Shown: piece by piece, positions 1-64,000 of the stretch
How the letters are laid out: every line of letters starts with the position of its first letter
Numbering within the stretch: the stretch's first letter is position 1
Source: a virus
Length of the DNA stretch: 64,000 bases
IMG/VR virus record: IMGVR_UViG_3300046001_005260
Span: 1 to 64,000 of that record
Direction: 5' to 3' (one strand)
Program-made: the position numbers and the translations under genes
The notes under the pieces: model-generated
Databases searched by the model: none
What the model was told of the DNA's origin: nothing
The model's input: only the letters and a program-made list of their open reading frames with translations

Positions 1-1168
1 GAGATGTCCCTGAAATCGTGACTTCCTCGCCGCCGTATTGCTCCAATACCCAATCAGGAACATCGTCCGTCGTGACAACGTGACAAGCTGCAATCTCGGC
101 GGCGGTGTAAAACGTGCCGTCCTTGCGCTTGTAGTTGACGCCGGGGAAATACTCAACAACCGGGCTTTTCGGCCCGCTCGCCGTGCCTGTCCAGTAGTAA
201 ACAGCTGACCCGACACCAACCGGAATCGACCCGTAAAGCGAGACAAGCTGCGCAAGGTAGCTGTCACGATTGGCAACAAAGTTATCCGTTACGCTCGAAA
301 TCGTTTGGATGGTAACGGTGGCGAAGTCATCTTTCGGTAGAAAGTCCACAATCTCCGGCCCGCTGACCGTCACGATTTGCCGTTGTCCCGCTGCCGGTGT
401 TCCGACGCTCGCCGTCTGATTTGCCCACGCTGGCCTGCCAGTGGTTGCGCTGCGGGTAACGTAGTTCAAATCGACCAGCTTAACCTCCAAGTCAAGGCGC
501 GGCGTCAAGTCGCACAATTCGACCGCATCTGTTCCGATGGTGTAGGTCGTTTCCGTTGCGCCCGCGCGCCTGGTGACATTCAGCGCCGGAGTCGTGCCGG
601 AGTAATCAAACCATGCCACGGCGTCGGGACACCACCCGAGCAATGTCGAGATTGCCGACGCGCAAGACTGCTCTGAAAGCGTCATGTTTGGCACGTCGAA
701 CATCGTCGCAACGGTTCCAAGTGCAATTGGTGCGCCGTTGGTGATTGATCGGTTGATGATCGTTTCAAGATGGGTTTTGAGACTCCCAGTGGCAAGGACA
801 TAGGTTGCCCGCTCTGCACTTCCGCTGACCGCCCCGGCGTATGGCAATACGTCCGATGTCAGGTTGATTCGATCCAACCACCACCACGGACCCTCAACGG
901 TAATCGAAATGTTCCGCATTCCGACTTTCGGCGCGGTAACGTATCCTTTGAATTTTCGCGTCGAATCCCAGAAAAGCTCAACGATTTGCCCGATGTCAGG
1001 CACGATGGTTCCCACACCGGTCGCGTTTTCGGTTTCGGCGCTCCATGTCAGCGAATCCCCGGCAAGCGATTGGAAACGCAAGGTTGCGCTGGAAATGTTC
1101 AAGTCGGCAAAACTGCGCGGCGTTGCGTCGAGCGTCTTCCCGGTTTCTCCTTTGATGATCCAAGCCAT
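1..1168 (-). CDS. Tail hub/baseplate-like protein, unit A (3' end outside window)
   Basis: The frame is open from the ATG at 1168 to the window edge (389 codons), so the C-terminus is missing. It aligns without indels to the 567-residue protein at 39390-41093, so about 178 residues lie outside. The DNA is very similar to that copy, more so than most neighbouring genes. Its start overlaps the stop of the tape-measure gene as TAATG. Position directly after the tape measure suggests a distal tail or hub protein; no enzymatic motif was recognised. The role is inferred from gene order. Confidence 0.75.
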   Translation of the reverse strand, partial: MAWIIKGETGKTLDATPRSFADLNISSATLRFQSLAGDSLTWSAETENATGVGTIVPDIGQIVELFWDSTRKFKGYVTAPKVGMRNISITVEGPWWWLDRINLTSDVLPYAGAVSGSAERATYVLATGSLKTHLETIINRSITNGAPIALGTVATMFDVPNMTLSEQSCASAISTLLGWCPDAVAWFDYSGTTPALNVTRRAGATETTYTIGTDAVELCDLTPRLDLEVKLVDLNYVTRSATTGRPAWANQTASVGTPAAGQRQIVTVSGPEIVDFLPKDDFATVTIQTISSVTDNFVANRDSYLAQLVSLYGSIPVGVGSAVYYWTGTASGPKSPVVEYFPGVNYKRKDGTFYTAAEIAACHVVTTDDVPDWVLEQYGGEEVTISGTS

Positions 1169-2538
1169 TACCTAACCCTCCGGTTGAGTTCTGCCACCTG
1201 TTCAGAAATAGCTTTCTGCCGTTCGTTCATGGCGTTCATGGTTGCGATGAAGGCACGCATGTTCGCGTCGGTCGAATTGAGCAAAGTCACAATCTCCTTG
1301 TCCCGTCCCTCCTGCGAGCTTCTGATTCGCGTCATTGCCTCTTGCAGTTTCGCCATCTCGTTAGGGTCAATTACCCCGTTTTCGAGTAGCTTCGTGATCT
1401 GGTCAAGCCCGACCCGAGCGCCAGAGAACGCCGCCGGAGCCATCGCGGCAACCTCTTGCTGTATTTCTTGCGCCTGCTTTGTGATCTCAGCTTGAGTCTC
1501 GCTTGACAGGTTGCCAAGCGCTTCGCCGGTCGTTACCGCGATGCGTTGCTTTTCAATCTCGAATTTTTGCCGCTCTGTCGCCTGGTCGGCTTGCGCCTCG
1601 CCAAGTGCAATCTCTGCTTTGCGCAAGGTTTCATCCGCCGCCTTGTAAGCGTCCGAATAAATGTCGCCGATGTTGGCGAGTTTCATCTTGGCGGCAATAG
1701 CGTCATTTTCGGCAATCTCAACCCGCTGGTCAATCATGGCGAGCGCGTCAACCAGTGATTGCAGTTGATTGGAAGTTTCCACCCCGATTTGACCAAGCTG
1801 CGCGCCCGCTACGTCTCCGCCTGTCTGCCTCGCTGCAGTTACCGCCGCGCCTGCCGTTGCGCCTGCCAGCGCCCCTTCTGCGGCCCGAATTTCCGCCATC
1901 CGCTTCATGGCGTTCTCTTGCCGTTCCAAGTCGTCGGCTTGTTGGCGGTAAAGGCGAGCGATAGCTTCCTCGCGTTGCTGGTTCAGAACCCGCTGGCGAG
2001 CATCCGCTAACCCTTCCAGCGTCTTCTTGTTTGCCTCCGCTGACTTCTTTGCGGCGTCTTGCGCGGCGGTCATCTTTTGGTACTCCGCCGTCACCATCTG
2101 GATGCCAATGCCAGCCGCAACCGCGCCAAGTGAAATCGCTGTTCCAATTCCAACCGACATTGACAGAATGCCAGCGCCAAGCGTTTTCAGTTCAATTCCC
2201 GACGTTTGAACCGCGCCGATGAGTTGAGGGAACTGTTGAGAGAACGCAGTGATTGCCGACTGCCCGCCTTGAACCTGGACGGCAAAATCAGTGATTTGGA
2301 AACCCGCTTGCGTGGCAAGCCTACCCATTCCGGCGATGTCTTGACCGGCTGGTTTTGCTTTGGAGGAAACGCGCTTCAGCGCCTCTTCCGTGTCCGCCGC
2401 GCTCATTGTCGCAGTGGTGAAAACCTCGCTTACCTTTTTGGTTGGCGCGTGCAAATCATCCATTGCCCGCTGCGCTTGTTGCGCGCCGGAGGTATCCGCC
2501 GTGGTCTTGATCTCGATTCCTACGTTTTTATCGGCCAT
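1168..2538 (-). CDS. Tape-measure-like protein, unit A (456 aa)
   Basis: The protein is rich in Ala, Gln and charged residues, with long predicted coiled coil and a hydrophobic glycine-rich stretch around residues 117-150, as in tail tape-measure proteins. It is short for the family; at about 0.15 nm per residue it would span roughly 70 nm. The N-terminus, MADKNVGIEIKTTADTSGAQ, is nearly identical to the unit B copy at 41095-42603, while the rest has diverged. The start follows a CAACCACC leader. Function rests on position and composition. Confidence 0.7.
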   Translation of the reverse strand: MADKNVGIEIKTTADTSGAQQAQRAMDDLHAPTKKVSEVFTTATMSAADTEEALKRVSSKAKPAGQDIAGMGRLATQAGFQITDFAVQVQGGQSAITAFSQQFPQLIGAVQTSGIELKTLGAGILSMSVGIGTAISLGAVAAGIGIQMVTAEYQKMTAAQDAAKKSAEANKKTLEGLADARQRVLNQQREEAIARLYRQQADDLERQENAMKRMAEIRAAEGALAGATAGAAVTAARQTGGDVAGAQLGQIGVETSNQLQSLVDALAMIDQRVEIAENDAIAAKMKLANIGDIYSDAYKAADETLRKAEIALGEAQADQATERQKFEIEKQRIAVTTGEALGNLSSETQAEITKQAQEIQQEVAAMAPAAFSGARVGLDQITKLLENGVIDPNEMAKLQEAMTRIRSSQEGRDKEIVTLLNSTDANMRAFIATMNAMNERQKAISEQVAELNRRVR

Positions 2539-2550
2539 GGTGGTTGTTTT

Positions 2551-4212
2551 TTAGACCTTAAAAATTCCGGTTCTTCCGACCTTCAAAACGCCGTTTCCGT
2601 ATGCTCGCAAGTGACAGCGAAGATCATACGCGGCGTTGCTAGTTGGAGACCATTCCGGCGTGATTAACTGGATTGATCCAACCGGAAGGATTGAACCTGA
2701 AGCCGAAACCGACATTGCGCCATTGTGAGCAAGGTCAATACAGCGCGTGGCATCGGCATTTAAAGCAAGCTCGATATTGTAGAAGTCGCCCGAAACAATC
2801 TCAAGCTCGCAGAATGCTTGCAGCGTGTCAGCGGTCGTGAGCGCGGCATCGGCGGCGTCAACGTAAACTTGCGGAATTACAAGCGGTGCTGTCAGTAGCA
2901 GGTCAGTAACGGTTATTCCGCTGGTTGTAACCTCTAGCAAGTTTCCGTTGATTCCATCGGCTCGTGCGATGATATTTCTAACCATCGTTGATCCTGGAAC
3001 TGCCGCCTGGAATGCTGACACGTTGGCGACCCATCCAGTCGGCACGGCATTGCTCGCAATGGTCCCGTCAACGAACGGGTTGGGAGTAAGCCACGAAACG
3101 CTCCCGAAGTCAGGAATTGGATATTGAACCACGTTGTCAGTGTATGGCAATAGTTGCGCGGCCATGTATTCTCCGATGGTCGCTGCCCCGCAAATATTCG
3201 GGTGGATGTGATCCCCGGCAAACACTGAATCCATGTATCCGTCGCTGTTATCGTCAATCGAGGATTGATAGTCAAACCAAAGCATCCATCGGGAGTTTTT
3301 CGCCGCCGACAGAATGGCGTTAGTTGCAACCTGCGCGGCTTTCCATGCCGCTTCGTCGCCGCTTGGTCGGCTTGTCCGTGTTGGAGGAATCGCGACAGCA
3401 ATCAGCGTCTTTCCTGCTGCAATCACTTCGTCCCAAAGCGAAATGATATTTGCGGCAGCGGTAGAGTTGGCTGTCACGTTCATGTCGTTGGCCCCGACGC
3501 AAATCAAGATCGTATCAGCGTCGCTGTTGATCGCGTCAAGGAATGTTGTCCGGTATGTTCCGCCAACCATGAATCCTTCCGCCTTAATCCCTCCGATTCC
3601 ATGGTCGAATTTGCCGGTCAGTGAGTTTCTGGCAATCTCGATCTTGCGCTGGCAACGTGCTTTCATTTGCGCTGGCCATCCATTGCCAAGAAATTGAGTG
3701 ATGAAATACGGTGATCCAGGCGCATCCGATGTTGCGGCAATGATCGAATCTCCGACAACCGCAACCTTGGCAATCTTAATCCCTTTTGTCAGTCCTGTTG
3801 CGCTAAAATCGTATTGCGTGACGTTGGCAGGGGTGTCATAGCCAAGTAGGCGTTTCGGCTTGTGCGATTTGACCGTTGCGTTTGAGAATTGCCAATAGGC
3901 GTTAGAAACGCCAGAGACTTCGATTCGTAGCGGCTTCTTGGTTGCCAATTCCGCTGCGATCAGACCGTCAAGCATCGCGGCCCGCGCTGCCGAGTCTGTC
4001 GATTCTTCCGAAATCACTCGGAATGAAAACGAAGTAACCGCATTCTGTCCGATGCGCAAAAATGGCGCTGGCGAGTCAATCAAATCGACGGTTTCAACCT
4101 TCTTGTCCAACTGCGGTTCTAACTCGTCACTTTCCAGCATAGTGCCGAAATCGACAAGCACGGTGTTCGCGCCTGCCGGGTCGTATGTTAGTCGCCAATT
4201 GGATGATGTCAT
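2551..4212 (-). CDS. Tail protein with SGNH-type esterase domain, unit A (553 aa)
   Basis: An N-terminal structural part of about 150 residues is shared with the unit B copy at 42611-44500. It is followed by an SGNH/GDSL hydrolase domain: block I VAVVGDSI near residue 155, a GxND-like block CVGANDMN near residue 240 and the catalytic Asp/His block DHIHPN near residue 335. The C-terminal part looks like a carbohydrate-binding or fibre domain. SGNH hydrolases on virions usually deacetylate or de-esterify surface polysaccharide, so a role at the host surface is inferred. The two copies differ most in and after the hydrolase domain. Confidence 0.75.
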   Translation of the reverse strand: MTSSNWRLTYDPAGANTVLVDFGTMLESDELEPQLDKKVETVDLIDSPAPFLRIGQNAVTSFSFRVISEESTDSAARAAMLDGLIAAELATKKPLRIEVSGVSNAYWQFSNATVKSHKPKRLLGYDTPANVTQYDFSATGLTKGIKIAKVAVVGDSIIAATSDAPGSPYFITQFLGNGWPAQMKARCQRKIEIARNSLTGKFDHGIGGIKAEGFMVGGTYRTTFLDAINSDADTILICVGANDMNVTANSTAAANIISLWDEVIAAGKTLIAVAIPPTRTSRPSGDEAAWKAAQVATNAILSAAKNSRWMLWFDYQSSIDDNSDGYMDSVFAGDHIHPNICGAATIGEYMAAQLLPYTDNVVQYPIPDFGSVSWLTPNPFVDGTIASNAVPTGWVANVSAFQAAVPGSTMVRNIIARADGINGNLLEVTTSGITVTDLLLTAPLVIPQVYVDAADAALTTADTLQAFCELEIVSGDFYNIELALNADATRCIDLAHNGAMSVSASGSILPVGSIQLITPEWSPTSNAAYDLRCHLRAYGNGVLKVGRTGIFKV

Positions 4213-4225
4213 TCGGTCGATTTGG

Positions 4226-4729
4226 TTATACGCTCAAAGATGCGGCTTGCTCAAACATATCGTTCACTTGCTCTTCCGACAGGCTCAGCGCAACGGCCAA
4301 GCTCAGGATCGTCGGCGATTGGCGCGGAAAATCCGCGTTGTTGTCCCACGCGCTTTTGATGATTGTTCGCTGCGGTTCGTCCAGCGATTCAATCGCCGTT
4401 TCAGCGGCGGTCAGCAATCCCATGAGCGAAAGCACGGCCTTTGCCTGCCATGCCTTGATTGAGTCGGTTGGAGCTGGTTCCGTCGCGGAGGATTGCAACG
4501 CGGCAATCTCCGCCTCAAGCTCAGCAATGCGAGCGAGCGCAGCGGCGTTTACCGATCCAAGGATCGACGCCGATAGCTCGGTCGGGATTGGCCGTGCCTG
4601 CCCCGGCTTTTCGGTTATCACTTCGCCGCTATCGTCAATGTAGCGAGTCAATTCGACGTAATGAGCGCCAGCCAATTTGCCATCTTTGAAGCGCAAAAGG
4701 ATTTCATCAGGTAGGTTTTGAGTGGTCAT
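4226..4729 (-). CDS. Tail-region protein of unknown function, unit A (167 aa)
   Basis: Residues 85-167 form an all-alpha domain with a DEPQRTIIKSAWDNNADF motif, a type I recall near phage tail fibre genes. A short coiled coil (ARIAELEAEIAALQ) precedes it. The gene sits between the fibre gene and the SGNH gene, where unit B instead has a lectin-like gene (44960-45601) and an unrelated 150-aa gene, so this is a variable slot. The biochemical function is unknown. Confidence 0.6.
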   Translation of the reverse strand: MTTQNLPDEILLRFKDGKLAGAHYVELTRYIDDSGEVITEKPGQARPIPTELSASILGSVNAAALARIAELEAEIAALQSSATEPAPTDSIKAWQAKAVLSLMGLLTAAETAIESLDEPQRTIIKSAWDNNADFPRQSPTILSLAVALSLSEEQVNDMFEQAASLSV

Positions 4730-4732
4730 AAG

Positions 4733-5719
4733 TTATGAAATTATTGCTCGGTCAGTTACTCTCCGCCAGTTGGTTCCGTCTGAAAAACATAGTACGGCTC
4801 CGCCAGATTCGTTGGATACATAGATGGTTGACCCGGAGGAGATAGATGCAGATGGTACGGTGGCGACGGTGAACGATTTCAGTTGCACCGTGTTGTCGCA
4901 AATCAGGTTTGCTAGCTTTAACGAACCTGCGAAACTACCGTTAGCTCCAGTTCCTATTCCAAGGAGGCCAGCAGACAAACGGCTTAAACTTGTGTCTTTT
5001 GTAGATGTTGGAGTGCTAGAACTCCACGTTAAATAAAATGTATTTGCCAACAATAACACCCCGCCGGATGTTGTCACGAATCTTGCGTCGGCCCCATAAA
5101 ACCCAGTCGATGCGTTGACTATTGTCAACGTCGGACTATCGCCAGTCCCCAACCCCGCCGCGTTTCGCAGATTCGCCTTTGTCGTCGCGTCGGTGGTTAG
5201 CGTACCAGCTGTTAGCGTGCCGCTGATTGTACCGTTGGTTAGTGCGGCAGTGGCGGCGGCAGTGGCGGCGGTGTCCGCGTGGGACACGTTGGCTGTTAGG
5301 AGATCATCCGGCTGCACGGCGCTGTCGGCTTTAGCGCCTTGGGCGGCAGTGGCCGCTCCGATGTCGCCCGGGGCCGTGATCTTGCCTTGGAAGATCGTTG
5401 AAAAGTAGGTTCCAAGCGTGCTCTTGATCGCGGCCCAGGTGAACTTTTTCCAGCCGAAACTGGCGGCGCTGTCTGCCAGGCCGATCTCATCCGCGTCCAC
5501 GGGCGCGCCCTTCGCATCCGCAGCATGGACGATTGCTGCGATGGCCGCAGCATCTACGGTGCCATTCCCGCCACCGGCAGCCCATTCCGCCTCTGTCATC
5601 GGCGGGTCATCGGTGGTGGTGGCGAGGTAGGATTGATAGGCAGACTTCCCGACCGGGCCAATTTCCCGCGACACGGCCGTTGTCACTTCTACCGTTCTAA
5701 CGACAACCCTATCACTCAT
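4733..5719 (-). CDS. Tail fibre-like protein, unit A (328 aa)
   Basis: The protein is low in charge, rich in Thr, Ser, Gly and Ala, with a collagen-like/fibre shaft composition. The N-terminal 120 residues (MSDRVVVRTVEVT; VDADEIGLADSAAS.GWKKFTWAAIKSTL) match the unit B fibre at 45601-46518, while the C-terminal half is unrelated. A conserved N-terminus that anchors to the virion and a variable distal half are typical of receptor-binding fibres. Its start overlaps the end of the 113-aa gene upstream. Confidence 0.65.
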   Translation of the reverse strand: MSDRVVVRTVEVTTAVSREIGPVGKSAYQSYLATTTDDPPMTEAEWAAGGGNGTVDAAAIAAIVHAADAKGAPVDADEIGLADSAASFGWKKFTWAAIKSTLGTYFSTIFQGKITAPGDIGAATAAQGAKADSAVQPDDLLTANVSHADTAATAAATAALTNGTISGTLTAGTLTTDATTKANLRNAAGLGTGDSPTLTIVNASTGFYGADARFVTTSGGVLLLANTFYLTWSSSTPTSTKDTSLSRLSAGLLGIGTGANGSFAGSLKLANLICDNTVQLKSFTVATVPSASISSGSTIYVSNESGGAVLCFSDGTNWRRVTDRAIIS

Positions 5720-6057
5720 GCTTCCTCCGGTCTAGTTGATGGCGTGGTGATCTTGATTTGCTCGGTCGGGATTAGGAACGTGCGAACGCCGTCGATTTCA
5801 ACAAGCAAATCCCAGATATAACAGCCTTCTGGCAACGACCATGTGTCTGTCGTGTCTAGCTCGAAATCCACGATATTCTCCTCACCAGTCCGCAGCGTGA
5901 AAGCGGTTGAAATGTCGGCAATAACCGCGCCTGTCCTGTCCCGAATCTCCGCTAGAAATGTCCCGCCGGTTAGGTCATCCGCAACACCGGCAGGCGTGGT
6001 GACGGTAATTCCCTCGGTGTAGGTCAAACCGCGCGTGATAGTTGTTGGCGTTGCCAT
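5716..6057 (-). CDS. Small beta-rich tail protein, unit A (113 aa)
   Basis: A compact protein with the pattern TRGLTYTEGITVTTPAGVADDLTGG and a C-terminal WDLLVEIDGVRTFLIPTE segment; it closely matches unit B 46515-46847. This beta-sandwich pattern resembles N-terminal domains of baseplate upper proteins that hold fibres. The gene directly precedes the fibre gene with a 4-bp overlap, so an adaptor role is inferred. No catalytic residues are evident. Confidence 0.6.
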   Translation of the reverse strand: MATPTTITRGLTYTEGITVTTPAGVADDLTGGTFLAEIRDRTGAVIADISTAFTLRTGEENIVDFELDTTDTWSLPEGCYIWDLLVEIDGVRTFLIPTEQIKITTPSTRPEEA

Positions 6058-6060
6058 TGG

Positions 6061-6534
6061 TCAAGGTGATGCGATGGTGTTTGGTGGGGGCGGCATGGAA
6101 ACGGGAACGAATCCGGTCAGATTAACAACTGGCGTCCCTGTTGCCGGTGCCGTTGGTTTCCATGCGTTCGGGTTGGTTGTCGTATGCCATGCGCCAGGCG
6201 GAACTCGATCCGGCGTTTCAACGTCTGCTGTGCTGGTCCATGATGCTGTCGAGCTTGAAAGCGCCCAAACGTCTCCGTCACTTGCAATGCCATCTGAACC
6301 GCTTCCAAATGACGGGCGATCAAAAAGAACACCGGCAAAATCCAGATTGCTGAAAGCCTCCGGCGTGCTTCCATCGCTGGTCAGCGTGCCTGTGACGGTG
6401 GCATAAACCACCTGAGATGTCGGTTGCTCCGGCTCATCCGGTGACAGTGGAGAATACGCCGCATTAACCGCCACTGGCGCGGCTGGCGACAATGGCGAGT
6501 ATGGGGGCAATGGTTGATCCGGAGCGGCTGGCAT
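6061..6534 (-). CDS. Proline-rich structural protein, unit A (157 aa)
   Basis: The N-terminal 35 residues are proline-rich with repeated PxPPYSPLSP units; the remainder is Ser/Thr-rich beta-type sequence. It shares the ends (start MP.APxQPLP; end MPPPPNTIASP) and the TVTGTLTSDGS core with unit B 46844-47302, while the middle diverges. It lies between the tail tube and the small fibre adaptor, so it is probably a minor tail component. The exact function is unknown. Confidence 0.55.
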   Translation of the reverse strand: MPAAPDQPLPPYSPLSPAAPVAVNAAYSPLSPDEPEQPTSQVVYATVTGTLTSDGSTPEAFSNLDFAGVLFDRPSFGSGSDGIASDGDVWALSSSTASWTSTADVETPDRVPPGAWHTTTNPNAWKPTAPATGTPVVNLTGFVPVSMPPPPNTIASP

Positions 6535-6546
6535 GGCGGATTACGG

Positions 6547-7107
6547 TTAGGAACCGGACGGGAAGTTGACGCTGTTAAGCGCGACGCCTTTGATTTCGGT
6601 AAAGCGTAGAACCGGCTCAACAATTTGCGCGTTGAACTCGGCGGTTTCCTCCAATCGGCATTCGCACCAACAATCAATCACAAAGCGGTCAGTCCCGCCA
6701 AGTTGCCGCCCCTGGATGCGCAGCCATCCTTCAATTTTGCGGTCATTCTGGATGAACGGCGTTTGAGCGGTTCCGGTGGCAATGGCCGATGCTAGGCCGA
6801 ATTGCAAGCGGTGAACCAATTCGCCCATTTGAGCGGTTTTCAGGATCACCCAATCCTGAATCGTGATCATCTTGTTGATCTTGGTGTAACCTCCAGACGC
6901 GAGCGGAACGGTGCGCTGAATGTCAACCGTTTCCTTGTCGAATTTGAAGTTGAGAACGTCGCCGATGGTGTAGGCGGTCCAGTTGGTTGTCGGGTCGTTG
7001 TCAGGCTTGACCGTTTTCGAGACGGTCACTGAATCAACGGTGGTCCCCTCAGGGATGAAATAGGCGAATGCGCCAAGCATGATTTCGGTTAATGCGGGAA
7101 CGGCCAT
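6547..7107 (-). CDS. Probable major tail tube protein, unit A (186 aa)
   Basis: It lies directly downstream of the gp37-like terminator gene and upstream of fibre genes, the usual place of the tube protein. Size fits tube proteins of non-contractile phages, and it is well conserved with unit B 47379-47939, including the core GRQLGGTDRFVID.WCECRLEET. No separate sheath gene is present nearby, which argues for a non-contractile tail. The leader on the minus strand is A-rich (AACCAAAAAGAAAAAACACC) without an SD sequence. Confidence 0.65.
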   Translation of the reverse strand: MAVPALTEIMLGAFAYFIPEGTTVDSVTVSKTVKPDNDPTTNWTAYTIGDVLNFKFDKETVDIQRTVPLASGGYTKINKMITIQDWVILKTAQMGELVHRLQFGLASAIATGTAQTPFIQNDRKIEGWLRIQGRQLGGTDRFVIDCWCECRLEETAEFNAQIVEPVLRFTEIKGVALNSVNFPSGS

Positions 7108-7125
7108 GGTGTTTTTTCTTTTTGG

Positions 7126-7557
7126 TTAGAGTGTGATTGTGCAGGAAAGGTTTACGCGCAAGGCGAGCAATTCGGTGTCTTGAATCGGGTCGATCCCTTT
7201 GACGGCAACGCGGGAATGGAAATGGCCACCGGTTTCTGGAATCCATCCATGAAGCGACTTGCAAACCGCTTCAATGATTTCATCGGCTGGCGTCTCGTTG
7301 CGGTGAATAACTGGCTTGAAAAACCCGGTTGCTGTGAAGTTGGTTAGAATGCGGACAAGCGAGTTGTTTTCGTCGGCATTCTGACCGCCGGTCCATGTGA
7401 TAACGATCACGCCTTGACCTGTCTGCTTGCCTATCGACTTGCGGAGTTCGCTCGCAATGTCGCGTTGCCGGTCAACCACGATCTCCACGCCATAAAGCGC
7501 AGCATCCGCTTGCAAGCGGGCGGCCATAGCGTCGGCAGTGTCGTAAAATGCGGACAT
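7126..7557 (-). CDS. Mu gp37-like tail terminator/neck protein, unit A (143 aa)
   Basis: This 143-residue protein (start MSAFYDTADAMAARL) follows the gp36-like gene, as gp37 follows gp36 in Mu-type head modules, and matches unit B 47958-48389. The features ATGFFKP and ETPADEIIEAVCKSLHGW are conserved between copies. A head-tail joining role is inferred from order and length; no motif proves it. Confidence 0.6.
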   Translation of the reverse strand: MSAFYDTADAMAARLQADAALYGVEIVVDRQRDIASELRKSIGKQTGQGVIVITWTGGQNADENNSLVRILTNFTATGFFKPVIHRNETPADEIIEAVCKSLHGWIPETGGHFHSRVAVKGIDPIQDTELLALRVNLSCTITL

Positions 7558-7559
7558 GG

Positions 7560-8003
7560 TTAGAAGTCAAGCAAAGCGGCCCCGCCGTAAGACGGGTAGG
7601 ATGTGGATGATTGAACGGCTTCTGGAATCGTGCCATCCGGTGATTCAATCGTGACCTCGCACGATGCGATTGATGTCAGGAACTCATGAGCCTTGCGCAA
7701 TTCCTCACGCCTAACCTCAGTTGATCCCTCAGACAGTGGCAGCGATCCGACAAGCGCGTCACGGGCAATTGTGCAAGCGGCAAACAGGCATTCGCTAGGG
7801 ATAGTCCCGGCACTTCCCATCTTGGCGAGGTTGGCGCGGCAGGATGCGACTTTGCCGCGAACCATTGCAGTCACCTGCGCGATGATCCCGGCGATAGCGT
7901 CAACTCCTGATTCCGCCGGTTGCGCCGCGTCCACATAGGCGCAAAGCTCGTCATTCGACAAGCGCGCTTTTATGTGATCGGAAGTAATGGCAAGCCAGGA
8001 CAT
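7560..8003 (-). CDS. Mu gp36-like head-completion protein, unit A (147 aa)
   Basis: The all-alpha N-terminal region (MSWLAITSDHIKARLSNDEL; RGKVASCRANLAKMG) and length match gp36/DUF1320-type connector proteins of Mu-like phages. It is the first gene after the capsid-operon terminator at 8020-8051, so it may need its own promoter or read-through. It is nearly identical in its core to unit B 48392-48826. Confidence 0.65.
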   Translation of the reverse strand: MSWLAITSDHIKARLSNDELCAYVDAAQPAESGVDAIAGIIAQVTAMVRGKVASCRANLAKMGSAGTIPSECLFAACTIARDALVGSLPLSEGSTEVRREELRKAHEFLTSIASCEVTIESPDGTIPEAVQSSTSYPSYGGAALLDF

Positions 8004-8010
8004 AAGTCAG

Positions 8011-8051
8011 AAAATGAAAGTCCCCGCCCGCTTTCGACGGCGAGCGGGGAC
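8011..8051 (-). terminator. Intrinsic terminator after the capsid genes, unit A
   Basis: A 12-bp stem, GTCCCCGCTCGC pairing with GCGGGCGGGGAC through one G-U pair on the minus strand, has an 8-nt loop and is followed by TTTCATTTTC. The G-U pair forms only in the minus-strand RNA, which fits termination of capsid-gene transcripts. The same hairpin is at 48841-48872 in unit B although flanking DNA differs. Confidence 0.75.
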
Positions 8052-8077
8052 CGGACATGAACACGAACAACCAACAA

Positions 8078-8473
8078 TCAGAACAGCAGGGAAACAGTGA
8101 ACGACTGTGCTAAGCTCGCGCCTAGCGTGTCGCCTGTTTGGGCGATACGGATATACCGGCGAGTATTTGGAGGGATCGGGAACTCGACCGTCTTCGCGCC
8201 AAGAACAGAATCGGCGGCAGTGATGGTCGTTGAAACCTTCGGGTCAACCGCTGCAAATGAAGAGTTGTCAGCGGAATCGTGCAGCGTGTAGGTGCAGATT
8301 TTGCCAGTGGTGGCAACGTCGGCAGGGCTGACGATTTCAACCAGCAACCCTTCAATCAATCCGCCAGTGACCTGCTCAAGATCAAATGACGCGGAAACTG
8401 CGGATGTGGTATGAATTGGAGTCGAATCAATGAAATTAGCGTCCTTTTGGCGGCGGGAGTGTAGTTGGGCCAT
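8078..8473 (-). CDS. Capsid decoration/cement-like protein, unit A (131 aa)
   Basis: A small beta-rich protein with the pattern YTLHDSADNSSFAAVDP and a C-terminal PPNTRRYIRIAQTG block. This resembles small Bbp16-type capsid decoration proteins that follow the major capsid gene. It lies immediately downstream of the capsid gene and ends just before the terminator. The unit B counterpart is 48900-49301. Family assignment is from pattern memory. Confidence 0.6.
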   Translation of the reverse strand: MAQLHSRRQKDANFIDSTPIHTTSAVSASFDLEQVTGGLIEGLLVEIVSPADVATTGKICTYTLHDSADNSSFAAVDPKVSTTITAADSVLGAKTVEFPIPPNTRRYIRIAQTGDTLGASLAQSFTVSLLF

Positions 8474-8507
8474 GGTAGTGAGTCAGTTAGTTTTGAATCA
8501 GGGTGGA

Positions 8508-9455
8508 TTAGGCGGCTCCGAGAGTTTCGGTGTCAACGATGTTGTCAGTGACGATGATCGGGATTCCGCAAGCGTGAGTTGGAATCGGCGCTACGGTTCC
8601 TTCCGCGCCTCCGGTTGCGCCCATCTTGCCGTTGCCTTGCAGCGTGACGGTGCGGGAGTCCTGAAGCTGTTGCAGCGACCGGCGAGACATGAACCATGCG
8701 TCCGGCTTGTATCCGACTGGATACTTGTGGAATAGCGCGTTGAGCTTGGCGTCGGTGCAACCCTTGCCGCTATCTGCAGTGAGGTTGTAAAGGCGACCGA
8801 TGGCGTATGGATGGACGCATTGCATACCGATCCATGCGGTGAGGTTGCTCACATAGGCGTCGTATTGCCCGCCGTTTGCATCGGTGATGGATTGTTCCTT
8901 GAACGGTGGCAGGCTGAGAACGGAACCGCCGCCGTAGATCATTTGAACGAATTGCGGCCCGAATTTCACGCCATAAACGCTCGATCCGGTGGTTGCGGTA
9001 GTGCCGCCCGCGTCAACCTTGATAGCGGCAGGACAGAGAGCGCGAAGGCCTGGGAAACCCTTTGAATCTTCGTCCACGCCATACCATACCTGTTTGCCGA
9101 TTTCAATACCGGCAGACATGCCGACGCCGGATGCTTCGATGGCTTGGAGAGCGGCGGGGCCGTCTTCGTTTGCCATTGCAACCGCCTTGTCAACGTTGAT
9201 AGCACCACGGAAGATGAAGCATTCAACCGTCTTCACAGCGAATGAAGACTTGCTAGGCGCGATGCCTTCGTTTGCGTTGGTGAATCCAGTCGTCGGGATG
9301 CTGGTCCGGTCAACCGTTTTGTATGAGGTGCCTGTGACCGTGCGAGCGCCGATTGCGAGCAATTCGGGGGCTGCGGTAACGATGGATTCGATGAGTCCGA
9401 CTTCTTTGGCGTGGCCGCGAAGTTTGGCGATGTCGAGGAGATTGAGATTAGCCAT
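8508..9455 (-). CDS. Major capsid protein, unit A (315 aa)
   Basis: It is identified by position (protease/scaffold upstream, decoration protein and strong terminator downstream), length and conservation with unit B 49330-50271. Shared blocks include the N-terminal LLDIAKLRG-KEVGLIE and the central TTGFTNANEGIAPSKS.FA.KTVECF segment. An HK97 fold is expected for this class but cannot be read from sequence alone. The leader lacks a clear SD sequence. Confidence 0.75.
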   Translation of the reverse strand: MANLNLLDIAKLRGHAKEVGLIESIVTAAPELLAIGARTVTGTSYKTVDRTSIPTTGFTNANEGIAPSKSSFAVKTVECFIFRGAINVDKAVAMANEDGPAALQAIEASGVGMSAGIEIGKQVWYGVDEDSKGFPGLRALCPAAIKVDAGGTTATTGSSVYGVKFGPQFVQMIYGGGSVLSLPPFKEQSITDANGGQYDAYVSNLTAWIGMQCVHPYAIGRLYNLTADSGKGCTDAKLNALFHKYPVGYKPDAWFMSRRSLQQLQDSRTVTLQGNGKMGATGGAEGTVAPIPTHACGIPIIVTDNIVDTETLGAA

Positions 9456-9492
9456 GGTATTGAGTGGTTAGGCGATGTGAGTGGTGGGTGGA

Positions 9493-9963
9493 TTATTTGG
9501 CGGCTGCGAGTTCTTCTGCGAGCGCGGCTTCCAAAAGTGCGATTCCTGTCTTGCCTTCGTATTTGTCGGCGGTTTTTGCAGTGACCGTTCCGGATGTGAC
9601 AAACGGCTTGTCAAGTCCGACATGCTGCTTTGGCATTCCTGCGAGGATTTCTTCAGCGAACGTGTCTCCAGCTTCGATCTTGGTGCGGAACTTGTCCTGT
9701 GTCGCTTCGTCCTTCGGCGCAAGACGCCCATCGGCAACCGCAGCTTTAACGAGAGTTTCGGCGCGATCCTTGGCGGCTGCGGCGCACTTGGCTTCTGCGG
9801 CGTCTTTACCTTTCTTCAGGTCGGCCAGTTCCGCTTCCAGTTCGGTAATCCGTTTCGCCTTGTCGTTCATCTCGCCATCCATGGCGGTGAGTTTGGCGAG
9901 TGCCGATTGTTCGGCGGTTTCGTGTGCCGGGTCGATCCCGAGTTTGGCAAGCAGTAGTTTCAT
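9493..9963 (-). CDS. Candidate internal scaffold protein, unit A (156 aa, in frame with protease)
   Basis: In Mu the scaffold gene Z is the in-frame 3' part of protease gene I. Here the ATG at 9963 starts MKLLLAKLGIDPAHETAEQS and leads into a long coiled coil. Unit B has the same start at 50750. A copy of the late element (AGTGGCCCCCGGT on the plus strand, 10055-10067) lies 92 bp upstream, and the same distance is found in unit B. Internal initiation is inferred. Confidence 0.45.
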   Translation of the reverse strand: MKLLLAKLGIDPAHETAEQSALAKLTAMDGEMNDKAKRITELEAELADLKKGKDAAEAKCAAAAKDRAETLVKAAVADGRLAPKDEATQDKFRTKIEAGDTFAEEILAGMPKQHVGLDKPFVTSGTVTAKTADKYEGKTGIALLEAALAEELAAAK

Positions 9964-10479
9964 GATCGGCTTTTTGTTTGGTGAGATTTCAACCGCATCA
10001 CTTGCGGCGATACGCGGAATTTCGCGAAATGCAGGCTCATTGACAAGCGCCCCGAGTGGCCCCCGGTTTGGGAGTCCTGCGGGAATGCCGGATTCGTCAA
10101 TCAGGAACGTGGGAGAGAAATAACTGAAGTCCTTTCCTTCGATGGCCTCTTTGCCCGCTCCGGTCCATTCTAGCGCGCACATGACGCCTTGCCCTGGTTC
10201 GTAGCGGAACCCGGTTGGAAGCGCGCTAGCCTTGCCTCCCTTATGCTCGAAATCAAACCATGCTCGCACGTTTGATTGCTTGCGCTGGTCGAGAGCGGTT
10301 TGAAGCGTGGCGGCGATGTCGCTGCCTTTGGCTGCTTCCACGTTGACCGTGATCGTTTGAGCCTTGCCGTCAACGTATGGCGTGATCGTATGACTACCTT
10401 CAGGCAGGTAAACAATCTCATTCGGCAATCCTCCATCGGGAAGGATGCTGGCGAATGCGGTGACTAAGCGGTGGTTCAC
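9493..10479 (-). CDS. Mu gpI-like prohead protease with C-terminal scaffold, unit A (328 aa)
   Basis: The N-terminal 170 residues resemble Mu gpI-type proteases (GTG start, VTAFASILPDGG; FDFEHKGGKASALPTGFRY; FSYFSPTFLIDE). The C-terminal 156 residues are a charged coiled coil typical of scaffolds. A candidate internal start at 9963 (MKLLLAKLGID) would give the scaffold alone. The start is the GTG at 10479, 44 bp from the late-promoter-like element. The unit B homologue is 50298-51266. FDFEHKGG probably contains active-site residues, but the catalytic Ser was not assigned. Confidence 0.8.
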   Translation of the reverse strand: MNHRLVTAFASILPDGGLPNEIVYLPEGSHTITPYVDGKAQTITVNVEAAKGSDIAATLQTALDQRKQSNVRAWFDFEHKGGKASALPTGFRYEPGQGVMCALEWTGAGKEAIEGKDFSYFSPTFLIDESGIPAGLPNRGPLGALVNEPAFREIPRIAASDAVEISPNKKPIMKLLLAKLGIDPAHETAEQSALAKLTAMDGEMNDKAKRITELEAELADLKKGKDAAEAKCAAAAKDRAETLVKAAVADGRLAPKDEATQDKFRTKIEAGDTFAEEILAGMPKQHVGLDKPFVTSGTVTAKTADKYEGKTGIALLEAALAEELAAAK

Positions 10480-10522
10480 GCCGTCATAAAACCCCGGCGG
10501 ATAGGCTTTGACAACCGGGACG

Positions 10523-10535
10523 AATGGCCCCCGGT
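10523..10535 (-). promoter_or_regulatory. Late-promoter-like element before the protease, unit A
   Basis: Minus-strand sequence ACCGGGGGCCATT, with its 3' end 44 bp from the GTG start of the protease gene. It matches the elements at 15550 and 17551 in unit A. It lies in the 63-bp gap between the gpG and protease genes; gaps of this size are rare in this module. Confidence 0.55.
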
Positions 10536-10542
10536 TTTGCGA

Positions 10543-11196
10543 TCACTCAAACGAGTCCACAAACTCCTTGATTGCCGCCACTGCTGCCGCTGAAATAACT
10601 GCGTCGCTTGGCAAAATGCCCTTGTCTGGTTTGTGCCTGGTGATGGTTCGCAAGGTGTAGAGCAAAGCCCCGCCAACTTTCGGCAGGATGATCGTTTTGC
10701 CCTTGTTTGGGCCGTGTTTTGCTTTGATTTTGACTCCTTCTACGAGGTAGCCGACCGTCTCACGGCCTCGGGCTGCGAAGATGAACGCCAACGTGCCGGA
10801 GTCCTGCGGACCTACCCGCCGCCCGTCCTTGACTCTGACCTTGCTGCTAGGAATGGCAAGCGCCCGCGTTGCTTTGCCTGTGTGACTCGATAGCGACTTT
10901 CCGGGCGTTACGTTGCCGCCGTGGTAGCGCAAGCTGATTCCACGCTCTGTGAGCGTAACCGTGGCGCTTGTGGCGGTTGCGTCCGCTTCGGTAGATTCAA
11001 TTACTCGCTCCCAGAAACGGAGTCCGTCATGGTCGCGCGGAAGGTATTTTGACCGCAAGTGGTCATCGGTAACGTCAGAAACCCGCTTGGCTATGTCGCC
11101 GTTCATTCCGATCCTGTCTTGCACGGCCATCGTGATAGCTCTCAGGCTGGCGTTAGCCGCTGCCGCGTCAATCTTTACTGTCAGGCTTAGACTCAT
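10543..11196 (-). CDS. Mu gpG-like virion morphogenesis protein, unit A (217 aa)
   Basis: Length and conserved features fit the phage virion morphogenesis (gpG) family: MSLSLTVKIDAAAANASLRAIT, W-containing helix near residue 62, and C-terminal LLYTLRTITRHKPDKGILP. It overlaps the F-like gene by ATGA. Unit B 52209-52862 has the same length and high similarity. In Mu, gpG acts in head/tail assembly. Confidence 0.75.
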   Translation of the reverse strand: MSLSLTVKIDAAAANASLRAITMAVQDRIGMNGDIAKRVSDVTDDHLRSKYLPRDHDGLRFWERVIESTEADATATSATVTLTERGISLRYHGGNVTPGKSLSSHTGKATRALAIPSSKVRVKDGRRVGPQDSGTLAFIFAARGRETVGYLVEGVKIKAKHGPNKGKTIILPKVGGALLYTLRTITRHKPDKGILPSDAVISAAAVAAIKEFVDSFE

Positions 11197-12509
11197 TCGG
11201 TCAATTCCTCCAACATGATATTGATCGTCCGCTTGCCCTTGTCTGACGAGAAAAGCGCAACCTTGAACTCTGACCCGCCAACGTAAACGAACCCCGGCTT
11301 GCCAGGTCTAAGCGCGCCAACGTCAACCGCCTTCGACCCGTTCCGAACCGCAACAAGGACTTTCCACCCGTCGCCTGTCAGGCCAATCGCCTTGTTCGCG
11401 GCGGTGATTGAATCGGCGAAATCCCACCCGGCAACATCGGGCGGGATGGTGAATCTCTTGGCGTAAAGCCCGCGAATGAATCCAGCGGCGTCACTCGCTG
11501 CGAGCTTGAAAGCGCGGAAGATTTGCGCCGGCAATGATTCGGTTTCGATTCGGTCGAATAGTCGCCGCAAAGTAACCCGGTCGGCAATCTTCTCCTTGGC
11601 TCTTCCAGCCTTCCACTTTGCCAGCGCGTCCTTTTGGGTCAGGATGTCAAATTCAGGCGGTGCCGGTCGTTTCCATAGCGCGTCGAGTTCCTTCGCCGGG
11701 TATTTCTTCGTCCCGTCTGGATCGGTAAAAATCAACTTGTCGCCGTCCCATTTGACCATACGGCCCATGGTTTTGTCGATTTGCTCGCGCAAGTCCTGAT
11801 CCTTGATTGCTGGCGTGACTTCTAGCCCATCGTTCATCGACCGAAAGAGCGGTTTTTGCATCGCGTCATTGTTCGGGTCAAGCTGGAATCCTAGCTCTTT
11901 CGCCCGTGTCCGACTTACCCCTTTGACGCTCATTCCGCTGCCCCAATCAAACGGCGGCCAAGGTTGACCAAATCGGGAAAGCGCAACCCATATCGGGTGA
12001 TTCAACAATGCGATCTTGAGAGTAGGATGAACGCCTGGCGTTCCAGCGGTCTCCTTCTTTGCTTCATTCCATCGGGTTTCCCAATCACGCGGAACCATGC
12101 GATTTCCTAGGCGATAGAACTCTTGCGCTGGCGTTGTCCGAATCCCGGTTTGACTCCTTACCCATTTGGCATGACCGCGCGCCATGCGTAGGTTTGTCGT
12201 CAAAACCACGTTGATTCGGTCGAGACTGGAAAGGTCTTGTAATCCGCCTTCTTTGCCTTGTGGCGGCTGGTATCCCTTTTCGCCAAGCCACATTCCGATT
12301 TCTTTCCGAACGGTTGCTTGGTCCCGTTCATTTCTCGCCACTTGCTCGGCACCATCACGAAACCGCTGCAAAATCTCAGCCTCAGTCACCCGCGCCATGA
12401 AGAACGCCCGCTGTCGGATCTCCGATGGAATGGTTTCCCACTCCGCGCTTGTCAATTCGGCGGGTAGATTCTCGCGCTTGGCAAACGATTTGAAAGCGTC
12501 ATTTGTCAT
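11193..12509 (-). CDS. Mu F-like head morphogenesis protein, unit A (438 aa)
   Basis: The protein follows the portal and precedes gpG, as F (gp30) does in Mu. It contains a long helical N-terminal region (EAILQRFRDGAEQVARNERDQ), a WETRWNEAK block and a C-terminal small domain ending GFVYVGGSEFKVALFSSDKGKRTINIMLEELTE. The start at 12509 was chosen because it gives a short overlap with the portal stop and aligns with unit B at 54184. It is a minor capsid protein needed for head assembly in this family. Confidence 0.75.
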   Translation of the reverse strand: MTNDAFKSFAKRENLPAELTSAEWETIPSEIRQRAFFMARVTEAEILQRFRDGAEQVARNERDQATVRKEIGMWLGEKGYQPPQGKEGGLQDLSSLDRINVVLTTNLRMARGHAKWVRSQTGIRTTPAQEFYRLGNRMVPRDWETRWNEAKKETAGTPGVHPTLKIALLNHPIWVALSRFGQPWPPFDWGSGMSVKGVSRTRAKELGFQLDPNNDAMQKPLFRSMNDGLEVTPAIKDQDLREQIDKTMGRMVKWDGDKLIFTDPDGTKKYPAKELDALWKRPAPPEFDILTQKDALAKWKAGRAKEKIADRVTLRRLFDRIETESLPAQIFRAFKLAASDAAGFIRGLYAKRFTIPPDVAGWDFADSITAANKAIGLTGDGWKVLVAVRNGSKAVDVGALRPGKPGFVYVGGSEFKVALFSSDKGKRTINIMLEELTE

Positions 12510-14145
12510 TGGTCGGTTCTTTCGCCCCGCTAACCCATGCCGCTCCAAGGAGCGCCGCCAATGAGTCTTCGTCGATTAGCTTGCCCTCTTTCACGGCTTT
12601 CTCAAGGTCTTTCATCCGCTCGCTTAGTGAGTCAAGCGCGGCAGCATCGGCGGCTTTGACGGGCTTCTTGCGCGCTCGCTTTGCCTTGACTGGCTTTGCG
12701 GGTGGTTCCGGTTCTTCGTCATCTCCCGGTTCGGTTTCAAGTTCTGGTTCCGTGCCGGTTTGCGGCGTGGCGATTTCATCCTGTTCTTCAGACTCCTCCA
12801 CAAGCAATTCATCCCCTGCCGCCGGTTGCGGTATCCCGTGCCGCTCGTAAAACCAAGCGGACGCGACAGGCACGACGCCGGAGGTGATGCCAAGCGCAAC
12901 ATCGCGCTCAGCCATCGCTTTCTCATCCTTCGATTCTTCCGACCTTGCCCACATCTCAGGCAGGTCTGACCGCTCGCCGTAGTTGACCGCCACGATGGCT
13001 GGAATGAGTTGATGCGTGAGAATCCCACCAACGAAGTCAGCGACGCCGGAAACGACCGCGTTAAGCGTGTTTTCGTGAACCTCGCCAAGCGCGCGGCTGC
13101 CGGTGCCATCGGTTCCACTGGTCAGCGTTTGGCCTAAAATGAATTGCTCGCATTGACGGTCGGCCAGGTCTAGCAAAGCGGCTTGCGGGATAGCGTCGCC
13201 GCCTTTTGCCGCGTCCATGACGTTGACCTTGGTTCCGGAGTTGGTAATGACGTATCCCGCTGATCCGATGTCTGCCATCGCAGCCTGAACGGCGGAAACG
13301 TCGGAAGCGTCGGCAACCTCAACGTGGCGCCATGGCACGCCGTAAAGCTGAGTAAACGACATGAACCATTTCAGCCCATAGACCGCCGCCAACCAATACC
13401 CTACCAGCGCACGCAACGGTGCGGCAACGGATGGATGCCCGTCATGGCCCGAATGAACGCCAATCAGGAAACGATTCGGTGCAAAGTCTTCATAAACCCG
13501 CGCTCCCATTGCACCGCTAGGATCAAACATGAGGCGGTCTTCTGCGTCATCTTTCGGGTCGTAATACGGGTAGCCATAATACCGCGCCGGAACCGCCTTG
13601 GTGCATCGTGGTTTCCATGTCCCGTCTGCGGATTTATCCCATCGGATTTCTGCGACCCGATGCCCGTAGTAATACCCGCGCACTAGCCCGGAAATGGTAG
13701 ATTCTAGACCATCCTCCATGCGTTCGGGGCGTGGTTTCATCCCCCAAACGATTGCTTCAATCTCCCGCGCCATGCGCTCCGCTGACTTCTTCGGCTTGTC
13801 GCCGCGTGGTGCGTATGGAATGACTTTCCACGGCGCTGTCACTACCATCCGCGAAACCTCGTCAATCGACTTTTGCAGCTTCGGCCAGGTGTCAATCATG
13901 GCCGTGAAAAGGAGGCTTTGCTGGTGCAAGTCGCCATTAAGCGCAGCTGCGAGCGTCGCCTTTACGTCTGTTGGCTTTTGCTCCCGCTCGAAAATATCCC
14001 ACATGCGATCCCGCGCCGCTGGCACGTTGATGGAATTGGCCCAATCGTTGCGCTGCCTGCGGTTTTCAGCGGACGCGGCAGCGACAATGTCACGGCGTGG
14101 CGGCAAAGCAGCGCCAACGGGTCGGAATTGTGGGGAAATGTTCAT
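12499..14145 (-). CDS. Portal protein, Mu gp29/DUF935-like, unit A (548 aa)
   Basis: DUF935-type features include LFTAMIDTWPKLQKSIDEV near residue 80, APWKVIPYAP, RGYYYGHRVAEI and EQFILGQTLTSGTDGTGSRALGEVH near residue 345. The C-terminus carries an acidic then basic extension (EPELETEPGDDEEPEPP, then Lys/Arg-rich) that is shorter and Ala-rich in unit B. The portal forms the dodecameric vertex channel for DNA packaging. Only 9 bp separate it from the upstream membrane-protein gene, whereas unit B has a promoter-like element there. Confidence 0.85.
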   Translation of the reverse strand: MNISPQFRPVGAALPPRRDIVAAASAENRRQRNDWANSINVPAARDRMWDIFEREQKPTDVKATLAAALNGDLHQQSLLFTAMIDTWPKLQKSIDEVSRMVVTAPWKVIPYAPRGDKPKKSAERMAREIEAIVWGMKPRPERMEDGLESTISGLVRGYYYGHRVAEIRWDKSADGTWKPRCTKAVPARYYGYPYYDPKDDAEDRLMFDPSGAMGARVYEDFAPNRFLIGVHSGHDGHPSVAAPLRALVGYWLAAVYGLKWFMSFTQLYGVPWRHVEVADASDVSAVQAAMADIGSAGYVITNSGTKVNVMDAAKGGDAIPQAALLDLADRQCEQFILGQTLTSGTDGTGSRALGEVHENTLNAVVSGVADFVGGILTHQLIPAIVAVNYGERSDLPEMWARSEESKDEKAMAERDVALGITSGVVPVASAWFYERHGIPQPAAGDELLVEESEEQDEIATPQTGTEPELETEPGDDEEPEPPAKPVKAKRARKKPVKAADAAALDSLSERMKDLEKAVKEGKLIDEDSLAALLGAAWVSGAKEPTNDK

Positions 14146-14154
14146 GGTTCTTGA

Positions 14155-14520
14155 TTAGTCTTGCGTTGGCGTTGCTGTTTTCTTGCCTTGGCACCCAGCA
14201 ATAACGGATTTCACCCCATCCATTGCAACGGTTGACCTTTCGAGCGCGACAATCAATCGGTCCCGCTCATCCTTCGATTCCTTGTCCCGCGCAAGTTCCT
14301 TTGCTTCCGCCTTGGCCTCGGTGCGGTCAAGTCTTGCGCTCATCCATCTAAGCGCGATAGCAAGACCGACAAGCGCGCCAACCGGACCGACAAGCCAAGT
14401 CATCCAATCCGGCATGGGCGCGTTAGTAACGTCGGCAAGCATTCTCGTTGTCTTGCTTCCAAGTAGCGAGGCGGATACGGCGATAAATCCAGATGCGGCG
14501 GTTTCGATATTTGCGATCAT
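14155..14520 (-). CDS. Membrane protein with coiled coil, holin- or spanin-like, unit A (121 aa)
   Basis: One clear membrane segment, WLVGPVGALVGLAIALRWM near residues 42-60, is followed by a charged coiled coil (RTEAKAEAKELARDKESKDERD). It is almost identical to unit B 55776-56144 except at the C-terminus. It lies downstream of the endolysin gene, so a holin or inner-membrane spanin role is possible. Which of these it is cannot be settled from sequence. Confidence 0.55.
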   Translation of the reverse strand: MIANIETAASGFIAVSASLLGSKTTRMLADVTNAPMPDWMTWLVGPVGALVGLAIALRWMSARLDRTEAKAEAKELARDKESKDERDRLIVALERSTVAMDGVKSVIAGCQGKKTATPTQD

Positions 14521-14523
14521 GAG

Positions 14524-14670
14524 TCAGTATTTTTTGCGGCAGTTCGGGCAGATAGCGCAGCCCGACGGGAGGAAATTCAGGGTTGACCGGCAATCACGGC
14601 AGAATCCAAGCAACTTGCAGGCCTTGCCTAGCCAGTAGTGGATTCTCAGGTTAATGCGGCGGGCGATCAT
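14524..14670 (-). CDS. 48-residue zinc-ribbon protein, unit A
   Basis: This short gene encodes MIARRINLRIHYWLGKACKL followed by two CxxC pairs (CRDC and CPNC) with an extra Cys between them. It fits exactly between endolysin and membrane protein genes and is conserved in unit B (56148-56294), with nearly all differences in the N-terminal third. Such conservation beside diverged neighbours indicates a real gene. A metal-binding regulator or lysis accessory is possible; the function is unknown. Confidence 0.65.
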   Translation of the reverse strand: MIARRINLRIHYWLGKACKLLGFCRDCRSTLNFLPSGCAICPNCRKKY

Positions 14671-14672
14671 AG

Positions 14673-15161
14673 TTAAATTGTAAATCTGATTCGTGAGCGT
14701 ATTTTCGAGACTGGCCTGCGCTTGACCAGCACGGCCCCGCCTTCGCGTGATCCCTGCCCGTCCGTGTTGCCTTCGATGGTTTGCACCATTCCTTGCGTGG
14801 CTGGTCCTATGGCGATTCCGCAGTGCGAGAACGTGAAAACGAGAATATCACCCGCTTTGATGTCGCGTGGGGGCTTTTGGGTTCGAGTGGTGCCGTCTTG
14901 CGCCAAGCTCCAATGTTCTAGCGCCCATGCGACGGCAGTTGTCGGGCGGCGAAAAGTGGCTGTTTCCTCGACTCCGCAACGCTTCATAGCCTCGCGAACG
15001 CACCAACAAACAAACGCCGCGCACCATGGCCAGCCTTGCGACGGGTCGAGAGCGGTTGCGGACTTGTAGGCGTTGACCCTTGGCCCGCAGTTCGTGCCGT
15101 CGATTTCCTCAACGCCGATCTCTGCCGCCGCAACGTCAACGATGGATTGCGCTAGGGTCAT
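14673..15161 (-). CDS. CHAP-type endolysin, unit A (162 aa)
   Basis: The protein has a CHAP/NlpC-like arrangement: catalytic Cys in PWCAAFVCWCVREA (about residue 47), catalytic His in FTFSHCGIAIG (about residue 113) and a following IEGNTD polar residue motif. CHAP enzymes cleave peptidoglycan peptide or amide bonds. It overlaps no gene upstream but lies 3 bp from a small membrane gene. No signal peptide is visible, so a holin is expected. Unit B 56297-56785 is the homologue. Confidence 0.8.
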   Translation of the reverse strand: MTLAQSIVDVAAAEIGVEEIDGTNCGPRVNAYKSATALDPSQGWPWCAAFVCWCVREAMKRCGVEETATFRRPTTAVAWALEHWSLAQDGTTRTQKPPRDIKAGDILVFTFSHCGIAIGPATQGMVQTIEGNTDGQGSREGGAVLVKRRPVSKIRSRIRFTI

Positions 15162-15164
15162 TTT

Positions 15165-15332
15165 TCAGTCTGAAAGGTGGATCATTAGGCCGAGGTTGAT
15201 TACGAACGCCACTAACGCCACCACAAGGAGCCATCCAATGTCGTGAACGATGGCGTAAGGCATGGCGATGAATCCAGCGAGCGCAACAACCTCAAAAACA
15301 TGGCGGTATTCCCAAGCAGTCGGCATTTTCAT
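15165..15332 (-). CDS. Small two-helix membrane protein, holin candidate, unit A (55 aa)
   Basis: This short ORF (ATG at 15332, TGA at 15165-15167) encodes MKMPTAWEYRHVFEVVALAG and two hydrophobic segments, about residues 12-28 and 34-51. It overlaps the lipoprotein stop as ATGA and ends just before the endolysin start. Size, two membrane spans and position fit a small holin. Unit B has a different 43-residue one-span protein in this cassette. Confidence 0.55.
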   Translation of the reverse strand: MKMPTAWEYRHVFEVVALAGFIAMPYAIVHDIGWLLVVALVAFVINLGLMIHLSD

Positions 15333-15505
15333 TTTTCAGCGAAGATTTGAGCGGCAACCAGCGCGGCGTTGACGCCGACAGCATCCGGCCCGGTCGTGGT
15401 GATCGTGGTGCCGTCCGGCAACTTCGTAACCGTCGTGGTGCAACTGGTCATCGACCAGCAAAGCAAGCCGAGAGCGGCAATGGCGAACAAATGGCGCGTT
15501 TTCAT
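15329..15505 (-). CDS. Small lysis-cassette lipoprotein, unit A (58 aa)
   Basis: The start at 15505 gives a signal peptide (MKTRHLFAIAALGLLCWSMTSC) with a lipobox-like MTSC. The mature part is short and Thr-rich. A small lipoprotein beside the endolysin suggests an outer-membrane spanin or similar factor. It is the first gene of the lysis cassette and is preceded by two copies of the late element. Unit B has an analogous lipoprotein at 56782-56928. Confidence 0.6.
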   Translation of the reverse strand: MKTRHLFAIAALGLLCWSMTSCTTTVTKLPDGTTITTTGPDAVGVNAALVAAQIFAEK

Positions 15506-15524
15506 CGCGGCAATGTCGCCTTTC

Positions 15525-15560
15525 GTGGCCCCCGGATGCAAGGTTAGGCAATGGCCCCCG
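15525..15560 (-). promoter_or_regulatory. Double late-promoter-like element before the lysis cassette, unit A
   Basis: Two copies on the minus strand: CGGGGGCCATT at 15550-15560 (3' end 45 bp from the lipoprotein ATG) and CCGGGGGCCAC at 15525-15535. The first matches the spacing seen at the protease and terminase genes. Both lie in the gap between large terminase and lysis genes. Confidence 0.55.
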
Positions 15561-15561
15561 A

Positions 15562-16911
15562 TTACCATCCCGTTACAAGACCAGCACCGAACGGGTTATC
15601 GCTGACTGGTTGCCGGTGGAATGAATCGGCAGTGACAGCACCGTTCATCCATGAACCGCAGCCGATGCAACCAAGAATCGCATCCGCCCGGTCGGGTGAT
15701 CCAAGACCTCTCTTTGCCATGTCCTCTTTCGATTCCGCCTTTTTCTTGCCCTTTGCATCCCATTGAAACAACCTGGTTGTCAGTTGCCGCTTCGTCTCAG
15801 GATCAGGCTCGCCAATGTTGAAGTCTCCGCGTTGGATACGGCGGCAACCTTGAATCCAAACCTCTGAAATCAGGTTGGAATAGTTCTCAGCGTCAAGCGG
15901 TTTTGACCCGCCGTGGAACTCATTGATTGGAAAATTTTCATCGCGGAACTGGTCAACCATCGGCCCACCTAGCCCGTCTGCGTCGCCGTAGCATTGGTGC
16001 GGCTTGACGTTGTTTGAGTTGGCAAGGTGGATGAACCGGCGCACGGCTTGAACCGTGTCACGCTGCCTCCATGCCTCAACAATCCGCACCCGATTACCAC
16101 GGCGCAAAGCAAATACGTTCTCGTCCCCTCCACGGGCAAAGTCGAAAAACGCGACAGTCTCTCCGCCAATCTCGTTCGCGGTTGGCTGCAGTAGGATTGC
16201 CGCTTGGAGCGCTTCGGGGTCAATAATGAGAAATTGACCATCCATTGTAAACTCTGCCGAATGAGCGGATGCGAATTTATCCGGCGGCATTAGCTCCCGG
16301 TCTCGCTCGCGCTTCCACGCTGGAATGTGGGGGCATTCATCGGATGGAACTTTGCGCGTCCAGTAGTATTTTTTCAGCGAATGGAAGCAGTCAAAGAACC
16401 GACCGACCGGAGGACCAGCGGACGAGATAATGAGCGAATAGGCAACGGTGCAACGGTCAAACGCCGTCCAGATTGCATCAGGCACCGTCTTTGCTTCGTC
16501 GATCAGGATCATAACCGGGTCAACGTCCGGTCCCTGCTTAGGATGCCAACCCTCGGCCCTGCCTGCGTCTTTTGTGCTAAATCCGATCCCCTCACCGCCG
16601 CCTGGCGCTTTGATTCGTAGCGGCGAGGATGCACGCCTAACCTCGAAATTGCCGGGTAGCTGCGTTGCCATGCTCGCCCATGTCTGGTTTTGGAGCTGAT
16701 TGAAACTTGACGACGTGGCAACCAGCCATCCCTTCGGGTGCTTTGAGAAAAACCAATCGACTGCCGATGCTGCCAGCCATGTCTTGCCAGCTCCGTTCGC
16801 CGTTATCAGCGCCGTAGGGTATCCCCTGCCGAATGACTCCAACGATTCAATCTGCCAGCCCATGAGCGTCTTTCCGCGCGCAATCGCCAGTTGCCACGGG
16901 GTCAGCTTCAT
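15562..16911 (-). CDS. terL: Terminase large subunit, unit A (449 aa)
   Basis: The ATPase domain has a Walker A variant ANGAGKT near residue 40 and Walker B/catalytic MILIDEAKTVPD near residue 133. The nuclease domain shows VAFFDFARGGDENVF near residue 250, CYGDADGLGG near residue 305 and SPDRADAI near residue 425, giving the three acidic clusters. It pumps DNA into the head and cuts the concatemer. The same motif set with small changes is in unit B 57112-58467. It overlaps TerS by ATGA. Confidence 0.9.
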   Translation of the reverse strand: MKLTPWQLAIARGKTLMGWQIESLESFGRGYPTALITANGAGKTWLAASAVDWFFSKHPKGWLVATSSSFNQLQNQTWASMATQLPGNFEVRRASSPLRIKAPGGGEGIGFSTKDAGRAEGWHPKQGPDVDPVMILIDEAKTVPDAIWTAFDRCTVAYSLIISSAGPPVGRFFDCFHSLKKYYWTRKVPSDECPHIPAWKRERDRELMPPDKFASAHSAEFTMDGQFLIIDPEALQAAILLQPTANEIGGETVAFFDFARGGDENVFALRRGNRVRIVEAWRQRDTVQAVRRFIHLANSNNVKPHQCYGDADGLGGPMVDQFRDENFPINEFHGGSKPLDAENYSNLISEVWIQGCRRIQRGDFNIGEPDPETKRQLTTRLFQWDAKGKKKAESKEDMAKRGLGSPDRADAILGCIGCGSWMNGAVTADSFHRQPVSDNPFGAGLVTGW

Positions 16912-17507
16912 TTGTCGGATTCCTCGCCACGGAATGATGCAGGCGCGGAAACACCGGAGGCAATGCGGGCGGCATCGGACGCGCGGGAAAGAATCGCCTC
17001 TTGCATCTCCGGCGAAATCTCATGCGAGGATTGCGATTGAATTGGCTTGCCGTCTGGTCCGCTGATTTCAGTGGCGATGCGGTCCCCGTAGCGTTTCGGG
17101 TCCCATTTAGCCAAGAGTTTCAACCGCGTCTCAACCCGTAACTTGGTGCGCAGAATCCACTCCTTGTCTGGAATCTCAACCGTCTGCCCTGCCCGCTCAA
17201 ATGCCACCGTATCAAGCTCGCTAGAGTCAGCGATAGCCATGGCGTCAAGCGCGATTCGGTCAAAACCTGCCTCCCTTGCGCGCGCGATTTGCCGGTAAAA
17301 CTCCTCGTCTTCTTTCATCCACTCATAAACACAATCACGATTCGGCATGTCCTCCGGTTCGCAGATGATAGTTAACGGAGTCCCTTGTGCCAACCCTGTC
17401 AAAATCCGGTCAACCACTTCCGGCACGAATTTCGACGGTCTTCCCCTTGGTCTTTTTTCGACCCTGGTCAGCACTTCTGCCTTGGTTTTGTCGCTGTCCC
17501 GTTTCAT
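16908..17507 (-). CDS. terS: Terminase small subunit, unit A (199 aa)
   Basis: The N-terminus has a basic GRPSKF motif and a helix-turn-helix-like region (LAQGTPLTIICEPEDMPNRDCVYEWMKED) typical of small terminases. A central helical region and an EISGPDGKPI segment follow. It binds the packaging site and delivers DNA to TerL. The start at 17507 lies 44 bp from the late element, as expected for the first gene of the late operon. Confidence 0.8.
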   Translation of the reverse strand: MKRDSDKTKAEVLTRVEKRPRGRPSKFVPEVVDRILTGLAQGTPLTIICEPEDMPNRDCVYEWMKEDEEFYRQIARAREAGFDRIALDAMAIADSSELDTVAFERAGQTVEIPDKEWILRTKLRVETRLKLLAKWDPKRYGDRIATEISGPDGKPIQSQSSHEISPEMQEAILSRASDAARIASGVSAPASFRGEESDK

Positions 17508-17538
17508 GCCATCACTTTTCCGCGCGCGTGCGCCATCG

Positions 17539-17802
17539 TCAAGCGTCCGAAATGGCCCCCGGCGTAGTTACTAGCCCAGCCTCCACAAACGCGGCCAGAA
17601 GCCTATCTCTGCGCAATCTTGCCTTATCCGCGGAATGAGTCTTCATCCCGATCTTGATTCGGCTTCCGGTGAGCCCCTTGTCGCGTGTTATGGTTACGCG
17701 CATAACCCAATACCCGCTCGCGCGCCGGTGCAGGTGATGATTCGGGTCGTCCATTCGGGCGGCAGAGCATTCGACAAGGCGGAGTCTGGTTGGTGGTGTC
17801 AT
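17539..17802 (-). CDS. Small protein resembling an integrase arm-type DNA-binding domain, unit A (87 aa)
   Basis: The pattern NHHLHRRASGYWVMRVTI, then a Gly/Arg turn, then SADKARLRRDRLLAAFV is like the N-terminal arm-site-binding domain of tyrosine recombinases, but no catalytic domain follows. Unit B has a homologue at 59045-59317 in the same place, directly upstream of the terminase genes. A DNA-binding role is inferred. It could be a late-gene regulator or packaging-site factor. Confidence 0.5.
   Translation of the reverse strand: MTPPTRLRLVECSAARMDDPNHHLHRRASGYWVMRVTITRDKGLTGSRIKIGMKTHSADKARLRRDRLLAAFVEAGLVTTPGAISDA
17551..17562 (-). promoter_or_regulatory. Late-promoter-like element before small terminase, unit A
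   Basis: Minus-strand CCGGGGGCCATT, with its 3' end 44 bp from the TerS ATG. It overlaps the 3' end of the small gene at 17539-17802. It would start the longest late transcript. Confidence 0.55.
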
Positions 17803-18098
17803 GGTTTTTTGCGTGATTTCCGGTAAGCGGCCATCTTGCACGATGACCGGCAAAACTTCTGTGTCTTCATCATGACCACGAATCTTGACCCGCATTCCCC
17901 ACAGAATCGGACTTCCTCCGATGGCTCCTTGATCTCGCGCGGCTTGTAAGCGCCTCGTTTCTCCTTCTCCCGCGCCGCTTCCACGTTCCAGCTTTCCCGC
18001 TTCATGCCTCTGGTTGCCAGCCAGGCGTCGCACGCTCGCCCGACCGACTGGCTTAGGAATTTCATCGGCTGCGATTCGTCTATGTCAATGTCTCTCAT
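17799..18098 (-). CDS. Zinc-ribbon protein, unit A (99 aa)
   Basis: The C-terminal half has FCGECGSRF followed by FCRSSC, a four-Cys zinc-binding pattern, and a basic tail. The N-terminal SVGRACDAWLATRGMKRESW resembles the 61-residue unit B protein at 60507-60692. The start at 18098 has an ACCAACCAACACC leader. It is the first gene after the origin-like region. Function unknown, probably nucleic-acid binding. Confidence 0.6.
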   Translation of the reverse strand: MRDIDIDESQPMKFLSQSVGRACDAWLATRGMKRESWNVEAAREKEKRGAYKPREIKEPSEEVRFCGECGSRFVVMMKTQKFCRSSCKMAAYRKSRKKP

Positions 18099-18159
18099 GG
18101 TGTTGGTTGGTGATGCGTCAAGGATTGCCAGATTGGCCCCGATGGCAAGCGGTTTTTCT

Positions 18160-18425
18160 AACCGTTGCAAAGTAACGGACTAGGTAACGGTCGCTGTTAC
18201 CACGCAAGTCATTGGAATTCAAGCCTTTGCCCGCCTGAGAGAGAGAGTAACAGAAAAATGTACATAATAATAATATAGCGGGCGCGCCCGCGCCCACACA
18301 CCCGCGCCCACACCCGCGCCCCCAAGCGCCTCTACAGCGGACGGTGCTGTTACCGACCGATTCCGGCGCAAAAACACTGTGATTGCAACAAGTTACGAAT
18401 AACAAAACCGGTTACGGTGGTAACA
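18160..18425. repeat. Cluster of eight GTAAC/GTTAC sites in non-coding region (origin candidate)
   Basis: The sites begin at 18172, 18184, 18196, 18247, 18349, 18392, 18411 and 18420, in both orientations; about one or fewer would be expected by chance in this length. Extended consensus is roughly GGTAAC(A/G). The cluster spans the gap between the primase and the terminase-side genes (18099-18513). An initiator or regulator binding array is inferred. Confidence 0.55.
18253..18323. other. AT-rich tract, 14-bp palindrome and G-quadruplex-capable run
   Basis: Positions 18253-18277 are almost pure A/T (repeated AATAAT). The perfect palindrome GCGGGCGCGCCCGC follows at 18278-18291. From 18287 to 18323 the minus strand has six runs of three to five G separated by 3-5 nt, which meets the usual quadruplex pattern. 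Unwinding tract plus structured G-rich strand is common at replication origins. Confidence 0.5.
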
Positions 18426-18458
18426 AAAAGCCCCGAAATGCGCGTTGCACTCCGGGGC
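18424..18458 (-). terminator. Intrinsic terminator after the primase-helicase gene
   Basis: On the minus strand, GCCCCG pairs with CGGGGC and an inner AGTGC pairs with GCATT, followed by TTTTTG. It lies 56 bp after the stop of the gene ending at 18514, so it would close the early transcript. Confidence 0.7.
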
Positions 18459-18513
18459 GGTTTTGGTTCAAACGGTCGTTTGAAACTTTGTTTTGCTGCC
18501 GATTTTCCGAATT

Positions 18514-21153
18514 TCACACCGGAATTTCCACCGCCCGCTGCCTCACATGCGATCCAAAAGCCATCGTTTCCACCCGCTTTGCACCTTTGACGCGCTCCAA
18601 TTGCAGCTTCCACTTTGCCCCTGCCCATGCCGTGTCGGTGAAGATTTTCTCCAATAACTGGTGACGGTTGGCGACAAATAGCGCCTCGCCTTCTAGCTTC
18701 ATCCCGTGCCTGAGTAGGGTCTTTCGGAACTCATCACGGCGGAAGTTCTCTGCCTCGACTGGCGTGTATTCCGGCAGCGCGTGAATCTCTGCGATGATCT
18801 CACTGACAGACATGGTTGCGCCGTGTCCTTGAATCTCAAACCGGATTGGAGCGGCGAACAGGTGAGCCAGGCATTGATTCTCGTCGTTGTCAACGTCTTC
18901 CGACCTGAAGCCGGACCAGTCCTGCTGTGCCATCCATGAGCGCGCCGCCTGCTTCGTGATTTCCTTGCCGCTGGTCAACGAGTATGCACCGGCAAGTAGC
19001 GTGCCGATTTGGTCTGCGCTGCGCTTGTCGCCGGTGAATTCGACAGCGACCGATGAGAATGTTTCCGTGTTGGTGTTGATCGTTTTGGCATGCCTGAGTG
19101 ACCGGCTTCGGATTCGCTCACAATAGCCATCTGAGCCGACCGTGTCACGCCATAGGGACTTGATGCGGTCGAAGTCCTCCTGCGCGTATGGACCTGTATT
19201 CTTGCGCAGCGGCAGCACCGTCACGCGGCTGGTGTCGGCTTTCTTGACCGCGGCGACGCCGATGCTGGCGAAAAGGAACATGGAACGGATCATGTAAGTG
19301 ATTGACCCGCCCGATGCCGTCCCCTTGACGATTCCTGCGCCGGTTTCCGTTGACGCTTGGCGGGCGAGTTCTAAAACACCGTTAAACCGGATTTGGCTTG
19401 CTCGGTCTTCGCTCTCTGCCTCGTCAAATACCACCGGCAGCGCGTCGCTGCCCAAATGACCGCGTATCCCGGCCTCGCTGGTGTTGCCCTGAACATGCAG
19501 CGCGGTGCGCCCAACAAGCGGGTGAATGATGTTCGCCACCGTCCACGACTTGCCGCTGCCCGATGGACCAGTAACCCACAAATGCGGACGCCACCCGAGC
19601 GCCCCGCAGATAGGAGCGAGCGCAATCCACCCGGCAAGGAGTTTCCCGAATAGCGGTTGCTCCCAAGATAGCAACTCGCACAATTCAATCAGCCGGGCAG
19701 CTTGCGCGTTCGTGGCAACCTCGGCAGAATCCACGGGTATTTCCAGCGCGCCTTCGTAGATTGCCCGAACGGCGCTTGAAAACGTCGGTATGTCAACCTC
19801 GCGACCGTTAACAACCAGCTTATCCCCGGCGTGGAAAACCACGTCCGCGCCGTCAATCCAGCATCCGCGCCCGCGTATCCGGCGTGGGTCGAATTTCGGC
19901 AGGGTTTGACTGCGTTGGATCAGCGCGTTGGTTGCCGCGTCCCAGTCGGCACCCTGCTTCGTCGGGTATTCAGCCTCCCAGATTTGAAGCGGGGCTAGGC
20001 GCATGAGATTGTTTTTCGAGTGCGCTGAGGCTGATAGACTCACGATTTGCTGCCCGCTGTCCGGCATGTAAAAAAATGAGTCACCGTCAACTCCCAAGAG
20101 CCGGAACGGCAAGTCTCCGATTCGGTCATCTTTCCATTTGCGCTGTGGCGGCGCTGTGGTTGCCTCAACCGGCACGGCGGTATCATCAGGGCAGTTGTAT
20201 CCCGGCGGAGGTTCAGGCGCGTCCTGTGTCGGCGTGGCGGGCGGTTTGAGCCATGCCAGCAACTTCGCGCTATCCCATCCCTCCGCCACCGCGTCGGCCA
20301 AGTCCCATCCCTCCGCAACTCCGGCGGGGGGCTGGATGATACGAACCTTGCCGGCAATGCCGGAGAGCGCCCCGGCGATAGCCCGCGCCGCGTCATGCCC
20401 GGGCGCGTCGGCATCCGGCCAAATCAGCACTTTCCGACCTGCCAGCGGTTGCCAATCGACATACCGAACGGCCTTGGATCCTCCCGGCCACGTCACCACC
20501 ACGCCGGGGCAGATAGTCCGCGCGGCGTCGGCGGCTTTCTCGCCCTCGACCACGATCACCCCGGCGTCGGGATTGTTGGCAAGCAAATCCAGCCCGTAAA
20601 GCGGGCGGGGTTTTGGGAATGATTGAAACCGCCATTCGCGCCGATCCCCTGATTGGCAGTAGGTTTGCGGCAGAATATCCTTGTGGCCTTCCGGCAGGTT
20701 GAAGCGGTGAATGTATCCGATCACCCCACCATCAGCCGTCCGGTAGGCCCAGCTTGCCGATGGCGTCCCGTGCCGCTTGTGGCGAAACACAGGCGACGGG
20801 ACGCCATCCGGCACCGGCACTATCGGCAGCCAATCCTGCTTCGTTGCCGCTGGTTGCCACTCAGGCGGCGCAAGGTTGGCTTGCAGGCGGGCGTCAATCT
20901 CCCGCGCAGCCTCGGCCATCGTGCATGACCGGATAGCGGCGAGCAATCCGATAGGATCGCTCCCGCCTTGTCCGCTGGCAAAATCCTTCCAAACCCCGGA
21001 GCGCAGATTGATGGACAATGAGCGCCCCGGTTCGCCGGACGTTGACCCTACCTTCAGTTCGTTGCCTTCGCGGTGTCCGTTAGGAAACCATTCAGCGAGG
21101 AGTGACGGAAGGGATTGCAGCGCGGCTGCGGCGATGGCTTGGAAGTCGATCAT
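18514..21153 (-). CDS. Toprim primase fused to DUF927-type helicase, unit A (879 aa)
   Basis: Residues 50-90 (SGVWKDFASGQGGSDPIGLLAAI) are typical of phage and plasmid primases. A Toprim domain follows with VVEGEK near 201-206 and PDADAPGHDAA near 247. The C-terminal half is a DUF927-like ATPase with Walker A TGPSGSGKS near 545 and Walker B LPVVFDEAES near 600. It is the probable replicative primase-helicase, and it is the last early gene before the origin-like region. The leader contains AACCAACCCGCCAACC. Unit B shows no homologue within the window. Confidence 0.8.
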   Translation of the reverse strand: MIDFQAIAAAALQSLPSLLAEWFPNGHREGNELKVGSTSGEPGRSLSINLRSGVWKDFASGQGGSDPIGLLAAIRSCTMAEAAREIDARLQANLAPPEWQPAATKQDWLPIVPVPDGVPSPVFRHKRHGTPSASWAYRTADGGVIGYIHRFNLPEGHKDILPQTYCQSGDRREWRFQSFPKPRPLYGLDLLANNPDAGVIVVEGEKAADAARTICPGVVVTWPGGSKAVRYVDWQPLAGRKVLIWPDADAPGHDAARAIAGALSGIAGKVRIIQPPAGVAEGWDLADAVAEGWDSAKLLAWLKPPATPTQDAPEPPPGYNCPDDTAVPVEATTAPPQRKWKDDRIGDLPFRLLGVDGDSFFYMPDSGQQIVSLSASAHSKNNLMRLAPLQIWEAEYPTKQGADWDAATNALIQRSQTLPKFDPRRIRGRGCWIDGADVVFHAGDKLVVNGREVDIPTFSSAVRAIYEGALEIPVDSAEVATNAQAARLIELCELLSWEQPLFGKLLAGWIALAPICGALGWRPHLWVTGPSGSGKSWTVANIIHPLVGRTALHVQGNTSEAGIRGHLGSDALPVVFDEAESEDRASQIRFNGVLELARQASTETGAGIVKGTASGGSITYMIRSMFLFASIGVAAVKKADTSRVTVLPLRKNTGPYAQEDFDRIKSLWRDTVGSDGYCERIRSRSLRHAKTINTNTETFSSVAVEFTGDKRSADQIGTLLAGAYSLTSGKEITKQAARSWMAQQDWSGFRSEDVDNDENQCLAHLFAAPIRFEIQGHGATMSVSEIIAEIHALPEYTPVEAENFRRDEFRKTLLRHGMKLEGEALFVANRHQLLEKIFTDTAWAGAKWKLQLERVKGAKRVETMAFGSHVRQRAVEIPV

Positions 21154-21167
21154 GGTTGGCGGGTTGG

Positions 21168-23888
21168 TTATTGTTGGCCCATTGGTTTTGCGCTCATAGA
21201 CTCAAGCTCCGCCAAGTCGAACAGGCTCGGCATAGTTATCTCCGCTTCCGCCGCTTGGCAGTATGAGCAAGCGTCGAGGTAATAAGCGTGATTGAGTTCA
21301 AAGCCAATTCCTTTTCTGCCTTTCAGAATTGCACGGTAAGGCACGGTGCCGATCCCGGCGAACGGGTCAAACACAGTCTCACCCGGCATGGTGAATTGCT
21401 CAATGCATCGGTCAGCGATGTCGAATTGCATAGGGCAAAGGTGCATTTCCTTGCCATGACTCCACTGCGAGGCATTTAGCGTCATCATGCGAGTGATGTC
21501 TGTCCACACGTCATCGGACCAGCTTTGCGGCTGCAAAAGCATGAACGTCACCGGCAGCATTCCAAGCGCGTCAATCGCTTCGCCGAATTTGACGTGATTC
21601 TCAAACGAATAAACAGTGTCCAAGCTGTGCGCTTTGAAAAGCTGGAATATATCAGCGTGGGTTAGTCCTTTCAGGTCGTCACATGTAAGCGGACGGTCGC
21701 CACTGCTGCGGGTGAATCCATGTGCGTCAGTCTGCCAACGTGAGCGGCTATAAACCCGACTCTTGGTTTTCTTGTGGAATTTCACCGGAACAATGTCTCC
21801 GCCGCACTCGCACGTTTCCGATGTGAGTTTTGCCATGTCTTTCTGAGTATATACCCGCCCGCATTCGTCGCAGATATGTTCACGGCCCGTGTATTTCACG
21901 ACAGGCTCATCCGCGTAACTATCGCTCGTTTCAGTTGGTGGTTTCCGGAACATGAGCAGATACTCCGGCATTCCTACTCCCATCTTTGAGCCGTCCTTGC
22001 ATTGCTCTGTCCAACCAAGGCGATAGGTTTGATTATTCTCCCTCACCACGTCTGTTACAATGGTTTTCATGCCCATGTATGCAAAGCCATGCTTCACGAA
22101 ATGGCGCGTGGTTTCCATGTGGAACGGATAGACGGTTTGAAAACCTAGCCCGGTCATGCCACCCGGCACGATGCGGTCCTTGACATGGATGATTGCCAAG
22201 CGACCAGGCTTCAATGCGCGAAGCAATGAAGGCGTCAAGTAATCCATTTGCCCGAAAAACTCTTCGTTTCCTTCGCTGTGTCCGAAGTCAGCGTAGTTCG
22301 GTGAGTATTCGTATTGAGTTGAGAACGGGATGGATGTCAGAATCATGTCGAGACTATTCTCGGCAAGCTCAGCCGTGCCTTTCACTGTATCCTCATTGGT
22401 TAGAGCAAACCGCTCGCCTTTGCAGACAATGGCGCTATCAATGCCCATGCCTCTTGTCAGGTGTTGAGCCATTGCTGCCTGTGACAGCCCGAATTTTTGA
22501 ATAATCTCAGTCATGTTCTTAACCATAATAATGTGTTGTTGCCATTTTCTTTCGAGTGTCTTTTTAACGGCATACTCGGCTTCCGTATAGATGATGTCTA
22601 TTCTTACTTTCTTTGTTTGCAGGAATCGGTAAGTCCGGTGGATTGCTTGAATGAAATCCGCGAACTTGAACCCTATCCCCACAAAAATTTCCCATGCGCA
22701 AAACCTTTGGAAATTGCACCCACTCCCGGCGATAACCGGCTTAGTTGATAGAGTTGCAAAGTCGCCGTTAGAGAATCCAATGATCCGACGCTCACGCTCG
22801 TCCATATCTTGGCACCCCCAGACAGCCAGAGAGTCCGGCAACGCATCTTGAATTGCTCGGCGCTCATCTTCCAAGTCATGCCATACCAAACAATGATCAA
22901 GCGGGTTAGATTTGCGAAGCTCTACCATCTTTTCAATCCTCTTCGCCATGCTCGCCCGTTTTTCCGCGCTTGCATCTTGCACTCCAATAGCTGCGTCCCT
23001 CATGAGCTTGCCTTGCCCCATTTTGTCGAATCCAAGGTTAGAATAATCACTTTCCACGCAATGCCAATGAACATCCATCTCTGGCAATGAATAACCTTCA
23101 TCCGTGAATCCAAGGTCGGAAGGCTTTTGCACGAATAGCGCCCAGCTTGCTACCCATAGCCAGAACTCCTCCTCCTTATGAGCGTGCAACGTGAGCTTGT
23201 CGGCTTTAGTTGAGTCTCGTTTGAAGAATCTGGTCTTGGCTTGGCTAACGTCCATAATGCCCAAGAAATCAGCGTAGCAAAGAAGCTCGATGTATTCGTT
23301 AGGCGATGGCGTGGCAGTTGCGACAAACCGATATTTCACGGTCTTCTTGTCTCCGCGTGATCGTCCGGTTGGCCCGCCGTCTCCGGTGCATAGCAGCATG
23401 AACTCCCGAAAGGTCTTGCTGCCACCGAACCCGCGCAAGATTGCGGCCTCGTCAAGTGATACAACCAAGAACTCAGCGGGGTCCAGCTTGCCATCCCTAA
23501 CGGTCTCATAGTTGGTTAGGTAGATTCCGGTTGGACCGGCTTCTTCAATCCTGCGAATGAATTTAGGCGGTGTTTCCCATCCAAGAATCTCTGTCGCATC
23601 GCGGGCAAACTCTTGCCGCACTCCGAGCGGGCAGACGATCAATCCGCGCCCTCCTTCGTTTTCCGTGATGATCCTGGTTGTTTCTAATTGCACCACGCTC
23701 TTTCCAAGCCCGAATGATGCAAAGCAAGCTCGCCGCCCGCCTTTTACCATCCATTCAACCATTGCTCGCTGGTGCGGCTTTAGGGCGTGATTGATTCCTG
23801 TCGCGTCGATTGTTACTCCGTCATCGCAAGCCATGCGGACTTTGCTTTTCAGGAATTGATCGTAGTCTGTGTTTTGTTTCGTTGTCAT
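21168..23888 (-). CDS. SNF2-like helicase fused to beta-class DNA amino-methyltransferase, unit A (906 aa)
   Basis: Residues 1-470 are a superfamily II helicase: FGLGKS Walker A near 59 and SLDEAAIL near 143. Residues 480-906 are a DNA N4-C/N6-A methylase with motif IV TSIPF near 540, a four-Cys zinc ribbon (CDECG then CECGG) near 690, and motif I FDPFAGIGTVPY near 858. The order IV then I marks the beta class. TSIPF departs from the usual (S/D)PP(Y/F/W), so activity is uncertain. The single frame shows no stop or shift. It may methylate and remodel replicating phage DNA to evade restriction. Confidence 0.75.
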   Translation of the reverse strand: MTTKQNTDYDQFLKSKVRMACDDGVTIDATGINHALKPHQRAMVEWMVKGGRRACFASFGLGKSVVQLETTRIITENEGGRGLIVCPLGVRQEFARDATEILGWETPPKFIRRIEEAGPTGIYLTNYETVRDGKLDPAEFLVVSLDEAAILRGFGGSKTFREFMLLCTGDGGPTGRSRGDKKTVKYRFVATATPSPNEYIELLCYADFLGIMDVSQAKTRFFKRDSTKADKLTLHAHKEEEFWLWVASWALFVQKPSDLGFTDEGYSLPEMDVHWHCVESDYSNLGFDKMGQGKLMRDAAIGVQDASAEKRASMAKRIEKMVELRKSNPLDHCLVWHDLEDERRAIQDALPDSLAVWGCQDMDERERRIIGFSNGDFATLSTKPVIAGSGCNFQRFCAWEIFVGIGFKFADFIQAIHRTYRFLQTKKVRIDIIYTEAEYAVKKTLERKWQQHIIMVKNMTEIIQKFGLSQAAMAQHLTRGMGIDSAIVCKGERFALTNEDTVKGTAELAENSLDMILTSIPFSTQYEYSPNYADFGHSEGNEEFFGQMDYLTPSLLRALKPGRLAIIHVKDRIVPGGMTGLGFQTVYPFHMETTRHFVKHGFAYMGMKTIVTDVVRENNQTYRLGWTEQCKDGSKMGVGMPEYLLMFRKPPTETSDSYADEPVVKYTGREHICDECGRVYTQKDMAKLTSETCECGGDIVPVKFHKKTKSRVYSRSRWQTDAHGFTRSSGDRPLTCDDLKGLTHADIFQLFKAHSLDTVYSFENHVKFGEAIDALGMLPVTFMLLQPQSWSDDVWTDITRMMTLNASQWSHGKEMHLCPMQFDIADRCIEQFTMPGETVFDPFAGIGTVPYRAILKGRKGIGFELNHAYYLDACSYCQAAEAEITMPSLFDLAELESMSAKPMGQQ

Positions 23889-24265
23889 TGGTTGGTGTTT
23901 GTTTTGGGAGAATTTGCATCATACATCCTTGCATGTCCGATTACCCGGTGATCCGTCCCGAGTATCGCCATGCCTTGATATACCGCATGAGTAGCTCCGT
24001 GCGGTAGCCCCGTGGCGGTGGTGACGTAAAGAACTATTCCGGTCTTGCCGTCGTGTTTTTCTAGGGCGGATTTGTCGATGTCGGACATGTAAAGGCGGAT
24101 GCAAGTCGAATTGCTCGCCGCGCCGCGCTCGTATGCCTCCCATGCCAATTGCACTTCATATTCGCAGTAGTTGCCCGGCCATGCCTTGTCCGGTCCGTGG
24201 CGGTTGATTGACCTCTCAAACGGCGGCGCTGTAATCCATTGCTCAAATGACTGGCGGGTTGTCAT
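23885..24265 (-). CDS. Unknown early protein, unit A (126 aa)
   Basis: A single-domain protein (QSFEQWITAPPFERSINRHG; AWPGNYCEYEVQLAWEAYERG) of the type seen in many phage early regions as small hypothetical proteins. Its final codons (ACC AAC CAA TGA) supply the ACCAACCA leader of the next gene. No catalytic motif was recognised. Confidence 0.55.
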   Translation of the reverse strand: MTTRQSFEQWITAPPFERSINRHGPDKAWPGNYCEYEVQLAWEAYERGAASNSTCIRLYMSDIDKSALEKHDGKTGIVLYVTTATGLPHGATHAVYQGMAILGTDHRVIGHARMYDANSPKTNTNQ

Positions 24266-24459
24266 AGCTTTTCGGTGATTGATTTGATTCGTTCGTCCAT
24301 GTCTTTTTTAAGTCGCATCAGTTGCGACAGAACTTCGCTTGCGTCATCATGGATTGCGCGTATTTGCCCCTCATGGACGATTGCCATATTTAGGCGAGCT
24401 TCGATTATGCGTTGATCTTGGCGAAGTATTTCTAACGCGTTTTGCGCTGGCGTGTTCAT
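24262..24459 (-). CDS. Small helical protein, unit A (65 aa)
   Basis: Entirely helical and charged (ALEILRQDQRIIEARLNMA; SQLMRLKKDMDERIKSITEKL), probably a coiled coil. Four-base overlaps on both sides tie it to the nuclease gene upstream and the 126-aa gene downstream. Function unknown. Confidence 0.5.
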   Translation of the reverse strand: MNTPAQNALEILRQDQRIIEARLNMAIVHEGQIRAIHDDASEVLSQLMRLKKDMDERIKSITEKL

Positions 24460-24800
24460 AGTGTGATGATTTCCTTGGCTTCCATGACTGAACGGGCGAT
24501 TCCGGCAAACCCGCCATCGGCGCGCACTTTGTCGAGAAAGTTGATTTGCTCCGGCGTAGCTTTTCTCCCTGGTGCTTTGACCTCTACCGCCACGAACACA
24601 GCAACCCGGCGTCCGATCATGTCATGCGTGATTGTAATTGACCGATATCCTATCAGGTCACTCGATCCATTGCAAAGCCCGAACCTAACCAATCTCCCGG
24701 ACTGGTCTTTAAGCGCGCCAGTCTGGTTGCGGAAAATCCTAACAGCTGGGTCTTGCGATAGGCCAAGGCGGATTGATTGAAGGATTGCTGTTTCGTTCAT
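24456..24800 (-). CDS. VRR-NUC nuclease, unit A (114 aa)
   Basis: The protein has the VRR-NUC core: GSSDLIGY near residue 45, AVEVKAPGRK near residue 72 and TPEQINFLDKVRADGG near residue 83. These give the D...ExK active site of the PD-(D/E)XK fold. Stand-alone phage VRR-NUC proteins are thought to act on branched DNA. The start at 24800 overlaps the helicase stop and has an AAGGAG SD sequence, unlike many genes here. Partnership with the adjacent helicase is likely. Confidence 0.8.
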   Translation of the reverse strand: MNETAILQSIRLGLSQDPAVRIFRNQTGALKDQSGRLVRFGLCNGSSDLIGYRSITITHDMIGRRVAVFVAVEVKAPGRKATPEQINFLDKVRADGGFAGIARSVMEAKEIITL

Positions 24801-26266
24801 GCTGGTTGTCTCCTTTGTTGTCTTGATCCCCAAACGTATCTCGCCCACGCTGCCGGGTTTTTGTATCCCCTGGCCTTTCCTAGCGCAATCAAATCGTCAA
24901 GCGATTGCGCCTTTGATTGCTCTGCTTTGCGTTGGCGTGACGGGTCAACGAATAATCCGCAGCACGGGCATTTTATATCCCATCGTGAGTGGATTGTTGA
25001 GCAAGCGGAGCAAGCCCGATTATGCTCGTCAATGATCCCGTCAACCATTTCAAGTGTCCCGTCACGGTGTTCAATCTCGCGCGCTTTGCGCTCATAGACA
25101 TGCCCGCACTCTGGACACTCCGGCGCGGGGTCGTGGCAGCAATAGCAGTTCGGGCATTGGCAAACCTCCACATTCTCCTCTTGCGCCTTGCGCTTGCCTT
25201 TCGGTCGTCCTTCCAATCTCCATTCGCGTTCTGCCTCTGCCAGCCCGTGCCGCGCAAGGTTGCCGACGTGGTCGAGAATGACGGAGCGAGTCTTGCCTGG
25301 CGATGGCCTAAGCACCCGCCCGATTTGTTGCAGGTGTAAGCCTAGCGACATGGTTGGGCGCAGCAGGATTGCAGCCTCAACGATTGGCAGGTCAAATCCT
25401 TCATTGATTATCTCACACGATGTCAGCACGTTTAAGCGACCGTCGCCAAGCGCCCGCACGATGTCCCGGCGAGCCTCGCGTTCCATGTTCCCGTCAATCG
25501 TCCCGGCGTGGTATCCAGCGGAAGCAAACTGGTCGGCAACGTGTTGAGCGTGCGCCACAGACGCGCAGAATGCCACAGCAGGCGCGCCGTTGCAAATCCG
25601 GCGGTAATGGTCAACAGCGTCCCCGGTAATCGTCGCGCGGTCCATGGCTGCGGCGAGTTGGTCGGCGGCAAAGTCACCACCGCGCATTTTGACGCCGGAG
25701 AAATCCGCAGCCATCGGCGGGGCAAAATAGACCGGCGGCGCAAGGTGGCCAGCACGAATCAAATCCCTCACGGCTGGACCCATTATGAGCGCGTCGAACA
25801 CTTCGCCAAGCCCTTTACCGTCTAACCGCTCCGGAGTCGCTGTGACGCCAAGCACGCGCGCCGATGGGTAAGCGGCAATCACTTTCAACCAACTGCCAGC
25901 CGTGGCGTGGTGTCCCTCGTCTGCGATGATCAAAGACGGGTTGTAATGTGCCAACCTCCGCACCAATGTTTGCACGCTGGCAACTTGGACTAGGTGTGAT
26001 CGGTCAGGCGTCCGACCAGCGGCAACCACGCCGTGAGCGACGCCGAATGCGTTGAGCGTTCGGCACGTTTGGTCAACCAACTCCTGCCGGTGAACGAGAA
26101 TCAAAACCGGGTTGCCTATCTTCGCGGCATTTTGCGCGATGTAAGCGAAAAGCACGGTCTTTCCGCTGCCGGTCGGCGCAACGAATAGCGGGCGGCGTTT
26201 CCCGCGTCGGTAAGCGTCGCGGATGTCGGACGCTCCGGCTTGCTGGTAATCGCGGAGGGTTATCAT
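24797..26266 (-). CDS. Superfamily II helicase with zinc finger, unit A (489 aa)
   Basis: Motif I PTGSGKT near residue 30, motif II IIADEGHH near residue 110, motif III VTATPERLDG near residue 137 and motif VI QQIGRVLRPSPGKTR near residue 308 define a DExH helicase of the SSL2/UvsW-like type. The C-terminus has a Cys-rich CPNC...CPECG finger. It probably acts in replication fork or recombination processing with the downstream nuclease. The ATG at 26266 was chosen for its ATGA overlap. Confidence 0.85.
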   Translation of the reverse strand: MITLRDYQQAGASDIRDAYRRGKRRPLFVAPTGSGKTVLFAYIAQNAAKIGNPVLILVHRQELVDQTCRTLNAFGVAHGVVAAGRTPDRSHLVQVASVQTLVRRLAHYNPSLIIADEGHHATAGSWLKVIAAYPSARVLGVTATPERLDGKGLGEVFDALIMGPAVRDLIRAGHLAPPVYFAPPMAADFSGVKMRGGDFAADQLAAAMDRATITGDAVDHYRRICNGAPAVAFCASVAHAQHVADQFASAGYHAGTIDGNMEREARRDIVRALGDGRLNVLTSCEIINEGFDLPIVEAAILLRPTMSLGLHLQQIGRVLRPSPGKTRSVILDHVGNLARHGLAEAEREWRLEGRPKGKRKAQEENVEVCQCPNCYCCHDPAPECPECGHVYERKAREIEHRDGTLEMVDGIIDEHNRACSACSTIHSRWDIKCPCCGLFVDPSRQRKAEQSKAQSLDDLIALGKARGYKNPAAWARYVWGSRQQRRQPA

Positions 26267-26478
26267 GGCTCGGCCCAAATGATTACGTCGTTGAAATCAG
26301 TGCAAGGAATCGAGCATTTCGACCCGTCATGCTTTGCGCCGTCCGGTGAATCGACTCCTTGACACCATAGATGCTCTCCGCAAGCGTCAAGGACTCGAAA
26401 CGATGGCCAATCGCATCCTGTGTTATATGCCTTGTCAGTCCAAAGCACGATGATTCGTTTTCCGATTAAGTGATTCAT
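26263..26478 (-). CDS. Small unknown protein with an internal paralogue, unit A (71 aa)
   Basis: MNHLIGKRIIVLWTDKAYN...WCQGVDSPDGAKHDGSKCSI is about 75% identical to the product of 36523-36744 in the same early region. The two copies sit 10 kb apart and each is preceded by a CAACC leader. A beta-rich fold is likely. Function unknown. Confidence 0.6.
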   Translation of the reverse strand: MNHLIGKRIIVLWTDKAYNTGCDWPSFRVLDACGEHLWCQGVDSPDGAKHDGSKCSIPCTDFNDVIIWAEP

Positions 26479-26666
26479 GGTTGGCGATGTCTTTTGGCTA
26501 GCTTCCGATAGGTTTCCTCAATCCTCGCGGCAGTCGCCGCCCGTGGTTGGTAGCGATGCGTTTTCCACCGCCACCATGTTGTCCGACCGACGCCGCAGAG
26601 TTTCAGGAATTCCAGCGGCTTTAGGTGTAAGCGCATGGCGTAGATGTGGATTTTGTCGGTTGTCAT
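26475..26666 (-). CDS. Cro-like helix-turn-helix protein, unit A (63 aa)
   Basis: LEFLKLCGVGRTTWWRWKTHRYQPRAATAARIEE has the spacing of a helix-turn-helix with W/R-rich recognition helix. Size and position in an early operon fit a Cro-type regulator. It is the only clear HTH candidate near the helicase genes. Target unknown. Confidence 0.55.
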   Translation of the reverse strand: MTTDKIHIYAMRLHLKPLEFLKLCGVGRTTWWRWKTHRYQPRAATAARIEETYRKLAKRHRQP

Positions 26667-26914
26667 TTCTTCAGTAGTTTTTCCGCCGCCGTGACGGCTT
26701 TGTATTGGCGCAAGCTCCCGTTCTCCGTGCGCCATTTATCGCGGGTCGCGGCGACGAGTTCGGCGAGTGCTTCGATTAGCAAATCAGCATCACGGCAAAG
26801 CGTTGTAATCGCCTCACCTATCCTACTCGCCGTGTGCTTTGGTGGCTCCATTCCTTGCGATTTCCTCCAAGCGTTATGGTCGAGCAGGATGTCGATTGCT
26901 TTGGTGGTTTTCAT
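26663..26914 (-). CDS. Small unknown early protein, unit A (83 aa)
   Basis: A helical protein (HTASRIGEAITTLCRDADLLIEALAELVAATRDKW). It overlaps both neighbours by 4 bp. No motif recognised. Confidence 0.5.
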   Translation of the reverse strand: MKTTKAIDILLDHNAWRKSQGMEPPKHTASRIGEAITTLCRDADLLIEALAELVAATRDKWRTENGSLRQYKAVTAAEKLLKK

Positions 26915-27162
26915 GGCTTGCAGTTCTTCAGGGTGGTTTCAACGTCGTCGAGCATCCGGCAGCGTCCGCATACGTTTTCCGATTCAGGTCGGAAATCGCA
27001 TAGGCATTGGCCGCATTGCAAATAATCCCGCACGGATTCAAGGGTTGCCAGGCAGTCGCCAAGGTCGGATTCAAGGCGTCTTGCAAATTCTGACCCGACA
27101 ACCTCAATGAATGTAATCGGCTCCGGATACGCTGCCGCGTCAGTCCTTGGCGTCTTGCTCAT
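26911..27162 (-). CDS. Zinc-ribbon early protein shared by both units, unit A copy (83 aa)
   Basis: The C-terminal pattern LESVRDYLQCGQCLC...CGRCRMLDDVETT is also in unit B 60689-60934, giving four conserved Cys and a fixed C-terminal NCKP. The start at 27162 has an AAGGAGG SD sequence and a GCC context. Probably a small zinc-binding protein; function unknown. Confidence 0.6.
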   Translation of the reverse strand: MSKTPRTDAAAYPEPITFIEVVGSEFARRLESDLGDCLATLESVRDYLQCGQCLCDFRPESENVCGRCRMLDDVETTLKNCKP

Positions 27163-27314
27163 GGCTTCTTTTCCTCCTTGGCTCGGCATTTGTGGCAGCA
27201 ATATGTCCACATGATATTTGCAAACCTATCAAGCTTAACAAGCTTGATGCTTGTTCGGTTCTGGTTGTTGATAGCGCAGCCGCAGAAATAGCAGAGTTTC
27301 TTTCCCTTGCTCAT
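27159..27314 (-). CDS. 51-residue zinc-ribbon protein, unit A
   Basis: ATG at 27314 to TGA at 27159-27161. Two Cys clusters (CYFCGC and CCHKC) suggest one zinc site. It fills the gap between two coupled genes with ATGA overlaps on both sides, so it is part of the operon. Function unknown. Confidence 0.6.
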   Translation of the reverse strand: MSKGKKLCYFCGCAINNQNRTSIKLVKLDRFANIMWTYCCHKCRAKEEKKP

Positions 27315-27514
27315 ATCACCGCCTTTCTAACCGTCTTCTCCTTGTTGAATCGCTCCCAGCGTCCGATAGCAGCTTGCGCGTCTTGCGGGGTCTCGGCCCG
27401 AAAGCATTTGAGGCTCCCGTGCCGGGTTGGATCGCCAGGCGCAACGATGGCTTGTAAGTGAAGCTTCCCGACTGATGAAATCGGCTTGCCGTTGATGGTT
27501 GTTGGTTCGTTCAT
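27311..27514 (-). CDS. Small early protein shared by both units, unit A copy (67 aa)
   Basis: MNEPTTINGKPISSVGKLHL... and C-terminal VRKAVI resemble unit B 61185-61391 (PTILNGQTL; LVRKAVL). The spacing suggests a compact alpha/beta fold. Function unknown, but retention in both early regions suggests a core role. Confidence 0.55.
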   Translation of the reverse strand: MNEPTTINGKPISSVGKLHLQAIVAPGDPTRHGSLKCFRAETPQDAQAAIGRWERFNKEKTVRKAVI

Positions 27515-27732
27515 AATTCGTTCCACATTCTGAGGTTGGTTATTTTGGCAATAGCGAACAGCGCGTCATCCTCGGTAATGCCCTTGGCGGAGTAATCGCC
27601 ACGGGTTGCCGTCCACGCCATGCCTTGAGAGCTTACGCGCATTTCGGTGGTAATGCCGTTTGCTTCAATCCACCGCAGCCTAGGCGACTTCATGGCTGGG
27701 ATTCCGGCGAATAGGTCGGGTTGGTCGGTCAC
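27511..27732 (-). CDS. Small unknown early protein, unit A (73 aa)
   Basis: The GTG at 27732 overlaps the upstream stop (GTGA) and gives a natural start VTDQPDLFAGIPAM; a longer frame to 27765 exists. QPDLFAG is a common N-terminal pattern in small phage proteins. Function unknown. Confidence 0.5.
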   Translation of the reverse strand: MTDQPDLFAGIPAMKSPRLRWIEANGITTEMRVSSQGMAWTATRGDYSAKGITEDDALFAIAKITNLRMWNEL

Positions 27733-27995
27733 TGTAGCTTGTATCCTTTCTTTTCTGGTATCCATCCGTCGTCAAGCTGGCGAACTATGATTTCCGCCTG
27801 TTCAAATGCCGTTTGGCGCTGGTCGGTTCTGGCGGTCAATCGCATAAACGACTTTCCTTTTTTGAGTCCTCTTTTGGCTTTGTTCTCCCATCGGAAAAAT
27901 GAGATTGAGAATGTGCCAAAATGGCAGTTGTTTTCTTTCGGATCGCACGCGGATTGATATCCGTGCTGTCCTGCTTGTGTTGGTTTGCTTGTCAT
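27729..27995 (-). CDS. Small basic early protein, unit A (88 aa)
   Basis: MTSKPTQAGQHGYQSACD... includes a basic patch NKAKRGLKKGKSFMR and a C-terminal helix with GWIPEKKGYKLQ. It is the first gene after the hairpin at 28017-28077, with an A/C-rich leader (CAACCTAACGAAACA). Possibly nucleic-acid binding. Confidence 0.5.
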   Translation of the reverse strand: MTSKPTQAGQHGYQSACDPKENNCHFGTFSISFFRWENKAKRGLKKGKSFMRLTARTDQRQTAFEQAEIIVRQLDDGWIPEKKGYKLQ

Positions 27996-28016
27996 TGTTT
28001 CGTTAGGTTGAGTAAT

Positions 28017-28077
28017 ACCGCGCCCCGCCGGACTGTCCACCGTTTTGCCACTCGGCAACCCGGCTGCGGGGCGCGGT
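28017..28077 (-). other. 12-bp perfect inverted repeat with inner stem
   Basis: ACCGCGCCCCGC at 28017-28028 is matched exactly by GCGGGGCGCGGT at 28066-28077. The 37-nt loop has an inner TTGCC/GGCAA stem. No U-run follows on either strand, so it is not a standard terminator. It could be a regulatory RNA structure or protein site between two early genes. Confidence 0.55.
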
Positions 28078-28090
28078 TCCGTTACGGGGA

Positions 28091-28243
28091 TTATATCATG
28101 CCGCTAATGAGGATTGCGGCCAGGATTGTGGCAGCAGCTAACAGCGCCCGCTCTAGCCTGTTGGCGTGGATGGCTCTCAGCCGTTCTTCGTGTGTCTCCA
28201 GCGTCATCAGGCGCGCGGCTAGTTGGTGGTATGGGTCGGTCAT
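28091..28243 (-). CDS. 50-residue membrane-anchored protein, unit A
   Basis: MTDPYHQLAARLMTLETHEE forms a cytoplasmic helix, and the last 20 residues (LLAAATILAAILISGMI) form one membrane span. The start at 28243 has a CAACC leader. Function unknown; superinfection or host-takeover roles are possible for such early peptides. Confidence 0.5.
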   Translation of the reverse strand: MTDPYHQLAARLMTLETHEERLRAIHANRLERALLAAATILAAILISGMI

Positions 28244-28287
28244 GGTTGGGGTGATTTGCCGGGGATTGAACCCGGCTGGCTTATTGG

Positions 28288-28494
28288 TTAGGCGGCTGCG
28301 ATGGTGGCGTATTGAAAGTTCCAGAAGTCGTATCCTTCGATTGACCGGCCCCATGAGATGCCTTTCAGTATTGCTGTCCGCGCGTCTTTGCATGGCTCAT
28401 TGAGCATTTGAGGGTTGGTCATTTCGGCAGCTCTGATTGCCTTTTTTGCAAGTTCTGGTGGGAGGGTTTCGAGTAGTTCGCGGATTGTTTTCAT
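28288..28494 (-). CDS. Small unknown early protein, unit A (68 aa)
   Basis: MKTIRELLETLPPELAKKAIRAAEM... with an aromatic C-terminal part (YDFWNFQYAT). The leader has CTAACCAACCAAGACA directly before the ATG. It is the first gene downstream of the promoter-like site at 28533-28561. Confidence 0.55.
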   Translation of the reverse strand: MKTIRELLETLPPELAKKAIRAAEMTNPQMLNEPCKDARTAILKGISWGRSIEGYDFWNFQYATIAAA

Positions 28495-28532
28495 TGTCTT
28501 GGTTGGTTAGTCGCTCGCGGCGACAGGGGGAA

Positions 28533-28561
28533 ATTATCAAAATGTTTCACTTGTGCAACAA
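28533..28561 (-). promoter_or_regulatory. Sigma70-like promoter candidate in an AT-rich gap
   Basis: TTGTTG, 17 bp, GATAAT on the minus strand. It lies in a 163-bp AT-rich gap between the methyltransferase stop and the gene starting at 28494. The gap has no ORF. Confidence 0.45.
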
Positions 28562-28657
28562 AAATATGCTAACTGATGCGATATTTTTTTCTTGGTTGCG
28601 CAAACCGCTTGCAATTCAATCGTTTATGGTTGTTTCTAACTTTTCAACTTGTGACAA

Positions 28658-29629
28658 TCAGCGTAATGCGGAATCGGTTATCGCTGCTTGGATGAATTGC
28701 GCGGCGACTTGCGGCACGATTGCATTGCCGTAGCCCCGCAAGAGTCCCACGCGACCGGGAAACCCATCAGCCAGCGGGAATGTCCCGCTCTCAACACGCC
28801 TCGCTTTTCCGTCTGTGCATAGGAGGATGTCGAAGGAATCCCAAGCGTTGCCTCGCAGTTCAACGGTAGCGAGTTCCTGTGGAATTGTGACGGGCCCGCA
28901 TTGTTCGCCGAGTCCTGCACCGTTGGTGTTGCCCACCCCACAAGGTCCGGCACATTCTGCGGCGTCATGCGTGGTCGGGCCCCTCCGTGATCTTTCCCGC
29001 GATTGGTCGAGTTGTTGGGCCCCTCGCTCGCCTGCGGCGTCGGCCACCCCGCTAGCTGTGCTGCTGTTTGCAGCGAGTCGCCGCCCTGTCTCGTTTCCGT
29101 CCAGCTTGCACCAGTCCCCTCGCTCGCCTGCGGCGTCGGCCACCCAGTAGAGTCTTTGGCGGATGTGGGGCGCGCCGACGCCCGCAGCGCACAGATCGGC
29201 ACCCGCCGCGGCATATCCCATTGTTTCCAAGTTAGCGAATACTCCAGCGAGCCATTTACGTCCACCAGCGCTCGCAACCTGCTCTCCAAAGACGACTGAA
29301 GGGCTGCACCGATTGATGAGGCGACGGAACGCTGGCCATAGATGACGCGGATCATTTCGGCCCAACTGCTTCCCGGCGTGGCTGAATGGTTGGCACGGGC
29401 AGGAGCCTGTCCAAACGGGACGATCTTCGGGCCATCCCGCCAGTTGAAGAGCGAGAGGCCATCCGCCGATCCCGGCGAAGAAGTGGCATTGAGTGTATTC
29501 GGTGAGTTCATTAGGTTCAATTTGTGTGATGGATCGTTCATCGACCACGCCGGGAGGAATCAGGCCGGCGGCGATTAGTTCGCGCAGCCATGCTGCGGCT
29601 TTCGGGTCAAATTCGTTGTAAAAGTTCAT
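28658..29629 (-). CDS. C5-cytosine DNA methyltransferase, unit A (323 aa)
   Basis: Motif I FFAGIGGWPLAL near residue 51, motif IV GSCPCQPFS near residue 75 (catalytic Cys), motif VI-like VVFGEQV near residue 111 (GEQ instead of ENV), motif VIII RQRLYWVADA near residue 155, and motif IX/X GLLRGYGNAIVPQVAAQF near residue 300. The target-recognition region holds a repeated VADAAGERG block encoded by a 30-bp direct repeat. It probably protects phage DNA from restriction. No cognate restriction enzyme is adjacent. Confidence 0.85.
   Translation of the reverse strand: MNFYNEFDPKAAAWLRELIAAGLIPPGVVDERSITQIEPNELTEYTQCHFFAGIGGWPLALQLAGWPEDRPVWTGSCPCQPFSHAGKQLGRNDPRHLWPAFRRLINRCSPSVVFGEQVASAGGRKWLAGVFANLETMGYAAAGADLCAAGVGAPHIRQRLYWVADAAGERGDWCKLDGNETGRRLAANSSTASGVADAAGERGAQQLDQSRERSRRGPTTHDAAECAGPCGVGNTNGAGLGEQCGPVTIPQELATVELRGNAWDSFDILLCTDGKARRVESGTFPLADGFPGRVGLLRGYGNAIVPQVAAQFIQAAITDSALR
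28678..29541 (-). CDS. Large overlapping frame inside the methyltransferase gene (287 aa)
   Basis: A 287-codon frame lies within the methyltransferase gene in another minus-strand register. It begins MNDPSHKLNLMNSPN and contains SLTWKQWDMP, two GWPTPQASEG blocks and WLMGFPVAWDSCGA. I recall very similar proteins (GWPTP repeats, WLMGFP ending) from other phages, always with C5-methyltransferases. It may be a second product or a by-product of a conserved methyltransferase sequence. Expression is unproven. Confidence 0.35.
   Translation of the reverse strand: MNDPSHKLNLMNSPNTLNATSSPGSADGLSLFNWRDGPKIVPFGQAPARANHSATPGSSWAEMIRVIYGQRSVASSIGAALQSSLESRLRALVDVNGSLEYSLTWKQWDMPRRVPICALRASARPTSAKDSTGWPTPQASEGTGASWTETRQGGDSLQTAAQLAGWPTPQASEGPNNSTNRGKDHGGARPRMTPQNVPDLVGWATPTVQDSANNAGPSQFHRNSLPLNCEATLGIPSTSSYAQTEKRGVLRAGHSRWLMGFPVAWDSCGATAMQSCRKSPRNSSKQR
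29020..29145. repeat. 30-bp direct repeat in the methyltransferase target-recognition region
   Basis: Identical 30-bp copies occupy 29020-29049 and 29116-29145. They are 96 bp apart, a multiple of three, so both reading frames keep their register. Recombination between them would delete 32 codons cleanly. Confidence 0.8.
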
Positions 29630-29868
29630 TTATCAGGATTCCTCCGGTAAAACCTAGTATTGTATCCGTTGCCGGGTTTCTGCGTTCTAACGTCCACGCC
29701 TTTAAGCAACCAATCCGCGTGCCTGTCCTCGACGTTCTTGCGGCTTAGCCATTTCTCGCCGTAGATGTTTGAGACGAGGTATTTGCCCTCCACGGGGTCA
29801 AATCGGATGATGGTGTTTTCGTAAAACCGCGTGCCGTCCGGTAGCGGTGTGTTGTCGAATATGCTCAT
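29626..29868 (-). CDS. Small unknown early protein, unit A (80 aa)
   Basis: MSIFDNTPLPDGTRFYENT... is a beta-rich sequence with many aromatics and a basic end (RFYRRNPDK). It overlaps the methyltransferase start by 4 bp, so it is translated in the same operon. Function unknown. Confidence 0.5.
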   Translation of the reverse strand: MSIFDNTPLPDGTRFYENTIIRFDPVEGKYLVSNIYGEKWLSRKNVEDRHADWLLKGVDVRTQKPGNGYNTRFYRRNPDK

Positions 29869-30071
29869 GGCTTTTCTTGTCCTATCGGTCTTCCGAAAAT
29901 GTCAGTTATGGTTCCGTCAGCGTGCCAAACCTTGCCTTTTTCGACAATGACTTTCCCTCCGTAAACGGAAAACGATTGAAATACTACATGGCCTCTTTCG
30001 CTTTCCGTGGTTGACCCGATGACTCGGTATTCTCGCCCACCGATGGTTTTGATTTTCGATTTGTAACTCAT
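29865..30071 (-). CDS. Small unknown early protein, unit A (68 aa)
   Basis: A short beta-rich protein (GGREYRVIGSTTESERGHVVFQSF; KVWHADGTITDIFGRP). It overlaps both neighbours by 4 bp. No family recognised. Confidence 0.5.
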   Translation of the reverse strand: MSYKSKIKTIGGREYRVIGSTTESERGHVVFQSFSVYGGKVIVEKGKVWHADGTITDIFGRPIGQEKP

Positions 30072-30433
30072 GACTTCGTTAGTTTCGCAATCAGCGTTCT
30101 CAGTCTCGATTCAATCTCTCCGGCAGCGGCAACACCCTCCGGCGTAATAACCCACTTCCGAAACCCTGGGAATTTAATCGCCCGCGCAAGTCCCCGGCCT
30201 ACAAGTCCGTCCATCGTTGAGGGTGAGATTTGATACCCGGTGGATTTTCGGACCTCGCACAATTTAACCGGCCCGGTGTAACGTGCCTGCCCTAACAGCG
30301 CGATAGTCGCCACGATTGGCAGGTCAGTGGTTTTTCGCGTGCGGATCTCGAGCTTGGTGCCGAGTTCGTCGCATGGGAGCGTTCGTATGTATTTCAGGAA
30401 CTCCAACGGGGTGATTATGGGGGTGGCGGTCAT
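30068..30433 (-). CDS. Winged-helix-like protein shared by both units, unit A copy (121 aa)
   Basis: The core PIVATIALLGQARYTGPVKLCEVRKSTGYQISPSTMDGLVGRGLARAI has the helix-helix-wing pattern of MarR-type winged helices; EGVAAAGEIESRLRTLI follows. Unit B 59861-60229 matches along its whole length. A GGGAGG SD sequence precedes the ATG. A transcription regulator role is inferred. Confidence 0.6.
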   Translation of the reverse strand: MTATPIITPLEFLKYIRTLPCDELGTKLEIRTRKTTDLPIVATIALLGQARYTGPVKLCEVRKSTGYQISPSTMDGLVGRGLARAIKFPGFRKWVITPEGVAAAGEIESRLRTLIAKLTKS

Positions 30434-30735
30434 TTGGATTCCTCCCACAGGTTTAGCGCTTTCAAGAATGCCTCGGCGCGTTGGGCGGCGGTTGCAAATA
30501 TCCACCGTTGCGACATCGGCACGACCTTATCAAGCGATGCCTCGTAAGCGTGAAACTTCGGATCATTTGCTAGCGTCATCTCCGCCTCGTGCATCGCGTT
30601 TAGGTCGTTTAGGTAGTCGGGGGGATCGTTCCACGCGCCTCCTTGCGGAGCAATCCATTGACTCATTCTGTGATCGTTCCGTCTTTTCCACCCGCACGCT
30701 TGCGCAATCGCGATTCGTTGTTGCTCAGGGTTCAT
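30430..30735 (-). CDS. Early protein of a common phage type, unit A (101 aa)
   Basis: MNPEQQRIAIAQACGWKRRN...PPDYLNDLNAMHEAEMTL...ATAAQRAEAFLKALNLW has the pattern of a small alpha/beta protein widespread in phages and of unknown function. A GAGGAGG SD sequence precedes the neighbouring upstream gene's junction. Reliable as a gene; role unknown. Confidence 0.6.
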   Translation of the reverse strand: MNPEQQRIAIAQACGWKRRNDHRMSQWIAPQGGAWNDPPDYLNDLNAMHEAEMTLANDPKFHAYEASLDKVVPMSQRWIFATAAQRAEAFLKALNLWEESK

Positions 30736-30995
30736 TCTTCGTCCTCCTCGATCAGTGAGCGCAAATACAGCGTGTGATATTCCTCAGCGCTAGCAAACCG
30801 GAGCCATGCGTTAAACGCGCAGTATGCCGCCATGATTCCGCACCAAATAGCGGTCTTAGGAAACCCATACATGACGGCGCAAACACAGGTAGCGATTGCA
30901 GCGATGCAAAGCGATGTTTGCAGGATGGCCCCAAAACACGCGGAACGCCATTGGATGCGGTAATACTCGTTTGTGGGGATTCGTCGGGTGTTCAT
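30732..30995 (-). CDS. Two-span membrane protein, unit A (87 aa)
   Basis: Hydrophobic segments near residues 20-45 and 48-62 (LCIAAIATCVCAVMYGF; AIWCGIMAAYCAF), with an acidic C-terminus ending EEDEE. An early membrane protein could act in exclusion of other phages. Function unknown. Confidence 0.5.
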   Translation of the reverse strand: MNTRRIPTNEYYRIQWRSACFGAILQTSLCIAAIATCVCAVMYGFPKTAIWCGIMAAYCAFNAWLRFASAEEYHTLYLRSLIEEDEE

Positions 30996-31198
30996 TTTCT
31001 GAGTTGCTTGTGTTCTTCAATTGTCATCGTTCCGGAGATTCCGGCTTTCTTTCCGTAGTATCGCGATTGGATTTCAGCATCGCGGCAGCATTCGCCGCAC
31101 GGCAGGCAGACAAGCCCGCCAGCAATAAGCGACATGGCTTTCGGTTCGCCTTCGATTTGTTCTACGCACAAGGCGCAAGGGGTGGCGATGTTGTTCAT
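30992..31198 (-). CDS. Cys-rich zinc-binding protein, unit A (68 aa)
   Basis: CALC near the N-terminus and CLPCGECC in the middle suggest a zinc site. It overlaps both neighbours by 4 bp. Function unknown. Confidence 0.5.
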   Translation of the reverse strand: MNNIATPCALCVEQIEGEPKAMSLIAGGLVCLPCGECCRDAEIQSRYYGKKAGISGTMTIEEHKQLRK

Positions 31199-31479
31199 GG
31201 TTTGCAGTTGGTTAGGATGTTACCAACGATTTTCTGCCCGGCGACGCTGCGAGAAACAACCCGCTCGCCGTCTTCCGTGAACTGGATGCGAATAAGCTTC
31301 TTTGCTTTGAGTGCCTGGAGCCTCCCGTTTAGCGTCTGCAAGGCGATTCCAGCCGTTGCGGCGAGTCGCTGGGTGGTTTGCTCCCGGTCGCATAAAAAAA
31401 GGAGAGACGCCTCTTTCAGGCCCATCTTGTGCGAGTTGGCGAGGCGGGTTAGCGCGTCGATGAATTGTTGTTTTGTCAT
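31195..31479 (-). CDS. MarR-like winged-helix regulator candidate, unit A (94 aa)
   Basis: KEASLLFLCDREQTTQRLAATAGIALQTLNGRLQALKAKKLIRIQFTEDGERVVSRS is a good match to the helix-turn-helix and wing of MarR-type regulators. It lies directly downstream of the 159-aa gene. It could regulate the early operon. No second domain. Confidence 0.65.
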   Translation of the reverse strand: MTKQQFIDALTRLANSHKMGLKEASLLFLCDREQTTQRLAATAGIALQTLNGRLQALKAKKLIRIQFTEDGERVVSRSVAGQKIVGNILTNCKP

Positions 31480-31955
31480 TGGATTTCAAAGGTGAATTTT
31501 TCCATTGCCGCGATGATTTCGCTTGCCTCATTGAGAGCGGTCCACTTGCGGCGGAACGTCTCAACATCGGACTTGCACTTCCGGAGGACTTGCGCCCGGT
31601 AATGCTCGCTTGTCATGGCGTTATGAGTGCTGACATAGATTCCCCGCGTGCCTGCGTCTGGATCTTCATCAGCGCATTCCCGGCGCTCTGGCGTGACGTT
31701 GACGAATGCCCGAACCTGCACGGTTTTTTCATCCGCAGTTTGGTAAGTTACCTTGATTCTGCGAATGAGGCAGGCGGCTTGAACGAGTCGGTATTGAGCG
31801 GCAGCTTTCGAGTTGTCCCACTGGAAAAAGCGGTGCAGCGGAGAGGTTTTCGCCTTTGCCGCTTCCAGCACGATTTCCGGCGTGAGTTGCCCGTGTTTTT
31901 CTGCGAGTTCGCGGATTGCGTCTGATGCTTTCGGTTTGTTTTCTATGTCAGTCAT
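31476..31955 (-). CDS. Early protein of unknown function, unit A (159 aa)
   Basis: The N-terminal half (HGQLTPEIVLEAAKAKTSPLHRFFQWDNSKAAAQYRLVQAA) has a pattern common in phage proteins next to the 210-aa family found here at 32200. The start at 31955 overlaps the end of the repeat-array frame (ATGA). Long leader with pentamer repeats (array 1). Role unknown, perhaps DNA metabolism given its partners. Confidence 0.6.
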   Translation of the reverse strand: MTDIENKPKASDAIRELAEKHGQLTPEIVLEAAKAKTSPLHRFFQWDNSKAAAQYRLVQAACLIRRIKVTYQTADEKTVQVRAFVNVTPERRECADEDPDAGTRGIYVSTHNAMTSEHYRAQVLRKCKSDVETFRRKWTALNEASEIIAAMEKFTFEIQ

Positions 31956-32179
31956 TGTTTTGTTTGGTTTGTGTTGGATGGGTGATTTATACCGCTCTCC
32001 CGTGCGGTTTGTGCCTGCGATGCCCTGCCACGCCCCGCCCCGCCCCGCCATTCCCAGCCTGCGATGCCTGGCCAATCCCGGCCCCGCCTTGCCGTTCCTG
32101 CGGTGCTGAGCCCTGCCTTGCCGGTCCATGCCGGGCCTGCGAAGGCTGGCAAAACATCGGCTTGGCTGGCGTTTGGCAT
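31952..32179 (-). CDS. Possible 75-aa product of pentamer-repeat array 1
   Basis: The frame MPNASQADVLPAFAGPAWTG... then runs of Gly, Arg, Ala and Trp ends with an ATGA overlap to the next gene and has a CACCAACCGCAAGCC leader, as real genes here do. But 5-nt repeats leave all three frames open when no stop is in the unit, so the frame may be a by-product of the array. Translation is uncertain. Confidence 0.3.
   Translation of the reverse strand: MPNASQADVLPAFAGPAWTGKAGLSTAGTARRGRDWPGIAGWEWRGGAGRGRASQAQTARESGINHPSNTNQTKQ
31996..32150 (-). repeat. Degenerate pentanucleotide (GGCNN) array 1
   Basis: On the minus strand the sequence is built of degenerate 5-nt units GGCRN, with the longer blocks GGCATCGCAGG (twice) and CACCGCAGGAA. 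It occupies the 244-bp gap between the 210-aa and 159-aa genes. Array 2 (32890-33045) has the same blocks. Function unknown. Confidence 0.65.
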
Positions 32180-32199
32180 TGGCTTGCGGTTGGTGAGTG

Positions 32200-32832
32200 T
32201 TAGGCCAGCTTGAAGGTTCCCCATCCCATCCCGGCGCTCATCTTGCTATCCGGCCTGCCTTCTCCGATCCCGACTTGCGCCCCGACTCGCGTCATAAGGT
32301 TTGCCGCGTCAGTCGCCGTGAATTGATCCGCATCGTATTGCACTCGCACGGTTGCCGACCATGGCCAGAACTTCGCACGAACCCGCAAGTCACAAACTCC
32401 GGTCGCGTTGCGAGCGTGCATCAGGTGGGATTCAGGCTCGCCTTCGATCTTGATTAGCGGCACGCCGTCCACCTTGTCAAACCCGTCTGGAAGGATGAAA
32501 ACCGACAGCTTGGCCAGCGTCATCTTGAATCCAACCAATCGACAAGCTGAAATCATAGCATTGCGAAATGCTGCCGCCGGTATGCCGTTCCATCCTTCAT
32601 CGGATAGATGCTGCGCGCCGATGAAATCCGCGTGGAAATCCCGAGCTTCTTTCGCCTTTTTCTTGTTGGCTTGACTCCCTGCTTCGTGCTTGTCACGCAT
32701 GGCGTTGATTGCCTTTTCGGAAAACCGCAACTGGATATAAGGCGCGGTGCCGACGATTTGAAACTCCGCCGTATGGATGCGCGGTGCTGTGATGGATACG
32801 TTTTCGATTTGTTGCTTTTCTTTCGTGCTCAT
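32200..32832 (-). CDS. Conserved phage early protein of RAMP-like appearance, unit A (210 aa)
   Basis: The protein begins with a beta-strand IVGTAPYIQLRFSEKA, has GIPAAAFRNAMISACRLVGFKMT in the middle and ends with a glycine-rich VGIGEGRPDSKMSAGMGWGTF loop. The glycine-rich end recalls ferredoxin-like RAMP folds, but this is a similarity of pattern only. Such proteins are common in phage early regions with unknown function. Pentamer arrays flank the gene on both sides. Leader has ACCAACCAAATACAAAC. Confidence 0.6.
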   Translation of the reverse strand: MSTKEKQQIENVSITAPRIHTAEFQIVGTAPYIQLRFSEKAINAMRDKHEAGSQANKKKAKEARDFHADFIGAQHLSDEGWNGIPAAAFRNAMISACRLVGFKMTLAKLSVFILPDGFDKVDGVPLIKIEGEPESHLMHARNATGVCDLRVRAKFWPWSATVRVQYDADQFTATDAANLMTRVGAQVGIGEGRPDSKMSAGMGWGTFKLA

Positions 32833-32889
32833 GTTTGTATTTGGTTGGTGTTTTGTTTTGTCTGGGAGAATGCGGCGGATTTTATACCC

Positions 32890-33045
32890 CGGCCCGCCAA
32901 CCGGATTTTGCTATGCCCGGCCCGGACCTGCCCTGCCATGCCTCGCCTGCGATGCCTTGTCTGGCCGTAGCTTGCCAAGTATCGCGATTCCTGCGGTGCC
33001 TTTATATGCCTCGCCTCGCCTAGCGATTCCTGCGGTGGCGGTCAT
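32890..33045 (-). repeat. Degenerate pentanucleotide (GGCNN) array 2
   Basis: Same type of GGCRN units and blocks as array 1: GGCATCGCAGG once and CACCGCAGGAATCGC twice on the minus strand. It lies in the 309-bp gap upstream of the 210-aa gene. A 44-codon frame (32911-33045, MTATAGIARRGEAYKGTAGI...) with a CCAAACC-type leader runs through it; its translation is uncertain. Confidence 0.65.
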
Positions 33046-33062
33046 GGTTTGGTATTGGTGAG

Positions 33063-33135
33063 AAAAACTGGCTTCTCTTTTTCACTGAGCCTGTCTAGGA
33101 CCGGATTTAATGCCCGACGTCACCGGGCAGCCAGT
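33063..33135 (-). terminator. Compound hairpin terminator candidate after the 58-aa gene
   Basis: ACTGGCT pairs with AGCCAGT across about 55 nt and is followed by TTTTC on the minus strand; an inner TGCCCG/CGGGCA stem sits in the loop. It follows the stop of the small gene at 33142. Fairly long loop, so moderate confidence. Confidence 0.45.
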
Positions 33136-33141
33136 GGGGGA

Positions 33142-33318
33142 TTATTTCGCGGCGATGGCGAGGAGTCGGAAAGTCTCGTTGATCTCGGCTGCGGCTTCTT
33201 TTGGCGAAACCTCGCCACGGTGGCAAGATGCCGCGAGCCGTTGGGTTGCCGCGTAGGCGATGCCCAGGGCGGTTGCTAGTTCGGTGATGCGGTCGATTGT
33301 GATGGTGTCTGCGGTCAT
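33142..33318 (-). CDS. 58-residue helical protein, unit A
   Basis: ATG at 33318 to TAA at 33142-33144, encoding MTADTITIDRITELATALGI and a helical C-terminus with EVSPKEAAAEINETFRLLA. It has the leader CACCAACCA directly before ATG, matching neighbours. Function unknown. Confidence 0.55.
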   Translation of the reverse strand: MTADTITIDRITELATALGIAYAATQRLAASCHRGEVSPKEAAAEINETFRLLAIAAK

Positions 33319-33364
33319 TGGTTGGTGGTGGTTGAGGTTGCCGGGGTCGAACCGGCGGGATTGG

Positions 33365-33583
33365 TTAGGCGATAGCGCGAAAGATTGGACACATTGAATA
33401 TTTGCCCATCGCGTAAATGAATTCGCTGTCTCCGTCGTTCATGACCTTGACGCGCTTCGTGTTGCCTTGGACTTTCACGGTGGCGAATGATCCTTTGCGC
33501 TCAATCACTTGCGCGGTGAATACGCATTCATGGTCGCAAATGCTGCGAGCTTTCAGAGTTTGGCCGGATTTGATCGTTGTCAT
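33365..33583 (-). CDS. Small beta-rich early protein, unit A (72 aa)
   Basis: MTTIKSGQTLKARSICDHECVFTAQVIERKGSFATVKV... looks like a small beta-barrel with a C-terminal FIYAMGKYSMCPIFRAIA. Leader AACCAACCAAATCAA. Downstream of the promoter-like site at 33622-33649. Function unknown. Confidence 0.55.
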   Translation of the reverse strand: MTTIKSGQTLKARSICDHECVFTAQVIERKGSFATVKVQGNTKRVKVMNDGDSEFIYAMGKYSMCPIFRAIA

Positions 33584-33621
33584 TTGATTTGGTTGGTTGC
33601 GTTGCGACTGGCAACGGCGTC

Positions 33622-33649
33622 AATTTAAGAAATTCCCGCGACTTCGCAA
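33622..33649 (-). promoter_or_regulatory. Sigma70-like promoter candidate before the 72-aa gene
   Basis: TTGCGA, 16 bp, TAAATT on the minus strand, 40 bp from the ATG at 33583. It lies in an AT-rich gap just after the terminator at 33724-33759, as expected for a new transcription unit. Confidence 0.5.
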
Positions 33650-33723
33650 GAAAAATCTTTCTTATCGGAAATTTATTTTTGTTTTCCTGATACCTACAAT
33701 GGAAAACGATACCCGGGAAAGGC

Positions 33724-33759
33724 AAAAAACCCGCCCCCGAACGTTCCGGAGACGGGTTT
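33724..33759 (-). terminator. Intrinsic terminator after the 107-aa gene
   Basis: On the minus strand AAACCCG pairs with CGGGTTT, extended by G-U and G-C pairs around an ACGT loop, and the 3' arm runs into TTTTTTG. It lies 19 bp after the stop at 33778. Strong candidate. Confidence 0.75.
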
Positions 33760-33777
33760 GGTGGTCTTGTTTGACGG

Positions 33778-34101
33778 TTATTTGACGGTTGTTTGATTGT
33801 GGCTTGCGAGCCATAACCCGGCTTTGGCTCTCGCATTTTGCCCCCTGATTGTGACTAGCTTCGGATGGTTTTCCGCCACCTTGTCGGCATAGTTAGCAAG
33901 GCAAAATATGATTTTCGCAGCTTCGTCAATTTCCGAGTTTAGTTCGGCAACGCAGCGGTTGCCGTATTCAATCGCATAATTAAGCTTGGGCTCTAAGTCG
34001 CGTGAGAAATCGGACTGCAGGAAGTCGTCCCAGTCGCCTCCGCTCGCCATCTCTTTGACTTTGGCGTCTGTTTCTGGGGTTGGTCGATCTTCTAGTCTCA
34101 T
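33778..34101 (-). CDS. Unknown early protein, unit A (107 aa)
   Basis: RPTPETDAKVKEMASGGDWDDFLQSDFSRDLEPKLNYAIEYGNRC... is helical and acidic. The N-terminal PETDA pattern recurs in other small genes here (for example 37100 and 27162). Last gene before a terminator. Function unknown. Confidence 0.5.
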   Translation of the reverse strand: MRLEDRPTPETDAKVKEMASGGDWDDFLQSDFSRDLEPKLNYAIEYGNRCVAELNSEIDEAAKIIFCLANYADKVAENHPKLVTIRGQNARAKAGLWLASHNQTTVK

Positions 34102-34113
34102 GGCTTTGATTGG

Positions 34114-35052
34114 TTACGCATCAAACACGTCGTCCGCTGGCTTGGCTTCTACCGCATGTTCCGGTTCCGCTGGCGTATCGGTCGCTGGAGACGCCTTGCG
34201 CGCCCGTGTGGACGTCGTGGCGGCATTTGGCGGGGCGTCCAAGATGTCCGACGCTTCGCGCTCCGGCTTGGCTCCGCCGAACCAGTCGCCAGCTTTTGAC
34301 ATGCCGGATTTCAACGAGTTGAAAATCCCTTGCAGGTCGGCAATCTCATCGGGCAAGATGGTATCCAGCGAATGCGCTAAACGAGCCTCGATCATCGCGG
34401 CCGTCACGCCGAATTTGCCGAACGCCTTAATCATCTTCCGCGCCCGGTCCGCAATCGGCTCGTCATTGCCTCCGGCGAGCGTCCGGCGGCATTCGCTTAA
34501 CGCAGCCTCCACGATGTCGGGCGGCAGGATGGACAGGATGCGAGCGCGCAACCTCCGCGCGCCCTGGTTGGCGGTGAGTTCGTAAATGTCGCGCTCGTCC
34601 TTCAACTCAATCCCTCCGCCCTTGGTATCGCGAATGTGGCGAACGCTGAATTTCTGAGAGCTTGACGTGTTGGTTTCCAAGTCCCAAGCGTAAGCCTCCA
34701 TTTCGCTCAACCCGTCCCGCCGCGATAGCTCCCGAATGCCGTAGTCGATGTTGCCCCATACCCGCGCCAATTCCTCGGCAAGTCGGATGGATGGACCCGA
34801 CACGGTTTGCCCGCCGCGTGGGAATGAATATGTGGCTTCTTCCGCCAGTCCGACCCGCTTGCATGAGTCGATGATTTTCGAGTAAGCGCGCGCCTCGTTT
34901 CGCGGGAATCGCTTGGCGATTACCAACTTGCCTTGAGCCTCCGCGACTGCCCGCGATGATTCGATTTCGACGGTCCCGGCGTTGACGTGTTCCGACAAGC
35001 TGCGGGCGAATGGATTGACCAGCGAGGTCGTGGTGGTTAATTCTGTGTTCAT
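34114..35052 (-). CDS. Putative recombination-associated (annealing-type) protein, unit A (312 aa)
   Basis: The core AVAEAQGKLVIAKRFPRNEARAYSKI, FPRGGQTVSGPSIRLAEELARVWGNIDYGI and ELTANQGARRLRARILSILPPDIVEAAL is a pattern common in phage early operons beside RecE-like nucleases. This pairing suggests an annealing partner analogous to RecT, although I did not recognise RecT itself. The C-terminal 60 residues are disordered, Ala/Pro/Thr-rich. Leader contains TAACCAACC. Confidence 0.5.
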   Translation of the reverse strand: MNTELTTTTSLVNPFARSLSEHVNAGTVEIESSRAVAEAQGKLVIAKRFPRNEARAYSKIIDSCKRVGLAEEATYSFPRGGQTVSGPSIRLAEELARVWGNIDYGIRELSRRDGLSEMEAYAWDLETNTSSSQKFSVRHIRDTKGGGIELKDERDIYELTANQGARRLRARILSILPPDIVEAALSECRRTLAGGNDEPIADRARKMIKAFGKFGVTAAMIEARLAHSLDTILPDEIADLQGIFNSLKSGMSKAGDWFGGAKPEREASDILDAPPNAATTSTRARKASPATDTPAEPEHAVEAKPADDVFDA

Positions 35053-35058
35053 GGTTGG

Positions 35059-35253
35059 TTAGTATGTTCGGTGTGGATTCTTGCGGACTTCGACCAGCGC
35101 CGCCGATAGGTCAAGCGAGGCGCGCTTCATGGCAGATCGCTTACGGCATGGCCCGCTCTCGTTTTTGTTTTGGATTGCTTTCCTTGCCAGAGAAACAAAC
35201 CTCTCAGCTTGTGATATGGCTTCTTTTACTGCGGTAAACTCGATGAGTGTCAT
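35059..35253 (-). CDS. Small helical protein, unit A (64 aa)
   Basis: MTLIEFTAVKEAISQAERFVSLARKAIQNKNESGPCRKRS... is helical and basic in its second half. It lies between the RecE-like and annealing-type genes, so a recombination accessory role is possible. Not recognised. Confidence 0.5.
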   Translation of the reverse strand: MTLIEFTAVKEAISQAERFVSLARKAIQNKNESGPCRKRSAMKRASLDLSAALVEVRKNPHRTY

Positions 35254-35259
35254 GGTTTG

Positions 35260-35544
35260 TTATTGTTCGGATTCTAGGATTTCTCGGACGCGGATATGCT
35301 TGCGTGTTCCCATTCCGCTGCTTTGAAATAGTTCGCCATCATCAAGCCACATTCTCCACTCCCTCGGCTTTGGCGGTTCGGGCTTGCGGCGGTATTCGGC
35401 GCATGTTCTCCACTCTGGATGCGAATCCATCTTTCGCCAGTTTTTAGCTTCGTTCATTTTTGATTCCCACCGTTCCCACGGCGTCTCCGTTGTCATTGCA
35501 TCCTTGGCGTATTCCGCCATCAATTCAGCGTGTTTGTGTTTCAT
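35260..35544 (-). CDS. Unknown protein, unit A (94 aa)
   Basis: MKHKHAELMAEYAKDAMTTETPWERWESK... and a Trp-rich PKPREWRMWLDDGELFQSS. The region PWERWE and CAEYRRKPEP resembles small phage proteins with a WE(S/Y) repeat that bind nucleotides or nucleic acid, but I cannot assign it. Leader ACACCAACCAAAC. Confidence 0.5.
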   Translation of the reverse strand: MKHKHAELMAEYAKDAMTTETPWERWESKMNEAKNWRKMDSHPEWRTCAEYRRKPEPPKPREWRMWLDDGELFQSSGMGTRKHIRVREILESEQ

Positions 35545-35561
35545 GTTTGGTTGGTGTTTTG

Positions 35562-36395
35562 TTAAGCCCATTTGGGCAGGTCTATTTCGGTTACTCCGCG
35601 CGTTAAACCCGGCCACTCGCCGGTTTCAAGACACCGCGCGTAGGTGTCGAGATCACGTTGATATTCCATCCGACCGCGCATTATCATCGCGTCGGTGGCT
35701 ACATAGCAAGCGGATAGATAAGGAGGATCCTTCTCAATCGCTAAGAACATAAATCCACGCGGCATTTCTCCAAACGCCTCCGCGTATCCGTCGCTGTAAA
35801 ACGCCGCCTGGACGTGGTAGCGAAACGCGGCTATTGACTTAGCGAACGGATCCGGCGCGGCGTCTCTGGTGGTTTTCAGGTCAAGGATCGCACCGCTGGT
35901 TAGAATCGCGTCTGGCCGGCACCGGCATTCTATGTCGTTTGACTTCCAGAAAATCGACGTTTCGGCGAGTTCGATTTGCGAAAGTGCCTTGCGTGCTATC
36001 GGATCGGCCCATGCGGCGTCACGGGTTGCGAGGAGTTCCGCGTGTTCATCAATCGTGATTGGTTCACGGTCGATCACCGCTGCGTCGAATGCCTGCCACC
36101 ACGCAATCGCTTCAAGGGTTGCTGTGGATGGTTTCTTGGCTTCTCTCTGCTTCTTGGTCGGCCTGCTTGGCGCGTCATCAGGGATAATTATCACGCTGTC
36201 AGCGAACTTGTCCGGCTCCAAAATCGCCGTATGCACCAAGCTGCCCCATCGCATCGCATCCGTGCGCGGCGTCGGGTTGTCGCGCCGGTAACGGTAAAGC
36301 GCCGGAGCGCGGGCGATTAGGTCTAGACCGGATTTCGAGATTGACGGGTTGGCGTGGTAGTCGGGGTTTGATATGTTTGGGTGGATGGTTGTCAT
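35562..36395 (-). CDS. RecE-like PD-(D/E)XK exonuclease, unit A (277 aa)
   Basis: The N-terminus SISKSGLDLIARAPALYRYRR and RWGSLVHTAILEPDKF are the usual opening of DUF3799/RecE C-terminal nucleases. The catalytic core is ECRCRPDAI near residue 160 and ILDLKTTRDA near residue 172 (D...DxK), followed by YHVQAAFYSDGY. It would resect double-strand ends for annealing-based recombination. It overlaps a small zinc-ribbon gene by ATGA. Confidence 0.8.
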   Translation of the reverse strand: MTTIHPNISNPDYHANPSISKSGLDLIARAPALYRYRRDNPTPRTDAMRWGSLVHTAILEPDKFADSVIIIPDDAPSRPTKKQREAKKPSTATLEAIAWWQAFDAAVIDREPITIDEHAELLATRDAAWADPIARKALSQIELAETSIFWKSNDIECRCRPDAILTSGAILDLKTTRDAAPDPFAKSIAAFRYHVQAAFYSDGYAEAFGEMPRGFMFLAIEKDPPYLSACYVATDAMIMRGRMEYQRDLDTYARCLETGEWPGLTRGVTEIDLPKWA

Positions 36396-36526
36396 GGTTG
36401 GTTGATGTCGTAAGTTTCATTTTCAAAAAGACAATCGCAACATATGGGCGTTCCATCGTCGTCAAAAACAACGTCGCGGTCATCACCGCAAACTGCGCAC
36501 ACAATTTTTTCTTCCGGGTCATTCAT
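36392..36526 (-). CDS. 44-residue zinc-ribbon protein, unit A
   Basis: Starts MNDPEEKIVCAVCGDD and has a second ICCDC pair, giving one zinc site. A GGAGGAG SD sequence precedes the ATG at 36526. Its last codons are CAA CCA TGA, providing the leader of the nuclease gene. Function unknown. Confidence 0.55.
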   Translation of the reverse strand: MNDPEEKIVCAVCGDDRDVVFDDDGTPICCDCLFENETYDINQP

Positions 36527-36744
36527 GGTTGCTCCTCCTTCCACTCTATAACGTCGTTGAAATCCGCAACCGCAATCGAGCATTTCGATCCGTCGTGTTT
36601 CGCGCCATCCGGCGAATCAACCCCTTGGCACCATAGATGCTCGTCCGTGGCGTCAAGCACTCGAAACGCTGGCCAGTCGCTCCCGGCTTCGTATGCCTTG
36701 GTGGTCCAAAGCACGATGATTCGTTTTCCGATTAGGTTTTTCAT
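36523..36744 (-). CDS. Paralogue of the 71-aa early protein, unit A (73 aa)
   Basis: MKNLIGKRIIVLWTTKAYEA... and WCQGVDSPDGAKHDGSKCSI match 26263-26478 almost residue by residue. The start at 36744 aligns with that gene. The two copies show gene duplication or acquisition within one early region. Confidence 0.6.
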   Translation of the reverse strand: MKNLIGKRIIVLWTTKAYEAGSDWPAFRVLDATDEHLWCQGVDSPDGAKHDGSKCSIAVADFNDVIEWKEEQP

Positions 36745-37100
36745 GGTTGGTTTCCTTTCGCTTTGCGTTCCCATTCCAGCGCGTCAGCTTGCCAGTTCGC
36801 CGCGTCTTTCGCTGCAATGACAAGGGCGGCTTTCAGCGTGGCGATTCGTTCGTTGGCGGCGGCGAGATCACTTTCAAGATCATGCCCAGCTTTCATAAGC
36901 CATGCGTTTTTCTCAATCTCGTCATGCAACAATCTTGTCCTTTCGGATGCGATGTTGGTTTCGCTTTTGAGCGTGTCCTTGAGCTTGTCGCGCTGCCTTT
37001 CCATGCCCCGCAATGCTGCCGCTAACTTTCTGACTGCAACGTCTCTCGGTTCGTGCGCAACCGATGCTAGTTGACCGTCTGTTTCGGGTGTGTCGCTCAT
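36741..37100 (-). CDS. Coiled-coil early protein, unit A (119 aa)
   Basis: After a short MSDTPETDG start, almost the whole protein is a heptad-rich helix (AALRGMERQRDKLKDTLKS; LESDLAAANERIATLKAAL). It overlaps neighbours by 4 bp. Structural or regulatory adaptor; function unknown. Confidence 0.55.
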   Translation of the reverse strand: MSDTPETDGQLASVAHEPRDVAVRKLAAALRGMERQRDKLKDTLKSETNIASERTRLLHDEIEKNAWLMKAGHDLESDLAAANERIATLKAALVIAAKDAANWQADALEWERKAKGNQP

Positions 37101-37615
37101 GGCTTGCCTCCGATCCGGTAGGCGATTATGTCGCCTGGGTCTTCCTCTGTGTCATAAGTCCAATCCCAAGCGGCGAGGTCTGACCCGAATCCGCTGATGA
37201 AGCCGTCGCGCATTTTCACAGCTCCGGGAGTTCCTTTCGCGACTGGACATTCCCCGCCGTTCCATTCGATCCACTCCGGTTCCGCGTGCGGATTGCATCG
37301 CGGGCATGGCGTATTCATTACGTCATCATCCGGTTCTTTCCCGGCGATCATTCCGCAACCTCCGCAGTATTCGCAGCGTTGCTCCGCTGACTTTCTGGCG
37401 GCTATCATGGCGTCAGCAATCAAATATGCTCGCTCTCCAACTGCGTGATTGCACGGTCCCTTGCTGTAATTGTGAACGATTCCCATGGATTGCAAAGCCA
37501 TCCCGGCGAACCAGTCGCGGAGGCTCATGCCCTGCAAATAATATCCCATGCGAACCGGGAACGCTGCCCCGCCGTCGTCAATGCGCGATTCCGCGCTGTG
37601 TTTTTCTTGTGTCAT
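37097..37615 (-). CDS. First early gene of unit A, Cys-rich protein (172 aa)
   Basis: GMSLRDWFAGMALQSMGIVHN is a pattern common in phage early proteins, followed by a zinc-ribbon-like CEYCGGCGMI...CPRC segment. It is the most upstream early gene of unit A, preceded by a CACCAACCAAACACAAC leader and then the 136-bp junction with unit B. Function unknown. Confidence 0.55.
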   Translation of the reverse strand: MTQEKHSAESRIDDGGAAFPVRMGYYLQGMSLRDWFAGMALQSMGIVHNYSKGPCNHAVGERAYLIADAMIAARKSAEQRCEYCGGCGMIAGKEPDDDVMNTPCPRCNPHAEPEWIEWNGGECPVAKGTPGAVKMRDGFISGFGSDLAAWDWTYDTEEDPGDIIAYRIGGKP

Positions 37616-37653
37616 GTTGTGTTTGGTTGGTGAAAATGCCGTCCGGTTGTGTG

Positions 37654-37694
37654 GCTGGCGCTCTCAGGATTTGCCGTCACTTAAGAGCGCCAGC
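37654..37694. other. 11-bp perfect inverted repeat at the junction of the two units
   Basis: GCTGGCGCTCT at 37654-37664 is matched exactly by AGAGCGCCAGC at 37684-37694, with a 19-nt loop and no U-run. It lies in the only gap (37616-37750) between unit B's last late gene and unit A's first early gene. It could stop or separate transcription, or mark a joining site. Confidence 0.5.
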
Positions 37695-37750
37695 GGGTCA
37701 CCAACCAGATGACGAGCGAAATTTGCCCGATTTCTGGCGGTTGGCAAGAA

Positions 37751-38449
37751 TTATTTTCTAGCGGTTATGGAAACAAGCTCGCGCATCCGGTTTGCAATCT
37801 GCTTTTCGCGGTTGATCCAACCAAGCTCCGGTGAGTTTCCAACGGTTAGAACGTCAAACCGTCTCGCAAAATCATCCGCGTCCGCATCCCATGGCAGCGA
37901 GGAAAACGGCCCGATTCCGGCAAGAAATTTACGTTCTGCAATCCATCCAAACTCTGCCGCCATTCGGTGAATCGTCAAATCCTCCGGCGCTGTCGGGTCA
38001 AGCTCTCCGGCGTCTAACGTGTCCGCTATCCGCTCGGCTGCGTCGCCGCTGATTCTGTATGCCATTCCGTATCCGCCAGGTCTATCGTCTGGACAGGTGA
38101 GCGCAACCAGCGCCGCGTCAGGGTCCGACATGAACAGTCCCGCTCGCAGAATCACGGTGTCAACGTCCAGCTTGACCGCGTGTCCGTCAAACATGGCGGA
38201 TGCAATCGCCAAGAATCGGCAAATGCCAGCGGCGCAATCCGTCCCGTTCAAGTTTCCCCGGCGCGGGAATGAAGACCGCCACAAGCGAACCTCGCGCCGT
38301 TCTAGCCATCCTCTGACATGCGCTGGCAATGGCGCGGCGACGTCTTCAATCACGATTGGCACCAATCCGGATTTTTGCGCTCCCATGACGCACCACGGCA
38401 CGGCGGCAGCGTCGCCCCCGTAAGTGAAAATCACGGCTGGCAAAGTCAT
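37751..38449 (-). CDS. Glycosyltransferase-like protein, last late gene of unit B (232 aa)
   Basis: MTLPAVIFTYGGDAAAVPWC... and FDGHAVKLDVDTVILRAGLF contain a GT-A-like nucleotide-sugar binding pattern with a DVD (DxD-type) metal motif near residue 100. Length and the beta-alpha opening fit small GT-A enzymes, but the family is not assigned. The gene overlaps the tail gene upstream by ATGA and ends the late operon. It may modify a virion protein or host glycan. Confidence 0.5.
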   Translation of the reverse strand: MTLPAVIFTYGGDAAAVPWCVMGAQKSGLVPIVIEDVAAPLPAHVRGWLERREVRLWRSSFPRRGNLNGTDCAAGICRFLAIASAMFDGHAVKLDVDTVILRAGLFMSDPDAALVALTCPDDRPGGYGMAYRISGDAAERIADTLDAGELDPTAPEDLTIHRMAAEFGWIAERKFLAGIGPFSSLPWDADADDFARRFDVLTVGNSPELGWINREKQIANRMRELVSITARK

Positions 38450-39393
38450 GGCCAAAGCACGGTCCCTGAATGCACTTGCTCGGGGGCATTCGCGCCATCG
38501 CAGTAGGCTATCGGGAAGGAATAGAGCGGGTCGGACGGCGTCGGCAACGTGGCAGCGAAATGCGGCCCGGTGGCAGCGGTCAGCGTCCCGTCCGTGTCTT
38601 CGATTTCCAAGTAAACCCACCCGGCTTGCGGCACTACCCGCGCAAGCGTCACAAATGCCCGCCATGGCTCTCCGCCGTTGAAATCCGTCTTTCCGTCCGC
38701 ATTGGCTTCGTAAAGCCCGCTTGGGTCGTTTGTCGGACCTGCTGCCCGCTCTGCCATGGCGTCTCCCAAATATAGCAGTTGCGCGGTCCCATCGCTGGCA
38801 ATTTCAACGGTCCAATCTGCGCTCGCGTCGCTGGTCCAAACGGTTTCCGACGTTGCGGAGAACACGCCGTCTTGCGCGGTTCCTGCCGAAATCGAAACAT
38901 CGGCGTCGGGCAGGTCGTTAGGCGTTGCGCTCTCGGCTGCAACCACGATGGAAAACGCCGCCCCGCCGTTGTAGGTGGTTTGCCCGTATGCGGTTGAGGA
39001 ATAGCTTCCGATTGGTGACGCTCCGGCAAGCGTGGCGATTATGTCTGTCGAGTCTGCAATCTCATATTGCCCGGTTCCAAGCGTGAGCAAGAAAGGTGTG
39101 TTTGCGTTGGAATAGATGCCGGTGAACTGCGGGACATAGAACCCGGTTGGAACGAGCGTGCTTGTGACTGTGCCGGATGCAACCAGATTCCGCCCGCTGC
39201 CGCCGATAAACCGCGTCCCGCGTCGCTGCGTGGCAGGCCAGAGATTCCCTTGCGCTGCCTCTTGCTGGTCCCCTTCAATCAGCGAACTACCGCCAACCGA
39301 TAGAGCCGTTCCGGTCTTCGTTTGGATGATCCACCCGCCAACGGCAAGGAGGTTGCCGAATGGGTCAGATGAAATCTGAAATTGCGCTGTCAT
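38446..39393 (-). CDS. Tail-tip protein, unit B (315 aa)
   Basis: A beta-rich, low-charge protein (TAQFQISSDPFGNLLAVGGW; GTRFIGGSGRNLVASGT) following the hub gene with a 4-bp overlap. The composition fits a tail tip or fibre component. The unit A counterpart would lie outside the window. Confidence 0.55.
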   Translation of the reverse strand: MTAQFQISSDPFGNLLAVGGWIIQTKTGTALSVGGSSLIEGDQQEAAQGNLWPATQRRGTRFIGGSGRNLVASGTVTSTLVPTGFYVPQFTGIYSNANTPFLLTLGTGQYEIADSTDIIATLAGASPIGSYSSTAYGQTTYNGGAAFSIVVAAESATPNDLPDADVSISAGTAQDGVFSATSETVWTSDASADWTVEIASDGTAQLLYLGDAMAERAAGPTNDPSGLYEANADGKTDFNGGEPWRAFVTLARVVPQAGWVYLEIEDTDGTLTAATGPHFAATLPTPSDPLYSFPIAYCDGANAPEQVHSGTVLWP

Positions 39394-41093
39394 AAATAAA
39401 CGATGTTGTCTTGCGGTTCGCGCCTGATCCTGCTGACAAGCGATCCAAAGTCAAGCCGTGCAGGCGCGCCAAGGTCGATTACGGTCCTGCCCCGTGCAAG
39501 CTCGTGCGTAACCCCCCGAGCAAGCGCGCCCATCGTCTCGCAGACTGGCAGCGTCCCGGCCAAGTTGTATTTTCGCGGCAGTAAGTTGTCGCCGCTGCAA
39601 TCGTCTCCTACGAGCGTTAGTGGTCCTTCCCACGGCACCCAGTTTTGAGCGTCGCGCAAGGCGGCTGCGAGTCCTGCTGGCGGTGTCAAAAAGTCGTAGT
39701 CCCATGCCTTGTAAATCGCGGTTGGCGTAGCGAATGCGGTGTTGACTACAAACGCTTGGAATGACCATTGGCGAACCGACCAGCGCGCCGTCCAGTCTTT
39801 ACCCGTGCCGATGGTGTCTGAAAGCCGGAATCCTGAAAAGAAATTGGCACCCGTTGAAAGGTCATAGAAAACGGTCGGAATCGGAGAGTGCGAGCCGCTG
39901 CCGTCGAACGTGTCAAAACGCGAAATCCATGTCCCTGAAATCGTGACTTCCTCGCCGCCGTATTGTTCCAATACCCAATCAGGAACGTCATCAGTGGTGA
40001 CAACGTGGCAATCGGCTATCTCGGCGGCGGTGTAAAACGTGCCGTCCTTGCGCTTGTAGTTGACGCCAGGGAAATACTCAACAACCGGGCTTTTCGGCCC
40101 GCTTGCCGTGCCGGTCCAGTAGTAAACCGCTGACCCGACGCCAACCGGAATCGACCCGTAAAGCGAGACGAGCTGCGCTAGGTAGCTGTCGCGATTGGCA
40201 ACGAAGTTATCCGTCACGCTCGAAATCGTTTGGATGGTAACGGTGGCAAAATCATCCTTCGGCAAGAAGTCCACGATCTCCGGCCCGCTGACCGTCACGA
40301 TTTGCCGTTGCCCTGCTTCCGGTGTTCCTACGCTCGCTGTCTGGTTTGCCCACGCTGGCCTGCCAGTGGTTGCGCTGCGGGTGACATAGTTCAAATCGAC
40401 AAGCTTAACCTCCAAGTCAAGGCGCGGCGTCAAGTCGCACAATTCGACCGCATCCGTTCCGATGGTGTAGGTGGTATCGGTCGCGCCCGAGCGCCTGGTC
40501 ACGTTGAGCGCCGGAGTCGTGCCGGAGTAGTCAAACCATGCGACAGCGTCGGGACACCACCCTAGCAGCGTCGATATTGCCGACGCGCAAGACTGCTCTG
40601 AAAGAGTCATATTCGGCACGTTGAACATGCTCGCAACGGATCCAAGCGTAATCGGCGCGCCGTTGGTGATCGAACGGGTGATTACCGTTTCGAGATGCGT
40701 TTTGAGACTTCCGGTGGCGAGAACGTAGGTTGCCCGCTCCGCACTTCCGCTGACCGCCCCAGCGTATGGCAATACGTCCGATGTCAGGTTGATTCGATCC
40801 AGCCACCACCACGGACCCTCAACAGTGATTGAGATTGACCTCATCCCGACTTTCGGAGCGGTCACATATCCCTTGAATTTCCTCGCCGAATCCCAAAAGA
40901 GTTCCACGATTTGCCCAATGTCCGGCACGATGGTTCCTGCCCCGGTGGCGTTTTCCGTTTCCGCACTCCAAGTCAGCGAGTCCCCGGCGAGTGATTGGAA
41001 ACGCAAGGTTGCGCTGGAAATATTCAGGTCAGCGAAACTGCGCGGCGTTGCGTCGAGAGTCTTCCCGGTTTCTCCTTTGATGATCCAAGCCAT
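39390..41093 (-). CDS. Tail hub/baseplate-like protein, unit B (567 aa)
   Basis: This is the full-length version of the partial gene at 1-1168. It begins MAWIIKGETGKTLDATPRSF, has VEGPWWWLDRINL near residue 95 and a long beta-rich body with several Trp. It follows the tape measure by one base. A distal tail or hub role is inferred from order; the DNA match with unit A is stronger than for most shared genes. Confidence 0.7.
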   Translation of the reverse strand: MAWIIKGETGKTLDATPRSFADLNISSATLRFQSLAGDSLTWSAETENATGAGTIVPDIGQIVELFWDSARKFKGYVTAPKVGMRSISITVEGPWWWLDRINLTSDVLPYAGAVSGSAERATYVLATGSLKTHLETVITRSITNGAPITLGSVASMFNVPNMTLSEQSCASAISTLLGWCPDAVAWFDYSGTTPALNVTRRSGATDTTYTIGTDAVELCDLTPRLDLEVKLVDLNYVTRSATTGRPAWANQTASVGTPEAGQRQIVTVSGPEIVDFLPKDDFATVTIQTISSVTDNFVANRDSYLAQLVSLYGSIPVGVGSAVYYWTGTASGPKSPVVEYFPGVNYKRKDGTFYTAAEIADCHVVTTDDVPDWVLEQYGGEEVTISGTWISRFDTFDGSGSHSPIPTVFYDLSTGANFFSGFRLSDTIGTGKDWTARWSVRQWSFQAFVVNTAFATPTAIYKAWDYDFLTPPAGLAAALRDAQNWVPWEGPLTLVGDDCSGDNLLPRKYNLAGTLPVCETMGALARGVTHELARGRTVIDLGAPARLDFGSLVSRIRREPQDNIVYL

Positions 41094-41094
41094 G

Positions 41095-42603
41095 TTATTT
41101 TCTCAGGTTGAGTGTTTTCATCGCTTGCTCGTAGCGGTCGTTAGTCGCTTTGATTTTCATCAATTCAGGATAAAGGACTTTCTGTTGCTCTTGAATCCTC
41201 ATCACTTCCTTCATTATGTCGCCCATTCCTTTTGATAACTGAAGCTGCCCGATAAGATTGCTCAGATTCTGGTTGAATCGGTCGTTTTCTCCAATCTGGA
41301 TTTCAAGGTCGCCAGCCATCGTTTTCAGCGACCCTACGGCATTCTTTGCCGCCTCTGAGGTTGGCGTGATTTTTTCGAGAACCGCAAGCGTGTCCTTGGC
41401 TTGCTGCTCGCTCATTTGGGCAACAGTTTCGAGCTTGGCGACCGTCTCTTGTTTCTTCGCGGTGTTCTCCAGTCTTTCGGTCGATTGCTCGATTGCTGCT
41501 TGCGTGTCAATTGCTGTTTGCGTCGCCTTCGATAGCGCGAGCTTGGCCATGTCGAGCGGGCCGCCAGGCTTGGCTTCTTTCTCTAGGTCGGCAGCGAGCT
41601 TGGATAGTTCCGCTTCAATTGCCGCCATTCGGTCAGTGACCGACTTATCGGAAACCATTCTTGCGGCAGCCTGTCTTGCTGGCGTCCCTGGCGTCTGCCC
41701 CCATCCTTGGCTCCGCCCTTCGTCAGTTGAAAGCAATACTCTTGCCCTGACGAGTGCCGCCCGATCCTCGTCAAGGACGGCTTTCTTTTTTGCCATTTCC
41801 GCCCGCCGATTCTCCCGGTCTTGAATCATCAAGTCGAGGTCGTCTTGCGCCTTCTTGGCGATCTTGAACGCTTCTTCAGCCTGCTTCTTTTGGTCCTTAA
41901 TCTGCTTTTCAAAGTCAGCGCGCCGAACCGCTTCCATGCGATTTGCCGCCTGCTCGATTTGCTTCCACTTGTCCACTTGCTTTCCAAGCAATGAATCAAC
42001 CAAGTCTTGCGCCTCTGCGACCGTTGCCGCGTCCTTAGCCATCGCTGCCGCTGCCGCTTGCGATGCTGCGTCAAGTAGTGGATACTGCCCTGTAAGCTCG
42101 CGGGCGGATTGCAGCGTGAAGGCGAGAGCTTGTTTCGCGTCGTCAAGTTTGGTGATCTCGATCTTGGTGATCTTCTCGCCCATCTGCTTGATTGACTCAG
42201 CGGCTTTGTCTGCCGCTTCTGAAGTCCCGAAAAGCATGTCGCTGATTTTCGGCAAAGCGATTGCCAAGATGGGTAATGCCGCCCCGATTCCTGCAAAAGT
42301 CATGGCCGCTTTTCCAGACAAGACGCCCGCACTTGAAAGCGCGCCAGCCATCTGTCCGGCTTGCTGAGAGAATGCCCGCATGACCGGCGTTCCCATTTCG
42401 ATCTGCGTAAAGAAATCCCCGACTTGGTACCCAGCTTGGTTCGTCAGCATTCCCATTTTGCCGACATTCTTCCCGGTGGTTTCCGTTTCTGTCCCTAGCT
42501 TTTTGACAACCGGGTTAAGGTTTTCAATCGACGCTTGTGCTTGTTTCGCCCCCGTCGTATCCGCCGTGGTCTTGATCTCGATTCCTACGTTTTTATCGGC
42601 CAT
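41095..42603 (-). CDS. Tape-measure-like protein, unit B (502 aa)
   Basis: It shares the first 25 residues with unit A's tape measure. Thereafter it has its own coiled coils (DFEKQIKDQKKQAEEAFKIA) and one hydrophobic region near residues 95-125 (FAGIGAALPILAIALP). Predicted tail length is about 75 nm. Start at 42603 is set by homology. Confidence 0.7.
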   Translation of the reverse strand: MADKNVGIEIKTTADTTGAKQAQASIENLNPVVKKLGTETETTGKNVGKMGMLTNQAGYQVGDFFTQIEMGTPVMRAFSQQAGQMAGALSSAGVLSGKAAMTFAGIGAALPILAIALPKISDMLFGTSEAADKAAESIKQMGEKITKIEITKLDDAKQALAFTLQSARELTGQYPLLDAASQAAAAAMAKDAATVAEAQDLVDSLLGKQVDKWKQIEQAANRMEAVRRADFEKQIKDQKKQAEEAFKIAKKAQDDLDLMIQDRENRRAEMAKKKAVLDEDRAALVRARVLLSTDEGRSQGWGQTPGTPARQAAARMVSDKSVTDRMAAIEAELSKLAADLEKEAKPGGPLDMAKLALSKATQTAIDTQAAIEQSTERLENTAKKQETVAKLETVAQMSEQQAKDTLAVLEKITPTSEAAKNAVGSLKTMAGDLEIQIGENDRFNQNLSNLIGQLQLSKGMGDIMKEVMRIQEQQKVLYPELMKIKATNDRYEQAMKTLNLRK

Positions 42604-42610
42604 GGCTTGA

Positions 42611-44500
42611 TTATGCTTCAATTACTCCGCAAATGCCGATGTCAACTGTCCCGGCGCCGAACGACCAAACTGATAGCGTCGCCGATGTCGCCCCGGTTGG
42701 AACAAGCTCCGGCGGCGATAGCCAAGTGCCTTCATGCGCGGGCAGTGTCACGGTGTAATCGGCGCTCGTCATGTTTTGCCCGTCGTCGATAGCCTCCAAC
42801 GCGGCAATCTCGCCGCCCGGCCCGTTGAAGGTGAGTTTGACCCGAACGTTCTTGAAGCCTGCGGAAACCTTGAGCTTGGCGAGAATCCGCACCCGGTCGC
42901 CAGCAGTGACAGCTTGCCCGGTGAGATTGAAAACCGCCAGCTTGCACTCTGCCCCGCTTTGCGTGACGGTCAGGCGTTGCCATTGCCTCCCGTCGATCGT
43001 GACGAGTGACGGCGTGACGGTCGCGGACGGGTAAGCGGTTGGAGTTGACCAGCCGGTTGCAATGGTCGTGCCGCCAGTCATGTATGGGTTCGCGGTGATC
43101 CAATCGGCAGCGCCCGACGCCGGGAACTCAAACGGGAAATCAGAAATCAAGCGGTCGATTTCGGCAAGGACATGAGCGCCCATGATGCGACAGCCTGCCG
43201 GGTTCGGGTGGATTTCATCAACCTCGAACAAGTCAGCGTCGCCAACCGCGCCATCGTAAAGCGTGGCAGGCCATTCGATCCACTGCAAGCCGAGTGCTTC
43301 CGCTTCGACCTTCAAGAGTGCGTTAAGCGCATCCGTCGTGGTTTGGTTCGTTGAATCAGGCGTTGGCGGAACTTCGCACGGGATTACAGTGATTCCGGCG
43401 GCGGTCATAGCTTCCCACATTGCAACCCGGTTGGCGACGGTGGTTGCCGAGGACACAGCAAGCAAGACATCATTCGTGCCGCTCATCTCCACGACGATCT
43501 TTCCAGCGGCAAGAATGAGCAAGTCCGGCAGAGTGTATTGAATGATTCCGGCGGTAGTTAGCCCGGATTTTCCGAACGTCCACCCGCCCGCCAATAATGC
43601 CGGGTAAGTCGTAGGATTGAACCGAATCGGCTCAAATTTGCCATTGGATAGAAGTTGCATCCATGCCGCGTAACCGTCTGCTGTCGTTGCCGTCTCTGGC
43701 GATAGGCTTTTCTCGCTTGCTGCTTGCGCCAGGTCGGTCGTGCCAAGCGTTCGGGCAAACAACCCATTGGCAATATAAGCGGCGTCTGCGTTGCAATACG
43801 CGACAACATCGGCAACGGTGGAAGTCACGACGCCAGCGCCATCGGTGGCAAGGTTGACCGTCACGGCGTCGCCAGTGATGGACACTGAAAGCGATTGGCT
43901 GACCCCGGCGTTGACATGGCGAACGGTGATTTCCACCATCCCTGTTACTTCATAGCGAACCCGGTGATAAACTCCGTTAACGCCGGCTCCAAGCAATAGC
44001 TCGTAGCGCCATTCGCTCGCCGTCTCGGTGATGCTGTCTCCGATGAATGCGATGCTTGTGACTTTCTCGCGAGTCACTAAGTCAGTCGCTACAAAATCAT
44101 GCTGCGTGACATTTGCGGGCGTGTCATACCCTAGCAACCGACGTGGCTTGTGCGATTTGATAGTGGCGTTGAAAAACTTCCAATATCGGTCTTCAATGCC
44201 GCTGACCTCGATTAGCAACGGCTTCTTCGTCGCCTCTTGCGCGTCAATCAACCCGTCAAGCATCGCCGCCCGCGCGGCGGCGTCGGTCGAATCTTCAGAA
44301 ATCACCCGCACGGAGAAATTAACAACAGCGTTTTTTCCGACCCGTAGAAATGGCGATGCACCGTCAACGAGTTGCACGACCTCAACCGTCTTGTCTAGCT
44401 GCGGTTCCAACTCGTCGCTTTCAAGCATTGAATCGAAATCGACTAGCACGGTGTTTGCTCCGGCTGGATCGTAGGTCAAGCGCCATTGTGATGAGGTCAT
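42611..44500 (-). CDS. Tail protein with SGNH-type esterase domain, unit B (629 aa)
   Basis: The N-terminal 150 residues match unit A's protein. The hydrolase has SIAFIGDSITE near residue 155, a GTND block (VEMSGTNDVLL) near residue 340 and DEIHPNPAG near residue 440. An insertion of about 100 residues precedes the second block compared with unit A, which suggests a different substrate. The C-terminal 170 residues look like a carbohydrate-binding module. It overlaps the 150-aa gene by ATGA. Confidence 0.75.
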   Translation of the reverse strand: MTSSQWRLTYDPAGANTVLVDFDSMLESDELEPQLDKTVEVVQLVDGASPFLRVGKNAVVNFSVRVISEDSTDAAARAAMLDGLIDAQEATKKPLLIEVSGIEDRYWKFFNATIKSHKPRRLLGYDTPANVTQHDFVATDLVTREKVTSIAFIGDSITETASEWRYELLLGAGVNGVYHRVRYEVTGMVEITVRHVNAGVSQSLSVSITGDAVTVNLATDGAGVVTSTVADVVAYCNADAAYIANGLFARTLGTTDLAQAASEKSLSPETATTADGYAAWMQLLSNGKFEPIRFNPTTYPALLAGGWTFGKSGLTTAGIIQYTLPDLLILAAGKIVVEMSGTNDVLLAVSSATTVANRVAMWEAMTAAGITVIPCEVPPTPDSTNQTTTDALNALLKVEAEALGLQWIEWPATLYDGAVGDADLFEVDEIHPNPAGCRIMGAHVLAEIDRLISDFPFEFPASGAADWITANPYMTGGTTIATGWSTPTAYPSATVTPSLVTIDGRQWQRLTVTQSGAECKLAVFNLTGQAVTAGDRVRILAKLKVSAGFKNVRVKLTFNGPGGEIAALEAIDDGQNMTSADYTVTLPAHEGTWLSPPELVPTGATSATLSVWSFGAGTVDIGICGVIEA

Positions 44501-44949
44501 TCGGCTGGTTCTGGTTGCGGTTCTGGAATCGGAATGGGGTTGCCCCACGCATCGAAGCCATCGGCGGGAGGCCCAAGCGACACTGTGCCGTCAGTGTTGG
44601 CGATGAGTTCACGCGGCGGTATGAAATGCTCTGGTGCGATTAGGTCGGTTAGGTCAACTTTCAGGATGGCGGCGATGTTCGCAAGCTGCCGAATATTTTC
44701 GCTCGCAAACGCCAGATAAACGCCACTCGCTGGCACTTGCTCGCCGTTTGGCAGCGTGATAGTGTAAGCGTTCAGCGCGGCGATTCGCTCGTCAGGCGTC
44801 ATGCCTGCGCCCCAGAATGCACGGAAGCTGTCACGGTGGTATGCGACGCGCTCCATGATTTTGGAAAGTAGCAGCGCCATCGTGTTTTCAGCTTCCATTT
44901 CGGATGCTGGCGGCTGCGGGCGGGATGGGAGTTGGAATGGGGATGGCAT
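44497..44949 (-). CDS. Unit B-specific tail-region protein (150 aa)
   Basis: Starts MPSPFQLPSRPQPPASEMEA and has a helical middle (MALLLSKIMERVAYHRDSFRAFWGAG) and a Pro/Glu-rich end. It replaces unit A's 167-aa gene in the same slot but is not similar to it. Role unknown; a fibre chaperone is possible. Confidence 0.5.
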   Translation of the reverse strand: MPSPFQLPSRPQPPASEMEAENTMALLLSKIMERVAYHRDSFRAFWGAGMTPDERIAALNAYTITLPNGEQVPASGVYLAFASENIRQLANIAAILKVDLTDLIAPEHFIPPRELIANTDGTVSLGPPADGFDAWGNPIPIPEPQPEPAE

Positions 44950-44959
44950 TGGAGTATTT

Positions 44960-45601
44960 TCAGATTGTTAGCAATGCGGATGATATGGCGGCGACTTCAG
45001 AAGCGGTTAAAACTCGATTGTAAAACGCAATGGCCTCAATTACGCTGTTCCATCCGTTTGCCCCGGGAACTCCTATATTTATCGTAGTTCCAGAGCCTAT
45101 CCATGCCGGAATTGTTATTCCCTCGTCCGATCCGTTTCGATAGGCTTTTGTGCCAGCCACTGCCAAAACATGCGAACCGCTTGTGACGGCTGGTGTTTTC
45201 CCAGCGGATTGGCCGTTGTAATAAGCTATTGATCCGCCTGATGCGGTCCAGTTCGGGAGCGTTCCAACACTATTGCTTCCAGTGCCTGAGAGAAACGGGA
45301 ATCTGTTTGTTGCTGATGATGCGGTTATTTTTACTATCCAGCTTTTTTGAGATACTGGCGTGTATGCACAGTTTAGCTGATTGGACGAACCATTAAACGT
45401 CCAACCAATTCCAGCGGACCAAGTTGGAGCGTTTACAACAGAAGCATCATAAGTGCCGGGATTCGCAAGATTGACATACGATGCCGCAAGGCTTGCGGCG
45501 TTTTTAGATTGGTACGCAACTAAACAATCAGCAGGAGCCAGTCCTCCAGAAAGCCACCATGGACCAGCGCTTATCCTCATCATTTTACCAGCGGCGAACA
45601 T
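44960..45601 (-). CDS. Lectin-like (LamG/concanavalin-type) tail protein, unit B (213 aa)
   Basis: LVAYQSKNAASLAASYVNLANPGTYDAS, WTFNGSSNQLNCAYTPVSQ and the ending IEAIAFYNRVLTASEVAAIS are hallmarks of a laminin G-like jelly-roll. Start ATG at 45601 overlaps the fibre stop as TGATG. It has no counterpart in unit A, so unit B probably binds a different surface glycan. Confidence 0.65.
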   Translation of the reverse strand: MFAAGKMMRISAGPWWLSGGLAPADCLVAYQSKNAASLAASYVNLANPGTYDASVVNAPTWSAGIGWTFNGSSNQLNCAYTPVSQKSWIVKITASSATNRFPFLSGTGSNSVGTLPNWTASGGSIAYYNGQSAGKTPAVTSGSHVLAVAGTKAYRNGSDEGITIPAWIGSGTTINIGVPGANGWNSVIEAIAFYNRVLTASEVAAISSALLTI

Positions 45602-46518
45602 CAGGTTGTGAATCCTTTCTGGTAAGCTCCGCGCCATTTGTAGCCGCCGCTTGTCGCAGTGGACCAAAACGTCAAAGCGTCTTCTTTTCCTGCGGTCGCT
45701 GTCGCGGCGTAGGTTCCCGCGCCGCCCCAATCAACGCCCGTAAAAATGGCGGTTCCGTTTCCGGTTGCGGCAGCTTGCTTGACGATCAGGATAAACGACT
45801 TGCCAAACGCTGCGGTTGGCATTGCAAACGTGCAAGGCGTGTTGGCTGTTAGCTGAACGCTCTGGTATGTGCTGGTTGCGATGTTTATCTCGTGAGCGTT
45901 AGTCGGCACGGTCCCGATCGCCGTGGCGTTTTCGGTGTAGCCGGAGACGGTGCCTTGCGTGAGTTTATCCGGCTCTCCTTGTGCATTTCCGGTCAGCGCG
46001 AGTGTGTTCGACGCATCAGGCAATCCATAGTTTTGGTTTTGACTGAGAGTGGTTTCGTTGAACGATCCTTGCTGGTCCGGCCCGCCGATCGTAACGCTTC
46101 CAGTCGCTTCAAGCGCGCTGATTTTGACCCGCCCGTTGGCGTCTGTTTTGAGTAGTTTTCCAGGATTGGTTGCGCCGTCTGTGGTGGCGGCGGTAACGTC
46201 ATCATTCGGAAACGTTGTTGGCTTTCCAGCGAGCGTTGACCATGTAACCCCTGCCGCTTGATAGACCGCGTCAAAGTAGGTTTTCAGCGTCGCCTTGATT
46301 GCGGCCCATGTAAGCTTTTTCCAGCCGTAGCTTGCTGCGCTGTCAGCCAGTCCGATCTCGTCGGCGTCAACCGGCGTCGTCTTCGCTGTCGCCGCGTGCG
46401 TGATGGCGGCAATGGCGGCAGCGTCAACAGTCCCGCCGCCCCCGGTTCCAGCGGGACCAACGTTGCGCACGATCACCCGCGTTTCCGTCACTGTCCTTAC
46501 AACGGTCCTGTCACTCAT
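45601..46518 (-). CDS. Tail fibre-like protein, unit B (305 aa)
   Basis: The N-terminal 80 residues (RTVVRTVTETRVIVRNVGPAG; VDADEIGLADSAASYGWKK) match unit A's fibre. The remaining sequence differs and ends KWRGAYQKGFTT. Conserved base and variable tip fits receptor-binding diversity. Confidence 0.65.
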   Translation of the reverse strand: MSDRTVVRTVTETRVIVRNVGPAGTGGGGTVDAAAIAAITHAATAKTTPVDADEIGLADSAASYGWKKLTWAAIKATLKTYFDAVYQAAGVTWSTLAGKPTTFPNDDVTAATTDGATNPGKLLKTDANGRVKISALEATGSVTIGGPDQQGSFNETTLSQNQNYGLPDASNTLALTGNAQGEPDKLTQGTVSGYTENATAIGTVPTNAHEINIATSTYQSVQLTANTPCTFAMPTAAFGKSFILIVKQAAATGNGTAIFTGVDWGGAGTYAATATAGKEDALTFWSTATSGGYKWRGAYQKGFTT

Positions 46519-46847
46519 ACGGCTTCCGGCTGCGTCGCCGGGGTGTTGATTTTCATCGTTTCGGTCGGAATCAAGAACGTCCGAACTCCGTCAACCTCAA
46601 CCAGCAAATCCCAGACAAGCGCGCCCATCGGAAGCGACCATGTATCCTCAGGCGCCAGCGAGAAATCCACGATGTTAGTTGACCCCGAGCGCAGCGTGAA
46701 CGCGGCGGAAATGTCCGCCACTGCGTCGCCGTCGCGCTCGCGGATCTCCGCGTAGAACGTGCCGCCCGTTAGGTCATCAGCGACGCCTGCCGGTGTCGTT
46801 ACGGTGATCGCCTCCGTGTGCGTCAATCCTCTTGTGATGGTCGTCAT
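46515..46847 (-). CDS. Small beta-rich tail protein, unit B (110 aa)
   Basis: Very similar to unit A 5716-6057 (ITRGLTHTEAITVTTPAGVADDLTGG; DLLVEVDGVRTFLIPTE). Overlaps the fibre gene by 4 bp. Likely adaptor for the fibre. Confidence 0.6.
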   Translation of the reverse strand: MTTITRGLTHTEAITVTTPAGVADDLTGGTFYAEIRERDGDAVADISAAFTLRSGSTNIVDFSLAPEDTWSLPMGALVWDLLVEVDGVRTFLIPTETMKINTPATQPEAV

Positions 46848-47302
46848 GGGGCGGCGATAGTGTTTGGCGGTGGTGTCATCGCTTCAGGCAGTGAACCGGT
46901 GAGCGTCAATACTGGCGTGCCGGTAGCTGGCGAGGTTGCTGTGAACGCGGCAAGCCATGGATAAGCGACATCATCGGCGGATTCAAACAGCGAGCCAATG
47001 CCGGATTTTTCGATCAACCACTTGTCATCTTCGGTTGACCAAAAAACCGACGTGTCGCCGTCTTCCGGGTCTGCAAACTTGACTCGCCCATTTTCCGACA
47101 GAACTCTCGAAAGAGCGGCAAATGAAACCGGCGAGCTTCCGTTGCTGGTCAGCGTCCCGGTGATCGTCAGGAAACACGCGCCCGGTGTCGGCTGGTCTGG
47201 AACGACTGGCGATGGCGCGGAGAACGCAGCAACCACGGCAGGCGGTGCCGATGGCGTTGGCGCGGTAAAGGTTGGCAGTGGTTGGCCTGGTGCGTCGGGC
47301 AT
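46844..47302 (-). CDS. Proline-rich structural protein, unit B (152 aa)
   Basis: Proline-rich start (MPDAPGQPLPTFTAPTPSAP) and end (MTPPPNTIAAP) as in unit A 6061-6534, with a divergent middle containing W residues. Minor tail component by position. A 76-bp gap upstream holds no gene. Confidence 0.55.
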   Translation of the reverse strand: MPDAPGQPLPTFTAPTPSAPPAVVAAFSAPSPVVPDQPTPGACFLTITGTLTSNGSSPVSFAALSRVLSENGRVKFADPEDGDTSVFWSTEDDKWLIEKSGIGSLFESADDVAYPWLAAFTATSPATGTPVLTLTGSLPEAMTPPPNTIAAP

Positions 47303-47378
47303 GGCGTGAGTGAGTGGAGCGCGGACGCCTGAAACCCAGCCATGTGAGCCATGGCAAAATCACAAGCGCCTACGCATG

Positions 47379-47939
47379 TTATGCCGGGAAGTTGATGGAG
47401 TTGCCTTCGGTGCCTTTGACCTGCGTGAAGCGCAGCACTGGTTCTACAACCTTGTCGTTAAACTCGCCGGTTTCCTCAATCCGGCACTCTGCCCACCAGT
47501 CGAGAATGAATCGGTCGGTGCCGCCGAGTTGCCGACCCTGCAAGCGCAGCCAGCCGAAGATTTTGCGGTCAAGCTCAAGGTGCGGAGTTTGAGCCGTGCC
47601 GGTGGCGATGGCGGCAGCGAGTCCGAATTGCAAGCGGTGAATGATTTCGCCCATCTGGCGAGTCTTCAGGGTAACGAAGTCCTGCACGACGATGGATTTG
47701 TTTTTCTTGGCGTAGCCGCCCGACGCCAGTGGGACAAGCGATGCGATGTCCACCCGCTCGTCGCCAAACTTGAAATTCAGCACGTCGCCAATGCTGTATG
47801 CGGTCCAGTTTGTTGCCGGGTCGGTGTCGGGTTTGCCCGCGGAGCTTCCAGCGACGGTTGTTCCGTCGACTACGGTTCCGGCGGGGATGAAATATGCGAA
47901 TCCACCAATGAGGATTTCAGTCTGAACAGGGACGGCCAT
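47379..47939 (-). CDS. Probable major tail tube protein, unit B (186 aa)
   Basis: Same length as the unit A protein at 6547-7107 and conserved throughout, for example FAYFIPAGTVVDGTT, RLQFGLAAAIATGTAQTP and GRQLGGTDRFILDWWAECRIEET. Most probable tube subunit in the absence of a sheath gene. Confidence 0.65.
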   Translation of the reverse strand: MAVPVQTEILIGGFAYFIPAGTVVDGTTVAGSSAGKPDTDPATNWTAYSIGDVLNFKFGDERVDIASLVPLASGGYAKKNKSIVVQDFVTLKTRQMGEIIHRLQFGLAAAIATGTAQTPHLELDRKIFGWLRLQGRQLGGTDRFILDWWAECRIEETGEFNDKVVEPVLRFTQVKGTEGNSINFPA

Positions 47940-47957
47940 GGTATTTTTTCGGTTAGG

Positions 47958-48389
47958 TTAGAGAATGAGTTGAGCGGAGATTGAGACGCGCATCGCGAGC
48001 AATTCGGGATGCTGGATCGGGTCGATTGTTTTGACTACAAGGCGGGAATGGAAATGATCGGCGCTGTCTTGCTTCCAGTCGTGCAGCGACTTGCAAACCG
48101 CTTCGATGATGTCATCGGCTGGCGTGTCATGACTGCGGAGAACCGGCTTGAAAAACCCGGTGATGGTATAGTCCGCTGCGATGTGCGGGGTTTCCTTCAT
48201 CGTGTCAAAATTGTTGCCTCCGATCCAAGTGACAACGAGCAATCCCTTGCCTTTTTGCATCCCGATCGCTTTCTTCAGTTCCGCGTCGAGATCCCGCTGC
48301 CGGTCAACCACCACGGCGACACCCGCAAGAGCGTCATCCGCTTCAAGGCGGGCGGCGATGGCGTCGGCTGTTGAGTAGAATTTCGACAT
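47958..48389 (-). CDS. Mu gp37-like tail terminator/neck protein, unit B (143 aa)
   Basis: Homologue of unit A 7126-7557 of equal length (FYSTADAIAARLEADDAL; TGFFKPVLRSHDTPADDIIEAV). It follows the gp36-like gene by 2 bp. Confidence 0.6.
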   Translation of the reverse strand: MSKFYSTADAIAARLEADDALAGVAVVVDRQRDLDAELKKAIGMQKGKGLLVVTWIGGNNFDTMKETPHIAADYTITGFFKPVLRSHDTPADDIIEAVCKSLHDWKQDSADHFHSRLVVKTIDPIQHPELLAMRVSISAQLIL

Positions 48390-48391
48390 GG

Positions 48392-48826
48392 TCAGAAGTC
48401 AAGGAGGGTTGCCCCGCCGTATGCGACTGAGCTTGAAGTGGATTCTGGAATCGTGCCGGATGGCGTCTCGATTCGGACGGAACACGATGCAACGGCGTCA
48501 AGGAACTCGTGCGCCTTGCGCAGTTCCTCGCGTCGCACTTCGCTTGCGCCCTCAGACAGTGGCAGCGACCCGACAAGCGCGTCTCTAGCAATCGTGCAAG
48601 CGGCAAACAGGCACTCGCTTGGAATGGTCCCGGCTGGCCCTAGCTTCGACAGGTTGGCGCGGCAGGATGCGACTTTTCCCCGCACCATTGCGGTTACTTG
48701 CGCGATGATACCAGCGATAGCGTCAACGCCTGATTCGGCAGATTGCGCCGCATCCACATAGCCCGCCAACTCGTCACTTGATAGACGAGCGTTGATGTGA
48801 TCGGCGGTAATGGCGAGCCAAGACAT
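48392..48826 (-). CDS. Mu gp36-like head-completion protein, unit B (144 aa)
   Basis: The start at 48826 was chosen by homology to unit A (MSWLAITADHINARLSSDEL); a longer open frame to 49108 runs through the terminator and decoration gene and is not credible. Nearly identical core to unit A. Confidence 0.65.
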   Translation of the reverse strand: MSWLAITADHINARLSSDELAGYVDAAQSAESGVDAIAGIIAQVTAMVRGKVASCRANLSKLGPAGTIPSECLFAACTIARDALVGSLPLSEGASEVRREELRKAHEFLDAVASCSVRIETPSGTIPESTSSSVAYGGATLLDF

Positions 48827-48830
48827 AAGC

Positions 48831-48872
48831 TTAAAAGAAAGTCCCCGCCCGCTTTCGACGGCGAGCGGGGAC
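48831..48872 (-). terminator. Intrinsic terminator after the capsid genes, unit B
   Basis: Same hairpin as at 8020-8051 (GTCCCCGCTCGC with GCGGGCGGGGAC on the minus strand), followed here by TTTCTTTT. Conservation of the hairpin while flanks differ supports function. Confidence 0.75.
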
Positions 48873-48899
48873 CAATGACCAACAAGCAACCAATGCGAA

Positions 48900-49301
48900 T
48901 CAGAACAGTAGCGAGACGGTGAATGACCCGGCGAGCGTGCCTGGGGTGGCGGTAGCGGTTTGAGCGACGCGGATGTAACGGCGAGTGTTTGGGGGGAGTC
49001 GGAAGCGAACGGTTTTCGCAGCGCAGCCAGCCGAACTTGCGCCGGTTTGCGTGGTGGAAATGAGCGGGTCAACCGCCGTGAAGTCGGTTCCGTTGGCGCT
49101 GTCTTCAAGCTTGAATGTTAGAACCTTCGTATCGGACAGTCCAGCTTCAGCGGGCAAGCTCAATTCGACGGCCATTTGTTCAATCTCGCCGCCGATGGTC
49201 TGTTCAAGGTCGATGCCGTCCGAGTTGGCCCCGGCTGCGGCATTCGCCTTGGTGACGATCTTATTCAGGTCTTTCAGTGCGCGGGCAAATTCATTAGCCA
49301 T
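48900..49301 (-). CDS. Capsid decoration/cement-like protein, unit B (133 aa)
   Basis: Shares with unit A the blocks DLEQTIGGEIEQMAVE, FKLEDSANGTDFTAVDPLISTT and PPNTRRYIRVAQTAT. Its N-terminal region is different (charged helix). It follows the capsid gene. Confidence 0.6.
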   Translation of the reverse strand: MANEFARALKDLNKIVTKANAAAGANSDGIDLEQTIGGEIEQMAVELSLPAEAGLSDTKVLTFKLEDSANGTDFTAVDPLISTTQTGASSAGCAAKTVRFRLPPNTRRYIRVAQTATATPGTLAGSFTVSLLF

Positions 49302-49329
49302 GATGTTTTGTCTTTCTTGGTGTTAGAGG

Positions 49330-50271
49330 TTAGGAAAGCGTTTCGGTGTTGAGAATCGAATCGGTAGCAATGATCGGAATCCCCTCGAAATCGGTTGGAG
49401 TCGGCGCGTAAACCGAGCTTCCGCCAGCTTCGCCTTTTTTGCCGGTGAGTTGCAGCGCAGCGACCGCAGAACGGGCGATTTGCAACTGCGAACGGCTGCG
49501 GCGGCTCATGTAAATCGCATCCGGCATGACTCCTGCTGGGAACAGCGCGAGTCCAGCGGCGAGCAACGCATCGGTCAGGCCTTTGCCGCTGTCGGTGGTC
49601 AAGTCGCGAATGCGGACGACGCTGTTCGGGTTGGTGCATTGGATGCCAGCCCAGCCGGTGAGGTGGGAAACGCGAGCATCGAACTTGCCGCCGCTGGCGT
49701 CTTCTGCGGTTTCATCGCGGAAGGCAGGGAGCGTAAGGACAGTGCCATTGCCAAAGATAACTTGCACGTCCTTGATGCCGTATTTCACGAAGTAAACCGA
49801 GCTTGCCACGTTGTCAGTGGTGCCGCCAGCGTCGAGAGTCATGGAGCTTCCGACAACGTCTTGCAGGCCGATATGGCCTTTGGCGTCGTATGCCTTGCCG
49901 TAGTAGATTTGACGGCCAAGCAGGCGCATCACAGCCTCGGTGACGCCCATTGACTCGTCTGTTTCGAGACTGGATTGGGAGTTGTCGGCGGAGATAAGCG
50001 CCTTGTCGATTTGGATCAGTGCCCGAATCGGGAAGCACTCAACCAGCTTGTTGGCGTAGGTTGATTTGCTCGCCGCTACGCCTTCATTCACATGAGTGAA
50101 CGCGGCGGAAGGCAGGCCAGTGCGCAGCAACGTGTGGTAGCTGGTCCCCTTGATCGTGCGAGCCGGGAAGTTGGCAAGTTCGGGAGCGGACGAGAGATTG
50201 GCTTCAATCAAGCCAACTTCTTTGGAAGAGTTCTGGCGCTTGGCCAGGTCGAGCATGGTGAGAACGGACAT
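49330..50271 (-). CDS. Major capsid protein, unit B (313 aa)
   Basis: Collinear with unit A's capsid protein (LTMLDLAKRQNSSKEVGLIEANL; TTGFT-equivalent AFTHVNEGVAASKSTY; GGTTDNVASSVYFVKYG). Two residues shorter. Upstream of the decoration gene and conserved terminator. Confidence 0.75.
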   Translation of the reverse strand: MSVLTMLDLAKRQNSSKEVGLIEANLSSAPELANFPARTIKGTSYHTLLRTGLPSAAFTHVNEGVAASKSTYANKLVECFPIRALIQIDKALISADNSQSSLETDESMGVTEAVMRLLGRQIYYGKAYDAKGHIGLQDVVGSSMTLDAGGTTDNVASSVYFVKYGIKDVQVIFGNGTVLTLPAFRDETAEDASGGKFDARVSHLTGWAGIQCTNPNSVVRIRDLTTDSGKGLTDALLAAGLALFPAGVMPDAIYMSRRSRSQLQIARSAVAALQLTGKKGEAGGSSVYAPTPTDFEGIPIIATDSILNTETLS

Positions 50272-50297
50272 GATGTGCGGTTTCTATGGGTGAATGG

Positions 50298-51266
50298 TTA
50301 GGCTTTTTCTTCGGCGGCGATTGCGGCTTCGACCTTTTCGCGTGGGCTGAGTTCCTTTTCGGTGGCGTCGGCGGCTTTGACCGGCGCAATCGGCTGATCC
50401 AGCTTGTCAAACTTGGCAGGCAGCGCAGCGATGAACTGAGCGCCGAGCGCTTCGTTGGCTTCAAGGAAAGAAAGCACTTGACCCTTGGTCGCTTCGTCTT
50501 TTGGGGCGATCTTGCCAGCGGCAACCGCAGCTTCTACGATGGCGCCCAGGCGAGCCTTGTTAGCTTCTGCCAGTTTGGCTTCTGCCATGTCATTTGATTT
50601 CTTCAGTTCCGCCAACTCTGCTTCAAGTTCAGCGATGCGCTTTGCTTTGTCGGTCATCTCGCCGTCCATGGCGGCAACCTTGGCGAGCGCGGATTGTTCG
50701 GCGGATTCATGGGCGGGGTCAATCCCGAGTTTGGCGAGCAATAGTTTCATTGTGCGGGGCGGTATAGGTGAGGATTCTGCCGCGTCACTTGCGGCGATGC
50801 GTGGAATTTCACGGAAAGCAGGCTCGTTCACAAGCGCTCCGAGTGGTCCCCGGTCTGGAAGCCCGGCGGGCGTGCCGTTTTCGTCCATCAGGAAGGTGGG
50901 CGAGAAGTAGGAAAAATCTTTGCCTTCGATGGCTGCGCGGCCCGCTCCGGTCCATTCCAGCGAGCACATGACACCCTTGCCGGGTTCGTAGCGGAATGAC
51001 TGAGGAAGCGCGCTTGATTTGCCGCCTTTGTGTTCAAAGTCAAACCACGGGCGGACGTTTCCCGCCTGTCGCTTCATGAGGTCAGCTTGCAGGCTGGCGG
51101 CGATTTCCTCGCCACGTTCGGCAGGAATGCGAACGGTGATTTGCTTTGCCTTGCCGTTGACGAACGGGGTGATTGTATGCTCGCCCTCTGGCAAATACAC
51201 GATTTCGCCAGTAGCCCCGCCATCAGGTAGGAGGCTAGCAAATGCGGTTACAAGGAGCGGCTTCAC
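50298..51266 (-). CDS. Mu gpI-like prohead protease with C-terminal scaffold, unit B (322 aa)
   Basis: Protease part VTAFASLLPDGGATGEIVYLP, FDFEHKGGKSSALPQSF and FSYFSPTFLMDENG; scaffold part from the internal ATG at 50750. The GTG at 51266 was chosen by alignment with unit A, since the longer frame to 51413 enters the promoter region of the plus-strand cassette. The late element is 44 bp upstream. Scaffold start and its upstream element copy (50842-50854) match unit A in spacing. Confidence 0.8.
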   Translation of the reverse strand: MKPLLVTAFASLLPDGGATGEIVYLPEGEHTITPFVNGKAKQITVRIPAERGEEIAASLQADLMKRQAGNVRPWFDFEHKGGKSSALPQSFRYEPGKGVMCSLEWTGAGRAAIEGKDFSYFSPTFLMDENGTPAGLPDRGPLGALVNEPAFREIPRIAASDAAESSPIPPRTMKLLLAKLGIDPAHESAEQSALAKVAAMDGEMTDKAKRIAELEAELAELKKSNDMAEAKLAEANKARLGAIVEAAVAAGKIAPKDEATKGQVLSFLEANEALGAQFIAALPAKFDKLDQPIAPVKAADATEKELSPREKVEAAIAAEEKA

Positions 51267-51309
51267 GTCGCAATGAAACACCCGCTTTGACGGGTTGGCT
51301 ATCGCGGCG

Positions 51310-51322
51310 AGTGGTCCCCGGT
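51310..51322 (-). promoter_or_regulatory. Late-promoter-like element before the protease, unit B
   Basis: Minus-strand ACCGGGGACCACT with 3' end 44 bp from the GTG start. It is the unit B variant (A and C where unit A has G and T). It lies between the start of the protease and the plus-strand cassette, so protease transcription can restart after the insertion. Confidence 0.55.
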
Positions 51323-51363
51323 TAGGCGATTTCAGGCAAAGTGAAAATAGTTTGAAAAACTTG

Positions 51364-51392
51364 TTGACGAAATCAGCGGATTGCAGTAATTT
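51364..51392 (+). promoter_or_regulatory. Sigma70-like promoter of the plus-strand cassette, unit B
   Basis: TTGACG, 17 bp, TAATTT, 27 bp upstream of the first plus-strand ATG at 51420. This is the clearest sigma70-type promoter in the window and points against the late operon. Confidence 0.65.
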
Positions 51393-51419
51393 TCTCCCGG
51401 CAGCAAGCCACACCGCAAA

Positions 51420-51740
51420 ATGACAACTTCATTCAGCAAATTCCAAACCGCAACGCTTCCAGAAACCACTGCCGATGCAATCGGATTCTTTGAAGCCATC
51501 GCGCTTGCCGGACTTGAAAAACAATTCGTCAGAATCCCGGTCGCAACCCAACGCCGCCACTTCGGAAGCGCCCCATTCGGAAAGCTCGCCGTGAAAGTCG
51601 AAAACTCAACCTGCCGCACAATCAAGGCAATGGACTTTGGTCGCGACTTTGACACCCAAGAGGCATCATGGAGCATGGCAGACAGGGCGTGGCGGTCAGC
51701 AGATGGCGAGAGAATCCTTGAGTCATTCCCGAAAGCATAA
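51420..51740 (+). CDS. First plus-strand cassette gene, unit B (106 aa)
   Basis: MTTSFSKFQTATLPETTADA... with SAPFGKLAVKVENSTCRTIKAMDFGRDFDTQEASW. Not recognised. It is on the opposite strand to all flanking late genes and has no counterpart at the same locus in unit A (10480-10542). Probably a moron gene expressed from its own promoter. Confidence 0.6.
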   Translation: MTTSFSKFQTATLPETTADAIGFFEAIALAGLEKQFVRIPVATQRRHFGSAPFGKLAVKVENSTCRTIKAMDFGRDFDTQEASWSMADRAWRSADGERILESFPKA

Positions 51741-51776
51741 CCAAAACGCGGGGTTCAATCCCCCGATATTAATCAA

Positions 51777-52037
51777 ATGAGAAACTTCAAAGAAGTCAGT
51801 CAATCGGACATTCAAGACGGACAATCGTATTTTTTGGCCCGCAAAATCAAAACTTCAATCTGGTTTTGGTCGCAGCCCAAAAACGGTCCAGAAAAATGGA
51901 CATCAAAACCGGGGATTGCGGTTCATTTTGTTGGAGGGGATGATCTTCGGAAAGTCTTTGATAAAAACCGACAGGTTGAAATGGTTGCAATCGAAGTGCC
52001 CAGCGATCACGCAAAAAGATGGAGGGCGAGGAAATAG
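51777..52037 (+). CDS. Second plus-strand cassette gene, unit B (86 aa)
   Basis: MRNFKEVSQSDIQDGQSYFLARKIKTSIWFWSQPKNGPEKWTSK... is a basic, Trp-containing alpha/beta protein of unknown family. It follows the first gene by 36 bp, and its stop lies 2 bp before the third gene's ATG. Function unknown; superinfection or host modulation is possible. Confidence 0.55.
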   Translation: MRNFKEVSQSDIQDGQSYFLARKIKTSIWFWSQPKNGPEKWTSKPGIAVHFVGGDDLRKVFDKNRQVEMVAIEVPSDHAKRWRARK

Positions 52038-52039
52038 CC

Positions 52040-52228
52040 ATGACCCCAAAACCAACCAAAGGCGGAAAACGCCCCGGCTCAGGCCGTAAGCCAAAACCAG
52101 ACAAGCGGGTTACGCGGTCAATCAGCCTTCCGCCCGAGTCATGGGCCAAGCTGGACGATCTGGCGGCAAAGCGTGGCGCTTCCCGGTCGGAAGCGGTAAA
52201 CGGGCTAATCACTCGAAAGAGTCGATAA
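52040..52228 (+). CDS. Ribbon-helix-helix protein, third plus-strand cassette gene, unit B (62 aa)
   Basis: A basic N-terminus (GGKRPGSGRKPKPDKR) precedes a ribbon-helix-helix domain VTRSISLPPESWAKLDDLAAKRGASRSEAV. The ATG at 52040 with a GAGGAA SD sequence is preferred over 52019. RHH proteins are small DNA-binding regulators or antitoxins. Its 3' end overlaps the gpG-like gene tail to tail by 20 bp. Confidence 0.65.
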   Translation: MTPKPTKGGKRPGSGRKPKPDKRVTRSISLPPESWAKLDDLAAKRGASRSEAVNGLITRKSR

Positions 52229-52862
52229 AATCCTCAATCGCTTGCGCTGCCGCCGTGGTGATGGCTGCGACCGGTGGCAAAATCCCGCTGTCGCCACGAT
52301 GCCGCGTGATCGTGCGCAGCGTGTAGAGCAATTTGCCGCCAACCTTCGGCAGCGTGATCTTTTTGCCCTTGTTTGGGCCATGTTTTGCGACAATTTCCAC
52401 GCCTTCGACGAGGTATCCGACAGTCTCGCGCCCCCGTGCCGCGTGAATGAACGCTAGGATGCCGGATTGCGAGGGTTGAACGCGTCGCCCGTCCTTCACC
52501 ATCACGGCCTTTGAAGGGATGGCAAGCGCCCGCGTGGGGCGTCCGGTGTAGGAACTGATTGACTTGCCCGGCGTGACTTCGCCGCCGTAGTAGCGCAAGG
52601 CAATGAACGATTCGCGCAGCGTGACGGTTGCGCGCTCGTTGTCGTGGTTTGCCTCTGCTGATTTCCAAACGTCACGCCAAAATGCCAACCCGTCCTTGTC
52701 GCGTGGAAAATACTTCGTTTCAAGATGATCTCTGACAAGTTCCCGCGCAGCCGTGGCAATGACATCGTGCATTCCAACCCGGTCTTGCGTCGCCCGCGTA
52801 ATCGCCCGCAAGCTAGCGTTGGCGGCTGCTGAATCAATCGAAACCGTAATGGACAGACTCAT
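52209..52862 (-). CDS. Mu gpG-like virion morphogenesis protein, unit B (217 aa)
   Basis: The start at 52862 overlaps the F-like stop (ATGA) and gives MSLSITVSIDSAAANASLRAIT as in unit A; a longer frame to 53090 is not credible. Collinear with unit A throughout. Confidence 0.75.
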   Translation of the reverse strand: MSLSITVSIDSAAANASLRAITRATQDRVGMHDVIATAARELVRDHLETKYFPRDKDGLAFWRDVWKSAEANHDNERATVTLRESFIALRYYGGEVTPGKSISSYTGRPTRALAIPSKAVMVKDGRRVQPSQSGILAFIHAARGRETVGYLVEGVEIVAKHGPNKGKKITLPKVGGKLLYTLRTITRHRGDSGILPPVAAITTAAAQAIEDFIDSFE

Positions 52863-54184
52863 AAGATTTCCTCCAGAACGATATTGATTGAACGCTTGCC
52901 CTTGTCGCTGGAAAAGATGGCAACCTTGAACTCTTTCCCTCCGACGTAAACAAACCCCGGCTTGCCCGGTCGCAGCGCTGAAATGTCGATTGCATTCGTT
53001 CCGTTGCGGACGTTTACAAGGACTTTCCACCCGTCGCCAATCTCGCCAAGAACCCGGTTGGCTTCGGTGATGGTTGAGACAAAATCCCACCCGGCGACGT
53101 TGGCGGGGATGGTCAGAACCTTCTGATAAAGCCCGCGAATGAACGCGGAAACATCGGACGCAGCGAGGCGGAATGCGCGGTAAAGCTGCGCAGGAACGCT
53201 CTCGGTTTCGATGCGGTCAAACAGCTTTCGCAGCGTCACCCGGTCATCCTGTCGGTCAGCCTTTAGCCCGCCTTTCCATGTCGCCAGCGCGTCGCGTTGG
53301 GTCAAGATGTCAAATTCTGGCGGGGCAGGCTTAGCCCATAGGTCGGCGAGCGCCTTCGCGGTGTAGGGTTTGCTGCCGTCCGGATCGGTAAAAATCAGCT
53401 TGTCGCCGTCCCATTGCGCAAGTCGCCCCATGCGTCGCCCGATATGCTCGCGTAAGTCCCCGTCGATGATTGCTGGCGTTACCATCAGCCCGTCATTCAT
53501 GGACTTGAAAACGGGCTGCTGCATCGGGTTGTTGTTCGGGTCAAGCGGCAGTCCGAGCGCCTTTGCTCCCCGGCGTGACACAAGCTTGGTATCCATGCCG
53601 CTGCCAAAGTCGAACGGCGCCCATGGTTGATTGAAGCGCGACAACGCGGCCCAAATCGGGTGATTCGTTAGCGCGACTTTCTCAGTCGGGTGAACGCCTG
53701 GAATTGAAGCGGTTGCCGACTTGGCCATGGCCCATCGGGTTTCCCAGTCTCGCGGCTCGCGCTTTGGCGTTAGCCGAAAGAATCGGCGGGCAGGGAATGC
53801 GCGGATTGCGGTCTGGTCCCTTACCCATTGAGCATGACCGCGCGCCATGTTGAGGTTCGTCGAAAGAACTACGTTCACGCGGTCAAGGCTGGACAGGTCT
53901 TGCAGGCTCCCCTCTTTCCCGGCGGGCGGAGTGTAGCCGTATTCTTTGAGCCACATTTGCAACTCTTTCGACGCCGTGCCGCGGTCCCGCGTCCCCTTGG
54001 TCACTTCGTCCACGCTTTGCCTGAATCGCTGCAAAATCTCCGCGTCGGTGACTCGCGACATGAAAAAAGCCCGCTGCCGTATCTCAGTCGGGACGCTCGC
54101 CCATTCGTCGCTTGTCAGCGCGGCGGGTAGGTTTTCCCGGCGTGCGAGCGATTGAAAAGCCTGGTTGTAGTCGCCATCGTTCAT
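52859..54184 (-). CDS. Mu F-like head morphogenesis protein, unit B (441 aa)
   Basis: Homologue of unit A 11193-12509 with the same domain order (AFQSLARRENLPAALTS; EILQRFRQSVDEVTKG; C-terminal FVYVGGKEFKVAIFSSDKG). Start at 54184 overlaps the portal stop by 4 bp. Confidence 0.75.
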   Translation of the reverse strand: MNDGDYNQAFQSLARRENLPAALTSDEWASVPTEIRQRAFFMSRVTDAEILQRFRQSVDEVTKGTRDRGTASKELQMWLKEYGYTPPAGKEGSLQDLSSLDRVNVVLSTNLNMARGHAQWVRDQTAIRAFPARRFFRLTPKREPRDWETRWAMAKSATASIPGVHPTEKVALTNHPIWAALSRFNQPWAPFDFGSGMDTKLVSRRGAKALGLPLDPNNNPMQQPVFKSMNDGLMVTPAIIDGDLREHIGRRMGRLAQWDGDKLIFTDPDGSKPYTAKALADLWAKPAPPEFDILTQRDALATWKGGLKADRQDDRVTLRKLFDRIETESVPAQLYRAFRLAASDVSAFIRGLYQKVLTIPANVAGWDFVSTITEANRVLGEIGDGWKVLVNVRNGTNAIDISALRPGKPGFVYVGGKEFKVAIFSSDKGKRSINIVLEEIL

Positions 54185-55719
54185 GCGGATTCTTTCGCGC
54201 CCGTGATCCACGCCGCCCCGAGCAGTGAAGCAATATTCTCCTCGTCAATCAGGCTTCCGCGTTTCACGATGTCTTCCATTTTGGCAAGCAATTCCTCCAC
54301 GCTTGCCCCTGTCGCGTCTGCGGCGGCAACGGCGGCAGTTTGTGCCACAGGAACACCCGGCGCGGCAGGCGACGGCGTAGCGGATGAAAGCAACCCCTCG
54401 CCATCGGCGGGAATAGGGATGCCGTGCCGCTCGTAAAACCATGCCTTAGAAACAGGCACCGAACCGGCGACGATTCCAAGAGCAACATCGCGCTCGGCCA
54501 TGGCTTTATCGTCCTTGGCTTCCTCGGCCCGCGCCCACATCTCCGGCATGTTCGCGCCCGTCCCGTAGTTCGCGCCGATGATTGCCGGAATGAACTGATG
54601 GGTCAGGATTTCGCCAACGAAATCAGCGACCCCGGCAACCACCCCGTCAAGCGTCCCCTGGTGAACCTCGCCAAGCGCGCGGCTTCCGCTGCCATCGGTC
54701 CCGCTGGTCAGGGTTTGGCCCAAAATGAATTGTTCGCATTGCCGGTCAGCTAGCTCGAGCAAAGCAGATTGCGGCAAAGCGTCGGACCCCTTGGAGCTGT
54801 CTAGAACATTGATCTTAGCGCCAGGGCGGGTGACGATGTATCCAAGCGAGCCAATCGTTGCCATCGCTGCTTTTACCGCGTTTTCGTCTTCAATGTCGCA
54901 CTCTGCATGACGCCACGGGATGCCGTATAGCTGCGAAAAGTTCATGAACCATTTCAGCCCGTAAACCGCGGCGAGCCAGTATTGCGCCAATGCCCGCAGC
55001 GGCGCGGCTTGTGACGGGTGGCCCGAATGTCCCGCGTGAATCGCGATCAGGAAGCGCCCATCAGGGAAATCTTGGAATTGCCGTGAACCCATAGCTCCCT
55101 GCGGGTCATACATAAGCCGATCCTCGTTATCCGGCCCGGTTTGGTAGTCGGTCGGATAGCCGTAGAATCGGGCGGAAACCGGCTTGCAGGCTCGCGGCTC
55201 CCAGCCTCGCTGCGTCCGTTCCCATCGGATCTCTGAGACATGGTGGCCGTAGTAGTAGCCCCGAACGAGATTGCGGATTGTGCCTTCAATCCCGCATTCC
55301 AAGCGGGCGGTTCGCGGTTTCATCCCCCACGCCATGCGCTCGGCGTCGGCAGCTAGCTGCTTGTCCTGGTCGGTCGGTTCCTCGTCGCCTTCCGCGTAGG
55401 GAATGACGGTCCACGGGGCGGCAATGACTAGGCGGGCAACTTCCTCAACCGACTTTTGCAGTTTGGGCCACGAGTCCATCATGGCCGTGAAAAGCAAGTC
55501 CTGGAAATGCAAGTCACCATTCAGCGCAGCCGCAAGAGTTGAGCGAACGTCGCCGGGTAGTTGCTCTCGTTCAAACACTTCCCACAAGCGATCACGCGCA
55601 GCCGCGACGTTTATTTGCTGCCCGTATGACGGCACACGGGGCGATGCTGCCGCGACCGTGGCTAGTGTGTCGCGTCGGGGTGGTAGGGCTGAGCCAATGG
55701 GGCGGAATCCGGTTGCCAT
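54181..55719 (-). CDS. Portal protein, Mu gp29/DUF935-like, unit B (512 aa)
   Basis: The start at 55719 (MATGFRPIGSALPPRRD) aligns with unit A; an open frame to 55818 would overlap the upstream gene and its promoter element. Motifs LLFTAMMDSWPKLQKSVEEV, APWTVIPYAEG, RGYYYGHHVSEI and EQFILGQTLTSGTDGSGSRA are present. The C-terminus is Ala/Pro-rich rather than acidic/basic as in unit A. Confidence 0.85.
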   Translation of the reverse strand: MATGFRPIGSALPPRRDTLATVAAASPRVPSYGQQINVAAARDRLWEVFEREQLPGDVRSTLAAALNGDLHFQDLLFTAMMDSWPKLQKSVEEVARLVIAAPWTVIPYAEGDEEPTDQDKQLAADAERMAWGMKPRTARLECGIEGTIRNLVRGYYYGHHVSEIRWERTQRGWEPRACKPVSARFYGYPTDYQTGPDNEDRLMYDPQGAMGSRQFQDFPDGRFLIAIHAGHSGHPSQAAPLRALAQYWLAAVYGLKWFMNFSQLYGIPWRHAECDIEDENAVKAAMATIGSLGYIVTRPGAKINVLDSSKGSDALPQSALLELADRQCEQFILGQTLTSGTDGSGSRALGEVHQGTLDGVVAGVADFVGEILTHQFIPAIIGANYGTGANMPEMWARAEEAKDDKAMAERDVALGIVAGSVPVSKAWFYERHGIPIPADGEGLLSSATPSPAAPGVPVAQTAAVAAADATGASVEELLAKMEDIVKRGSLIDEENIASLLGAAWITGAKESA

Positions 55720-55762
55720 GGCGCAAGCGTGCCACGGGCGGGGCGCGTTGGCATGTTTCGGG

Positions 55763-55775
55763 AGTGGTCCCCGGT
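55763..55775 (-). promoter_or_regulatory. Late-promoter-like element before the portal, unit B
   Basis: Minus-strand ACCGGGGACCACT with 3' end 44 bp from the portal ATG. Unit A has no gap and no element here, so this is an extra late start site in unit B. Confidence 0.55.
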
Positions 55776-56144
55776 CTATTCCTCCGACTGCTTGCCGGTC
55801 AGTCTCTTTCCGTGGCAAGTCTCGATTACGGATTTAACCCCATCCATTGCCACGGTTGAGCGCTCAAGCGCGATGATTAGCCGGTCCCGCTCGTCCTTCG
55901 ATTCCTTGTCCCGCGCAAGCTCCTTTGCTTCCGACTTCGCCTCGGTTCGGTCAAGTCTAGCGCTCATCCATTTGAGCGCGATGACAAGCCCGACCAGCGC
56001 TCCAAGCGGACCAACTAGCCAAGTCATCCAATCCGGCATTGGCGCGTTGGTGACATCGGCAAGCATTCGGGTCGTCTTGCTCCCGAGTAGCGAGGCGGAA
56101 ACGGCGATAAATCCAGAGGCGGCGGTTTCGATATTGGCGATCAT
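55776..56144 (-). CDS. Membrane protein with coiled coil, holin- or spanin-like, unit B (122 aa)
   Basis: Nearly identical to unit A's 121-aa protein over its first 110 residues (one membrane span near 42-60, then charged coiled coil). C-terminus differs (HGKRLTGKQSEE). The late element lies just after its stop. Confidence 0.55.
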   Translation of the reverse strand: MIANIETAASGFIAVSASLLGSKTTRMLADVTNAPMPDWMTWLVGPLGALVGLVIALKWMSARLDRTEAKSEAKELARDKESKDERDRLIIALERSTVAMDGVKSVIETCHGKRLTGKQSEE

Positions 56145-56147
56145 GGG

Positions 56148-56294
56148 TCAGTATTTTTTGCGGCAGTTCGGACAGATAGCGCAGCCCGATGGAAGGAAAT
56201 TCAGGGTTGAGCGGCAATCGCGACAAAACCCTAGCAACTTGCAGGTCTTGCCTAGCCAGTAGTGGATTATCAGGGATACGCGGCGGGCGGTCAT
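56148..56294 (-). CDS. 48-residue zinc-ribbon protein, unit B
   Basis: Encodes MTARRVSLIIHYWLGKTCKL followed by the same CRDC...CPNC ends as unit A's 14524-14670. The C-terminal 30 residues are identical between units. A longer frame in the same register to 56651 is a by-product. Confidence 0.65.
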   Translation of the reverse strand: MTARRVSLIIHYWLGKTCKLLGFCRDCRSTLNFLPSGCAICPNCRKKY

Positions 56295-56296
56295 GG

Positions 56297-56785
56297 CTAG
56301 ATTGTGAAACGGATTCGGGAGCGGATTTTCGAGACGGGGCGACGCTTTACCAGCACGGCCCCGCCTTCGCGTGTCCCTTGCCCGTCGGTGTTCCCTTCGA
56401 TGGTTTGAACCATGCCGTTGGTGATCGGTCCAATGGCGATCCCGCAGTGGGAGAACGTAAAAATCACGATGTCGCCCGCCTTGATGTCTCGGGGCGGCTT
56501 CTGGGTTTGCGTGGTGGCGTCTTGTGCCAGACTCCAAAGTTCCAGCGCCCACGCGCCTGCAGTGGTCGGTCGGCGAAAGGTTGGCGTTTCGCTGACTCCG
56601 CATCGCGCCATAGCCTCGCGAACGACCCAACAAACGAACGCAGCGCACCATGGCCAGCCTTGCGATGGGTCGAGCGAGGTTGCGCCTTTATAGGCGTCAA
56701 CCCGTGGCCCGCAGTTGGTTCCGTTGAGTTCCTCAACTCCGATCTCTGCCGCTGCAACGTCAACGATGGATTGCGCGAGTCTCAT
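56297..56785 (-). CDS. CHAP-type endolysin, unit B (162 aa)
   Basis: Close homologue of unit A's endolysin with catalytic Cys in PWCAAFVCWVVREA and His in FTFSHCGIAIG. It overlaps the lipoprotein stop by 4 bp. Confidence 0.8.
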   Translation of the reverse strand: MRLAQSIVDVAAAEIGVEELNGTNCGPRVDAYKGATSLDPSQGWPWCAAFVCWVVREAMARCGVSETPTFRRPTTAGAWALELWSLAQDATTQTQKPPRDIKAGDIVIFTFSHCGIAIGPITNGMVQTIEGNTDGQGTREGGAVLVKRRPVSKIRSRIRFTI

Positions 56786-56928
56786 TTAGCTGAGCGGATA
56801 ACTTTAGCGACCCCGTCGCCGTCCAGCGTTGCCGAGCGGTTCCCTGCGTCGTCCCATGTCACGGTGCAAGCGGTGAGCGAATACGCCAGCAAGGCCAGCG
56901 CGGCAGCGTATGCGATTCGGGTTTTCAT
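56782..56928 (-). CDS. Small lysis-cassette lipoprotein, unit B (48 aa)
   Basis: MKTRIAYAAALALLAYSLTAC gives a signal peptide and lipobox LTAC. The mature part is only 28 residues. Position beside the endolysin fits an outer-membrane spanin or lysis accessory. Order with the membrane gene is reversed relative to unit A. Confidence 0.6.
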   Translation of the reverse strand: MKTRIAYAAALALLAYSLTACTVTWDDAGNRSATLDGDGVAKVIRSAK

Positions 56929-57056
56929 AGCGATTTCAGTATTGAGTTGATGGCGATGGCGACGCCGCAAAGAACGAGCGGAATCACAACCACGATCAGC
57001 GCGCAAATCATGGCGGCGGTTTCGGTGTTGTCGTTTGGTTGGCGCGGCAGGTTCAC
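56925..57056 (-). CDS. 43-residue one-span membrane protein, unit B
   Basis: GTG at 57056 to TGA at 56925-56927: a polar N-terminal 15 residues then MICALIVVVIPLVLCGVAIA as one membrane span. The start lies 44 bp from the late element, and the stop overlaps the lipoprotein ATG. Holin or anti-holin candidate, and first gene of the lysis cassette. Confidence 0.5.
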   Translation of the reverse strand: MNLPRQPNDNTETAAMICALIVVVIPLVLCGVAIAINSILKSL

Positions 57057-57099
57057 GCCCGCACCGTCGCCAGTCTAACCGCCGCCCGCAATTCTGGCG

Positions 57100-57112
57100 A
57101 GTGGTCCCCGGT
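57100..57112 (-). promoter_or_regulatory. Late-promoter-like element before the lysis cassette, unit B
   Basis: Minus-strand ACCGGGGACCACT touching the TerL stop, with its 3' end 44 bp from the GTG of the first lysis gene. This spacing supports the GTG start of that gene. Confidence 0.55.
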
Positions 57113-58467
57113 CAGAATCCGGTGACGAGTCCGCCTGAGAATGGGTTTTCGCTGCCTTTGGCTAGGCTCTTGGCGGTTAGCGCCCCGCTCATCTTCCCGC
57201 CGCAAGCGATAGCTCCCACAAAGGCGTCGGCCCGGTCAGGCGAGCGGATGCCCCTTGCTCTCATGTCATCCTTTGATTCAACCCGCAGCCTGCCCTTGCT
57301 GTCCCATTCAAGGCGCCGGGTGGTCAACTGCTCAAATAAGCCAGGGTCGAAACGTTCACGCGGGCCAAGGTGGATCCGCCCGCGCTCGATGTCGCGACAC
57401 GCTTCGATCCAGCATTCCGAAATGAGGTTGGCGTAGTTCTTCGGGTCTTGCGCCGGAATCCCGCCGTGAAACTCCCGAACGCGGAAACCCTCTTCCGCGA
57501 AATCTTTTATGATGACATTTCCTATCCCGTCAGCGTCGCCCCATACTTGGCCCGCGTGAAGCTGGCAGGCGTTGAAATGCTGCCGGAACTCCCGGCGCGC
57601 CTGCGTGGTGTTCGTGTCGCGCCAGAACGAATGAAGGCGGGCGACGTTTCCCCAGCGGTAGGCAAGCGAGTTCTCGTCCCCGCCCGCCGCGAAGTCGCAG
57701 AATCCGACTTTCTCGCCGTTGTTGTCTGCTGCCTCTTGGATGGCAAAAGCGGCTTCAAGCTTTTCGGGTGATAGGACAACGCGACCGTCAAGCGAAGTGA
57801 ACTCGGCCAGGTGCATTGAGCGGAAAAGCGGGGATTCTTCGCCATAGAATCTCCGATCCCTCTCGACCTTGCGCGGGTCAATGTGTGGGCATTTCGTCCA
57901 ATCAACGCGCAACGTGTAGTAGTCGGATGCGAACTTGGTCAGGCAGTTGTAGAAGCGCCCGCTTGGAGGCCCCGAGCTTGAAATGTAAAGCTGGAATCGC
58001 CGCGTGCATCGGTCGAACGCCTCGAAAATCTCATCCGGAACGGTCTTGCACTCGTCCACAAGGATGCAAACCGGGTCAGTGTCCGGCCCGATTGTCGGGT
58101 GGAAGCCCTCGGCTTTGCCGGGGTCGTTAGTGGAAAACCCTATCCCTTTCCCACCTTGCGCCGTTGTGATGGTCAGCGGACTTGTGCCGCCTGTCACCCG
58201 TGCGGATCTCGGCAAGTGTTGCCGCACCGATGGCCAAAGCTGATTTTGAAGCTGGTTGAAGCTGCCCGAGGTCGCAACAAGCTTCCCCTGCGGGAACGCA
58301 TAGAAAAACCAGTCAACCGCACGGGCGGCAATGATTGCGGTCTTGCCTGCGCCGTTGCAGGTAAGAAGCGCCGTAGGCCATCCGTTGCCGAATGCTTCCA
58401 GCGCTTCGCATTGCCAGTCGTAAAGGACAGCGCCCTTTGCCAGCGCAAGCTCTGCGGGGGTCAGCAT
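57112..58467 (-). CDS. terL: Terminase large subunit, unit B (451 aa)
   Basis: Walker A CNGAGKTAIIAA near residue 40, Walker B ILVDECKTVPDE near residue 135, and nuclease motifs VGFCDFAAGGDEN near residue 253, WGDADGIGN near residue 307 and SPDRADAFVG near residue 423. Overlaps TerS by 7 bp. Same family as unit A but clearly diverged. Confidence 0.9.
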   Translation of the reverse strand: MLTPAELALAKGAVLYDWQCEALEAFGNGWPTALLTCNGAGKTAIIAARAVDWFFYAFPQGKLVATSGSFNQLQNQLWPSVRQHLPRSARVTGGTSPLTITTAQGGKGIGFSTNDPGKAEGFHPTIGPDTDPVCILVDECKTVPDEIFEAFDRCTRRFQLYISSSGPPSGRFYNCLTKFASDYYTLRVDWTKCPHIDPRKVERDRRFYGEESPLFRSMHLAEFTSLDGRVVLSPEKLEAAFAIQEAADNNGEKVGFCDFAAGGDENSLAYRWGNVARLHSFWRDTNTTQARREFRQHFNACQLHAGQVWGDADGIGNVIIKDFAEEGFRVREFHGGIPAQDPKNYANLISECWIEACRDIERGRIHLGPRERFDPGLFEQLTTRRLEWDSKGRLRVESKDDMRARGIRSPDRADAFVGAIACGGKMSGALTAKSLAKGSENPFSGGLVTGF

Positions 58468-59012
58468 GACTCTGGCGGCGTCTCATAGCCGTGCGGCGGC
58501 GTCATTCCGACCCGCACCGCGCCAAGTCGTTTGATTCGATCCTCAACCTCCGGCGTAATGGTTAGAGCATTCTCGATTGGCCCGCCGTCCGGTCCCGAGA
58601 TTTCCTGCTTGTGATTTTCGGCAAGGCGTCGGTTGAGTCTGCCAATGACTTTGAGTCGGGTATCCACTCGCAGCTTTTCCGCCATGACTCGCGCCCCAGC
58701 TTCCCCGGTGCCGGGTTCTCCATAGGCTTTGGTTGGCGATTTGTCGGAAATGTCAATCGCTTGATCCAGCCATGCAAACGCCTGTTCTTCGCGGGCGCGT
58801 AAGAGGTTGTCGCGAAACTCGGGGTGTTTTTCCTGCCAAATCCACACGTTAGCCCGGTTAGGCATGTGAGCATCATCGCAGATGCTTGTGAGCGTTTCAC
58901 CCTCCGCAACCCGGCGGCAAATCTCATCAGTCAGCGCGACCGAATACAGCGATGGACGCCCCATCGGACGCTTCGCAAGTATCGGTTTCGTTTTCGCTGC
59001 CGCTCGTTTCAT
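58461..59012 (-). CDS. terS: Terminase small subunit, unit B (183 aa)
   Basis: The start at 59012 gives MKRAAAKTKPILAKRPMGRPSLY and keeps the 45-bp spacing to the late element; a longer frame to 59174 would read through the upstream gene. HTH-like region CRRVAEGETLTSICDDAHMPNRANVWIW and EISGPDGGPI are shared with unit A. Confidence 0.8.
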   Translation of the reverse strand: MKRAAAKTKPILAKRPMGRPSLYSVALTDEICRRVAEGETLTSICDDAHMPNRANVWIWQEKHPEFRDNLLRAREEQAFAWLDQAIDISDKSPTKAYGEPGTGEAGARVMAEKLRVDTRLKVIGRLNRRLAENHKQEISGPDGGPIENALTITPEVEDRIKRLGAVRVGMTPPHGYETPPESC

Positions 59013-59044
59013 CTCTCCCGAATTATTCGCGCGCGCGACCCCCG

Positions 59045-59317
59045 TCAATCGTCGGCAGTGGTCCCCGCATGTATCACAAACTCCGGCCCAGCGATCAGCG
59101 CAGCCTTGCAAAGCGCGGCAATCACCAAGTCCCGGCGGATTCGCGCCTCTGTTTCGCTGTTGGTCCCCAGGCAAATCATAACCCGCTCACCGGTGTATTT
59201 TGGCCCCCGGTCAACTGTCACCCGCATTCGCCACCATCCGAATTCATTGGTTGATAGGTGATGGTTGGGGTCATTCTCCTTCGCGGCGGATGCTTCGATT
59301 AGATAGAGTTTTCTCAT
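59045..59317 (-). CDS. Small protein resembling an integrase arm-type DNA-binding domain, unit B (90 aa)
   Basis: NDPNHHLSTNEFGWWRMRVTVDRG...GTNSETEARIRRDLVIAAL matches unit A 17539-17802. No catalytic recombinase domain follows. Position just before the late operon in both units suggests a shared regulatory or packaging role. Confidence 0.5.
   Translation of the reverse strand: MRKLYLIEASAAKENDPNHHLSTNEFGWWRMRVTVDRGPKYTGERVMICLGTNSETEARIRRDLVIAALCKAALIAGPEFVIHAGTTADD
59057..59067 (-). promoter_or_regulatory. Late-promoter-like element before small terminase, unit B
   Basis: Minus-strand CGGGGACCACT, with 3' end 45 bp from the TerS ATG. It lies within the 3' end of the 59045-59317 gene, as in unit A. 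Confidence 0.5.
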
Positions 59318-59646
59318 TGTTTTTCTTCTTTCGTGATGATTTTCGCAAGGTCCAGCGGCGTCTTGATTGGTCGCGTCTTGATTGCTTTGCCATTACGCAT
59401 GACAACGGCGATACGTCCTCGCTCCCCGCATTGGTTTTCATAGATAAACCAAGCTATCCATCCGTTGCTGTCCACGCGGTCAAGCATCCGCTCAAACGCC
59501 TCCCAGATGGCTTTGAATAGCGGCCCGTTCACATCCATGCACCCGGCGTCTATGGCGGCGTCACAAGCTGCGTCAAGCGCCTTGTAGTCGGTGACGATGG
59601 CGGTGATTAGCGTTTTCCAATGTTTGATTCGTTGGTTGCGTGTCAT
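59314..59646 (-). CDS. Unknown early protein, unit B (110 aa)
   Basis: MTRNQRIKHWKTLITAIVTDYKALDAACDAAIDAGCMDVNG...WIAWFIYENQCGERG is a helical then beta-type protein common in phages. Start at 59646 fits an ATGA junction. Function unknown. Confidence 0.5.
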   Translation of the reverse strand: MTRNQRIKHWKTLITAIVTDYKALDAACDAAIDAGCMDVNGPLFKAIWEAFERMLDRVDSNGWIAWFIYENQCGERGRIAVVMRNGKAIKTRPIKTPLDLAKIITKEEKQ

Positions 59647-59864
59647 TGTTCGGTGTGTTTGATTTGGTATCCAATGCGAAGGCGAAGGATGCTGATTTGA
59701 ACCTCTCGAAACCTGGCGCAGTGAAAGCGATTGAAGTGAAACGGCTTCGCGAGCCCCATCCGCAAAACCCATCCGATCCCAGCGTGAAATCTTCCGATTG
59801 ACGCGACGTATCCCTTCATGACGCCGCCCGAACTGCTTGTTACTGTGTGTGTTTTGATTCTCAT
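59643..59864 (-). CDS. Small basic protein, unit B (73 aa)
   Basis: His/Arg/Phe-rich (RFHAGIGWVLRM; FHFNRFHCARFREV). ATGA overlaps on both sides support it as a gene. Not recognised. Confidence 0.45.
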   Translation of the reverse strand: MRIKTHTVTSSSGGVMKGYVASIGRFHAGIGWVLRMGLAKPFHFNRFHCARFREVQISILRLRIGYQIKHTEQ

Positions 59865-60229
59865 TTTCTCGTTAGTTTGGTGATTAGCTTCGTCAAATCC
59901 GCCTCAATCTTCGCGGCGGCAGCAACTCCGGAGGGTGTGATTTGCCATGCCCGCAATCCGGTTCCGTTCACGACGCGGACCAACTCACGGCGAACTAGCC
60001 CGTCAATTGTGGCAGGCGTCAGGTTGTGATTCGTCACTTTGTTGACCTCGCCCAGGCGGGTCGGTCCAGTGAACCTGCTAAGCCCGATCAGCGCGATTGT
60101 TGCGACCAATGGCAGCCCGCAAGTCTCGCGTGCTTTTTTGTCGAGCTTGGCCCCCATGCCGTCCATCGGGAGGGATAGGACGTAGTGAAGGAACTTGATT
60201 GGCGTTTCGATTGTTTCGGTGGTTTTCAT
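59861..60229 (-). CDS. Winged-helix-like protein shared by both units, unit B copy (122 aa)
   Basis: Homologue of unit A 30068-30433 (TPIKFLHYVLSLPMDGMGAK; PLVATIALIGLSRFTGPTRLGEV; ITPSGVAAAAKIEADL). Regulator by pattern. Starts with a TGATG junction. Confidence 0.6.
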   Translation of the reverse strand: MKTTETIETPIKFLHYVLSLPMDGMGAKLDKKARETCGLPLVATIALIGLSRFTGPTRLGEVNKVTNHNLTPATIDGLVRRELVRVVNGTGLRAWQITPSGVAAAAKIEADLTKLITKLTRK

Positions 60230-60507
60230 CAGTTAGATTTGATTTGTTTGCAGACGGCGCGGTGCGCAATCCATGACCGTTTTGACCCGCAAGCACGGCC
60301 ACAATCGCAAACCCTGTGAGGCTCAATCCGGCTTGCAAGCGTCCGCTCAAGCTTTGCGATGCTATCGGTGAGCAACGCTTCCACCCACGCGCTAACAGTC
60401 TCGCCACTGAACGCGGCGTATGCTTTTGCCTTTCCGATCAAATCTGGCGGCAAAGTGACAACCAAGCTTTTTCGGTGACTTTCTGGATTCATTCTTGGTC
60501 TTGGCAT
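60229..60507 (-). CDS. Ribbon-helix-helix protein fused to a Cys/His finger, unit B (92 aa)
   Basis: Residues 10-50 (HRKSLVVTLPPDLIGKAKAYAAFSGETVSAWVEALL) are a ribbon-helix-helix domain. Residues 66-88 have CDCGRACGSKRSWIAHRAVC, a C2HC-type finger. This combination is unusual. Likely DNA-binding early regulator. Confidence 0.55.
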   Translation of the reverse strand: MPRPRMNPESHRKSLVVTLPPDLIGKAKAYAAFSGETVSAWVEALLTDSIAKLERTLASRIEPHRVCDCGRACGSKRSWIAHRAVCKQIKSN

Positions 60508-60692
60508 TAGATCGCTCCTTTCATCTTCTCAACTCTCGCGTCCCGTTGTTTCGCCCAGGTGCTCGATGTCATCTTCCGGCGTCGGAAAAACTCATCACAA
60601 GCCCGCCCGACAATTCCGGTTAGGCTGCGCATCTTTCGATCCGCCTCGTCGAGTCGCTGGATTTCGCGTTGTTCGTCGGTTAGGTCTTTCAT
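60507..60692 (-). CDS. Small helical protein, unit B (61 aa)
   Basis: LTGIVGRACDEFFRRRKMTSSTW resembles the N-terminal part of unit A's zinc-ribbon protein (17799-18098), but the ribbon is absent here. Function unknown. Confidence 0.5.
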   Translation of the reverse strand: MKDLTDEQREIQRLDEADRKMRSLTGIVGRACDEFFRRRKMTSSTWAKQRDARVEKMKGAI

Positions 60693-60934
60693 GGCTTGCA
60701 GTTCGCTATGGTGGTTTCAACGTCCGCCAGCATCCGGCAGCGGGCGCAGATTGTTTCCGAATCGGGGAAAACAACGCATAAACACGTCCCCTGCTTCAGA
60801 TAATCCCTCACCGATTCCAGCGTCGTGACACACTCGCCAAGGTCTTTTTCCATGCGGTCAAAATCTTCTGACGTTGCCGCCAGTTGGATGGTTCGCCTTC
60901 CGATCTTGCCGTAAAGTTTTCCGATATAGTTCAT
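60689..60934 (-). CDS. Zinc-ribbon early protein shared by both units, unit B copy (81 aa)
   Basis: TLESVRDYLKQGTCLCVVFPDSETICARCRMLADVETT matches unit A 26911-27162. Leader carries ACCAACCAAATAAGC. Four Cys conserved. Confidence 0.6.
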   Translation of the reverse strand: MNYIGKLYGKIGRRTIQLAATSEDFDRMEKDLGECVTTLESVRDYLKQGTCLCVVFPDSETICARCRMLADVETTIANCKP

Positions 60935-60963
60935 TTTTTGCTTATTTGGTTGGTATAGGTAAA

Positions 60964-61188
60964 TCACGAATCACTTAAATGCTGTGGTTGCTCCCTGTAA
61001 AATGCTCCGACGTATTCCTTGAGTTTGCGAAGCTCGCACTCGGCAGGATTGTGGCCTGGTGTCAGCGCGATAAGCTTGCCGTCACGCTCTACCACGCTCG
61101 CCTTGACGATCGCAGGCGGAATGCCGTAGGAGAATCGGATCGTGTCACCAGACCTAACCCATTTGCCGTCGCTGTCTTTTGTTCTCAC
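60964..61188 (-). CDS. Small beta-rich protein, unit B (74 aa)
   Basis: GTG at 61188 overlaps the upstream stop. VRSGDTIRFSYGIPPAIVKASVVERDGKLIALTPG is a small beta-barrel-like pattern. Function unknown. Confidence 0.5.
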   Translation of the reverse strand: MRTKDSDGKWVRSGDTIRFSYGIPPAIVKASVVERDGKLIALTPGHNPAECELRKLKEYVGAFYREQPQHLSDS

Positions 61189-61391
61189 AAAACCGCCTTT
61201 CTAACCAGTCCGCAGTTTTCCCTCGCTGCGAATTTCCTAGCCCGCTCATCCGCGCTGTCTGGGTCTGGATCGCGAAAGGCTTTGACGAGTCCGTTCTTCG
61301 TGTGGTCGGTCGGGTGGCGGAGTTCATAAATATGCAGGTCGCCGTCGGTGGTTAGCGTCTGCCCGTTTAGTATGGTTGGTTCTGGTTTCAT
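61185..61391 (-). CDS. Small early protein shared by both units, unit B copy (68 aa)
   Basis: MKPEPTILNGQTLTTDGDLH...FAARENCGLVRKAVL parallels unit A 27311-27514. Conserved ends and length. Confidence 0.55.
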   Translation of the reverse strand: MKPEPTILNGQTLTTDGDLHIYELRHPTDHTKNGLVKAFRDPDPDSADERARKFAARENCGLVRKAVL

Positions 61392-61858
61392 TGGAATTGG
61401 TGAAATCTGTGCCTGTCTCGTTCTTGTTGTTCCAGCTTCTCTTTCGCCGCTTTCTCAAAAAGCGCCTTCGTGTAATCTCCGGCGACTTTCGCGCATCGCT
61501 TGTTCCATGCCTCTGTCCCGCCAGGCAAGCCCGCGATGTGATCCAACTCCGCCTTGTCCGCCGTCATGAGCGCGAATAACTTGACCTTGAAGCGGTCCTC
61601 TTCCATGCCTGAAATCGCAGCCAAGCGCCAAAGCATGTCGCCAAGGTTCGCGGCCTTCCCGGCCTTGCGGTCGATGGCGGTCTTTTTGAAATCCAGAAAC
61701 GAGCAATTGCGCAAGCTCTCACCCAGTCCCTCGTATTCACCCGGTCCCCAGTCGGCTTTGATAACGCCAAGCGCAAGGATCAGCGCGTGGCATAGCTGGC
61801 ATTGATTGCCGCGTGTCGCTGGTTCGCGTTCGCAGAAGTCGCATGTTTTGTCGCTCAT
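61388..61858 (-). CDS. Zinc-binding protein with helical body, unit B (156 aa)
   Basis: N-terminal CDFCEREPATRGNQCQLC gives a zinc site. The rest is helical and charged, with a Lys/Glu-rich end. It overlaps the replication-type gene by 4 bp, so a replication accessory is possible. Not recognised. Confidence 0.5.
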   Translation of the reverse strand: MSDKTCDFCEREPATRGNQCQLCHALILALGVIKADWGPGEYEGLGESLRNCSFLDFKKTAIDRKAGKAANLGDMLWRLAAISGMEEDRFKVKLFALMTADKAELDHIAGLPGGTEAWNKRCAKVAGDYTKALFEKAAKEKLEQQERDRHRFHQFQ

Positions 61859-62673
61859 TTCCAGATTCCTTCTTTCATGGGTGGTTTTTCAGAATGCCCG
61901 GTTTTCCCTGCCCACCTTTGCGCCGATGCAAACACGTCCGGGAAAGTTTCGAGGAATTTCGACCGGTTGCGCGGTTGCCAGTATCCCGCCGCCTTGTCCA
62001 CTGTCGCGGCAAGGTAGCTTTTCAGAAGCTCCCAATCTTGCGGAGTTAGCTCGTAAAGCCCGCTGCAAGCGTCGTGGAACGCGTGCAACTCCGCTGCGGA
62101 CCAATGTGACGGGCGAGCCCATTCGGGGCGCAAGGCGTTGATTGTGGTGATAATGGCGGCATGGTCCGGGAATCTTCTGCCGGAGGAAGCGACTTCTGGC
62201 AAATCCGGCTGGCTGGCTGGCTCGTCTTTTGGCTTAGCGGAAACCATTTGGTTTCCATTTGGTTCGTGAATAGGATAAGAAGAAGAGGAAGAGCAAGGGG
62301 AAGAAGAAGATTCTTCTTTAGTGGGTGTTGGGGGCTTTTCTTTTTTGGGTCTTCCGCCTTTCCATCCGTTATCCCACAGCTTCACAATTTGGTGCTGATG
62401 CTCGCTGAATCCATGGATCGCCCAAGTTCCGCCCTCTTCGGGGTCAAGCCATGGCGCGTCCGAATCAGTGAGAACGGAAAACAAATGGTTCTCGTCTCCT
62501 TTCCATTTGGTTTCCATTGCCAGCCGTCTCGGCGTGAATTTCAAACCGGAGAACTCGCGGCGGATTTGAGCGTTGCCCCAAAGCCGAAGAACCGCAACTA
62601 CGCCATCGGCCCCAAGGTCGGCAATCAGCCGCTCGGTTTTCCAGTGATTGATAAAGCCGGGGTCAAGTTTCAT
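61855..62673 (-). CDS. Replication organiser-like protein, unit B (272 aa)
   Basis: The N-terminal domain (GFINHWKTERLIADLGADGVVAVLRLWGNAQ; KFTPRRLAMETKWKGD) resembles winged-helix DnaD/replisome-organiser proteins. A Lys-Pro/Ser-rich linker (about residues 110-150) and a C-terminal helical domain with ELTPQDWELLKSYLAA follow. It would recruit host helicase, replacing unit A's primase-helicase strategy. The start at 62673 fits ATGA. Confidence 0.55.
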   Translation of the reverse strand: MKLDPGFINHWKTERLIADLGADGVVAVLRLWGNAQIRREFSGLKFTPRRLAMETKWKGDENHLFSVLTDSDAPWLDPEEGGTWAIHGFSEHQHQIVKLWDNGWKGGRPKKEKPPTPTKEESSSSPCSSSSSYPIHEPNGNQMVSAKPKDEPASQPDLPEVASSGRRFPDHAAIITTINALRPEWARPSHWSAAELHAFHDACSGLYELTPQDWELLKSYLAATVDKAAGYWQPRNRSKFLETFPDVFASAQRWAGKTGHSEKPPMKEGIWK

Positions 62674-62972
62674 TTTGATTCTAGGTAATTTCTCCACTTG
62701 GCAGAATCGCCTTTCCCGGTGTCGCCGGTTGCGGCAAGTGATCGCGCCGCCGCTTTGATTTTTCCGCCGTAGTGAATCGCGTCATGGCATCGGCGGTGAA
62801 CGGCCATGAGGTTTTGAAGCGTGTCATTTCTTGGATACCATCTATGATGCAAATCAAAACTTGCCATAGGGTTTCCGCAGAATTCACACCGTCCGCACGC
62901 TCGGCGCATTGCCGATGATCGGAGGCTTTCCCATCCTTGACTCTGGCGAGCGTGCGGAGATGCGTATTTCAT
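62670..62972 (-). CDS. HNH endonuclease, unit B (100 aa)
   Basis: CEFCG, then DLHHRWYPRNDTLQNLMAVHRRCHDAIH gives the HNH motif with zinc Cys pairs. The ATG at 62972 in a TGATG junction is preferred to the GTG one codon earlier. Could be a free-standing homing nuclease or a recombination enzyme. Confidence 0.75.
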   Translation of the reverse strand: MKYASPHARQSQGWESLRSSAMRRACGRCEFCGNPMASFDLHHRWYPRNDTLQNLMAVHRRCHDAIHYGGKIKAAARSLAATGDTGKGDSAKWRNYLESK

Positions 62973-63505
62973 CACAGGATGGCGTTTCCGTTTCCGTCGT
63001 CATAGTCGCCCAGCTTATCGCCGTCATCCATGCGGCTAGTGGCGTATCCAATCTGCTCCGCTTCGCACTTGTCAGCGGCTTCCAAGATTGCGATTTTCGC
63101 CGCTCTCTTTTCAGCGTTGATTCTGCGATGCTCGTTAAGGTGTCGCTTTTCCGCGAGTCGGAAAGAAATCACCGTGTTTTCGTCAATCTCGATAATCCCG
63201 CCATCGTCAAGAGGCAGCAAGAAAGCGAATTTCTCTTGCTTGGATTCTTGAATCTGCCGGTTGCTCTTGGCCTTGAACGCCCCGAACATGCGGCGGTATT
63301 GCATCGCCTGGTTGTTGCGATAACGCTCCGCTGCCTCCGAATCCGTAACGGTGTCAATTTGCGACATTTCGTCAACAAATTGATCCATTGTGAATTCCTC
63401 GCCATAGGAGCGAATCAGGTTGATTGCGGCCTCTTTCATCGACTTTGTTGCGCCGGTTGAAAGGGTTACTTCGATTTGGTCTTGTGTGTCAGCTTGCATT
63501 TGCAA
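62972..63505 (-). CDS. Unknown early protein, unit B (177 aa)
   Basis: Helical protein with an acidic C-terminus; contains EEFTMDQFVDEMSQIDTVTDSEAAERYRNN and GGIIEIDENTVISFRLAEKRHL. It overlaps the HNH gene and the partial gene upstream. Function unknown. Confidence 0.5.
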   Translation of the reverse strand: MQMQADTQDQIEVTLSTGATKSMKEAAINLIRSYGEEFTMDQFVDEMSQIDTVTDSEAAERYRNNQAMQYRRMFGAFKAKSNRQIQESKQEKFAFLLPLDDGGIIEIDENTVISFRLAEKRHLNEHRRINAEKRAAKIAILEAADKCEAEQIGYATSRMDDGDKLGDYDDGNGNAIL

Positions 63506-64000
63506 TGTTTGTTAGTATTTGTGCGACCTTCAATAATTCATCCTTGCCAAGCGGTCGCTTACTTAGGTCGGAAATCAAATCTTCGCCTTCTGCCGGGTTG
63601 AAAAGGTCAACCATCATTTGGGTATCGGACGATTCAAAGTGTGAAAAGAAATAGGCGATGTTTTGAAACTGCTTGCGACCAATGGCACGACTGGCCGCTT
63701 CCGCCTCCATCCTTGCAACTTCCTCTTGATGCCTCTTGCGAAGCAGTGTAATCGCCTCTTCTAGCGCAAGGTTGTTGTTCGCCACCCGTTCACGAATGTC
63801 TGAGCTTGCAGGGTCTTCCAGTAGCTTCATATTCTGCCGCTTGGTCCTATCTTCCGCAACCCGGCTTTGATACGTCTTGTATGCCTCTGTCAGCCCGTTC
63901 TTCGCATCTTCCAGCAACTCGGGGGAGTGGTTCAAAATCGCCAATGCCTGCTTGGCGTAGGTTTCAGAAACCTTGAAGGATTGCTTGGCGAAGTCCTCAA
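63489..64000 (-). CDS. Partial early protein at the right edge, unit B (at least 169 codons)
   Basis: The frame is open from the stop at 63489 to the window edge. Visible part begins EDFAKQSFKVSETYAKQALA and is helical, with EEAITLLRKRHQEEVARMEAEAASRAIGRK. The TTG at 63944 is not needed as a start. Function unknown. Confidence 0.5.
   Translation of the reverse strand, partial: EDFAKQSFKVSETYAKQALAILNHSPELLEDAKNGLTEAYKTYQSRVAEDRTKRQNMKLLEDPASSDIRERVANNNLALEEAITLLRKRHQEEVARMEAEAASRAIGRKQFQNIAYFFSHFESSDTQMMVDLFNPAEGEDLISDLSKRPLGKDELLKVAQILTNIANAS

What the first reader, a model, noticed from the sequence alone, without database searches (positions are those of the whole stretch)
31956..33045. 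Two related pentanucleotide (GGCNN) arrays flanking a conserved early gene
Arrays at 31996-32150 and 32890-33045 are built of degenerate 5-nt units and share the blocks GGCATCGCAGG and CACCGCAGGAA. Each lies in the leader of an early gene (159 aa and 210 aa). Both can be read as Gly/Arg/Ala/Trp-rich peptides with normal start context and coupling. I recall similar arrays and peptides beside this 210-aa family in other phages, which would make this a recurring, undescribed element (RNA structure, ribosome leader, protein site or recombination track).
Basis: partly seen in the sequence, partly recalled or inferred. Interest (0 to 1): 0.8.

Follow-up and report, generated by a model that had tools for sequence, protein, structure and literature searches.

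The report
VIPR guide-RNA arrays beside phage Vipr
The two odd five-letter repeat tracts are guide-RNA arrays of VIPR, a phage-borne relative and proposed ancestor of CRISPR first described in a 2026 preprint, and the gene between them encodes its Cas7-like partner protein; this is a new member of a very recently described system.

Summary
On the minus strand (the coding strand) GGCNN arrays lie at 32014-32137 and 32910-33024, scoring 48 and 28 against a shuffle maximum of 12.5. All 38 relatives of the 210-aa protein carry such arrays. Of 120 viral loci found by the DNA pattern alone, 80 encode a homologue, and 176 of 177 arrays are co-oriented with it.

The 210-aa protein has a Csm3/Cas7-type RAMP fold. 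A family profile seeded from it hits PDB 36pp, "SUSP1 Vipr protein", at 4e-41. The VIPR preprint (PMC13142463) describes this arrangement: a phage Vipr RAMP plus vrRNAs of GGY/NN repeats with a 3' tail. The NN dinucleotides pair with target DNA under a 1-nt-skip rule.

Added here: a covarying pseudoknot tail, a conserved vap-like neighbour, guide modules of 5n+4 nt, and complete guide turnover between phages whose vipr genes are 99% identical. The peptide reading is rejected. No natural target was found. Verdict: new member of a known kind; activity of the window's short, partly degenerate arrays is unproven.

The parts
32200..32832 (-). vipr gene (210 aa): Cas7/Csm3-like RAMP protein, phrog_4652; G-loop at the C-terminus (GIGEGRPDSKMSAGMGWGTF)
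   Evidence: AF2 model pLDDT 78.8, pTM 0.73; Foldseek and VIA top hits all Csm3/Cas7; family profile hits SUSP1 Vipr 36pp at 4e-41
32910..33045 (-). upstream vrRNA array (GGCNN), partly degenerate; precedes vipr
   Evidence: array score 28 at 32910-33024; parsed; relative L001 has 252 nt here with the same tail
32872..32915 (-). 3' tail of the upstream array: CATAGCAAAATCCGGTTGGCGGGCCGGGGTATAAAATCCGCC, H-type pseudoknot (CCGG/CCGG plus TGGCGG/CCGCC-type helix)
   Evidence: covariation (the near-identical L001 tail is one of the scored rows)
32014..32137 (-). downstream vrRNA array with three modules of 39, 39 and 44 nt, each ending in the 4-nt phase-slip unit CGCA before GG
   Evidence: array score 48; parsed
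31976..32013 (-). 3' tail of the downstream array: ACAAACCGCACGGGAGAGCGGTATAAATCACCC, same pseudoknot class (second helix short, GGG/CCC)
31476..31955 (-). 159-aa vap-like accessory gene (phrog_15946): N-terminal helix/strand domain plus a 41-residue C-terminal helix; probably DNA-binding (inferred)
   Evidence: found in 54 loci together with vipr, always on the same strand; AF2 pLDDT 91; no confident fold match

Best explanation
This is a VIPR (Viral Interference Programmable Repeat) locus in a phage early operon. The two arrays are transcribed with the early genes and yield vrRNAs: strings of GGY/NN units capped by a pseudoknotted 3' tail. The 210-aa Vipr protein, a Cas7-like RAMP, polymerises along the repeats and holds the invariant GGY triplets. 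The variable NN dinucleotides then pair with target DNA (NN, skip one, NN) and silence competing phages or satellites. The 159-aa neighbour is the accessory (vap) protein. Shown here: the array, the RAMP fold, the Vipr homology, the linkage, the orientation, the tail covariation and the guide turnover. Taken from the preprint by homology: RNA binding, the DNA targeting code and repression. Not shown: transcription, activity or targets of this particular locus.
For: The array is real. All 38 homologue loci carry arrays; 80 of 120 array loci found without reference to the gene carry the gene; 176 of 177 arrays are co-oriented with it. Arrays with degenerate NN (entropy 2.4 bits or more) have the gene within 1.5 kb in 82 of 114 loci, while homogeneous GGCNN microsatellites (entropy below 1.8) have it in 0 of 110. 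RAMP fold. The profile hits SUSP1 Vipr in the PDB at 4e-41, and an HMM grown from the window's family finds the SUSP1 vipr gene at 3e-34 with GGY arrays on both sides of it. Matching published description. Tail pseudoknot covariation exceeds all 2000 permutations. Guide modules are fully replaced between phages whose vipr genes are 99.3% identical (L010/L013: 0 of 7 shared). Conserved vap-like neighbour.
Against: The window protein alone does not reach 36pp by phmmer; the link needs the family profile. No natural target was found under any skip rule in about 4.4 Mb (both strands) of held viral and host DNA, and exact scans of viral contigs gave none or a chance-level number. The window's arrays are shorter and more degenerate than those of its relatives, so they may be decayed. 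The accessory protein is not detectably homologous to the SUSP1 neighbour (bit score 0.5).
Confidence: 0.93

Rival explanations
1. TRAP-like autogenous control: the Cas7-like protein coats GGC triplets spaced by two free bases in its own mRNA leader and regulates early-gene translation or termination. NN are mere spacers.
For: The architecture (triplet plus 2-nt spacer on the transcribed strand, in leaders of early genes, flanking the gene for the binding protein) fits.
Against: If NN were spacers they should drift with the gene. Instead whole NN modules are replaced between phages whose vipr genes are about 99% identical. A structured 3' tail caps each array. The preprint shows NN-dependent DNA recognition for the homologous system.
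Confidence: 0.04
2. The arrays encode Gly/Arg/Ala/Trp-rich leader peptides.
For: Open frames exist in the window arrays, and two cultured phages have genes annotated inside arrays (Gorge gp53, UmaThurman gp40).
Against: 37 of 153 strong arrays have stops in all three frames and length modulo 3 is flat. GGC is held in all frames, which coding does not explain.
Confidence: 0.01
3. An ordinary GGCNN microsatellite or slippage product.
For: GGCNN microsatellites are common in bacterial genomes.
Against: Those are homogeneous in NN and never beside the gene (0 of 110). The phage arrays have near-maximal NN entropy and a fixed partner gene and strand.
Confidence: 0.01

Closest known systems
VIPR of Escherichia phage SUSP1 (type II in PMC13142463; PDB 36pp; KT454805)
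   Same: Homologous RAMP protein in a phage; GGY/NN arrays flanking the gene on its coding strand; array followed by a 3' tail described as pseudoknotted; one small accessory gene next to vipr.
   Different: The window uses GGC rather than mostly GGT; its arrays are chains of 5n+4-nt modules sharing one tail rather than separate vrRNAs of about 100 nt; the tail sequence and the accessory protein differ.
VIPR with staggered arrays of overlapping vrRNAs (fig. S18 of the preprint)
   Same: Possibly the same array class as the modular arrays here.
CRISPR type III Csm3/Cas7 backbone subunit
   Same: RAMP fold with C-terminal G-loop (VIA Z 9-10.5).
   Different: About 10-15% identity; no other cas genes or CRISPR array seen next to it; 5-nt rather than 6-nt RNA repeat.
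TRAP, trp RNA-binding attenuation protein ((G/U)AG repeats; from general knowledge)
   Same: Triplet plus about 2-nt spacer read by a protein oligomer on leader RNA.
   Different: Different protein fold; NN is variable cargo here, not a spacer.

Membership tests
VIPR | Vipr protein: ancestral RAMP homologous to SUSP1 Vipr | tested here: met
   Family profile A2 (62 sequences, window first) hits 36pp_D at 4e-41; the reverse check finds SUSP1 vipr at 1e-43/3e-34; RAMP fold
VIPR | Flanking noncoding arrays of GGY alternating with hypervariable NN | tested here: met
   in the window some units read GGA or are irregular
VIPR | Structured 3' tail after the repeats (pseudoknot in the SUSP1 clade) | tested here: met
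   27 distinct tails, loop/downstream helix covaries, 0 of 2000 permutations; the window's downstream tail keeps only a 3-bp second helix
VIPR | Encoded by a phage or provirus, with a small accessory vap gene | tested here: met
   IMG/VR virus record of 68 kb; phrog_15946 neighbour in 54 vipr loci, same strand; its identity with one of vap1-6 not testable here
VIPR | Natural targets matched under the 1-nt-skip rule | tested here: inconclusive
   No enrichment in 4.4 Mb; exact viral scans gave 0, 0, 0, 3, 0 and 5 hits, consistent with chance
VIPR | vrRNA expression, RNP formation, dsDNA binding and repression | not testable with these tools
   Needs experiments; shown for SUSP1 (and vrRNA expression and RNP for P. 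fulva) in PMC13142463
CRISPR-Cas type III (Csm3) | Other cas genes and a CRISPR array beside the RAMP gene | tested here: not met
   Immediate neighbours in the window are exonuclease VIII, phrog_3657, phrog_15946 and small unknown genes; best Csm3 profile match of any member is only 0.02
TRAP-type attenuation | TRAP fold and (G/U)AG repeats | tested here: not met
   RAMP fold and GGC repeats

The most novel reading that the evidence does not exclude
In this clade one transcript with a single tail carries several short guide modules (6-9 dinucleotides each) separated by a fixed phase-slip block (A[ACT] then [CG]GCA). It may therefore act as a multi-guide string whose modules are gained and replaced wholesale, faster than point mutation in the neighbouring gene, by a module-acquisition process not yet described.
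Probability: 0.3. Interest if true: 0.7.

Novelty: new member of a known kind. Interest (0 to 1): 0.5.

Why it matters
VIPR is proposed as the viral precursor of CRISPR and was first reported in 2026. This locus and its relatives tie VIPR to existing labels (PHROG 4652 = Vipr; PHROG 15946 = a vap-like gene). They place it in well-studied culturable phages of Mycobacterium and Gordonia, where genes are annotated inside the arrays. They also provide a natural series of near-identical phages with completely different guides. That series makes the open question of how phages acquire new VIPR guides directly testable.

Tried and rejected
Homology of the 210-aa protein by Pfam, NCBIfam and PADLOC: nothing above noise. 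Window protein alone against PDB sequences: no hit. Rfam on the locus: no hit above a gathering score, no hammerhead. Literature by repeat words: nothing useful. Peptide reading: rejected. Microsatellite reading: rejected. Target decoding: k-mer scans with 0-3 nt skips on held DNA and six exact viral scans gave no convincing target; of the three hits two are copies of one sequence, and none sits in an obvious rival-phage regulator. The five hits were not examined one by one. NN composition fits codon positions 1-2 better than other frames, but only weakly (r = 0.40). Fold search for the accessory protein: no confident match. A whole-family genome search for targets of the Gorge guides could not be started.

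Full report
1. The observation. On the minus strand of the window, which is the coding strand of the early genes here, two tracts of GGCNN units lie at 32014-32137 and 32910-33024. They score 48 and 28 in a phase-aware scan; ten shuffles of the whole window reached at most 12.5, and no other place in the window scored 14. They mark a regular phase slip: a unit GGCA[TC] is followed by a 4-nt unit CGCA and then GG starts the next run. Modules are therefore 5n+4 nt long: 39, 39 and 44 nt in the window's downstream array, and 39, 44 or 49 nt most often in relatives.

2. Association. The 37 viral-contig relatives of the 210-aa protein and the cyanophage Cy-LDV1 locus all carry GGCNN arrays on the coding strand close to the gene, with scores of 50 to 205 for the strongest array of each locus. 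The reverse test was blind to the gene. Thirteen GGCNN units plus GGC were searched as a DNA pattern in viral contigs, and 80 of 120 loci encode a homologue of the 210-aa protein under an iterated HMM; several of the rest are cut off at the array. 176 of 177 arrays lie on the strand of the gene; the nearest array downstream commonly starts 4-18 or about 73 nt after the end of the open frame. Redundant loci were not removed from these counts. Bacterial genomes scanned with the same pattern mostly hold homogeneous microsatellites such as (GGCTC)n. Splitting loci by NN entropy separates the two things cleanly: with entropy of at least 2.4 bits the gene is within 1.5 kb in 82 of 114 loci, and with entropy below 1.8 bits in 0 of 110.

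3. The protein. The AlphaFold2 model of the 210-aa protein (pLDDT 78.8, pTM 0.73) matches Csm3/Cas7-type RAMP proteins in essentially all top rows: Foldseek best E 2.2e-4 and VIA Z up to 10.5 over 129 residues at 3.4 A. The family consensus ends in a RAMP-like glycine loop, GxGxxRP...GRF. All 62 diverse members fall into phrog_4652, function unknown. The profile of these 62 sequences finds one strong match among PDB sequences: 36pp chain D, "SUSP1 Vipr protein", E = 4e-41. Conversely the HMM grown from the window family finds the SUSP1 gene at 28477-29079 of KT454805 with E = 3e-34, and GGY/NN tracts flank it.

4. What is known. PMC13142463 (bioRxiv, April and June 2026) reports VIPR: a phage-borne ancestral RAMP (Vipr), vrRNAs of 9-16 YNNGG repeats with a structured 3' tail, and recognition of double-stranded DNA in which only the NN dinucleotides pair, with one target base skipped between them. 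It reports repression of competing phages and satellites, accessory vap genes, seven types, and array forms that include staggered arrays with overlapping vrRNAs. The locus in the window has this anatomy.

(a) The array tails of this clade are H-type pseudoknots: ACCG[CG]-loop-[CG]CGG-GGTATAAAT-downstream arm. The loop and the downstream arm covary (TGGAGCG/CGCTCCA, GCGAT/ATCGC, TGGCGG/CCGCCA, CTGG/CCAG, GGGAG/CTCCC). Mean helix length is 4.89 bp against 3.99 for swapped arms, and none of 2000 permutations reached it. (b) The 159-aa gene (phrog_15946) accompanies vipr in 54 loci, always on the same strand, including Cy-LDV1, Gorge, ODay and UmaThurman; it is predicted with high confidence to have an N-terminal helix/strand domain and a long C-terminal helix, but has no confident fold match. 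(c) Guide modules turn over far faster than the gene. L010 and L013 have vipr genes 99.3% identical over the compared stretch and share none of 7 + 7 modules; L015 and L017 (99.1%) share none of 3 and 8; L013 and L014 (99.1%) share one; only L019 and L020 (identical) share five. A mere protein-binding track would not be expected to behave like this. (d) The window's closest relative L001 (97% protein identity) has a 252-nt upstream array with the same first module and tail, where the window has about 126 nt.

6. Mechanism. Shown: array, strand, partner gene, fold, homology to Vipr, tail structure, turnover. Inferred from the homologous system: Vipr polymerises on the repeats, holds GGC, and exposes NN for pairing to DNA, blocking transcription of rival elements. 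Not shown: whether the window's short and partly degenerate arrays still work, and what they target. Target searches failed: k-mer tests on 4.4 Mb found no preference for the 1-nt skip, and six exact scans of viral contigs found 0, 0, 0, 3, 0 and 5 matches, consistent with chance. This does not contradict the code, since exact scans of a few guides in a fragmentary collection have little power. NN composition resembles codon positions 1-2 more than other frames, but weakly.

7. Rivals. A TRAP-like leader-binding role fits the spacing but not the wholesale NN replacement or the capped tail. Peptide coding fails on stops and on frame. Microsatellite origin fails on entropy and linkage.

8. Verdict. 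A VIPR locus: new member of a recently described kind, of the modular and possibly "staggered" array form. The claim that the element is undescribed was overtaken by the 2026 preprint.

Noticed in passing
L279:3590-3754 and L281:4610-4933: Genes annotated inside VIPR arrays in cultured phages (Mycobacterium phage Gorge gp53; Gordonia phage UmaThurman gp40) are probably not real proteins.
   Followed up: partly
L187:1030-1560 and 3789-4343; L136:1083-1619 and 3373-3924: Two vipr-like genes in one locus, one pair in an alphaproteobacterial contig and one in a viral contig.
   Followed up: no
L279:3791-5008: Gorge gp54 (405 aa) spans both the Vipr-like and the accessory-like regions (the HMMs place them at 3995-4522 and 4592-4969), which suggests a fused or frame-disturbed vipr-vap gene.
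   Followed up: partly
L226:158-587: An array in a Verrucomicrobia contig uses a different separator (around GGCATGGAACG), so separators differ between clades.
   Followed up: no
L046:7607-9175 and L127:12352-13553: Very long arrays (1.2-1.6 kb), far larger than published vrRNAs of about 100 nt.
   Followed up: no
window 28658-29629 (-): C-5 cytosine DNA methylase gene (PF00145, 2.7e-14) overlapped by a 287-aa open frame at 28678-29541 in another frame of the same strand.
   Followed up: no
window 34114-36395 (-): Exonuclease VIII-like gene (phrog_412, DUF3799) and a phrog_3657 gene just upstream in the same direction: a recombination module beside vipr.
   Followed up: no
L071, L109, L110, L111, L115, L127, L134, L147, L152, L240: Degenerate GGCNN arrays with no vipr homologue found in the stretch held; some may have a more distant partner protein.
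   Followed up: no

Follow-up and report, generated by a model that had tools for sequence, protein, structure and literature searches.

How does a block of three plus-strand genes come to lie within a phage head operon that is read from the minus strand, and what could it do there? The locus belongs to the IMG/VR record IMGVR_UViG_3300046001_005260, of which 64,000 of 68,035 bases were analyzed (hereafter, the window). The window holds two related sets of head genes, both on the minus strand; we keep for them the names units A and B, which, like the expression "late genes," are the wording of an earlier note on this DNA. That note had placed a plus-strand block of three ORFs between gpG and the protease in the head operon of unit B, and this description stood: the ORFs, their strand, and their coordinates were as reported, and the portal, protease, and capsid genes of unit B matched the Pfam models Portal_Mu, Mu-like_Pro, and GP7. 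The features of the locus, with the corresponding site of unit A, are as follows.

50298–51266, minus strand: Mu I-like head protease, one flank of the insert (GTG start; Pfam PF10123, E 6.4e-17; 65% identical to unit A)
51331–52204, plus strand: insert of about 0.87 kb (the cassette), absent from unit A, delimited by alignment of the A and B flanks
51364–51392, plus strand: candidate promoter TTGACG-17-TAATTT
51420–51740, plus strand: ORF1, 106 aa, member of an uncharacterised phage and plasmid family (tblastn, profile, and codon score)
51749–51765, plus strand: tRNA-T-arm-like hairpin in the gap between ORF1 and ORF2, preceded by TAACCAA at the ORF1 stop
51777–52037, plus strand: ORF2, 86 aa, a basic orphan protein (pI 10.1; codon score)
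52040–52228, plus strand: ORF3, 62 aa, ribbon-helix-helix (RHH) protein (pI 11.6; Pfam RHH_1, PHROG transcriptional repressors)
52209–52862, minus strand: gpG-like protein, the other flank (68% identical to unit A)
10480–10542: empty site of unit A, 63 bp between protease and gpG

The unit B terminase was nearest to those of Akkermansia phages (43% identical to that of Chambord), and therefore the host of this tailed phage is probably a verrucomicrobium. The non-structural genes of the window also include, at 21168–23888 and 28658–29629, those for a large N6/N4 DNA methylase-domain protein and for a C5 cytosine methylase; the non-structural region of unit B (contig L036, 4650–6866) encodes a comparable-looking protein of 738 aa. 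These proteins possibly serve as self-protection against restriction.

The comparison of the two units located the ends of the added DNA. The sequence shared by A and B stops at GCGA near 51330 and restarts at ATCACTC near 52204, and the approximately 0.87 kb in between is filled by the three-ORF cassette; unit A has only 63 bp at this position, as had been claimed. The G+C content of the insert was 0.507, against 0.58 in gpG and the protease, a value as low being found in 38 of 1263 windows. Two marks of a moron are thus present: DNA added where a relative has the two genes side by side, and a deviating composition. The marks of an IS-like mobile element were instead missing from the insert, which has neither terminal inverted repeats (its end-to-end inverted match scored 12, against a shuffled mean of 13) nor an ORF of transposase size.

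Then, we considered the locus in other genomes. More distant relatives have the gene order G-MuF-protease. Their MuF-protease gap measures about 55 bp in L007, L008, and L010; that of L006 is longer, about 210 bp, and contains a same-strand frame of 50 aa. None of these four carries a reversed-strand cassette. This favours gain by B over loss by A, cautiously, since these relatives have a different upstream gene. No relative with the whole cassette was found, and scans of the genome collection with gpG and with the ORF1 family returned none. An IMG/VR record of sample 3300046003 (L004, positions 1–5905, equal to window positions 51344–45440) is 100% identical to unit B and stops at 51344, some 14 bp into the cassette; this end could mark where variants that have the cassette diverge from those that lack it, or could be chance. 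In contig L009 (4903–7815), gpG is truncated and MuF has no match; immediately upstream of its protease, the contig carries several additional, unrelated ORFs, and one of these reads as if it were a C-terminal piece of a polymorphic toxin. The plus-strand gene annotated at the same locus in Akkermansia phage Chantilly (ON453895.1, 12541–13512) was discarded as a parallel cassette: its coding score was 0.118, against 0.457 for an overlapping minus-strand frame of 200 aa, and the minus strand holds better-scoring frames at 12583–13185 and 13192–13392. This gene is probably a mis-annotation.

The coding status of the three ORFs was assessed with a codon model trained on 42 genes of the window, using 156 spurious overlapping ORFs as the null. 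ORF1 scored 0.407, at or above 41 of the 42 training genes and above all the spurious ORFs; ORF2 (0.213) and ORF3 (0.146) were reached by two and four of the 156, respectively, and the minus-strand frames competing with the cassette scored 0.05 and 0.00. Fourteen plus-strand ORFs of at least 40 aa scored above 0.15 in the window, and four of these were free of substantial overlap by a better minus-strand ORF, namely the three cassette ORFs and a low-scoring one with a TTG start at 864–1175. ORF1 and ORF2 lack a Shine-Dalgarno sequence, as do 37 of the 42 window genes by the same test, and this lack is normal for these genes. The cassette is almost certainly a real set of genes.

How the cassette might be expressed is suggested by its leader and by a small RNA element. 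The proposed sigma70-like promoter is weak when judged by consensus: it matches 8 of 12 positions and was not listed by the promoter scan. When the 90 bp upstream were shuffled, 83 of 2000 shuffles gave a site as good, and the window has 72 such sites. What remains of the claim draws its support from leader similarity. Indeed, the 120 bp before ORF1 resemble the leader of a unit A operon at 33.6 kb with a score of 41, reached by none of 500 shuffles and by 2 of 1000 random windows. The likeness to a second unit A leader, at 28.5 kb, was weak (score 30, reached by 11 of 500 shuffles and 29 of 1000 random windows); the 33.6-kb and 28.5-kb leaders, which both belong to the non-structural region of unit A, align with each other at a score of 51 (0 of 500 shuffles). 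The arrangement around the hairpin of the cassette recurs in two non-structural operons of unit A:

28259–28275, minus strand: same hairpin arrangement, unit A non-structural operon
33340–33356, minus strand: same hairpin arrangement, another unit A non-structural operon

In all three operons, gene 1 ends with TAACCAA, a 17-nt hairpin follows, and the ATG of gene 2 comes 11–21 bases further on. The hairpin has five pairs and a TTCRANY loop, and we take it to resemble a tRNA T-arm. Such hairpins numbered three in the window, against a mean of 0.18 and a maximum of two in 60 shuffles, and all three are preceded by TAACCAA, a combination seen in none of the 60. Three of the five pairs change on both sides, a count that derives from three sequences only and was matched by 20 of 500 shuffles. 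Among the 14 records searched, the TAACCAA-hairpin element was restricted to this record and the separate contig of unit A. A tRNA gene or an attachment site as the identity of the hairpin was ruled out, since ARAGORN and Rfam found no tRNA gene in the window; near-threshold Rfam matches were chance, and the T-arm matches in contigs L045 and L046 were part of true tRNA-Met genes. A tRNA-Met gene, absent from the window, occurs in the related contigs L006 (1902–1975) and L008 (2072–2149). We found no report of a T-arm-like hairpin in phage mRNA in the literature searched. On the plus strand, a weak terminator-like site lies inside gpG (52333–52352), one of 10 such sites in a 3-kb stretch where 4.4 are expected.

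We infer from the leader and hairpin likenesses, which are to non-structural operons rather than to a lysogen-specific promoter, that the cassette shares the expression layout of these operons. This likeness, with the recurring TAACCAA-hairpin, suggests expression like that of a non-structural, probably early, module. Early-type expression of a cassette inserted backwards in a late operon is therefore the probable case, the earliness of the non-structural operons being assumed. Together, the common leader and the T-arm-like hairpin point to a signature by which expression modules might be recognised in these little-studied phages.

The earlier note had left the first two proteins unrecognised, which stands for ORF2 and no longer for ORF1. 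A tblastn search with ORF1 retrieved distant homologues in six phage and seven plasmid records (E from 6e-5 to 6e-3), the phage records being those of HRDY3, Lu11 (twice), R4_1, and phiEap-3 (twice). The same 13 records were obtained starting from the Burkholderia vietnamiensis member, with E values down to 1e-34 among non-identical sequences. One further homologue is encoded on an IMG/VR phage contig. The named members are HRDY3 XDJ15317, Lu11_0011, R41_25, phiEap-3 gp098, pYKBR041 BCU00785, B. vietnamiensis WP_052691518, and EbN1 WP_011254759. A profile built from nine other members matched the window ORF1 with an E value of 2.4e-15 among 7379 frames and matched no non-member, and ORF1 keeps the conserved residues of the family pattern, FFE...QR...FGK/R...FGxD. 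It is nevertheless divergent, with 23–30% identity to the other members. The family is rare: a search with a central member gave 7 matches among 72,556 plasmids and 6 among 50,697 phages. A viral scan with the R4_1 member returned no relative even though IMG/VR holds members of the family, and such scans therefore miss distant relatives.

None of the nine family members matched Pfam, NCBIfam, or PHROGs at E values up to 0.01, and six member accessions had no mention in the literature searched. ORF1 itself matched no described anti-defence family above cut-off in PADLOC, NCBIfam, PHROGs, or Pfam. Weak matches of the Pfam search, to DUF7241 and MIR, fell below the cut-off and were set aside. Structure models were poor (pLDDT 57 and 52), and the structure search with ORF1 (best PDB match, E 0.58) was dropped because the model was too poor. 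The family occurs in unrelated phages, namely jumbo phages and T4-like Slopekvirus phages, and in broad-host-range plasmids, and has no Pfam, NCBIfam, or PHROGs model; it offers a concrete candidate for a function in counter-defence or host takeover that these elements would share.

The genes surrounding the homologues were then compared. On pYKBR041 and pYKCG107, named IncP-1 iota plasmids in PMC9499019, the homologue is the middle one of three genes that form a block directly preceding klcA (L018, 2568–3399; L021, 2572–3403, between trfA and klcA). The klcA product of pYKBR041 matched Pfam Antirestrict (E 4.7e-36), and the gene downstream of the block is annotated as antirestriction in pYKCG107. 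The block and klcA may be separate operons, because a gap of about 0.13 kb divides them. On the B. vietnamiensis plasmid, the homologue precedes a PAPS-reductase-domain gene and two DNA methyltransferase genes. It lies upstream of the recombination genes ERF and YqaJ on the IMG/VR phage contig, among small genes after DNA ligase in R4_1 and phiEap-3, and among mostly hypothetical genes in HRDY3, Lu11, and EbN1. A recognised antirestriction or methyltransferase gene was thus present in three of nine neighbourhoods, with none in those of EbN1, HRDY3, Lu11, R4_1, and phiEap-3. None of 22 neighbouring sequences convincingly matched ORF2 or ORF3 (two of those from L016 were mis-framed or partial); the best match was R41_24 to ORF3 (E 0.03 in a set of 24 sequences).

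For ORF2, no homologue was found in phages, plasmids, or IMG/VR; the apparent relatives in L002 and L003 are antisense inside a major capsid gene and were discarded as chance. ORF3 had been described as an RHH protein, and its Pfam RHH_1 match (E 8.9e-6; 25.9 bits against a cut-off of 20.5) agrees. It has a basic N-terminal tail, with the RHH at the C-terminal end (Pfam residues 27–53 of 62), and its last 20 bp overlap the end of the convergent gpG. Distant relatives occur at 13 IMG/VR loci, most matching the tail only. On account of its fold class, we lean slightly towards ORF3 being an autoregulator of the cassette.

Several other explanations were weighed. A toxin-antitoxin system, with ORF2 as the toxin, ORF3 as the RHH antitoxin, and ORF1 as a passenger, would fit a small basic protein adjoining an RHH protein, and certain type II systems, BrnTA among them, have the toxin-then-antitoxin order. 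However, ORF2 matched no toxin family, the C-terminal position of the RHH leaves ORF3 no toxin-binding tail, and the NCBIfam RelB-like antitoxin model scored 14.7 against a cut-off of 50. Neither a toxin nor an antitoxin with a toxin-binding region is thus recognisable, and we consider this system improbable. The position of the gap, downstream of MuF, and the extra ORFs of L009 could suggest an immunity gene for a polymorphic MuF toxin. This idea is hardly credible here and was rejected: the MuF proteins of A and B share 69% identity through to their ends and show no exchange of the C-terminal domain, even though the cassette is confined to B, and its orientation is opposite. That the cassette is a neutral or decaying hitchhiker, recently inserted and not selected for, agrees with its single instance, its absence from unit A, and the orphan status of ORF2, but the three frames are intact and coding-like, both flanking genes were left intact by the insertion, and the leader and hairpin elements are retained, so that we judge it quite unlikely.

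The earlier note had pointed to defence, exclusion, or lysogenic conversion. A moron of the last two kinds, with ORF1 or ORF2 expressed from the prophage and blocking other phages, would suit the position and the antisense orientation, as in classical morons. Against it, no tyrosine integrase or resolvase was found across the 68-kb record, itself possibly incomplete; a PADLOC search of the cassette gave no match at E values up to 10; no membrane or lipoprotein gene was recognised on reading the sequences; and relatives of ORF1 reside on conjugative plasmids and in phages that are presumably virulent. The Akkermansia phages nearest by terminase include Chambord and Chantilly, listed as induced prophages in PMC10197239, and Pseudomonas aeruginosa phage Fc02 is a known case of small exclusion genes that the lysogen transcribes (PMC9936078). 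On balance, conversion or exclusion is unlikely, and none of the three functions received specific support.

The anatomy named in the earlier note is well founded instead: the block is compact, about as large as a transcription unit, has its own leader, is absent from the sister unit, is low in G+C, and runs opposite to the operon. It is very probably a moron-type cassette. The distribution of the ORF1 relatives and their adjacency to klcA seem to point more to counter-defence or another interaction with the host than to conversion. Anti-defence genes cluster in the leading regions of plasmids, and just under one in ten of the leading-region families analyzed carried phage-associated annotations (PMC11541004). 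Because of this clustering and the homologue neighbourhoods, a counter-defence role is our leading guess for ORF1, a tentative one. The whole reading, a moron in which ORF1 would serve host interaction or counter-defence, ORF3 would be a repressor, and expression would be of early type, has in our estimate a probability of about 0.5. The leader of the cassette would drive its transcription as in the small non-structural operons, hence early and independently of late activation. Once in a new cell, ORF1 would act on a host target, most probably to weaken a defence, for example restriction, with ORF2 as an accessory partner, and ORF3 would repress the cassette. More speculatively, and with considerable doubt, ORF1 could represent a new counter-defence family of Verrucomicrobial, T4-like, and jumbo phages and IncP-1 plasmids, carried in these phages in plug-in early modules that are marked by a T-arm-mimicking RNA hairpin between genes 1 and 2 and are able to jump reversed even into a late operon.

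Like phage morons, of which HK97 gp15 is an example, the cassette is a compact unit that has putative expression signals of its own, sits between conserved structural genes, is missing in a close relative, and deviates in G+C; unlike typical morons, it has three genes, including one for an RHH protein, and is antisense to the late operon. Within its family, the window ORF1 is a member, but a divergent one with different neighbours. Plasmids with ORF1 homologues, like the leading-region anti-defence islands described in PMC11541004, carry small genes near klcA-type antirestriction or methyltransferase genes, whereas none of the three genes of the phage cassette is a known anti-defence gene. In the IncP-1 klc region of the two plasmids examined, klcA is immediately preceded by the block that holds the homologue; klcA is conserved in IncP-1 plasmids according to the available part of PMC9499019, in which we found nothing on the genes upstream of it. 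Compared with these systems, the cassette is ordinary in kind, and its new parts are an unstudied protein family and a shared RNA element.
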